Source of the DNA: a virus | DNA length: 31,669 nt | IMG/VR virus record: IMGVR_UViG_3300020439_000042 | Location: 1-31,669 of that record | Strand: one strand, 5' to 3' | In this document: positions 1 to 31,669 of the stretch, piece by piece | Layout of the letters: every line of letters starts with the position of its first letter | How positions within the stretch are numbered: the first letter of the stretch is position 1 | The notes under the pieces: generated by a model | The model's input: only the letters and a program-made list of their open reading frames with translations | The model's database searches: none | Told to the model about the DNA's origin: nothing | Made by a program: the position numbers and the translations under genes

Positions 1-601
1 TTGATTTACCAGAAGTAATAGTAGGATAAACAGATGCAAAGAAGGCATCCGCAACATGGTTTGGAACGAAAGCAAATTCGTCGAGGAAGAGAATGTTAAA
101 CGACATGCCTCGGACAGCACTTGCAGACGTAGAAGCAGCCAGTATCTTTGATCCATTTTCTAATTCAATATTACCTTTGTTCCATACAAGAATACCCTGT
201 TGCATCCACTTGGGTAAGTTCTCATATGCAGTTGCAAGTCTTGCTAAAAGTTCTCTTGCAGTTGTTGCTTTGTTTGCTAGAATACCAATGTTGACACTAT
301 CATTGAAAATAGCATAATGAAGTAGATATGATACACAAGTAGTTGACTTACCAGTCTGACGAGGCATCTTACAGATATTAAATCTGTTATGATGAAATCT
401 CTCAATAAGTTTTTCTTGAAAGTCGTAAGTCTTAAATGGTTGTAAACCATGATCCAGAGTTACAATTTTTACATAATTACGAGCGAAGTATATCGGGTCA
501 TTCTTACATTTGATATACTCTTCAATCTGTTCTTGGGTAAACTCAATTGCGGTATTCGCCTTCTTAAGAAGGGGATTACCTAAGTACACATCATTACTCA
601 T
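1..601 (-). CDS. gp17: Terminase large subunit gp17, N-terminal ATPase part (partial)
   Basis: This is the first 200 residues of the packaging motor ATPase/nuclease; the gene runs off the left edge. The start ATG is at 601-599 and the frame is open to position 1. The translation shows a Walker A motif, MPRQTGKST (residues 79-87), with the arginine-glutamine pair typical of T4 gp17, and a Walker B segment ILFLDE followed by FAF (170-178), where Glu175 would be the catalytic carboxylate. The stretch before it (ASTSASAVRGMSFN) is also typical of the family. In T4 the Walker A lies near residue 161, so the N-terminal arm here is shorter, as in other marine T4-like phages. The nuclease domain is outside the window. 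It sits 7 bases after the stop of the 250-residue gene, with no clear promoter and no good Shine-Dalgarno sequence, so it is probably co-transcribed. The identification is secure. Confidence 0.96.
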   Translation of the reverse strand, partial: MSNDVYLGNPLLKKANTAIEFTQEQIEEYIKCKNDPIYFARNYVKIVTLDHGLQPFKTYDFQEKLIERFHHNRFNICKMPRQTGKSTTCVSYLLHYAIFNDSVNIGILANKATTARELLARLATAYENLPKWMQQGILVWNKGNIELENGSKILAASTSASAVRGMSFNILFLDEFAFVPNHVADAFFASVYPTITSGKS

Positions 602-608
602 AAGTTAA

Positions 609-1361
609 TTAAGATTCATTTTGAACTAATAGAACACAAAAAGTTGCAGCACACTTCATATTATTAGTAGGAGACAATGCCCTTATTTCAATATCTGATT
701 TCTCTTGAATTTTGATTGGAAATTTATATTCTCTATCAACACTATTTACATTTGTATGAATCGTGTCCTGTGCCCTCCACGCACCATCATTTGCATCATG
801 AAGTCTTTTCATCAAGAAAACATCACCATCAGCTTTCGCAGTTGATACATTGAATTGATAGATATATCCAGTGTATCCTGCAGGAACTGTATATAATGCC
901 ATAAAGGTTTGTCCTAGACCACTTGCCGTTGGAGAACCTACAGTACGAATTTGTGCAAGATTTGTTGCACCTTGATTTACACTTATAGTTCCTTCATTAC
1001 TTCCAGTTGAACCAGAAGATGCAACAAATGCACGAAATACTCTATAGAATTCTACAGTTCCTGCAGAACCACCAACAGTTAAAGTTTCTGAAACTTGATT
1101 AAAATCGGAGTCAAGACCTTCAACAGTCACAGTTCTTGCACCAGTTCCAGATGCTGAATCATCATTGTCTGTACTTGTAACTGTTAAAACTCCTGCAGAA
1201 GTTAGGTATGTATAAAGACCACCACCATCCCAGATGGTTTCTAATGAACCATCAATATCATCATTATTACCAAACTTTATGATGTGAAATGCACCACGAA
1301 CTTTACCACGAGAAACATTGAGTTCCCATGCCTCGTCCCAAATATAATTTCTATAACTCAT
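609..1361 (-). CDS. Conserved phage structural-type protein, 250 aa
   Basis: The function is not known. The protein is beta-rich and has no signal peptide, membrane segment or coiled coil. It opens with a short Trp/Arg-rich segment (MSYRNYIWDEAWELNVSRGK), followed by an HIIKFGNNDDIDG segment and a TIWDGGG motif (about residues 27-48). Next comes a long Thr/Val/Gly/Ser-rich part with GTGARTVTVEGLD, and then a TVPAGYTGYIYQF strand pair. I recall this arrangement (FG.N.DID, W.GGG, GTGARTV, YTVPAG) from uncharacterised proteins of tailed phages, usually among virion genes. A decoration or tail-associated role is my inference. Its ATG overlaps the TAA stop of the upstream gene (TAATG at 1363-1359), which points to translational coupling with the 112-residue protein. 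It lies directly before gp17. Confidence 0.8.
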   Translation of the reverse strand: MSYRNYIWDEAWELNVSRGKVRGAFHIIKFGNNDDIDGSLETIWDGGGLYTYLTSAGVLTVTSTDNDDSASGTGARTVTVEGLDSDFNQVSETLTVGGSAGTVEFYRVFRAFVASSGSTGSNEGTISVNQGATNLAQIRTVGSPTASGLGQTFMALYTVPAGYTGYIYQFNVSTAKADGDVFLMKRLHDANDGAWRAQDTIHTNVNSVDREYKFPIKIQEKSDIEIRALSPTNNMKCAATFCVLLVQNES

Positions 1362-1699
1362 TAGTCAACCCAACCCAATTTTCCTGGATGATATCTTTTT
1401 ATATCACCAAATTTTACTAATGGTTTTTGTTCTACTGGATATATTCTTTGAACAATCGCTCCAGGATATTCACCTTGAAGTTGTTCTGCTAACTCTTGAT
1501 TTGTTGGTAGTCTTACAGAATTTGCTTGTTCTAACTTCACTCTGTAAATACTACCCATCCAAACAAAGTCTGCTTGGTATTGATAGTTCTCTTCTACTTG
1601 TTGTTCTGGTGTAGCAGAATTACCACTCACATTGAGGGTTCCATTAAAGTCACCGTGAATAGTGACAGACTCATTTATGAATTCTTTGAAATCTTTCAT
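1361..1699 (-). CDS. Small protein with capsid-targeting-like N-terminus, 112 aa
   Basis: I chose the ATG at 1699-1697 over an in-frame upstream ATG at 1711 because it forms a TGATG overlap with the stop of the 381-residue gene and gives a meaningful N-terminus. That N-terminus, MKDFKEFINE followed by Ser, closely resembles the ten-residue capsid targeting sequence of T4 internal proteins (MKTYQEFIAE in IPIII as I recall it), which the prohead protease gp21 cleaves after the Glu. The rest has a short glycine/asparagine segment, then a domain at about residues 43-94 (F.W.G..Y.V, a LAEQL helix, YPGAIVQRIY). That domain recurs in the 381-residue neighbour. It ends in Gly-Trp-Val-Asp. Localisation inside the capsid is an inference from the N-terminus only. 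The molecular function is unknown. Confidence 0.8.
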   Translation of the reverse strand: MKDFKEFINESVTIHGDFNGTLNVSGNSATPEQQVEENYQYQADFVWMGSIYRVKLEQANSVRLPTNQELAEQLQGEYPGAIVQRIYPVEQKPLVKFGDIKRYHPGKLGWVD

Positions 1700-2844
1700 C
1701 AGCACTTCCAACGACGACGGGCTTTACAGATTGCTTTATCTGGTGTCTTTGAGCAATCAATATTGTGCATCTTTTGTTGTCCGGCAGAACGGGAACAATA
1801 AGACTTACGTCTCTTTGCATCCTTACTACCGGGTTTGGGATCACCAGTCACAGCAGTCTTTAGTTTTGAACCAGGATTTTCACGACGGTATGCAGCCACT
1901 GCCTTTTTACTCATACCGTCAGTTTTATCGGATTTATTAACTTTTTGCCAATCTTCTTCAATTTCAACTTCTTCCTTCACACCAACATTCAACATTGGTT
2001 CACTTGGATCATAAGGTGCAAGATAAAAATGTTTTACAAAAGAACCGGGATACACTTTTTCAAGAGCATCTTGAACTTCACTTCTTGCAGGTTTTCTGAC
2101 TTCTGGGAAGAAGATCTTCATCATCATATACTTACCTCTCCAAGTAAATCCAACTAGGTATACATTACCATTCTGTGCTGGAACTCTTGTCGCCTCTTCA
2201 ATGGTCTCTTCCTTTTCCTTTGTCTCTTCACCAACTGGAACACAATTAGGAACCATTTTGTTTCCTTTCTTCTTCATACCCTTTTGGGTATAACCAACCC
2301 AACACTTCTCATCAAGAACTTCAACTTCAATACCAGCATTTCTCATTGAGTTGATCTGTAGTTCAGTAAATTCAGGAAGAGCCAAGAATTCTTCATTCTT
2401 TGACTTACCGTAATTTGCAGCACCTTTTTTACGACACTGAACCAAACGACCAGATGCATAAGCAGAAGGCCAAACTTTTGCAGATGCCTTGACCTTATGG
2501 TAACATGCATCCTTTTTACCACTACCTTTACCCTTCTTATCTGCTTCGTTGATTTCCATTTCTTCTTTCATTTTCTTTTTTGGTTTGTCAGTTGAAACGT
2601 AAGTAGGTTTTGCAGCACCTGATTTTGATTGTTGATTTGGATCAGCTGCCTTCTTTCTACGAGCCGCAGATCTTCTTTCTGCAGGTGTCATACTTGCTCT
2701 CTTTGATGATGAAACACATTTAGGTGTTCCTTCACCAGGTTCATCACTTGCACAGGTACCACCAGTAACTACATTAACCCAACCAGATTTACCATCCTTA
2801 GATTTGGATCCTTTAAACCACTGATGTAAATTACCTTCCTGCAT
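1699..2844 (-). CDS. Basic, cysteine-containing multidomain protein, 381 aa
   Basis: This is a string of small domains joined by acidic linkers. Domain A (about 6-88) has WFKGSKSKDGKSGWVNV, paired Cys31/Cys43 and MTPAERRSAARRKK. Domain B (111-148) has DACYHKVKASAKVWPSAYAS and QCRKKGAANYG. Domain C (about 152-204) has CWVGYTQKGMKKKGNKMVPN followed by CVP. Domain D (226-285) resembles the C-terminal domain of the next gene. Domain E (297-381) has GMSKKAVAAYRRENPGSKL and ends in a Cys/Arg/Lys-rich tail. Domains A, B and E resemble small domains of unknown function common in marine T4-like phages (I believe DUF5872 and DUF6321, from memory). The linkers contain INE-A (98-101) and IEE-A (215-218), which fit the [LI]-x-E/[AG] rule of T4 prohead protease. 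A late promoter lies 23 bases upstream of the ATG. The function is unknown; a capsid-internal, possibly DNA-contacting role is only a suggestion. Confidence 0.85.
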   Translation of the reverse strand: MQEGNLHQWFKGSKSKDGKSGWVNVVTGGTCASDEPGEGTPKCVSSSKRASMTPAERRSAARRKKAADPNQQSKSGAAKPTYVSTDKPKKKMKEEMEINEADKKGKGSGKKDACYHKVKASAKVWPSAYASGRLVQCRKKGAANYGKSKNEEFLALPEFTELQINSMRNAGIEVEVLDEKCWVGYTQKGMKKKGNKMVPNCVPVGEETKEKEETIEEATRVPAQNGNVYLVGFTWRGKYMMMKIFFPEVRKPARSEVQDALEKVYPGSFVKHFYLAPYDPSEPMLNVGVKEEVEIEEDWQKVNKSDKTDGMSKKAVAAYRRENPGSKLKTAVTGDPKPGSKDAKRRKSYCSRSAGQQKMHNIDCSKTPDKAICKARRRWKC

Positions 2845-2866
2845 TTTAAGAAGAGTTCTCTTTTTT

Positions 2867-2874
2867 TATTTATA
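2867..2874 (-). promoter_or_regulatory. T4-type late promoter -10 element
   Basis: On the minus strand this reads TATAAATA, an exact match to the T4 late consensus. It lies in the 36-base gap before the 381-residue gene, ending 22 bases upstream of its ATG. It would be used by sigma factor gp55 with the sliding clamp. Confidence 0.75.
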
Positions 2875-2880
2875 TCAATA

Positions 2881-3150
2881 TTATGAAGCAACAGCAAAAC
2901 TACTACCAATGGCAACAGCAACTACTTGACTATGTGTCATGGGTGCAATTGCAGTTGATGCTACACCACCTGATACGGGATCTGTTTCTGATGATACACC
3001 CAGTATATTGTGAGTATTCATAACAGAATCGGCAACAGTATAACCAACTCCAGCACCATGTTGCATATTAATAGCATCATCCCACTGAGAATTGGTGTAA
3101 AACATTACTGCTTCTTCTATGTCACCAGTGTTTCTAACTATAATTACCAT
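2881..3150 (-). CDS. Small hypothetical protein, 89 aa
   Basis: I do not recognise this protein. I chose the ATG at 3150-3148 because it is preceded by a good Shine-Dalgarno sequence (AGGA, about 8 bases upstream) and a late-type promoter. A longer frame starting at 3216 would run through that promoter and into the previous coding region. The protein opens MVIIVRNTGDIEEAVMFYTN, with a SQWDDAI segment, and then becomes rich in small residues (Ala, Val, Ser, Gly, Thr). It has an AVAIGSSFAVAS tail that is mildly hydrophobic but contains no clear membrane helix. There are no cysteines or catalytic motifs. It lies between the beta-helix fibre and the Cys-containing multidomain protein, so it is probably a small virion or fibre-associated protein, but that rests on position alone. 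Confidence 0.7.
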   Translation of the reverse strand: MVIIVRNTGDIEEAVMFYTNSQWDDAINMQHGAGVGYTVADSVMNTHNILGVSSETDPVSGGVASTAIAPMTHSQVVAVAIGSSFAVAS

Positions 3151-3190
3151 TGATTTTTCCTGTAAATTGGATGAAAGATAGAAAGTATTA

Positions 3191-3198
3191 TATTTATT
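3191..3198 (-). promoter_or_regulatory. Late-type promoter element overlapping a stop codon
   Basis: The minus strand reads CTAATAAATA around this site, one mismatch from the T4 late TATAAATA core. It overlaps the TAA of the beta-helix fibre gene and lies 41 bases upstream of the 89-residue gene. The same ten-base string occurs before two other genes of the cassette. Confidence 0.6.
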
Positions 3199-5281
3199 AG
3201 TTTTGAATAAATGCACCAGCGTTTCCAGCTGTGTTTAACATAGGTGAAGTTTTATTAGCAGTTGATGTTCCACCAACATTACGAAAATCAATATATGAGT
3301 TTGAAAGTGCTAATAAATCATTTTGTCTATTGTTAGTTACTGTACCAGCACGAACTTGAACTGAACTACTTCCTTGAGCTACAACTCCCTTCTTTCCATT
3401 ATTAGAAATTGTTGATTTGTTTGCTCTACAAGAACCGTTCTCATTTATGTCTATTCCATTTCCACTATTGTTGGATATCACTGAATTTTGAATACGTGCT
3501 GTACCATTACGTATTATATTAATACCATCGCCTTTACAATTAGAAATTGTCAATGGTGGAGTACCACCAATATCAGTAAGATCTCCTAGAAGAATTCCAG
3601 AAGATACAACAATACCTCCACCACAATTTGTCACCGTTACATCCGTAAGAGTTCCATTTCCCCCAAATACAAAGGCTAGTCCCCTATTTGCAAAGTTATG
3701 AATTGCAACATCCTCTAGATCAACACAACCACCTTTACCTCCCTCTCTTCCATTCTCAACTCTTATACCGTCCGTTGATCTTAGATCTCCTGTAGTATTG
3801 TTTCCACGTATTAGAATATCTTTGAGTATCAAAGTAGATTCTGGAGCAACTTTAATTCCCGTAGTAGAATTAAACTGCCATATTGTATTGTAATATGTTT
3901 GTAATTCCGTATCATTTGCTGACTCAGATGCAGTAGTATATCCCCTTATAGCGGCACCACCACTATTACCATTCAAAGTATTTCCTCTAGGTTTAGTTCC
4001 TGAAGGTGTGGCTCCAACGTATTTAATTTGTGAACCTTGTGGGTGGTCTAATCTAATTGGAGAAGTAAATGTATAAGTTCCTGAACCAATAGAAACTGTA
4101 ACCGTCACTCCAAGTTTAATACGTCTTTGAGATAAGAAATCTGCTGCCTTACCTGGTGTAGCCCAAGGAGAACTCACACTTCCATCACCATTTGAATCAT
4201 CACCACTTGTAGTAACATAAAAAGTTGTGTTTGAAGTTATGACGAGAGATGCAGGATTACCATCAACTTCAAAACTAGTTGCTGTTACCACTCCAGTTAG
4301 ATTAATATTACCATTTCCAGTAATATCATTACCATTTACATCCAAATTTCCACCAAGTTGTGGAGTAGTATCACCCACAATATTAGTAGTGATTCCAGTA
4401 AGAGAATCATATGGATAATTTGTAGCATCAGAAAGATCAAATGCTGGAGTTGCATTTGAACCACCAAGACTTAATGATACACCACCATAGGATACAGTTG
4501 AGTTAGATAACTTACTGTTTTCAATAGAACCTGCTAATTGAGCATTAGTAATAGTTCCTGTAAGATCAGTTGTTGGAAGATTACCACTAAAAGTCGTAGC
4601 AGTAATAATACCACTAAGATTTACGTTTCCAGTTCCAGTAATATCATTACTATTGACATCTAAGTTACCACCTAATTGTGGTGTTGTGTCTCCTATAATA
4701 TTTGTTGAAATCCCTGTAAGAGAACTATAAGGATAATTTGTAGCATCAGAAAGATCAAATGCAGGAGTGTTATCAGTACTACCAAGACTTAACTTAACTC
4801 CACCATAAGTAACACTATCATTAACAAGTTTATCATTAGAAATACCACCTGCTAACTGTGAATTGTCAATAGTTCCACTGAAGGATACAGTTACAATACC
4901 TGCAGAAGCTGGAGTTACTGAAAGATTTGACCCAAAATTAATGGTTCCTGCAGTACCGACAGATACATCATTATCAAGAACAACTATTTCTGCAATATCA
5001 CTTGCACCTGTAGTCAATGTATGTGTGGCGACATCAGTAATTCTTCCATCAGTAACAGTAATTTGTAACAGGGCACTTTCACTTCCATATGTTGCATCTG
5101 GTGCATCAACAGTTGCAGTCAATCCAATACCTGATCCAAAGTATGATGTAGCTGTGACTATACCATTTACATCCAGTTTAGTGGTAGGTAAAGTAGATCC
5201 TAAACCAACACGATCATTACTAATATCAGTGGAAAATAAATTATCAGATACTAAATCACCAATCTCTCTGGTTTTTCCCAT
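3197..5281 (-). CDS. Tail fibre or tailspike-like protein with beta-helix C-terminus, 694 aa
   Basis: The N-terminus (MGKTREIGDLVSDNLFSTDI) and the following GLGSTLPTTKLDVNGIVTAT segment are typical of marine phage fibre shafts. Two copies of a roughly 100-residue shaft module follow (about residues 137-236 and 241-337). Each has the pattern QLAG.I.N.KL, GGV.LSLG, TPAFDLSDATNYPY, GDTTPQLGGNLDVN. From about residue 353 a new region begins with FYVTTSGDDSNGDGS and PWATPGKAADF. It continues as short repeating turns rich in N-G, S-N-N and D-V-x-V, ending near LSNSYIDFRNV. This is the signature of a right-handed parallel beta-helix of the pectate-lyase type, seen in tailspikes and depolymerases. 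No catalytic residues can be assigned. The start is supported by AAGGGA a few bases upstream. It is probably a receptor-binding or glycan-processing fibre. Confidence 0.85.
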   Translation of the reverse strand: MGKTREIGDLVSDNLFSTDISNDRVGLGSTLPTTKLDVNGIVTATSYFGSGIGLTATVDAPDATYGSESALLQITVTDGRITDVATHTLTTGASDIAEIVVLDNDVSVGTAGTINFGSNLSVTPASAGIVTVSFSGTIDNSQLAGGISNDKLVNDSVTYGGVKLSLGSTDNTPAFDLSDATNYPYSSLTGISTNIIGDTTPQLGGNLDVNSNDITGTGNVNLSGIITATTFSGNLPTTDLTGTITNAQLAGSIENSKLSNSTVSYGGVSLSLGGSNATPAFDLSDATNYPYDSLTGITTNIVGDTTPQLGGNLDVNGNDITGNGNINLTGVVTATSFEVDGNPASLVITSNTTFYVTTSGDDSNGDGSVSSPWATPGKAADFLSQRRIKLGVTVTVSIGSGTYTFTSPIRLDHPQGSQIKYVGATPSGTKPRGNTLNGNSGGAAIRGYTTASESANDTELQTYYNTIWQFNSTTGIKVAPESTLILKDILIRGNNTTGDLRSTDGIRVENGREGGKGGCVDLEDVAIHNFANRGLAFVFGGNGTLTDVTVTNCGGGIVVSSGILLGDLTDIGGTPPLTISNCKGDGINIIRNGTARIQNSVISNNSGNGIDINENGSCRANKSTISNNGKKGVVAQGSSSVQVRAGTVTNNRQNDLLALSNSYIDFRNVGGTSTANKTSPMLNTAGNAGAFIQN

Positions 5282-5295
5282 ATCCCTTTTCTAAC

Positions 5296-5303
5296 TATTT
5301 ATT
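5296..5303 (-). promoter_or_regulatory. Late-type promoter element
   Basis: On the minus strand the site reads CTAATAAATAG, one mismatch from TATAAATA in the core. It lies in the 35-base gap before the beta-helix fibre, 14 bases upstream of its ATG with a Shine-Dalgarno-like AAGGGA between. Confidence 0.6.
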
Positions 5304-5316
5304 AGTATGATATGAA

Positions 5317-5946
5317 TTAAGAGCTTGTTAATACCCAACCAGTTGTATTATCTGCTTGATAAGCATCTTCATCCCAAGTATAATAATAACCATCATCAAT
5401 CTGTTCTTGAGTAAGTGTTAGTCGATCAATTGGAGGATTCCAAATTGCAAACCTATTATTATTGTTATCCCTAATCCAAGAAGCAAAAGGTGGTGGTATT
5501 GTATCTAATACCCACCCAGTTGTATTATCTGTCTGATGAGCATCCTCATCCCAAATATAAAAAGAACCCGAATCAAATTGTTCTTGAGTAAGTGTTGGAT
5601 ATGTTAGTGGTTCAATCCAGTCAGCAGTGGAATTATCCAATACCCAAGACTCATATGGTTTTGGGCGAATAAAAGCATCTAAAGTTGAATCGTAAGTATA
5701 TCCTTCTCCGGCATAACGAAATCTAAAGTTATTATTGTATGATGTTTTCTTCCATATAGTATCTACTGGACCAGTAGATACACCTACTTCTTCTAAAATA
5801 TCTGGATCATACTGAACTAGGTTTTTACAAATTTGAATACCGATAGTTTCACTTTCATTTCCATTTTCATCTAATATTTCATCATTAGAAATAACTAATA
5901 CTTCTTTTACAATGTTATTTGAATCTAATCTTGCAAAATGTGCCAT
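5317..5946 (-). CDS. Marine phage MAHFA-type protein with internal duplication, 209 aa
   Basis: It opens MAHFARLDSNNIVKEVLVIS, followed by TIWKKTSYNNNFRFRYAGEG and YTYDSTLDAFIRPKPYESWV. I recognise this as a widespread family of marine myovirus proteins of unknown function, usually located near fibre genes. Residues 1-100 are the family core. The C-terminal half is built from Trp-rich units of the form LTQEQ, D-G/S, Y.WDEDA.Q.DNTTGWVL. There are two copies (about residues 116-147 and 175-206), and a degenerate W-rich unit before them (ESWVLDNSTADWIEPL). The two copies are 59 residues apart. The ATG is preceded by an A/T-rich leader with a late-type promoter but no strong Shine-Dalgarno. It is downstream of the glycine-rich adhesin-like gene. 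A fibre-tip or fibre-assembly role is possible but unproven. Confidence 0.85.
   Translation of the reverse strand: MAHFARLDSNNIVKEVLVISNDEILDENGNESETIGIQICKNLVQYDPDILEEVGVSTGPVDTIWKKTSYNNNFRFRYAGEGYTYDSTLDAFIRPKPYESWVLDNSTADWIEPLTYPTLTQEQFDSGSFYIWDEDAHQTDNTTGWVLDTIPPPFASWIRDNNNNRFAIWNPPIDRLTLTQEQIDDGYYYTWDEDAYQADNTTGWVLTSS
5330..5425 (-). repeat. In-frame direct repeat, copy nearer the stop (177-base period)
   Basis: This segment matches 5507-5602 with scattered differences, at an offset of exactly 177 bases (59 codons). It encodes the second of two LTQEQ...WDEDA...DNTTGWVL units of the 209-residue protein. Confidence 0.85.
5507..5602 (-). repeat. In-frame direct repeat, copy nearer the start (177-base period)
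   Basis: This is the partner of 5330-5425. The protein units differ at surface-type positions (SGSFYI versus DGYYYT, HQTD versus YQAD), while the Trp/Asp/Thr framework is kept. That pattern fits an older duplication under selection rather than a recent copy. Confidence 0.85.
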
Positions 5947-5967
5947 ATCAAAATATTATTTTTTTTT

Positions 5968-5975
5968 TATTTATT
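5968..5975 (-). promoter_or_regulatory. Late-type promoter element overlapping a stop codon
   Basis: The minus strand reads GAATAAATAAAAAAA, with one mismatch to the TATAAATA core. It overlaps the TAA of the glycine-rich gene and ends 21 bases upstream of the ATG of the 209-residue gene. Confidence 0.55.
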
Positions 5976-6939
5976 CTGAAAAAGTGATTGACCCACTAGA
6001 AGTCCAAGTATAACTTCTGTAACCTCCACTTACAGAAACTGATGGACTACCAGTTGTTGATGATGCTGTAATAGAACTAGGTACTCTTATAGTACAACGG
6101 CCACTTCCTCCATTTCCGCCAGTATTAAAAGTACTATTCCCATTAGCTCCTCCACCTCCACCTCCAGTGTTTGCAGTTCCATTTTGTGCTGCACTATATC
6201 CACTGAACGGGTTAGCCTGTGCAGATTGTCCACCACCACCAGCTCCTCCAGAAGAAGCACCATATGCACCATCTACACCTCCGCCGCCGCCGCCGCCGCC
6301 ATACTGACCAAAAGTTGCATTATTCATACCAGCACCACCATTGCCACCATTAGAACTTCCACCATTACCACCATTTACACCAGTGGATCCACCACCACCA
6401 CCGCCACCGGCAGTGCCATTACTTATACTTGCGTTTCCTCCATTACCGGCATTACTACGAGTGTTACCAGAATCTCTACTTGTATATGCAGCACCACCAC
6501 CGCCATTAGTTGCACTTTTGTTGTAAGATGCTCCTCTTCCTCCAAATTGGGTATTTATAACAACTGTACCTCCATTAAGAATTCTACTTCTAGTTCCCTG
6601 CCCGCCTGAATTACCACCAGCACCAATGCTTACTGTTAAAGTTCCTGCAGATGATAAAGTTCTTTGATCAACCTTATAAATACCGCCGCCACCACCGCCA
6701 GCTCCAGCATTACTATTATCGGTATTACCACCGCCACCACCACCAGCGACCAATGCAACATCATAAGTAAGGGGGAATATAGAAGCAGAAGTACCATAAA
6801 AATCACTCAATGAAATAGTACCAGAACCAGGTACACCTGTATCTACACCATAATATTCAGTAATAGAAATAGGATTAGAACCTCCAAACTCGGTTTGGAC
6901 ATCATTTAGTGAAATAGCTCCAGAACTTTGTAATGCCAT
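5971..6939 (-). CDS. Glycine-rich adhesin-like tail fibre tip protein, 322 aa
   Basis: Residues 1-55 form a module common in marine phage tail proteins: SSGAISLNDVQTEFGGSNPI, then SITEYYG, and again GTISLSDFYGT. Residues about 58-275 are extremely glycine-rich, with many runs of four to seven glycines (AGGGGGG, NGGGG, GAGGGGGG) separated by Asn/Ser/Ala/Thr-rich segments. The last part (about 280-322) is a beta-type Ser/Thr-rich tail with GGYRSYTWTSSGSITF. Polyglycine motifs between variable loops are the hallmark of the gp38 adhesin of T2-type phages, which caps the long fibre. The gene starts in a TGATG overlap with the stop of the giant fibre, so the two are translationally coupled, like gp37-gp38. 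No direct sequence match to gp38 can be claimed, so the adhesin role is inferred from composition and position. Confidence 0.8.
   Translation of the reverse strand: MALQSSGAISLNDVQTEFGGSNPISITEYYGVDTGVPGSGTISLSDFYGTSASIFPLTYDVALVAGGGGGGNTDNSNAGAGGGGGGIYKVDQRTLSSAGTLTVSIGAGGNSGGQGTRSRILNGGTVVINTQFGGRGASYNKSATNGGGGAAYTSRDSGNTRSNAGNGGNASISNGTAGGGGGGGSTGVNGGNGGSSNGGNGGAGMNNATFGQYGGGGGGGGVDGAYGASSGGAGGGGQSAQANPFSGYSAAQNGTANTGGGGGGANGNSTFNTGGNGGSGRCTIRVPSSITASSTTGSPSVSVSGGYRSYTWTSSGSITFSE
6281..6298. repeat. (CCG)6 triplet repeat
   Basis: Six perfect CCG units on the plus strand (GGC/Gly codons on the coding strand) lie inside the glycine-rich gene. It is the most GC-rich spot in an AT-rich window. 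Gain or loss of units would keep the frame and only change the length of a polyglycine run. Confidence 0.85.
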
Positions 6940-7223
6940 CAGTTACGCTCCGCTTTCAATGTTTCTACTTCTTCTTTCAATTCCTTAATAGACTCAATCA
7001 AAAGACCTACAAGGTTACCATATGCTACAGTCTTCATTCCATCTTTAGTAGTCCTAACAACTTCAGGAAGAACTTTTTCAACTTCTTGTGCAATGACACC
7101 TGACTGTCTTGGTTCATCTTCTATATCTATACGATCAAAAGTCACACCACGAAGTTGTGATACTTTATTCAATGCATCAGGAATAACCTCAATATTCTTT
7201 TTGAGGTTGATATCGGAATAAGC
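6939..7223 (-). other. S74 intramolecular chaperone domain of the giant fibre
   Basis: This is the coding segment for the last 94 residues. It carries the S-D-x-x-L-K core, the G-V-I-A-Q-E-V motif typical of the family and a terminal heptad-like helix. Family knowledge predicts trimer-dependent cleavage at the Ser-Asp bond. Confidence 0.88.
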
Positions 7224-10200
7224 GGTTACGTTACCTGTTGCTGTAAAGTTTCCATTAGATTTCGTGAAAGTAAATCTTGTTGAACCATTATCAGTAATAA
7301 GGAAGTCAGTACAAGCACTTTCAAGTTCAAGTTCAAAATCGTTGTTTGGTCCATCATAATAGAACTTCGCATCACTTGATGTTCCAAAAAATACAGCTTT
7401 ACCATCAATCAATTGAAAACCACCGTCAGCCCTTATCAATCTCGGAGTGTAAATGTTCTTAGATACTCCTTGATTGATTCTTAACCAGGTAGTGTCCTGA
7501 CAACCGATTTGTCCTACGAGTGTGGTACCGTTGTAGATTTCAAGGTGATCGGAAGCAGCGTCGTCTGCCTTCTTAATCTCAACCTTACAGTCGGTACTTC
7601 CGTCTCCAACTGTCAAAGATGCAGTATCGTGCGTAACTAATAACTTACCATTGGCAAGATATAAATCTGCGGTTGTATTATTAAGACGAAACGGTCTGTC
7701 TGTGGTCCAAGTTCCACTAGGAGTTGATCCTGCTGCTGATAACAGAATATAGAAGTTTGATCCATCGTTTCTAAGGATCACAGTCTCCTCTGTTCCTGCA
7801 GGTTTCAACAATAACTGATTAGAATCTCCTGTTACAGATAATACACCATTGAATGTATCACTCTCATCAGACCTTAAGTAGTTTGAACCCTGAACACCGT
7901 CAAGTAAGTCAGCATTCAAATTAGAAACTACCTGAGTACTATCTACAGTAAATGGTGATGTAGATCCAGATGCACCACCATTAAATGCAGGTCTATTGCT
8001 GAAAGTTAATCCTGCACTAGAAGACCAAGTTGAACCACCATCACTTAATAATAAAATTTGAGTGATTCCTGCTGCCGTATTAGCGGTAGCAGAACCAAGT
8101 TCAAAACTCATTGTGGCACTGCCACTAGTAGAGTCAGTATTAACTTCGATTCTTCCTGCCTTACCATTTTGTTCTGGAGTTCCAGCCTTATGATTAAAGG
8201 TGACATTAGCGTTTCCATATCCATCGTTAATGGTCAGTGCAACACCACCTGACCCTCTACCAGACACAATATGACTGTTTGTAGAATACTCACCAGTACC
8301 TGATGTCTTACTGGATAAACCATCAAACGAAAGACCAGTAATGTACCCAGCACCATTAGTCAACTCATTGTTATTAGATGGAATCGTTGGAGTTCCAGTA
8401 AGAGCACTATAAGGAATAGAAGTCAGAGATGCACCACTACCAGAGAATGATGTTGCAGTACAAACACCAGTAACAACTACACCAGAACTATTGGTTTCAA
8501 GTTTTACATTATCTGAACCACCACCGGCATGAAGTTTTACTTGTCCCCCTGTAGTTCCGGGTTTCAAGTGAATACCATCAATAAGAGATGTGTTTTGTTG
8601 TCCAATATTAATAATATCGGATTTTTTCTCAATCAGATTTCTAAGATAAGCACCATCTTTTGTGTAGATTGAGTTATCTTCGTTAATAACTACCCCAGCA
8701 TCTGAAACATTATCAGTTCCTGCATTAAAATTCCCTCCTTTTCCATAACATACAACTGATGTTGTAATGCCGTTAATAATCGCACCAGATGCACCAATAT
8801 CACCTTCTACGTCAAGTTCATATATTGGATTGGTCTTAGCGATACCAATATTGTTATTGGAACCAAGTATAGTATATGCAGTAGAACCTAATGAACCATT
8901 ATAAATGGTGAAGTTTCCCTGACCATTACTAGCAGTATTTGCACTAGATTGTAAATACCATTTTATACCTCCAGTACCAACATTATCTAACAATACGGAT
9001 GTTTGATTTGCATTAGAACTGAGATGAAGTCTTTGAGAAGGATTATTAGTTCCAACACCAACGTTGCCGCTGGAATTAATACGAACTTTCTCTGTACTAC
9101 TTCCATTAGTAGAAGTAAAGAATGTAAGATCTCCATCCTCAGATCCATTTGTTGAATCAGTAACAATTGATTCTATTTTAGAAATTTCACTTATGTAAGA
9201 ATCTGTACCATTATCACCAGCAAATTGAATTGTACCAATCTTATCATTATTACTTAGATTTGTTTCATTCTTTCTAAGTCTAATGATAGCACCGTTAGAA
9301 CTACCAGTTGTAGTGACGAACTGGGCGGGTAATGTACTACCTGTTCTTACATCTAAAGGAGTATCGGGAGCATTGGTTCCTACACCAATTCTACCACTAC
9401 CAGTTAAAATAATATTACTTGTTCCAGTAATATTATTACCATTAAGATCTAACTCTCCACCAAGTTGTGGAGTAGTATCATCAATTAAGTCACCCATAGC
9501 ACCGGAGACTTGGGAATGAGTTAATCCAGTAAGTAAAGAACCATCACCACTTATCTTTGTTGCAGTAAGAATACCTGTTGATGCTTGTACTTGAATACTG
9601 GAAATAACTTGAGGTTTGAGATTACCATCAATTCCATTGACAAAAACAACATTCTTAAATGTATTGCCAGAATTTTGATTAACCTCAATATTATCTGCAT
9701 TAGTTGCAGTGCCTGTAAGGTTCCCTGTTACATCACCTGTTAAATTTCCAGTGAATGATGTTGCAGTAATCACACCAGAAGAATTAATATTTCTAACTGC
9801 CGTAAAATCATCAAAGTTTGCTTCAATATTTCCGACAGCAAACTTGGTTCCTGATGACATTGATGTCGTACCAACACCAAATGCATAGTTTGATAACCAT
9901 GCATCAGTACTTAAACCAGCAAAAGAACTGGTCTTAAACCACATAATTTTCTTGTATGTGGGAGCTAATGTCTCACCCGCACCAACAAGATTTATAAGCG
10001 GACTACCTTCAGTGGATGCAAGAGCAATACCACCATGACTTGCTGTGCTATCATTTGAAATATCATTACCATTTGCATCTGTTCTAAATCCAAGAATAAG
10101 ATCAGGGTCAGAAATTGTTAAAGTTTCTGCAAAGATTGTAGCAGAAGTTCCACCAATTGTAACTGTACCATCTACACTTAAATTACGAGTAACTTGTAAG

Positions 10201-13200
10201 TCTCGTGTAACAGTAAGGTCATTACCAATAGTCACATTACCACCAATAGTTGGATTAGCAACGAAACCAATAGTTGGAGTTGAACCTTCGCCAGTCCCAC
10301 TAGTTACTTGGATTTCATTTGCTGTTCCACTAACTGATTCAACATAATCACCAGAGGTGTAAGTTCCTAAGGTAATTGAATCGGCGGTTATAGTTGCAGC
10401 AAGTGCCACAGCACTAGTACCATCAAAAGATACTGTTGGTGCTGTTACAAAATCTCCAGTGACTGAGAAATTTCTTGCATTTTCTAATGCAGTCGCAGTT
10501 CCTGAATTACCATCCAAAGCTCCAGTAAAAGTAGTGGCAGTGATAGCACCTGAAACATTTACATTATCAAGTTCTGTGTGTCCATCTACATCAATACCAC
10601 CAGTGAATGTTGAATCTCCATCAACACTCAGTCCTACTCCATTAAGAAGTTGTAGTTGATCAGATCTTTGACGACTTACGATAGTGAATGATCCATCACC
10701 TTTTATCGCGGTTTCAATAAGTCCATCTTCAGTACCAAGAGTTTCATCTAAAATTTTGCCAGTAATCTTTGCGTAATTCTCTTCACCTCCATTACTATTT
10801 TCACCCTTGAACATGATTTGTCCAAGATAGTCGCCAGGTGCAGGTGATGCACTATTTCTGTATAAAGTAAATTCGGGTGCTGCAGAACTTCCAGTATCGG
10901 TGGAAACTATAGTTACATTTGACGTAATATCTCCACTAATATTTGTATTTCCTGCAAGAGTTGTAACACCAGTTACATTCAGACTTCCAGTATCTACAGT
11001 ATCCGCACTTACATTTGCCGTGTTGGCAAGTCCAGTAATTGTTACATTACCTGTGGAATTATCAATAGAAATATTATCACCAGCAGTGATTGAAGTTACA
11101 ATTCCTGTCAGATTAGTACCACTACCAGAGAATGATGTTGCAGTTACAATACCACTGAATTCTGAATTACCATCCTCATTAATTGTCAGTAAATCAGTAC
11201 CACTTCCACTATCTCCATTTGAAACTACATTGAATACTTTACCCGTAGAATTATTATTACTATCAATTGCTACTTCTATACTTCCACTACTACTTAGAGA
11301 TAACGTGTCAGATGAAGAATCTTGTAAAATTTTTGGATAACCAGCATCTGCTACACTAATTTCAATTTTATCACCAGATGGATCTACAGTTCCAAATTTA
11401 GCAACAGATCCAGAACCTCTTACATCAAGTCTACGATTTGGATTATTAGTACCGATGCCAATATCACCATCTTTAGTGATACGCATTTTTTCTGTAGGAG
11501 CCGTATCACCAGTAAGAGTTCTAGTATAAAATGCTAGTTCTCCTCTGAAGTCGTTATCATCAAATTCTTGATATGTAATTAAAGCTGCTGGATTTGTATC
11601 ATCTACATTAGCAGCAAAACCAATACCAAACTCTTCCTGTGATGATCCACTTCTTGTTTGAGTAGCAATACGAATAATTTCAGTTCCAGTTCCATTAAAG
11701 GTCGAAATTCCTGTTACCAATAAACTATTAGTACTAACATTTTCTGTGTTTCCAACTCCAGTTAGATTTGAACCATCACCATAATATGTTGCACCAGTCA
11801 CTACACCTAAAGTTGATACCCCTGTTACAACTAGAGTATCCGCGAGTATATTAGCAGTATCACCACCACCAACATTTGTAAGACCTGATCCATCACCAAC
11901 AAATGATGTTGCAGTAACAACACCAGTTAGGTTAATATCTCCAGTCCCAGTAATATCATTACCATTGACATCCAAATTTCCACCAAGTTGCGGAGTAGTA
12001 TCACCTACAATTTCTGTTGTAATACCAGAAAGACTTGTAAATGGATAATTAGTTGCATCACTTAAATCAAATGCTGGAGTCGGATCTGCTTGTCCTAGAT
12101 CCAGAGATACCCCACCAAATGAAATACTACTGTTATCTAATTTACTATTATTAATAGAACCTGCAAGTTGATCATTGGTAATAGTTCCTGTTAAGTTTGT
12201 TGTTGCTAAACTACCATTAAATTCTGTAGCAGAAACAATACCACTTACAAATACATCATCTCTAAAGGTTGAAACTCCTGTTACATCTAAACCTCCACTA
12301 TTTACTATAACACCTGTTCTTGCGGTGACAATACCAATAGAATCAATATTTTTTACATCCTCACAAGTTAGAGTCCCTCCAATAGTAACATTTCCAGAGA
12401 ATGTTGCATCACCGATTATATCAATATTACCTGTACCCGTAATATCGTTATCATTGAGATCTAAATCACCACCCAATTGGGGTGATGTGTCATCTAACAT
12501 AGTAACATCAGTAAGACTTACGTGACTAAATGCTACAAGTTCGATGATATCATCTTCGGATGCACCTGTTGTTAAGGTTATAGTTGTCCCATTAGTCGCT
12601 GTAAATTCAGTGCTATCAAGTTTTCCCCCATTTAAGAAGACATCAATGTAACCAACATCATATGATACACTACCAGATGGTGGGAATAAAGTCTGACCTT
12701 GAGTGGCAACAAATCTGTTTACTGTTCTGGTGGTAGAAGATACAGCTTGAACTCCGGTTAAGTTTGAACCATCACCAAAGTAAGTCGTTGCAGTAACAGT
12801 ACCAAGTGTTGATACTCCAGTTACTACTAAAGTATCCGCATTGATATTTGATGTTGCAGCAATTCCTGTGATAGTTACGTTGCCTGTGGAACTATCAATA
12901 GAAATATTATCACCAGCAGTGATTGAAGTTACAACTCCTGATAATGTAGAACCATCTCCAGTAAATGAAGTTGCTGATACTACACCAGAAACATTTACAT
13001 CTGTTACAATATCACCATTTACATTGATATCACCACCAAGAGTTGTGACACCAGTTACATTTAGAGTTGTTGTCTCTAATGTATCCGAAACCATTTGAGT
13101 GGTGTTAGCGGATATTGTTACAATACCAGATGATGAGGTGACATTAATATTACCACCGGCAACAATTGAAGTTACGACACCAGATAATGTAGATCCATCA

Positions 13201-14246
13201 CCACTAAAACTATTTGCAGTAAGAACACCAGATACTGTTGCATTAGTTGTGATTGCAACTGTCCCATTCAGAGAAAGTTTTGGAGTAGTTCCATTACCGG
13301 CAAATAGTTTAATCTGTCCAGCGTTTAATTGAATTTTAGTATTTGTACTATTATCTGTTCTTCTTCTGATTTGATTTACATAGATGTCATTATTAAATGT
13401 AGATACACCAGTTACATCTAAACCACCACTATCAACTCTGACACCCTTTCTTGCAGTAATAAGACCAACAGAGTCTACATTAGTGACATCCTCATAAGTA
13501 AGAGTTCCTGCAATACTTACATTTCCAGAGAATGTTGCATCACCAGTTAAATTGATATTACCCGTACCAGTGATATCATTACCGTTAACATCTAAATCAC
13601 CACCTAGTTGTGGTGTGGTATCACCGACAATTTCTGTTGTGATTCCAGATAGATTTTCAAATGGGTAGTTTGTTGCATCAGATAAATCAAATGCTGGAGT
13701 CGGATCTGCTTGTCCTAGATCCAGGATGACACCACCAAATGAAATACTACTATTATCTAATTTACTGTTATTGATAGAACCCGCAAGTTGATCATTGCTG
13801 ATTGTACCTGTCAGGTTTGTTGTTGCTAAATTTCCATCGAAGGTAGTTGCAGTAACAACACCAGTTACGTTTATTCCCCCATCTTCGATTGTTGTTGCAG
13901 AACCAACTGTAACTGTATTATTGGTACCATCAATAATTACACTATCCGAACCAACTTGAAGAGTTCCAGTTGATCTTAAATCTCCATCTACATCTAATGT
14001 AAATTGGGGATTTGTAGTTCCAATGCCAACGGTACCAATATAATCAATAGTGCCAGAACCAAAATGCTCATTCCAGGGGTTGATGAGTGTAATTGTGGTT
14101 CCGATTCCAACACCACTAGTATCCTGTCTAGTAAAAAGTTTACCATCAAATGTATTAAGACCTAATTCACCTGCTTCTAAATGTACTAATGAGGGTCTTT
14201 TTTGATGTACAGATGATCGCTTAAACTTAATCTTCGGGTTAGACAT
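6939..14246 (-). CDS. Giant tail fibre protein with C-terminal S74 chaperone domain, 2,435 aa
   Basis: The N-terminus (SNPKIKFKRSSVHQKRPSLV, then LEAGELGLNTFDGKLFTRQD) is the short module that begins many phage fibre proteins, related to the N-terminal domain of major tropism determinant. The body is a chain of shaft repeats such as GVVTATSF.GDGS.LTGV, DTTPQLGG.LD.NGNDITGTG and GDNISID..TGNVTITG, with interspersed larger units of the type R..GNVGVGTNNPSQRLHLS. The last 94 residues are an intramolecular chaperone of peptidase family S74. They contain AYSDINLKKNIEVI (Ser2344-Asp2345 is the expected self-cleavage site, with Lys2349/2350 nearby), GVIAQEVEKVLPEVV and a C-terminal coiled coil LIESIKELKEEVETLKAERN. 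The chaperone should drive trimerisation and then release itself. A late-type promoter and two palindromes precede the ATG. It is probably the main host-range fibre. Confidence 0.92.
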   Translation of the reverse strand: MSNPKIKFKRSSVHQKRPSLVHLEAGELGLNTFDGKLFTRQDTSGVGIGTTITLINPWNEHFGSGTIDYIGTVGIGTTNPQFTLDVDGDLRSTGTLQVGSDSVIIDGTNNTVTVGSATTIEDGGINVTGVVTATTFDGNLATTNLTGTISNDQLAGSINNSKLDNSSISFGGVILDLGQADPTPAFDLSDATNYPFENLSGITTEIVGDTTPQLGGDLDVNGNDITGTGNINLTGDATFSGNVSIAGTLTYEDVTNVDSVGLITARKGVRVDSGGLDVTGVSTFNNDIYVNQIRRRTDNSTNTKIQLNAGQIKLFAGNGTTPKLSLNGTVAITTNATVSGVLTANSFSGDGSTLSGVVTSIVAGGNINVTSSSGIVTISANTTQMVSDTLETTTLNVTGVTTLGGDINVNGDIVTDVNVSGVVSATSFTGDGSTLSGVVTSITAGDNISIDSSTGNVTITGIAATSNINADTLVVTGVSTLGTVTATTYFGDGSNLTGVQAVSSTTRTVNRFVATQGQTLFPPSGSVSYDVGYIDVFLNGGKLDSTEFTATNGTTITLTTGASEDDIIELVAFSHVSLTDVTMLDDTSPQLGGDLDLNDNDITGTGNIDIIGDATFSGNVTIGGTLTCEDVKNIDSIGIVTARTGVIVNSGGLDVTGVSTFRDDVFVSGIVSATEFNGSLATTNLTGTITNDQLAGSINNSKLDNSSISFGGVSLDLGQADPTPAFDLSDATNYPFTSLSGITTEIVGDTTPQLGGNLDVNGNDITGTGDINLTGVVTATSFVGDGSGLTNVGGGDTANILADTLVVTGVSTLGVVTGATYYGDGSNLTGVGNTENVSTNSLLVTGISTFNGTGTEIIRIATQTRSGSSQEEFGIGFAANVDDTNPAALITYQEFDDNDFRGELAFYTRTLTGDTAPTEKMRITKDGDIGIGTNNPNRRLDVRGSGSVAKFGTVDPSGDKIEISVADAGYPKILQDSSSDTLSLSSSGSIEVAIDSNNNSTGKVFNVVSNGDSGSGTDLLTINEDGNSEFSGIVTATSFSGSGTNLTGIVTSITAGDNISIDNSTGNVTITGLANTANVSADTVDTGSLNVTGVTTLAGNTNISGDITSNVTIVSTDTGSSAAPEFTLYRNSASPAPGDYLGQIMFKGENSNGGEENYAKITGKILDETLGTEDGLIETAIKGDGSFTIVSRQRSDQLQLLNGVGLSVDGDSTFTGGIDVDGHTELDNVNVSGAITATTFTGALDGNSGTATALENARNFSVTGDFVTAPTVSFDGTSAVALAATITADSITLGTYTSGDYVESVSGTANEIQVTSGTGEGSTPTIGFVANPTIGGNVTIGNDLTVTRDLQVTRNLSVDGTVTIGGTSATIFAETLTISDPDLILGFRTDANGNDISNDSTASHGGIALASTEGSPLINLVGAGETLAPTYKKIMWFKTSSFAGLSTDAWLSNYAFGVGTTSMSSGTKFAVGNIEANFDDFTAVRNINSSGVITATSFTGNLTGDVTGNLTGTATNADNIEVNQNSGNTFKNVVFVNGIDGNLKPQVISSIQVQASTGILTATKISGDGSLLTGLTHSQVSGAMGDLIDDTTPQLGGELDLNGNNITGTSNIILTGSGRIGVGTNAPDTPLDVRTGSTLPAQFVTTTGSSNGAIIRLRKNETNLSNNDKIGTIQFAGDNGTDSYISEISKIESIVTDSTNGSEDGDLTFFTSTNGSSTEKVRINSSGNVGVGTNNPSQRLHLSSNANQTSVLLDNVGTGGIKWYLQSSANTASNGQGNFTIYNGSLGSTAYTILGSNNNIGIAKTNPIYELDVEGDIGASGAIINGITTSVVCYGKGGNFNAGTDNVSDAGVVINEDNSIYTKDGAYLRNLIEKKSDIINIGQQNTSLIDGIHLKPGTTGGQVKLHAGGGSDNVKLETNSSGVVVTGVCTATSFSGSGASLTSIPYSALTGTPTIPSNNNELTNGAGYITGLSFDGLSSKTSGTGEYSTNSHIVSGRGSGGVALTINDGYGNANVTFNHKAGTPEQNGKAGRIEVNTDSTSGSATMSFELGSATANTAAGITQILLLSDGGSTWSSSAGLTFSNRPAFNGGASGSTSPFTVDSTQVVSNLNADLLDGVQGSNYLRSDESDTFNGVLSVTGDSNQLLLKPAGTEETVILRNDGSNFYILLSAAGSTPSGTWTTDRPFRLNNTTADLYLANGKLLVTHDTASLTVGDGSTDCKVEIKKADDAASDHLEIYNGTTLVGQIGCQDTTWLRINQGVSKNIYTPRLIRADGGFQLIDGKAVFFGTSSDAKFYYDGPNNDFELELESACTDFLITDNGSTRFTFTKSNGNFTATGNVTAYSDINLKKNIEVIPDALNKVSQLRGVTFDRIDIEDEPRQSGVIAQEVEKVLPEVVRTTKDGMKTVAYGNLVGLLIESIKELKEEVETLKAERN
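11061..11101 (-). repeat. 41-base exact direct repeat within the giant fibre gene (copy 1)
   Basis: This segment is identical over 41 bases to 12894-12934 and lies in the same reading frame, encoding part of the V-T-S-I-T-A-G-D-N-I-S-I-D unit. Exact identity at synonymous sites indicates recent copying or gene conversion. Confidence 0.85.
11930..12240 (-). repeat. Long shaft repeat (copy nearer the stop), offset 1,620 bases
   Basis: This aligns without gaps to 13550-13860 at an offset of exactly 1,620 bases (540 codons), with most bases identical. It encodes the module QLAGSINNSKLDNSSISFGG through DTTPQLGG. Related modules occur twice in the beta-helix fibre gene (about 4270-4560 and 4575-4872). 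Confidence 0.85.
12894..12934 (-). repeat. 41-base exact direct repeat within the giant fibre gene (copy 2)
   Basis: This is the exact partner of 11061-11101. The flanking sequence diverges quickly on both sides. Confidence 0.85.
13550..13860 (-). repeat. Long shaft repeat (copy nearer the start), offset 1,620 bases
   Basis: This is the partner of 11930-12240. The adjacent SGNVSIAGTLTYEDVTNVDS unit (about 13408-13540) also has a relative at about 12280-12410, so whole blocks of shaft have been duplicated. Confidence 0.85.
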
Positions 14247-14257
14247 TATATCTTAGT

Positions 14258-14267
14258 GGTATATACC
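14258..14267. promoter_or_regulatory. 10-base perfect palindrome in the giant fibre leader
   Basis: GGTATATACC is a perfect inverted repeat lying 12 bases upstream of the giant fibre ATG, next to a second, longer palindrome. It could be an operator or a small RNA hairpin that affects translation. The role is unknown. Confidence 0.5.
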
Positions 14268-14270
14268 TGA

Positions 14271-14290
14271 ATACTGTTATATAACAGTAT
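14271..14290. promoter_or_regulatory. 20-base perfect palindrome in the giant fibre leader
   Basis: ATACTGTTATATAACAGTAT is a perfect 20-base inverted repeat between the late-type promoter and the giant fibre ATG. It is not followed by a T-tract on the minus strand, so it does not look like an intrinsic terminator. It could bind a dimeric protein, form a 5' hairpin or slow decay of the long mRNA. Confidence 0.6.
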
Positions 14291-14293
14291 ATC

Positions 14294-14301
14294 TATTTAG
14301 A
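14294..14301 (-). promoter_or_regulatory. Late-type promoter element (TCTAAATA)
   Basis: On the minus strand it reads TCTAAATA, one mismatch from the T4 late core. It overlaps the TAA stop of the 82-residue gene and lies 48 bases upstream of the giant fibre ATG. The same variant precedes the 798-residue fibre. Confidence 0.55.
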
Positions 14302-14545
14302 AGGTACCACCATCCGATTTATTTTCTGATGTTGTTTTTTTACGAGTTGGTTTTGAATTTAAATTTTTAATTTGTTCTTTGTATTCTTCTATCGCTCTAT
14401 CCATATCAGAGATTGTTTGGTTCTGTTGAGAAATAATGTCATTTTGATATTGGACTTTTGATTCCAAAAGCATACTTTGGGAGAAATAGTCGTTCAACTT
14501 CTTCTGAAGATTTTTAAGATAATAATTAAGTTCAGCTTGTTCCAT
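14297..14545 (-). CDS. Small coiled-coil protein with DGGTF tail, 82 aa
   Basis: This is a short, mostly helical protein. Residues 1-60 have heptad-like spacing of Leu/Ile/Met (AELNYYLKNLQKKLNDYFSQ, later ISDMDRAIEEYKEQIKNL), which predicts a coiled coil. A basic segment KPTRKKTTSENK follows, and then the C-terminal tail SDGGTF. That tail resembles the ends of the three proteins upstream. The ATG is directly preceded by seven T residues (the T-tract of an intrinsic terminator) and has no Shine-Dalgarno next to it, so its translation may be weak or conditional. It sits between two large fibre genes, so a fibre connector, chaperone or trimerisation partner is plausible. I do not recognise a named family. 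Confidence 0.75.
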   Translation of the reverse strand: MEQAELNYYLKNLQKKLNDYFSQSMLLESKVQYQNDIISQQNQTISDMDRAIEEYKEQIKNLNSKPTRKKTTSENKSDGGTF

Positions 14546-14576
14546 AAAAAAAGAGGGGACTCCATAAATCCCCTCT
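14546..14576 (-). terminator. Intrinsic terminator between the 798-aa fibre and the 82-aa gene
   Basis: On the minus strand an 8-base stem (AGAGGGGA at 14576-14569 with TCCCCTCT at 14559-14552) closes a 9-base loop and is followed by T7 reaching the next ATG. It would end transcripts coming from the 798-residue fibre gene. A late-type promoter abuts and overlaps its upstream arm by one base. Confidence 0.85.
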
Positions 14577-14583
14577 ATTTATT
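14576..14583 (-). promoter_or_regulatory. Late-type promoter element abutting the terminator stem
   Basis: The minus strand reads CTAATAAATAG, the same ten-base string found at 3191 and 5296. With a T4-like start about six bases downstream, the new transcript would lack most of the terminator's upstream arm. Confidence 0.6.
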
Positions 14584-14599
14584 AGAATTTATTTAATTA

Positions 14600-16996
14600 T
14601 CAGGTGAAAGTACCACCATCAACGATGATATTTGAAAGGAATCTCTCGGTTCCAGTACATTCAATTACTGCTGAAGTACCAGCACAATCGGTAATAAACA
14701 GTGATCTAGCTTCAATGTCAGCAAAATGATTAATAGTTTCGATAGAATCAAAAGTAGTAGAACCAATAGTAACCTGACCAACAGTTACATCAGTTGCAAA
14801 ACCAATTCTGAAGTCACCACCTTGCTTAACTTTTGCAACAACTGCTGCAACTTTTGCATTATCTGAACTAACACCAACAGAATTGTAGTAAAGTGCAAGA
14901 CCACTATTATAAGTAGTTTGAAAAGAAGGAGGTTGAGTTGTATCATCAGTAAGTCTCTCAAGACCAAGTTCAATGATAGGAGAAGTAACCTTTAAGTCTT
15001 CAACATCTACACTGGTGAGAGTGCCATTAACGGTCAAATCACCGGTAACTGTAAGAGCACCACCAACAACAGCACTACCTGTTAAATCAAGAGTTGTACC
15101 TTTGAATGTGCCGGCAGTAGCAAAACCAGATACATTAATACTATCACTACTCAATCTATCAATATAACCATCACCCCAATTATGTGTAGGTGAGCCGATA
15201 TCTCTTGAACCATCTGTCGTGGATGGCACTAAATTTGAATCTACTTTTGCAAGGATATTGACAGTATCAGAAACAGCGTCACCAATAGTAGTGATGCCTT
15301 GGAATGTAGCACCTTGAGATGCAATCAGATCACCGTTAAGTAATACGGGACCAGATGCAGTAACTCTTCCAGTTGAGTCGTCTATTGTAAGAGCTGGAGT
15401 TCCATCTGATGCTCTTACATCTCCGGTATCAACTCTAGGAACGTTGAGTTCAGTTGTGACATTAACTGTATCAGGGAGACCAATTGTTAATGTATTGTTA
15501 CTTGCAACAGTTTCTATCTCAAAGTCAGTTCCTTCGATATGGAATGTGGTACCGGTAGTTACAATACCTGATCCTGTATCACCATCGATCGCAAAAGTAG
15601 CTGCAACACCAGCAAGACCAGTTTCAAGTTCTTGAAGTGCGGTTTTGATCGTTACATTATCACTGATAGTAGTACCATTAAATTCTCCAAGATTTACAGC
15701 ATCTCTTTCAACACCAGTCAGAGTAATCAGGTTATCTCCAGCCTGACCATCATCCTCAACGTCTCTACCATCAACAGTTCCAGAGACAGTAATATTTCCA
15801 GTAATACCAAGGACATCAGCACCAGGATTATATGTTACACCACTATCTGTTTTTAGCTCTTCAGCTGTAGCGTTATCATTATTACTATCAACAAAAGTTA
15901 AGTATCTTAAACCTCCTGTTGCATCTTTGATTGTTTTGATTTTTTGTGCATCTGTTGCAGTCGTCGCGGCACCAGTTATACTAATATTATAACTACCACT
16001 TAATCTATCAGCATTAATAATACCAGCAGTAATATTTGCTGCATCAGATAAATTATTTGCAGTTGTTGCAGTACCAGTGACATCACCAGTAACACCACCT
16101 TCTAAATTGCCCGAGAAGGTTGTTGTGGTCAGAATACCGGTACTAGGATTATAAATCAGACCACCGTCAGTTTCTAACCCTTGTCCACCACTTGCACCAT
16201 CTGAAAATACAAGGAAAACAGATTGGTTTTGATTTCCACTATCATTTAAATCTACAGTCGTAGCGGTACTTGCAATACCAGTAAGATTACCAGTAACATT
16301 ACCGGTTACGATTCCTGTAAATATTGCATCATTACCATTTGTACCATTTTGAAGAACAACAGTTCCATCACCGGCTTTGACATCACCTGTCAAATCACCA
16401 ACAAATGATGTTGCAGTTACAACACCAGATGAAATATTGATACCACCAGAACTAATTGTAACAGCAGAACCTACTGTTACTTCAGTAAATGAAGCATTAT
16501 TACCACCTCCACCAATAATATAAGTCTTTAATCTTGATGCGGCGGCTTTTCTATTTGTCCCAATACCACCATCGTCAATAATAAAAAGGTCATTGTCTGT
16601 TATATCAGCATCAATATCATCGGCACCATCAATATCAATTACAGATAATTTAACATCTCCAAAACTTAAAACACCACTTCCGTCTGTTTGGAGAACTTGA
16701 TCTGCAGTACCATCAGTACCTGGCAATGTAAATGAAATATCTGCAGAGAGAGAATCAGGTGATTGAAGTTCTACAAAGTTTTCACCATTGTTAGTTGCTT
16801 CAAATAATTTGATTCCACCACCTTCAGTTGGTGATTCGAGATTGAAAAACTGATCACCACCAATCAGTCTATTAGTACCATCATGACTACCAATATAAAG
16901 TTGGTAAGTATCAGTGGTAAATCCGGGTTCACCAACTGCCAATTGTGGGAGATTGGCAAGTGCGCCTCTTTTAAACTTTAAGGTGGGAGATGCCAT
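14600..16996 (-). CDS. Tail fibre protein with tropism-determinant-like N-terminus, 798 aa
   Basis: Residues 1-50 (PTLKFKRGALANLPQLAVGE, then PGFTTDTYQLYIGSHDGTNR) match the N-terminal module of major tropism determinant and similar fibres (K.KRG....P.LA.GE.GF..DT..LYIG..DG). The body is made of shaft repeats: VTVGSAVTISSGGINISSGV, ATSFVGDLTGDV and LTGIASTATTVDL. A C-terminal region (about 660-750: TVNGTLTSVDVEDLKVTSPI, then IELGLERL) is related to the FAETLTISDPDLILGF segment of the giant fibre. It ends RFLSNIIVDGGTFT, which echoes the tails of its neighbours. There is no S74 chaperone, so folding must rely on another factor, perhaps the small coiled-coil protein encoded next. A TCTAAATA promoter precedes it and a terminator follows. 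It is probably a short or secondary fibre. Confidence 0.88.
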   Translation of the reverse strand: MASPTLKFKRGALANLPQLAVGEPGFTTDTYQLYIGSHDGTNRLIGGDQFFNLESPTEGGGIKLFEATNNGENFVELQSPDSLSADISFTLPGTDGTADQVLQTDGSGVLSFGDVKLSVIDIDGADDIDADITDNDLFIIDDGGIGTNRKAAASRLKTYIIGGGGNNASFTEVTVGSAVTISSGGINISSGVVTATSFVGDLTGDVKAGDGTVVLQNGTNGNDAIFTGIVTGNVTGNLTGIASTATTVDLNDSGNQNQSVFLVFSDGASGGQGLETDGGLIYNPSTGILTTTTFSGNLEGGVTGDVTGTATTANNLSDAANITAGIINADRLSGSYNISITGAATTATDAQKIKTIKDATGGLRYLTFVDSNNDNATAEELKTDSGVTYNPGADVLGITGNITVSGTVDGRDVEDDGQAGDNLITLTGVERDAVNLGEFNGTTISDNVTIKTALQELETGLAGVAATFAIDGDTGSGIVTTGTTFHIEGTDFEIETVASNNTLTIGLPDTVNVTTELNVPRVDTGDVRASDGTPALTIDDSTGRVTASGPVLLNGDLIASQGATFQGITTIGDAVSDTVNILAKVDSNLVPSTTDGSRDIGSPTHNWGDGYIDRLSSDSINVSGFATAGTFKGTTLDLTGSAVVGGALTVTGDLTVNGTLTSVDVEDLKVTSPIIELGLERLTDDTTQPPSFQTTYNSGLALYYNSVGVSSDNAKVAAVVAKVKQGGDFRIGFATDVTVGQVTIGSTTFDSIETINHFADIEARSLFITDCAGTSAVIECTGTERFLSNIIVDGGTFT

Positions 16997-17026
16997 TTTT
17001 TTCTCTTTTTTATTTCCTTATAGAGT

Positions 17027-17034
17027 TATTTAGA
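17027..17034 (-). promoter_or_regulatory. Late-type promoter element (TCTAAATA)
   Basis: On the minus strand it reads TCTAAATA, 31 bases upstream of the 798-residue fibre ATG, in a 54-base gap with an AAGGAA string between. It has one mismatch to the T4 late core. Confidence 0.55.
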
Positions 17035-17050
17035 AATAATAATATGTATA

Positions 17051-18124
17051 CTAGAAAGAGCCAAGGTCTGTAGTATTATCAACAGCTCCATCAGAAAGAT
17101 CCATGATTTCTAGCGGAGACTCATAGATCCATGTCTCATTCGCAGCGTCGAATGATAGAAGATCATGTTGATCAGGAGTATCGGTTGTTACCGCAAAACC
17201 AGCAACATTTGTAGAGGCAGCCTCTTCAGAAACCTCTGAGAATTCTTTAAATACAAATTTTGAGGTTTCTGAGTCGTATGTTAATAATTTATTATTTGCA
17301 AGGTTTGAAATATCAACATCCGACAAGTCTCCTAAGTATCCTGCACCACCTCCACCTATGGTTGATGTATACTTTACACTTTCATAGACCATCTTACGAA
17401 GTTGATCGATCTCACGTCTTAAAACATTTACTTCACTATCCTTTTCATCATCAAGATTTTCTGATGGGTGAATTTTATCTAAGATTTCAATACTCTTACG
17501 TATATTTGAAGAGTTGTCAACTTCAACATCAATATCATCTCTAATTTTTCTTAAGGTTTCTAATTCTTCAATATTTTCATCCAGAACTTCAAATTCAGCA
17601 GCTGGTTCAGTTGGTTTCAGTGGTTCTGGTTTGACAATATCTTCAGTTTCAATTTCAATTGGTTTATAATCATCTCTCCAATTTGTGGTATCAACTTCTT
17701 CTTTTTGTTGTTTTACCCACTCATCAGGTATAATGCCGTGTTTATCCTTGAAATCGTGATGTAATTTAGTTGGAGTGATATTATATTCCGCGGAAATACC
17801 CCTCATAAGTCTGTCAATAGACTTATAGGAAGTGTTTTTTAAATTTAATAGTTCTGTCTCAAGAACTTTAATAGCTTCTTTTGCTTTCTTTTCAACTTCT
17901 GGAGTTTCGGAGAACAAGAAGGATTCAAATATTTTTGCATCCTTCTTTATTTTTTCTAATTCTCTTTCTTTCTTAAGTTTTTCCTCTTTTATCTTTTTCT
18001 TCTCTTCACTTAAACTTTCAAAAAGAGTACCAAGAGATACGTCTCCAATTATCTCTTTATTCTTTTCAGTTTTTTTCTTCTTTTCTTCTCCGATGAGAGA
18101 AAAGAAATTTCCTAAATCACTCAT
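17051..18124 (-). CDS. Coiled-coil virion-type protein with C-terminal fibre module, 357 aa
   Basis: I chose the ATG at 18124-18122 (MSDLGNFFSLIG) because it lies one base after the stop of the upstream gene. An upstream in-frame start at 18232 would overlap that gene by more than 100 bases. Residues 10-100 are a highly charged Lys/Glu helix. Residues 101-139 (YKSIDRLMRGISAEYNITPT, then KLHHDFKDKHG and IPDEWVK) form a small helical unit that I recall from other marine T4-like phage proteins. A proline/glutamate linker (150-182) and a second coiled coil (183-252) follow. After IGGGGAGYLG, residues 266-357 are a fibre-type module (LLTYDSETSKFVF, LLSFDAANETWIYESPLEIM) ending in LSDGAVDNTTDLGSF. 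That module is clearly related to the C-terminus of the upstream protein. It is probably an elongated connector. The exact function is unknown. Confidence 0.82.
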   Translation of the reverse strand: MSDLGNFFSLIGEEKKKKTEKNKEIIGDVSLGTLFESLSEEKKKIKEEKLKKERELEKIKKDAKIFESFLFSETPEVEKKAKEAIKVLETELLNLKNTSYKSIDRLMRGISAEYNITPTKLHHDFKDKHGIIPDEWVKQQKEEVDTTNWRDDYKPIEIETEDIVKPEPLKPTEPAAEFEVLDENIEELETLRKIRDDIDVEVDNSSNIRKSIEILDKIHPSENLDDEKDSEVNVLRREIDQLRKMVYESVKYTSTIGGGGAGYLGDLSDVDISNLANNKLLTYDSETSKFVFKEFSEVSEEAASTNVAGFAVTTDTPDQHDLLSFDAANETWIYESPLEIMDLSDGAVDNTTDLGSF

Positions 18125-18125
18125 T

Positions 18126-18581
18126 TTAGAAGGTTCCATAGTCTTGACTGTCGTCGTCCACTCCATCTGAAAGATCCACAACCTCGAAAGGAGAATCGAA
18201 TACCCATTTCTGTGTTGCTGCGTCGAATGCAATTACTGCATTGTCTGAAGGTACATCTTGAAGGACATCGTAACCAGCAATATTTGTAGTTGCTGCACCG
18301 ATATTGTGAGTACTGATGAACTGACCTTGTGCTTTATCAAATACAAGATAAGTACCATTAACTAGTGTGTTTACATCAGTGGCTGCTATTTGAGCAAGAG
18401 GACCTAAATCAGTCACGTCTAATACTATCTCGGTTGCAGGTTTTGATTTAATAATATTTATTGATGGAGAGACACTTACTACCTTACTCACAGTTGAAAA
18501 ACTTTTTACGTTTTCCAAAGGAGCGGATGAAGCCTTTACGACTTTCTTTCCAGATGAACTAGACCTTTTTACAATAGGCAT
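18126..18581 (-). CDS. Small fibre-module protein with DYGTF tail, 151 aa
   Basis: I chose the ATG at 18581-18579 (MPIVKRSSSSGKKVVK), 4 bases after the stop of the previous gene. A longer frame from 18626 would overlap that gene. The N-terminal 45 residues are basic and Ser/Lys/Val-rich and probably flexible. From about residue 52 the protein has two half-repeats of the form L....N.TYLVFDKAQGQF and NAVIAFDAATQKWVFDSPFE, ending VVDLSDGVDDDSQDYGTF. These half-repeats match the C-terminal 90 residues of the downstream 357-residue protein in order and spacing. Fibre modules of the type L.D.....G..L.YD..TGKW are common in phage tail proteins, so a virion location is likely. The biochemical role is unknown. 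Confidence 0.8.
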   Translation of the reverse strand: MPIVKRSSSSGKKVVKASSAPLENVKSFSTVSKVVSVSPSINIIKSKPATEIVLDVTDLGPLAQIAATDVNTLVNGTYLVFDKAQGQFISTHNIGAATTNIAGYDVLQDVPSDNAVIAFDAATQKWVFDSPFEVVDLSDGVDDDSQDYGTF

Positions 18582-18585
18582 TAGA

Positions 18586-18921
18586 TTACGTGGAAATTCC
18601 TGCGGTAACCATAGCAGAACCTTCAACTAGTCTAGACACTCCACCAGTAGGGGATGTCAATACAATGTCATAAAAATATCTTCCAGGTTTGATACTCACA
18701 GTCACTGCTGCTGACATTGCAATAGAAACCTCAGATGTTTCAGAATTAATTCCAACATTAAAACTAAAAGATTTTGGTGAACCTGGATATTTTTTAATCT
18801 TTGATACACCAGTAAAATCAGTTATATCTGATAGTGATCCATCAGATTCTGTAGAAGTAAATACCTCACCAAAATCAACACCTTGAGGGATAACTATATT
18901 AATTGAAGGAGTTGCAGCCAT
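18586..18921 (-). CDS. Small beta-sandwich virion-type protein, 111 aa
   Basis: The sequence has the pattern of small phage Ig-like proteins. It opens with INIVIPQGVDFGEVFTST, then has a SDGSLSDITDFTGVSKIKKY stretch, alternating beta strands (SFSFNVGINS, EVSIAMSAAVTV), and the characteristic ending PGRYFYDIVLTSPTGGVSRL, VEGSAMVTAG. The G-x-Y-x-Y-D-I-x-L motif followed by a V-x-R-L-V-E-G-x-x-x-V strand recurs in many tailed-phage proteins encoded among tail and fibre genes. I infer a structural or adaptor role. Its late promoter lies inside the last codons of gp16, and only 4 bases separate its stop from the next start. It is the first gene of the cassette inserted between the terminase subunits. 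Confidence 0.8.
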   Translation of the reverse strand: MAATPSINIVIPQGVDFGEVFTSTESDGSLSDITDFTGVSKIKKYPGSPKSFSFNVGINSETSEVSIAMSAAVTVSIKPGRYFYDIVLTSPTGGVSRLVEGSAMVTAGIST

Positions 18922-18934
18922 CTCTCACGTCTTT

Positions 18935-19360
18935 TTAAGTATTTATATCTTTACTTACATTCTTTAACATCTTTTGAAGATCTGCCGTTGAACCAACAAA
19001 TAGTGCATTATTCACAGTAGTAGGTCCTTTTGCTTCTTCTTCCTTATTCACATCTTTCAATTTTTTCTGGAGGTCCATCAGTTTATCAGTTGCATCAGAG
19101 ACATTTTTAATCAATTGTCCTGCAACTTCATATGCACGAGGCATCTCACTTTCCTGTGCAAGTTCTAGAATACCATTGATTGCCTCTTGACCCTTTTCAA
19201 TGATTGAATAAAGATTTCCTCTCGTATATTCATAATCTTTACGAATATCTTCCTGAGAGTTTTCGTATTTCTCTATTCTTTTTTCTATTTCGTTCTTTTC
19301 TTTTTTTACCTCTATTGGTTCTACGTCAAAAGTTTCGTTAAGCTTTTCATACTTGTCCAT
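18935..19360 (-). CDS. gp16: Terminase small subunit gp16
   Basis: This is the small, mostly helical subunit that recognises DNA and stimulates the gp17 motor. It is 141 residues (T4 gp16 is 164). Residues 1-45 are charged helix (VEPIEVKKEKNEIEKRIEKY). The central part (46-100: IRKDYEYTRGNLYSIIEKGQ, then EAINGILELAQES, RAYEVAGQLIKNVSDATDKL) fits the central oligomerisation region of T4-like gp16. A coiled segment KLMDLQKKLKDV leads to a flexible tail with TTVNNALFVGSTADLQKML. It directly follows gp15, as in T4. Unlike T4, gp17 does not follow: 18.3 kb intervene. The ATG is preceded by a GAGG Shine-Dalgarno. The last codons contain the promoter for the next gene. Confidence 0.9.
   Translation of the reverse strand: MDKYEKLNETFDVEPIEVKKEKNEIEKRIEKYENSQEDIRKDYEYTRGNLYSIIEKGQEAINGILELAQESEMPRAYEVAGQLIKNVSDATDKLMDLQKKLKDVNKEEEAKGPTTVNNALFVGSTADLQKMLKNVSKDINT
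18940..18947 (-). promoter_or_regulatory. T4-type late promoter -10 element inside the gp16 3' end
   Basis: The minus strand reads TATAAATA, exactly the T4 late consensus, formed by the Asp-Ile-Asn-Thr codons at the end of gp16. It lies 18 bases upstream of the 111-residue gene and would start the accessory cassette independently of the neck block. Confidence 0.7.
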
Positions 19361-19369
19361 AAACTAACC

Positions 19370-20368
19370 TCAGAATACATTACCATCAAAACCAAAGTCG
19401 TCTCCGATCTCAATTAGTTTATTGTCCTCGTTGTTAATATTGTAAACTTTAGAACCAAGAACGTGATTTTGAAGAGGTGTATTATCTTGTGCTCTTCTGA
19501 CAACCAATTTATTACCAGTGATTGTTTCGACAAACATTTCCTCTTGGCCAATGTAAATGTATGTTCCTTCAGAAATAGATGATGAATCATCAACATCAAT
19601 GACATTCTCAACCATATCAACATTTTCTGCAAGAAGTGTGACTACAACACCATCATAATCCTTTATTGCTCTTGGAGTAACTTGATAAGTAACATCTCTT
19701 TCATACTTACCAGATTGTGAACCTGCAATATAACCAATAGTGGTCTTCTTGATAATGTCTTTGGATACATCCTTAAGGGGACCAAATACGTATGTCTTTG
19801 CAGTGAATGTGAAGGTATAGATTAGTGCTCTTCTCGTATCAAAATTACCCTCATATTCATCAGACATATCAATATTATCCAGCACCACAGGAACATTAAT
19901 TACTTCTTTGAAATTTCCAAGAAATTTAATAGGAAGTGTGTAACCTGGTTGGAAATATGGAACAATTTGTTCTACAATCTGTAACATATCATCGTTCAGT
20001 TTGGTATAAACTGACAATGTAATGGTCATATTGTATGGTACAGGAAGATAAGTCTTTTTCTCTTCTGACCCATCTTCAGACTTAATGACCATCTGTTGTG
20101 TTTGAGTTGATTTCCTAGAGGAATCATATGTAAGATTAGTAAACTCAAATGACATTCTAGGAAGAGTCAGCTGAACAGGAGCATTCAGATCAGGACTCTG
20201 CTTTAGTCTTGCAAGAAACTTTTGAGTAGGTCCATATGCAAGAGGAACTTTGATAACACTTACAGTATCATCACTATCATCTTTATGTTTTATTTGAATA
20301 CCATTAAATAGCGATCCAAATCCGATAATGACAGATCTGAAAATTTCGTTGTAAAAATACTCAAACAT
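19370..20368 (-). CDS. gp15: Tail terminator / sheath stabiliser gp15
   Basis: This protein caps the tail tube and sheath and joins the tail to the neck. Residues 1-205 match the T4-like gp15 family: MFEYFYNEIFRSVIIGFGSL, FNGIQI, VPLAYGPTQKFLARL, LPRMSFEFTNLTYDSSRK, ALIYTFTFTAKTYVFGPL. It has 332 residues against 272 in T4. The extra length is near the C-terminus, where residues about 254-311 form a small beta unit (GTYIYIGQEEMFVETITGNK, then LVVRRAQDNTPLQNHVLGSK). A similar unit exists in the DUF4815-type protein of this window. The ATG is preceded by a CCTAAATA promoter-like element in the gp14 3' end. Order gp13-gp14-gp15-gp16 is as in T4. Confidence 0.93.
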   Translation of the reverse strand: MFEYFYNEIFRSVIIGFGSLFNGIQIKHKDDSDDTVSVIKVPLAYGPTQKFLARLKQSPDLNAPVQLTLPRMSFEFTNLTYDSSRKSTQTQQMVIKSEDGSEEKKTYLPVPYNMTITLSVYTKLNDDMLQIVEQIVPYFQPGYTLPIKFLGNFKEVINVPVVLDNIDMSDEYEGNFDTRRALIYTFTFTAKTYVFGPLKDVSKDIIKKTTIGYIAGSQSGKYERDVTYQVTPRAIKDYDGVVVTLLAENVDMVENVIDVDDSSSISEGTYIYIGQEEMFVETITGNKLVVRRAQDNTPLQNHVLGSKVYNINNEDNKLIEIGDDFGFDGNVF

Positions 20369-20389
20369 GATCTTAAGATTATATACTTA

Positions 20390-20397
20390 TATTTAGG
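20390..20397 (-). promoter_or_regulatory. Late-type promoter element overlapping the gp14 stop
   Basis: On the minus strand it reads CCTAAATA, overlapping the TAA of gp14 and lying 22 bases upstream of gp15. It has two mismatches to the strict T4 core but shares the TAAATA end of the other sites. Confidence 0.45.
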
Positions 20398-21799
20398 GCA
20401 TACCAAAGGGATTTGATGATGAGAAGTCTATAATTGAATCTCCCTCAGTTTCAATATTATCATTATCTGCGAAAGGTGTAACTAAATCGTCGGTGTTGAC
20501 ACCACCAATCACGTATTTTGCCCCAGAGTCAGATCCAGTCAAATATTCACCATTAATAAAGGTTCCTGAAATAAATCCAACTTCCATAACATCCGTAACA
20601 CCATTCCAATCCTTCACCCTCGCTGTAGTACCGGAAGAAGAACCTGTAACAACTTCATTGTAAATAAAGGTTCCACCAATTGAAACATTGTTGTCACCTG
20701 CCGAAACAGGATTTTCAATTGTTACGACAGGACTTGAACCATATCCTGATCCACCTTCCAAAATGTAAATACCAGTCACAATTCCAGAAGAACTTATAGT
20801 CGATATTGCAACTGCATTTTGAGTTGGTGCTGGTAATTCAGAATCCGTTATAGTGACTGTTGGGGCATTGACATATCCCGAACCCCCACCAGTGACTTCT
20901 ATACTTTGAATAGAACCATTTGTAGATATTCCAGTTGTTGCTGCAAAACCAGAGCCTCCACCACCCTGAACTGTAATCATTGGTGCTTCAGTATATCCAC
21001 AACCAGTATTTGTGAGAAGAATCGATGCAACCACCCCAGACTTACCTTTACAACCAGGATATTCATAAGAAAGTGATGCAATACCTACTGCAGTAACTCC
21101 TCCTGAAGGTGCAGAAGAAAATCCTACAGCAGGAGTAGAACTGTAGTTCTTACCCATGTTACTTATGATAATCTTATTAATCGCTCCTGAAGAACAAACT
21201 GTTGCAGTTGCTGTTGCGGATGTTCCTGCACCAATCAAATTAAGAGTTTGAATATATCCAATATCTTCAACCTCATTATCAATATCACTAACACTTGTAT
21301 CAATAACTTCATCTTCGTATCTGAAGAGTTCACATCTCAACTCATAAACATATGTTTTCTTAAGTTGATAGAAGGGTTGTTCATGCTCTACAAATTTGAT
21401 TTCAAATAATCTATCACCTAAAGGAAAATAAATTAAATCTCCCTCTTTAGGTCTTGTACTTAATTCAATATTAGGAATATCTTTAATCAGTGGGGTTATA
21501 TAATTTTCATATCTTTCTTTTGAAATAATCAATTGGAGATCATCTCTATTTTCAATTCCAAATTTAGAAAGTAATGTACCTTGTCCTGTATACCCTTCGT
21601 AGTTATCAAGATACGCCTCAATAGGATATGCGTTATTAAATTCTGATTGAATTACTTCTTTGATGACAGTATTAGAAGTAACATATTGTCTGGGAAGATA
21701 ATAAACTTCAACTCCATACATCATCAACTGTTCGTTGATAAGACTTTGGATGAGATTTTGCTCACCAGATGAACCGTTTAAAAAGAATGGATTTAACAT
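20393..21799 (-). CDS. gp14: Neck protein gp14 with large repeat insertion
   Basis: This is a neck protein that completes the head and forms the tail attachment site with gp13. The conserved parts are residues 1-180 (MLNPFFLNGSSGEQNLIQSL, QLMMYGVEVYYLPRQYV, EFNNAYPIEAYLDNYEGYTG, RPKEGDLIYFPLGDRLFEIK) and the end (DNIETEGDSIIDFSSSNPFG). The total of 468 residues far exceeds T4 gp14 (256). The excess is an insertion at about 185-435. It holds four glycine-tyrosine repeats (NYSSTP near 219, GYTEAP near 268, GYVNAP near 309, GYGSSP near 352), each followed by a V-x-I/V strand. Two F-x-x-(G/N)-E-x-(V/L)-T-G units (about 378-430) follow. Without the insertion the protein is near T4 size. Six bases separate it from gp13, with a GGGTGAT Shine-Dalgarno-like string. 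Confidence 0.93.
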   Translation of the reverse strand: MLNPFFLNGSSGEQNLIQSLINEQLMMYGVEVYYLPRQYVTSNTVIKEVIQSEFNNAYPIEAYLDNYEGYTGQGTLLSKFGIENRDDLQLIISKERYENYITPLIKDIPNIELSTRPKEGDLIYFPLGDRLFEIKFVEHEQPFYQLKKTYVYELRCELFRYEDEVIDTSVSDIDNEVEDIGYIQTLNLIGAGTSATATATVCSSGAINKIIISNMGKNYSSTPAVGFSSAPSGGVTAVGIASLSYEYPGCKGKSGVVASILLTNTGCGYTEAPMITVQGGGGSGFAATTGISTNGSIQSIEVTGGGSGYVNAPTVTITDSELPAPTQNAVAISTISSSGIVTGIYILEGGSGYGSSPVVTIENPVSAGDNNVSIGGTFIYNEVVTGSSSGTTARVKDWNGVTDVMEVGFISGTFINGEYLTGSDSGAKYVIGGVNTDDLVTPFADNDNIETEGDSIIDFSSSNPFGMP

Positions 21800-21805
21800 A
21801 AGTTA

Positions 21806-22678
21806 TCACCCGATAAGATCTAGTGGTGGTATCTCGTATGTACTTAACATTCTTTCTTGAATCTTATCAAGTTCTAATTGTGCATCATCGTAAAGTTGTC
21901 TTCCATTGAATTCAATACCACCCGGAAGTTTAACGCCTTGGAATTTGATAAGATTTTGGCCCCACTGTCTCTTGATAAGTGCAGTTAAGTATGGTTTTAA
22001 GAAAGAATCATTATAGACTCTTGGGTAATCATTGGGATCATTCATTGCCCAACAATCAATAATTATAAATTCTCCTGCCTTTAGATCATGCCAATCAACA
22101 TCAATATACAACCTATCTGTTCTCTGATTAAATCTTATCTGTTTGTGTGTATTCAACAAATAATTGACAGTTTCCAAATAAGACATTGTCATTGTGTATG
22201 ACAATAAATCAAATCCACTTGCCCCCCAACCATTAAGACCAATAAAATCGTTCAACATATATTGGTATCTTACATTGAACATACCTTGTCCATATCCACT
22301 ATCAAATTGGTAGATTCTATTTACACCAATAATTGATGGAGGAATTTGAATATAATTACTATTTTGATAATAAGTAAATGTTGTCGCAGTTCCTACAATA
22401 TTTGTTGATGCAGAAATAGACGAGATACCTGTTGTACCACTTTCTCTTTGAGGTGCTCCTGGTGGTCTTGCTCTTCCTCTATTAATATCGTCTTCTGTTA
22501 ATTGATACTTGAGATAAACTTGAGTTACCCCATCAAAGTGTCTTTCTTGAAAAAACTGAATTGCATCATCAGTAAGGTCTTCAAGTTGTTCATCGGCTAC
22601 GTTGATCTCCAAAACTGGAGCACCTAACTGTCTTAAACAATAATCAATCAGTTCTTGTCTAGTACTAGGCTGTGCCAT
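21806..22678 (-). CDS. gp13: Neck protein gp13
   Basis: This is the head-completion neck protein acting with gp14, 290 residues (T4 gp13 is 309). Diagnostic segments are the N-terminal helix TRQELIDYCLRQLGAPVLEI and ADEQLEDLTDDAIQFFQERH, the DVDWHDLKAGEFIIIDCWAM block, and the C-terminal PYLTALIKRQWGQNLIKFQG with ILPGG-like turns (LPGGIEFNGRQLYDDA) and a closing helix ELDKIQERMLSTYEIPPLDL. A Ser/Thr/Ile-rich stretch (about 80-105) between the N-terminal helices and the beta region is probably a loop. Its order before gp14 and gp15 is as in T4. A late-type promoter sits in the 24-base gap upstream and overlaps the preceding stop. Confidence 0.94.
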   Translation of the reverse strand: MAQPSTRQELIDYCLRQLGAPVLEINVADEQLEDLTDDAIQFFQERHFDGVTQVYLKYQLTEDDINRGRARPPGAPQRESGTTGISSISASTNIVGTATTFTYYQNSNYIQIPPSIIGVNRIYQFDSGYGQGMFNVRYQYMLNDFIGLNGWGASGFDLLSYTMTMSYLETVNYLLNTHKQIRFNQRTDRLYIDVDWHDLKAGEFIIIDCWAMNDPNDYPRVYNDSFLKPYLTALIKRQWGQNLIKFQGVKLPGGIEFNGRQLYDDAQLELDKIQERMLSTYEIPPLDLIG

Positions 22679-22702
22679 TTATAATTAGACCTATCTATAT
22701 GG

Positions 22703-22936
22703 TTATTTATTTAATAAGTCAGTGATAGAATTAAGCATCGACTTAATTTCATTCATGTCAGTTTTTAAATCGGTAACTTCGGATTGAAGTTTTTCGAACT
22801 TTTTCTTTTCTTTATTCAAATTATCCCTATTTTTTACATAGGCCTGAAATTCAAGATTGTTTTTGTTGACAATAGCACCAGAATGGGTATCTCTGAAATA
22901 CCCATCCTTTCCTTCAACTGGTATGTGATTTTTCAT
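22703..22936 (-). CDS. Small coiled-coil protein, 77 aa
   Basis: The protein has two parts. Residues 1-35 (NHIPVEGKDGYFRDTHSGAI, then VNKNNLEFQAYVKNR) form a small globular or extended segment of a type often seen beside gp13 in marine T4-like phages. Residues 36-77 (KKKFEKLQSEVTDLKTDMNE, IKSMLNSITDLL) have clear heptads and should form a coiled coil. The ATG overlaps the TAA stop of the DUF4815-type gene (TAATG), so it is translationally coupled to that gene. No promoter of its own is visible. I do not know its function; an assembly factor or minor virion protein linking the neck and tail is conceivable. Confidence 0.82.
   Translation of the reverse strand: MKNHIPVEGKDGYFRDTHSGAIVNKNNLEFQAYVKNRDNLNKEKKKFEKLQSEVTDLKTDMNEIKSMLNSITDLLNK
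22704..22711 (-). promoter_or_regulatory. Late-type promoter element overlapping a stop codon
   Basis: The minus strand reads AAATAAATAA, formed by the Leu-Asn-Lys-stop codons of the 77-residue gene, 25 bases upstream of gp13. It has one mismatch to the TATAAATA core. Confidence 0.5.
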
Positions 22937-25900
22937 TATGCGAATGATAGGACTCTTAAGTTTCTTATTTGTGGTGCATTGGATTGATCAGTGGACGTTG
23001 CAATAATTTTAATTCTAAATGACTTAAATGCAACTACATTATCAATAGTGAATTTGTACTCTCTAAACTGATCTGAGGTAGGTTCAGGTACATATGAATC
23101 TACTGTTGGAACTCTCTCATCAGGAGTTCCATCATTTTGTGATATTTGAATGATTGAACCATTAGTATCAATATTATTATATCCTGGGAATGGGGTAAAT
23201 ATTACCTCTTCTACAGGTGTATCTTGATTCAAAGCGTAGAAAACTCTAATATCATTGAAATTAGATGCATATCCGTCAAGAAGAACTTCTAATGATGTTG
23301 CTGGATTTTCAAGAGTAACATTTTTCGAAACATAAATGAATCTATTTGGATCGTCCTCAATACTATTCACTCTAAAGTCGGTGATGTAATTTGTTATAGG
23401 TCTATTGACTCTATTCATTGTGAAGACAACAGATGCATTGTCAAGATCAATCACAGGACTTATTCTAGAATTATTTGATAATAATGTGAAGTTCAATGAG
23501 AATGATTTTCTACCTGGTAATTTATTGCTGTCTAATAAAAGTGTTTCATTTTCACGGGATGCAATCATCCTCAGACCATCAAAATAATTCTTATCGTAAA
23601 GTGTTGTCTGTTTGAATCCCTTATCAAGATAAGATTCTTGATTTCCTGATACACTGGATGCAGAAATTGTTCTCGCTTGAGAAATGATATTTGTACCTAA
23701 AGGTGTGATTGTTGTGACTTTAGGTGTAATTAAGTTAAATGGTAAATTATATGTTCCTTTAGCAGATGGACCACCAGCAACTTTATTTTCATTGAAATAT
23801 AAAGGAATGAATCCATCAGAATTTCCAGGAGCTCTATTCGTTCCATTAGCATTTAATTGGAGTTTAATGTAATAGTAATCAAGACCAATTGCAGTTTCAG
23901 TAAGTTCACTTGCGTTTACATTAGAAAGGTTATGAGAAGTATTAATTCTTCTCAAAGAAATACCATTTAGTTCATATTTGGAAATAATTTCACCTTTTTC
24001 GTGATTTTGGACAACCGTATTATCAATTCCCCTGGTAATACCTACTAATGCACTTCCATCAACACCAGTGTAACTTATAATCTCGTCACCAATCTTAATG
24101 TATCCTGGATTAGTACCAGCAACACCAATATTTTCAAATGTATTGAAATGAGTAGGAATATTATTAGTAACAATAAATGCAGTTGTGTCGAAGTTATAAT
24201 CTTGATTTAATGTGGTAGTTGCGGTATCACCTTTTACACCACTAATTGTAACTCTATTCACATTAGAATATAAACCATGATTTCTTTGGAAAACTCTGAC
24301 GTAATTTCCTTGTTCAGTAACATTTATAGATGAAGGAACAACATTACCACCAAGTCCAGAATTTAATTCAGTTGTAATTCCTGAATTGTTTTCATAATAT
24401 AATTCTGAAGATGTTTCAAAATTGCCTTGAACATTATCAAGTACAAGAGTATTGTTTCCGAGAATTGTTTTAACAGAAAGTTGAATACCGGATCCAAGAC
24501 TTACACTACCAACAGAAACTGGTGTCAATACGTCACCCACAACATATCCAGATCCTCCTACTCTGATTGTTGCTCCTACTGCAACTCCATTTTGTATAGT
24601 CAAATCTGCTGTTGCATTTATACCTTTACCAGTAACTGATGTTAATGCAACACCAGTGTAAGTAAACCCACCTGAAGATGGGGTATATCCAACACCAGCC
24701 TTTGTGATTGTAAGATCAGATGTGATAGATCCTGCAAAAGCAACAAGTGTACCCTCTGCAATATCATTCAATTGCTTCACAGTATTTCCAACTACCAGTC
24801 CAGAATCTGCAACAGTTGTACCAAGACCAACTCTAATTTCCCTTGAATTAATTGTTAATCCGTTAGGATCAATCAATGAAAGGTCAGATGGCAGATCTGG
24901 GTTATAGAATGAAACAGAACCTTGTGATTTAAATATTGCAGCATATAAGGTAAACTTAAGATCTTCAAATTGAGAAGGTGTCCATACAGAAGCATTTTGT
25001 GATTTAAATAGTGATCCAAGAAGTGGTTGTTCTGTGACTAGAATCTGACCAGCCTCCTGACCAAGTGTAGTAACATCTGTCTCACCAAGTCTACTAATCC
25101 AGACGGTATATTCGGTTGACTTAGAAAGAAGAACTAATGCATATTCTCTTCCTGGATTCAAATAAACAGGTGCTTCAAGATTGATAGTTGTTGGTACTGT
25201 TCCATCATCACTTATATTAATATTATTTGGATTAACACTGACAGCAGAGAATGGTAAAACTCTATCAGTTGGTGTTCCAAGATTTGTCTCCCTAATTTCA
25301 AACAATAGAGGAACATTTGCATCCTTTGATTGGAAGAATACATCAACTTTCGTGATAAAGACACCTGTTGGATCATCGACAATGAAAGTTTGTGCAAGAG
25401 GATCAGTTCTTCCTCTTCCGTTTGTAGTTACCGGTGCAGGTGGAACTAATAAACTCTGAGTTGTAGATGTTGTGTCTGTATTGGTATCTGTGGATACAAT
25501 GGTCGTACTTGCAGTTGATGTATCACTCAAAGATCTTGATTGACTGACATCAAACTGTCTAACTATTGCATTCCTTACAGATAATGTACTCTCTTGAGTT
25601 GTATCTAAATCACCCTGTGAATAGAAAATTGATTCACCTGCTGTTGATACAATACCTTCAACAAGACTATTTGTACTACTACTTGTAAGTCTGAAATTAG
25701 TTCTACCAGTTTCAAATGTGGGATTTGCAGGATTAGATGGACTAGGAACGAAGTAAGAGCATTGAAGAGTACCTACTCTATCGGAAATCAATCTAACATT
25801 TGTGACTTTTGCCTCAGCACCACTAGTGGCGCCAGTTAAAATCATAGAAGTTGAAATCCAACCACTAAATTGAGATAATTCAAGCGACTGAAGACTAAAA

Positions 25901-28900
25901 GTATCAATGTTTAATATTGAAGATGATTCTGAATAATTTGGTGGTATAGTAATTTCTCTATCATAAGGATTTGTATCGTAAGTATCGGTCGGATTATTGT
26001 ATGGACCATACTTGTGGTTAGTGTTGGCGACTCTAAAATCGATTGATGGTATAGTAGAACTGTTTAATATTTCAGAACCACCATTATTCATTCTACCCCT
26101 TACTGTCTCACCAACAATAAATGTTCCGTGTAACATTTCAATCTCAATGAGTTTTGGTGTTACATAGTTATTAACATCAACATCGTCAAAGAAGGAATAA
26201 AGTCTTGTAAATGGTTTGAATCCAGTAGCATTTACATCAATATTACGAGATCTCATGAAGTTGATGATTTCTCTCTTTACAACTCTGTTTCCTAGAGACT
26301 CAGTATCAATTCTTTCATTAATAAAGAATCGATTACCTGTTCTATTTTGTGCTAAAGTGGTAGATGTTGTTGCAGTTATATTATTGGTTGTTGTGTTTGT
26401 ACTTTCAGTCTGGAATGTTTGTGTGCTTACTGTCAGACCATTAGAAGTTTGAGTATTTTGTCCAGTTTGTCTATTAGATGAATTAGTCTGAGTAGATTGA
26501 CTGTTTGATAAAGATGTATTAACATCTACACCAACAGTTTGCCATGAATTCCAAATAACAGGAGAAATACCTGATCTTGAACCATCTGCTCTTGTTGTAA
26601 TATCTGCACCAAGTGCCTCTGCAACACCTCTGAAAGATCCTTCTACAAGAACATCATTGACTTCTAGTTCATTTACATCAATCCAAACATCCACTTCGGG
26701 AGTGAGTTCAATATTACCTTGCCAGAATTGAACAAGGAATGGTGTTACGTTCTCAACTCTAGTTGCATATGGTTGCTCCAACCATGCGTCATCGGTATAA
26801 TCAAGTGTCAGTATTCTATCACTCTTTTTGACATTTGCACCCACTACTTTAGCAAAATTAGAGTCTTGATTTGTATTTGAAGTTGTACCAATTCCAGATA
26901 CTGCAGTAGTTCCAAGTTCAAGGTTAATTGCAGTAGTGTAGTGAGATGGTCTCAGAATACCTCTCTCAGTGTCTATACTATTTCTAATACCGATAGAAGT
27001 ATCTTGAGTTTCAAGAGTTGTGAAGTTATCGACAAAAATTCCAGACTTAAACCTGTTATTTCCATTAGCGTCTTCTACAAACAGATTAAGGGTATTTGTT
27101 TCAAGTTGATTTAATGATGTATAATACTCAAGATTTTTAATTCTTTGCTCAAGTTTAGCGATATCACTCATTTGATATCTCTTATTCTCAATGAATTTTA
27201 CTTCAGCATCAGATACATTATAAAGATATGCTGGTAAGTAAACATTTGCAATGTTCATTACATTGCTCAAACTATCTGGAAGTCTTGGTTGGTCATCTGG
27301 TGTACCATATGAAACACCAAGAACACCTTCTCTGTCAATATATACTCTATCAGCTCTAGGTAAGTAATAGTCATAACTTACTGTAAGTGATTCATCTGAT
27401 GCTATTATATTTTTAGACGATTGTAAATTACCATTTGCACCATCGGCAAATACCCTCCCATCAAATTCAAATGGTGATTTTCCACCCTCAACAACAGTGT
27501 AATCTGAAAGTCTTGGTCTTGCATCAATTATATCAGAATTTCTTACATTTCCAGTTAATGGAATTTCTTTTCCATAATCATAACCAGTGTAAGAATTTAC
27601 GGTTGTGATATCTCCATCATCTCCCGAATCATAGGTTGATGATGCATAATATACACGAAGTTTTCTTGAGGGAATTTGTGCTTCACCCCTTCTGATTAAT
27701 CTTGAATAATCATAGAAAGTATTTCTCTGACCATTGAAGAACTTAAAGTCTGTTGTTATTTCTTTAGAACCTAAATTAACCTCAGATGATACGCAATTTA
27801 CACTTGATTCTTGGAAATTAATTACTTCTCCATTCTTAAATGTTGATTGATTTAAGTAAGTAAAGTAAATCGCAGTATCGTCAAGTTTTTTAAGATATAC
27901 AGCCTTTGCACCACTAGTCTGTCCTATCAAAGTTTCACCGACTATCAAGTCATTAGTAGTGCCACTAATTCCATCAAGTTGTAATAAGGTCATAAATGGT
28001 GATGTTGGATCTTCATTATCCTCTGACTCAAATACACCATAAATCTTATAAACATCAACAGTGTTGAGTGAGACTATCTCATCTTGAACTCTTGTTCCAA
28101 ATGGGAAGTTTCCATAAGTAAGACCGTCATTCAAAGTGGTGGTGCCAATACCTGAAGCAGAATTGTTTGACTTATTAATAATTAGATCTTGAGATATATT
28201 TCTAAGTTTTGTTTTAGAAGTTACGTCAGTTTTTCTAATTGTTGTAATTAATTGTGTATCAGTATCATTTGAACCTAATCCATTAATTTGAACTGATTGG
28301 GAACCATTAGTAAAATCAAATCGGTCTTGAGTCAATACTTCTGTACTACCATCAGACCTAATAAGAGTATATCTCTCCTCATCAAATGGTAAAAATACCT
28401 CATTAGTTCCTGCATTGATAACAGGAGTTGAATTGTTGGTAATAGAAGTATTAAATTGTTTTCTTATAATAAGCTCTGATCCTACTAAATCAACGGATGA
28501 AATATTTTGTTTTGGAAATTCACTGAAAATTGAGTTATTGTTTGATGAATTACCAGAGTCAAGAGAACTTGCTCCTTTTGTGGTGAGAAATTGAAGGTTT
28601 GTAATCTCTTCGTCTGATTGTGGTAATTGTCCATCACAAATACCATTTACAGTTGTTAATCCAACTATATTAATTTTAGTCCTACGTACTCTTGAAATCT
28701 TTCCAAAACTTACAGTTTCAAAATTTGGTCTTGAATATTTTACTAAATTTCCAATTGTTGCAATTCCTATGAATGAAAAACCAGGATCTGTTGGGAGTGT
28801 TATGAGAGAAGTTCCAGAATCATTCTCACTCTTAATACCAGCAGAACCAAAACTACGGGAGACAGTTTGTACCGTATCTCCTGTAAATGTTTTTGCATTA

Positions 28901-30564
28901 CCTACATTACTGAAAACTGACTTTACATCAGAAAGTTTGTAGTTTCTATCATCTACAATAAATCTTGCATCATCCAGAACTCCATTAAAGAGTATTCTCT
29001 CACCTTTAAAGAAATCTCCTTCAACATTATATGCAGTTATTGTTGTTGCTGCTGAAACATTAGTCTTAAGATATCCCTTTGCTCCACTTGACTCACCTTT
29101 TATAAAAGTTGAAGTGTTAAGTGTTACTGGTTCATTCAAAGTAATTTCAGAATATGTCTGAACATCGAATAATGATAAATCAAAGACGTTTAAATCTGGA
29201 CGAGTGGTATCATAAGAACCACTCTCTAATGCAAAATCATAAACTCTTGCAATTCCGATTTCTTTTCCTGGAGACAAGAATGGATCGTCACCTACCCTTT
29301 CATCTCTTAGACTTAAAGTTAGAGTAGTATTAACACCAATTGATGCAGAACCACTTACACGATTAAGATTTAAAGTTGGACCAAACCCAAAGTTTACGGC
29401 TTGATTTTCAAGTGTTCTTGTAGATCTTGGTTTCTTGAAATCAATTAAAGATGTTGCGATAGTTTCTACTTCATAACCCTTGACATATGCCTTACCTGGA
29501 GAAATTTTGTAAATTCCAAGGTCATCACTGGGAACATTACCTGATTGTGTAGTTTGATTTGAATTATAGATTCCTCTATTACCCTCACTATCATTAAGAC
29601 TATTTTTTACAGTTGTTACAAACTCCTTTACATAATAATTTCCAGATTCATCAAAAGTTCTTCTCGCAAATTCATCACCGAGGAAGTTAAATTCGGTGTT
29701 TTTGTTAATTAGACGTAAAACTCCTTCCTTCACTTCCGATAATTGAACAAAATTCGACTCATCAAAACTTCCAAGTGGTTTTTTGGAGAGAGTTGTCGAA
29801 ATTTTTAGTCTGTCTGCGCCCGGAGCAGTGAAATTATTGAATCCGCGAGCATTATCGTTTAAAGATGGATCATCATCTGATGAAATAATCTCTTCAATAA
29901 CATCTAAACCAACTCTGTAAGAAGGTGTATTACTATATTGATCAAGAATTAAGGTTTGTTCGTTGACATTTACAAAATATCCTCTAAGATAGTAAATTCC
30001 TCTTGAAATATTAAAAGAAGAGCCAATAATTGCTGCATTTGAAGAAATTGTTGTTGCAAAACCTTCACCAGATGAAATAAATGTCGATGCATATGTGATG
30101 TTTTTACCAGTCAAAAGGACTTCATTGTCCAAAAATGAAATAATTTCCTCATCTGAATTCGGAGAATTCTCATAATTTAAGTAAAGCGTATAAACTCCTC
30201 TCTCTGACTCTTCATCTGTGATATATGATACAACTTTTGCAGTAATACCGGAGGTTTCTCCTGTAATAGTGGTTCCTATAAGTTGATCAAGATAAATTCC
30301 TACAGGTATACCAAGAAATTCCGGTTCAATTTGAACACCATAAAAGTTTTGAATATATGTTAAATCACCAGGGATGACTTTTGTACCCTCTTTAAAGATA
30401 TTATTACCAAAACTCTCAATCTGATTTTGAAGAATTGATTGTAAACCTGTTAGTTCTCTTGCCTGGACAGGAAAACCTGGTTTAAATAAAACCTTGTAAT
30501 AGTTCGATTGGGGATCAAAGTCGTCAAAATAAGGTGCGACATTGAGATTAGTTTCCTGTGGCAT
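22936..30564 (-). CDS. Very large DUF4815-type tail/baseplate protein, 2,542 aa
   Basis: The N-terminus (NLNVAPYFDDFDPQSNYYKV, then LFKPGFPVQARELTGLQSIL) is the signature of the DUF4815 domain found in marine T4-like virion proteins beside gp8. A second conserved block near residues 1125-1190 has RYQMSDIAKLEQRIKNLEYY followed by LFVEDANGNNRFKSGIFVDN. Between and after these lie repeated units: G-E-x-x-x-G-x-T-S-G-A (near 100, 483, 875, 1575), glycine-tyrosine repeats (near 1958 and 2001), and a unit YIKIGDEIISYTGVDG...RGIDNTVVQNHEKG (about 2150-2190). Residues about 1348-1405 are a low-complexity Ser/Thr/Asn/Gln linker. The length suggests an extended appendage or baseplate-peripheral protein. 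It starts 5 bases after gp8, so the two are co-transcribed. A virion location is well supported; the exact place is not. Confidence 0.87.
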   Translation of the reverse strand: MPQETNLNVAPYFDDFDPQSNYYKVLFKPGFPVQARELTGLQSILQNQIESFGNNIFKEGTKVIPGDLTYIQNFYGVQIEPEFLGIPVGIYLDQLIGTTITGETSGITAKVVSYITDEESERGVYTLYLNYENSPNSDEEIISFLDNEVLLTGKNITYASTFISSGEGFATTISSNAAIIGSSFNISRGIYYLRGYFVNVNEQTLILDQYSNTPSYRVGLDVIEEIISSDDDPSLNDNARGFNNFTAPGADRLKISTTLSKKPLGSFDESNFVQLSEVKEGVLRLINKNTEFNFLGDEFARRTFDESGNYYVKEFVTTVKNSLNDSEGNRGIYNSNQTTQSGNVPSDDLGIYKISPGKAYVKGYEVETIATSLIDFKKPRSTRTLENQAVNFGFGPTLNLNRVSGSASIGVNTTLTLSLRDERVGDDPFLSPGKEIGIARVYDFALESGSYDTTRPDLNVFDLSLFDVQTYSEITLNEPVTLNTSTFIKGESSGAKGYLKTNVSAATTITAYNVEGDFFKGERILFNGVLDDARFIVDDRNYKLSDVKSVFSNVGNAKTFTGDTVQTVSRSFGSAGIKSENDSGTSLITLPTDPGFSFIGIATIGNLVKYSRPNFETVSFGKISRVRRTKINIVGLTTVNGICDGQLPQSDEEITNLQFLTTKGASSLDSGNSSNNNSIFSEFPKQNISSVDLVGSELIIRKQFNTSITNNSTPVINAGTNEVFLPFDEERYTLIRSDGSTEVLTQDRFDFTNGSQSVQINGLGSNDTDTQLITTIRKTDVTSKTKLRNISQDLIINKSNNSASGIGTTTLNDGLTYGNFPFGTRVQDEIVSLNTVDVYKIYGVFESEDNEDPTSPFMTLLQLDGISGTTNDLIVGETLIGQTSGAKAVYLKKLDDTAIYFTYLNQSTFKNGEVINFQESSVNCVSSEVNLGSKEITTDFKFFNGQRNTFYDYSRLIRRGEAQIPSRKLRVYYASSTYDSGDDGDITTVNSYTGYDYGKEIPLTGNVRNSDIIDARPRLSDYTVVEGGKSPFEFDGRVFADGANGNLQSSKNIIASDESLTVSYDYYLPRADRVYIDREGVLGVSYGTPDDQPRLPDSLSNVMNIANVYLPAYLYNVSDAEVKFIENKRYQMSDIAKLEQRIKNLEYYTSLNQLETNTLNLFVEDANGNNRFKSGIFVDNFTTLETQDTSIGIRNSIDTERGILRPSHYTTAINLELGTTAVSGIGTTSNTNQDSNFAKVVGANVKKSDRILTLDYTDDAWLEQPYATRVENVTPFLVQFWQGNIELTPEVDVWIDVNELEVNDVLVEGSFRGVAEALGADITTRADGSRSGISPVIWNSWQTVGVDVNTSLSNSQSTQTNSSNRQTGQNTQTSNGLTVSTQTFQTESTNTTTNNITATTSTTLAQNRTGNRFFINERIDTESLGNRVVKREIINFMRSRNIDVNATGFKPFTRLYSFFDDVDVNNYVTPKLIEIEMLHGTFIVGETVRGRMNNGGSEILNSSTIPSIDFRVANTNHKYGPYNNPTDTYDTNPYDREITIPPNYSESSSILNIDTFSLQSLELSQFSGWISTSMILTGATSGAEAKVTNVRLISDRVGTLQCSYFVPSPSNPANPTFETGRTNFRLTSSSTNSLVEGIVSTAGESIFYSQGDLDTTQESTLSVRNAIVRQFDVSQSRSLSDTSTASTTIVSTDTNTDTTSTTQSLLVPPAPVTTNGRGRTDPLAQTFIVDDPTGVFITKVDVFFQSKDANVPLLFEIRETNLGTPTDRVLPFSAVSVNPNNINISDDGTVPTTINLEAPVYLNPGREYALVLLSKSTEYTVWISRLGETDVTTLGQEAGQILVTEQPLLGSLFKSQNASVWTPSQFEDLKFTLYAAIFKSQGSVSFYNPDLPSDLSLIDPNGLTINSREIRVGLGTTVADSGLVVGNTVKQLNDIAEGTLVAFAGSITSDLTITKAGVGYTPSSGGFTYTGVALTSVTGKGINATADLTIQNGVAVGATIRVGGSGYVVGDVLTPVSVGSVSLGSGIQLSVKTILGNNTLVLDNVQGNFETSSELYYENNSGITTELNSGLGGNVVPSSINVTEQGNYVRVFQRNHGLYSNVNRVTISGVKGDTATTTLNQDYNFDTTAFIVTNNIPTHFNTFENIGVAGTNPGYIKIGDEIISYTGVDGSALVGITRGIDNTVVQNHEKGEIISKYELNGISLRRINTSHNLSNVNASELTETAIGLDYYYIKLQLNANGTNRAPGNSDGFIPLYFNENKVAGGPSAKGTYNLPFNLITPKVTTITPLGTNIISQARTISASSVSGNQESYLDKGFKQTTLYDKNYFDGLRMIASRENETLLLDSNKLPGRKSFSLNFTLLSNNSRISPVIDLDNASVVFTMNRVNRPITNYITDFRVNSIEDDPNRFIYVSKNVTLENPATSLEVLLDGYASNFNDIRVFYALNQDTPVEEVIFTPFPGYNNIDTNGSIIQISQNDGTPDERVPTVDSYVPEPTSDQFREYKFTIDNVVAFKSFRIKIIATSTDQSNAPQIRNLRVLSFA

Positions 30565-30569
30565 ATCTC

Positions 30570-31669
30570 TTAGAATTGCAAGATAACTTTAACGTCTTCT
30601 TTCTGTGAAGATGATCTAGTAACAGAAGGTCTGTTGTCAACATAAATGATGTCACCAGAATATTTCTGAGACTCTGGATTAGAAACACCATTAGTGAATT
30701 TCTGACCCAGGAAGTATGTCCTACTATTTAGAGTAGTAGACACACCTGTAAACTCAGTATCAATTGAAAGCGTATTACTTCCACCACTTATTGTTGTCGT
30801 TCCTTGATCATCAGGATTTGCAGTGAATCTTAACTGTTCAAAACCATAAACTGGGCTAGTGTTTTGAGTACCATCAGTATTAAAACCAGCTGTTCTTCTA
30901 TCTTGAAAATATTTTAAAACACCTGTCAATTGATCATATGAAACAACTCTTCCAACTGCAGTTGAAGTAATACCAGAACCGTTGTCAAAAACTGTTTGAG
31001 TGACAAAACTATTTGGGGTGAACGTCGTCTCATCGAAACCAGTACCTTTTAATTTAATTGCATATAATGCACTTGCTTTATCATCGCTTAAATTAGAAGT
31101 TGAATTAAAACTTTTAGGATTTTTTACAATTCCTACCCTCGCAAATTCGTTCCCAGTTATAAAATCTGGATTTTGTGTATCATTTTCAAATCTTGCATAA
31201 GAAAGAACATTGTATGCACCCAATTCACGATAAATATCAGCCCCATGACCTCCTGGAGGTGGAATAATTACGTCAAAACTTGCTTTTTCAGTTCCACTTG
31301 CAATCCCACCCTTTTCTAAATCTAAAGTTCCAAAAGAATATCCACTACCTCCATTTGAAATTGTTACTGATTCTACTTTTGAGTCATTATTGATAACTAC
31401 TGTCGCCTCAGCCCCTCTACCATCACCTAAAATTGGTACTCTATTATAAGTTTGATTTGCAACTCCAATTCCGGCACCACGATTTTTTATCGTAACAACT
31501 TTGATTTGACCGGAATTTTCAGCATTTTCTCTTATAGCAGAATAAGAAGAGTTTGTAAACCAATCATTAGGAACAGGAATATAATTGGTAGAATCAAATT
31601 TTACAATTTGATTGGGTTTAATTGTATAAAGATATTTCCATATGTAACCATCTCCACTACTACCCGCTT
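30570..31669 (-). CDS. gp8: Baseplate wedge protein gp8, C-terminal part (partial)
   Basis: The frame is open from 31667 to the TAA at 30572-30570 and continues past the right edge. An apparent start at 31223 is only an internal TTG (Leu) codon: the upstream frame encodes SSGDGYIWKYLYTIKPNQIV and KFDSTNYIPVPNDWFTNSSY, a recognisable gp8 block. Further features are GGSGY in a repeat unit near 31340, PPPGGHGADIYRELGAYNVL and SYARFENDTQNPDFITGNEF. The last segment (KYSGDIIYVDNRPSVTRSSS followed by QKEDVKVILQF) is the usual gp8 end. T4 gp8 (334 residues) bridges gp7, gp10 and the fibre network in the wedge. This form appears longer, with inserted Gly-rich repeats. It heads the visible operon and is joined to the DUF4815-type gene by a 5-base gap. 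Confidence 0.9.
   Translation of the reverse strand, partial: AGSSGDGYIWKYLYTIKPNQIVKFDSTNYIPVPNDWFTNSSYSAIRENAENSGQIKVVTIKNRGAGIGVANQTYNRVPILGDGRGAEATVVINNDSKVESVTISNGGSGYSFGTLDLEKGGIASGTEKASFDVIIPPPGGHGADIYRELGAYNVLSYARFENDTQNPDFITGNEFARVGIVKNPKSFNSTSNLSDDKASALYAIKLKGTGFDETTFTPNSFVTQTVFDNGSGITSTAVGRVVSYDQLTGVLKYFQDRRTAGFNTDGTQNTSPVYGFEQLRFTANPDDQGTTTISGGSNTLSIDTEFTGVSTTLNSRTYFLGQKFTNGVSNPESQKYSGDIIYVDNRPSVTRSSSQKEDVKVILQF

Follow-up and report, generated by a model that had tools for sequence, protein, structure and literature searches.

The question raised by this locus is whether a small protein of a cyanophage-like virus carries at its N-terminus a capsid-targeting sequence of the kind established in T4. 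Our literature search found no capsid-targeting leader described for cyanophages. The window, by which we mean the whole stretch of DNA analysed (31.7 kb), is a fragment kin to the T4-like cyanophages as judged by sequence comparison. An open reading frame on its minus strand (1699-1361) encodes 112 aa and begins MKDFKEFINE/SVTIHGDFNG, the slash here and below standing before the residue that would follow the cut. Ser11 (1669-1667, minus strand) directly follows the leader. The features concerned are:

1361..1699, minus strand: 112-aa leader-bearing protein of the phrog_1742 family, with a predicted mature part of 102 aa (pI 5.3)
1670..1699, minus strand: capsid-targeting-like leader MKDFKEFINE, residues 1-10, with K2, F/Y4, F7, [LIM]8 and E10 kept in homologues
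1667..1678, minus strand: predicted gp21 cleavage site INE/S, an L/I-x-E motif, with the cut between 1670 and 1669
609..1361, minus strand: downstream 250-aa protein with an overlapping start, whose positional counterpart in S-SCSM1 (SSCSM1_31) is an annotated virion protein
1699..2844, minus strand: upstream 381-aa basic (pI 9.6) multidomain protein, a predicted precursor cleaved by the prohead protease

The start codon that gives MKDFKEFINE had been chosen in the preliminary description of this DNA, and that choice was upheld. The ATG overlaps the TGA of the upstream gene (TGATG, 1701-1697), Met1 is conserved, and the sequence upstream of this Met differs among homologues. At the other end of the reading frame, the stop codon overlaps the start of the downstream gene (TAATG, 1363-1359). 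The phrog_1742 gene is located among head and terminase genes, and this setting is conserved, with an annotated virion protein often adjoining the phrog_1742 member and the terminase large subunit next.

Comparison of the 112-aa protein with the phrog_1742 profile gave an E-value of 8.7e-30 over residues 1-93, which is most of the protein. The family had 338 matches in IMG/VR and 137 in GenBank (E 0.1), the latter all in phages named Synechococcus, cyanophage or Prochlorococcus. Across 43 homologues M1 was invariant, F7, E10 and S11 were present in 43 of 43, as was Phe or Tyr at position 4, and K2 was present in 42 of 43. Residue 8 was Leu in 21, Ile in 14 and Met in 8, and the eight Met residues fall outside the T4 L/I-x-E motif. 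The T4 leader given in the preliminary description, MKTYQEFIAE, proved correct and begins both ipII and ipIII. Amber-suppression work on T4 IPIII assigned capsid targeting mainly to residues 4 and 7 and processing to residues 8 and 10, and gp21 cuts after L/I-x-E (PMC9026906). All four positions are conserved in the phrog_1742 family, the window having I8 and E10. The resemblance first proposed for a single sequence was thus borne out, and the leader turned out to be well conserved among homologues, where poor conservation had been named beforehand as a refutation. Residues 12-22 were likewise conserved, and it is recurrence on other proteins, not conservation by itself, that sets the leader apart. 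As to hosts, nearly all of the GenBank matches were from Synechococcus phages, and the two Prochlorococcus-named records are those of Syn33, whose stated host is Synechococcus. T4-GC190, a cytidylyltransferase considered below, was by contrast found in 24 Prochlorococcus-named records; the records are not independent in either case.

Whole genomes were scanned at the DNA level with a strict pattern, MK.[FY]..F[LIMVF].E. The T4 control returned ipII, ipIII and gp61.1. Twelve cyanophage genomes yielded 20 sites: 7 in phrog_1742 members, 9 in the T4-GC190 cytidylyltransferase (mature sequence unrelated to that of the phrog_1742 protein) and 4 in others. A charge-swapped decoy pattern had no match in 13 genomes, and a reversed pattern had 1 match across 41 records. 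We also built a leader profile from the family, which scored 24 bits on the 112-aa reading frame and about 0 or less on other starts in the window. When N-termini from two cyanophage genomes were shuffled, none of the 216,400 resulting sequences reached 24 bits and 6 exceeded 10. As the profile was derived from the phrog_1742 family itself, the high score of the window's reading frame is expected, and the independent evidence is the behaviour of the profile on other proteins. A search for the same leader on other proteins of the genome had been suggested; the leader does recur in related complete genomes, whereas the window fragment contains one occurrence only.

The scan of IMG/VR placed the leader on at least 34 clusters of mature sequences (leader removed); these clusters came from pairwise searches, by which distant relatives may have been split or chained. 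Of the 77 leader proteins among the IMG/VR matches listed, 45 had Ala or Ser directly after Glu10, a position that the pattern left free. T4-GC190 relatives in IMG/VR keep MK[ST]F..F[LI].E[STN] with few exceptions, and Sf-FS3 has both leaders in slightly altered form (MRSFKQFMSE and VKSFLEFITE). The S-PM2 cytidylyltransferase is, as annotated, without the leader. The leader is therefore modular, being present on proteins with unrelated mature parts.

The virion proteome of S-CREM2 has been published from mass spectrometry (PMC10665884). The strict pattern matched three genes in this genome, encoding a SAM hydrolase, an APH-like kinase and a cytidylyltransferase, and these are exactly the three 'regulatory' virion proteins (Fisher test, p = 0.0019 versus the non-structural proteins and 0.013 versus all virion proteins). 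When the family-only profile was run over 219 S-CREM2 proteins, five scored above 0; mass spectrometry had detected every one of them in virions, and they all belong to the non-structural class. The corresponding Fisher test, with a relaxed pattern that was widened after inspection of the data, gave p = 2.5e-5 versus the non-structural proteins (28 of 219) and 6e-4 versus all virion proteins. A Mann-Whitney test on the S-CREM2 leader scores, with every virion protein set against every non-virion one, was flat (p 0.50), as expected because most structural proteins are without the leader and the signal is confined to a few high scores. The S-CREM2 authors caution that non-structural proteins possibly co-purified (PMC10665884).

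Mass spectrometry places the T4-GC190 cytidylyltransferase in the virions of S-SM1, S-SCSM1, S-CREM2 and S-SZBM1. It begins MKKFSAFLNE/A in S-SM1, and its start in S-SZBM1 reads MRFRQFIIE/A. The profile gave two high scores in S-SCSM1, of which one, the cytidylyltransferase/NMNAT, was detected in the virion; the other, the phrog_1742 member SSCSM1_30, is absent from the annotated virion proteins of that phage. The S-SZBM1 member, SSZBM1_191, is not in Table 1 of the S-SZBM1 virion proteome. Few tryptic peptides are predicted for phrog_1742 proteins, but the S-SZBM1 homologue should yield several, so it is possible that the phrog_1742 protein is at low copy number in virions, or absent.

The protease that such a leader would require was sought in relatives, as the window fragment ends before the gp21 region. 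Six of seven close relatives have a gp21 with the GHP and SSRG motifs, and the site in their gp23 is conserved, the T4 cleavage position reading FLSE/A, FLTE/A or LME followed by Ser or Thr.

The best explanation for these results, and one that we hold to be likely, is that MKDFKEFINE is a T4-type capsid-targeting sequence on a new family of cargo. Residues 1-10 would serve as the targeting sequence, with Phe4 and Phe7 docking the precursor onto the prohead core; the gp21 serine protease would then cleave at Glu10, behind the I-N-E motif, and a mature protein of 102 residues would stay in the head. Computational support for capsid targeting is good and comes from the conserved positions, from the presence of the leader on unrelated proteins and from the match to S-CREM2 virions. 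To this extent the original proposal stands; set against it are the two virion proteomes, S-SCSM1 and S-SZBM1, in which homologues are unlisted. We infer that the 112-aa protein itself is packaged and cleaved after Glu10. By analogy with T4, the mature protein is likely ejected into the host with the DNA, and on the T4 precedent it would act there early in infection.

The same two proteomes would also fit a protein that its leader brings to the prohead to assist the core or scaffold and that afterwards is degraded or leaves the head, so that it acts in assembly and not in the new host. The location of the gene among head and terminase genes is in keeping with such a role, as is the fragmentation by gp21 of T4 core proteins such as gp22 and gp67 (PMC9026906). 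The mature part contains one further L-A-E (residues 70-72), which is cuttable in principle; however, it lies inside a predicted helix of the folded domain. Moreover, leader-bearing proteins of known activity persist in S-CREM2 virions, and we regard the assembly role as unlikely, at roughly one chance in a few. Packaging and cleavage of phrog_1742 proteins are deduced from sequence, and the leader might instead be an N-terminal interaction motif for another partner (tail, membrane or host protein) that has converged on the targeting pattern. That the T4 targeting and processing positions are both reproduced, that a small residue follows as at other gp21 sites, and that the motif picks out virion proteins in S-CREM2 make such convergence quite improbable. 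Ten residues are few, which would favour chance resemblance in a single short N-terminus; invariance of the leader across 43 homologues, its recurrence, and the decoy and shuffle controls refute this idea, to which we assign practically no weight.

A structure model of the 112-aa protein, predicted from window and IMG/VR sequences only, had a mean pLDDT of 65.6, with low confidence up to residue 37 and a predicted beta-beta-alpha-beta domain at residues about 40-90. Pfam searches with the protein and 35 homologues gave no convincing family, and a PDB profile search gave nothing convincing. Foldseek returned no significant fold match (best E 0.28), and the best VIA-align hit (Z 4.7, T7 Gp2) was within noise. 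T7 Gp2, phage p6, Dmd and phycobilisome linker chains were considered as fold relatives, a T7 Gp2-like or CpcD-like fold among them; their Foldseek and VIA-align rows were weak and within noise, and we base no functional claim on these rows. That the protein mimics a phycobilisome linker was an idea dropped because sequence support was lacking.

Like T4 IPII and IPIII, the 112-aa protein has a ten-residue N-terminal leader with K2, an aromatic residue at 4, F7, I8, E10 and a small residue at 11; the leader is found on non-homologous proteins, and the gp21 protease is present in the window's relatives. No similarity was seen beyond the leader, and the mature protein is acidic (pI 4.5-6.7 across 43 homologues), whereas the mature T4 internal proteins are basic. 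The leader is the one link between the 112-aa protein and the T4 internal proteins. T4-GC190, the cytidylyltransferase/NMNAT-like virion protein, shares the leader and the genomes; its mature sequence, that of an enzyme of roughly 290-440 aa, is unrelated. T4 Alt is also packaged, loses a short propeptide to gp21 and is injected to act on the host, but its propeptide is different and 7 residues long, and Alt is an unrelated ADP-ribosyltransferase.

The product of the upstream gene resembles a precursor of four domains joined at I-x-E sites, which the same gp21 protease would cut. Its parts are:

2545..2553, minus strand: predicted inter-domain cleavage site INE/A, residue 100, an I-x-E motif
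2194..2202, minus strand: predicted inter-domain cleavage site IEE/A, residue 217, preceding the domain related to the 112-aa protein
1954..2193, minus strand: domain akin to the ordered part of the 112-aa protein (E 7e-5; phrog_1742 E 0.009)
1954..1962, minus strand: predicted inter-domain cleavage site IEE/D, residue 297, an I-x-E motif
1708..1929, minus strand: DUF6321 domain (Pfam PF19846)

The three I-x-E motifs coincide with apparent domain joints. Shuffling gave an expectation of 24 for [IL]xE/[AS] in 56 homologues of the upstream protein, against 72 observed. At the joint preceding the related domain, P1 was Glu and P3 hydrophobic in 46 of 46 sequences with variable flanks; in this search P1' and the positions after it were prescribed and P1 and P3 were left free, and the homologues are not independent. 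The upstream protein has a homologue in S-SCSM1 that carries a virion-protein annotation based on mass spectrometry. Short leader-bearing proteins of S-CREM1, S-SZBM1 and Sf-FS3 also contain DUF6321 or the domain related to the 112-aa protein, DUF6321 being found in those of S-CREM1 and S-SZBM1. The upstream gene resembles what has been predicted for the polyvalent proteins of phages (PMC5512222) in encoding a multidomain virion protein; it differs in that its domains are small, of unknown function and split by predicted prohead-protease sites.

We lean slightly towards a broader reading, in which marine T4-like phages use the leader as a general code for packaging, dozens of unrelated effectors being loaded into the head by it, and the locus is a cassette, its domains occurring either singly with a leader or joined in a precursor with a prohead-protease site at each joint. 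If so, the sequences of uncultured phages could reveal the effectors that they inject. Should the leader work as in T4, it would provide a sequence rule for cataloguing the proteins delivered to hosts by ocean phages, and would explain the SAM hydrolase, kinase and cytidylyltransferase in cyanophage virions, which the authors feared had co-purified. What cyanophages inject would then become directly testable.

Several other candidate leader proteins were noted. T4 gp61.1 (record L106 967-1131; T4 18966-19130, minus strand), annotated as hypothetical, begins with the leader MKTFKEFIKE, and its sequence after the leader (VAGDSGGNPENISIGTTSGAVVNKGP) resembles the gp23 segment just past the gp23 cleavage site; it is a candidate for an unrecognised capsid-targeted T4 protein. 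To the eye, some leader-bearing IMG/VR proteins (records L317 1085-1591, L255 3736-4149 and L275) resemble small ADP-ribosyltransferases (YHGT...GF...) and bring T4 Alt to mind; they had no Pfam match, and for one of them PHROG gave a weak match to RNA 2'-phosphotransferase. The virion-detected Cas9-like S-CREM2 gp12 (record L359 7704-10313) contains LRFASFMAE/A about 16 residues from its annotated start, and a downstream start could give it a leader-like N-terminus. S-SRM01 encodes a repetitive leader-bearing protein of 447 aa (MKSFSQFLEES; record L155 1501-2841) and a Cys-containing one of 67 aa (record L148 1501-1701), the latter also present in four IMG/VR contigs.
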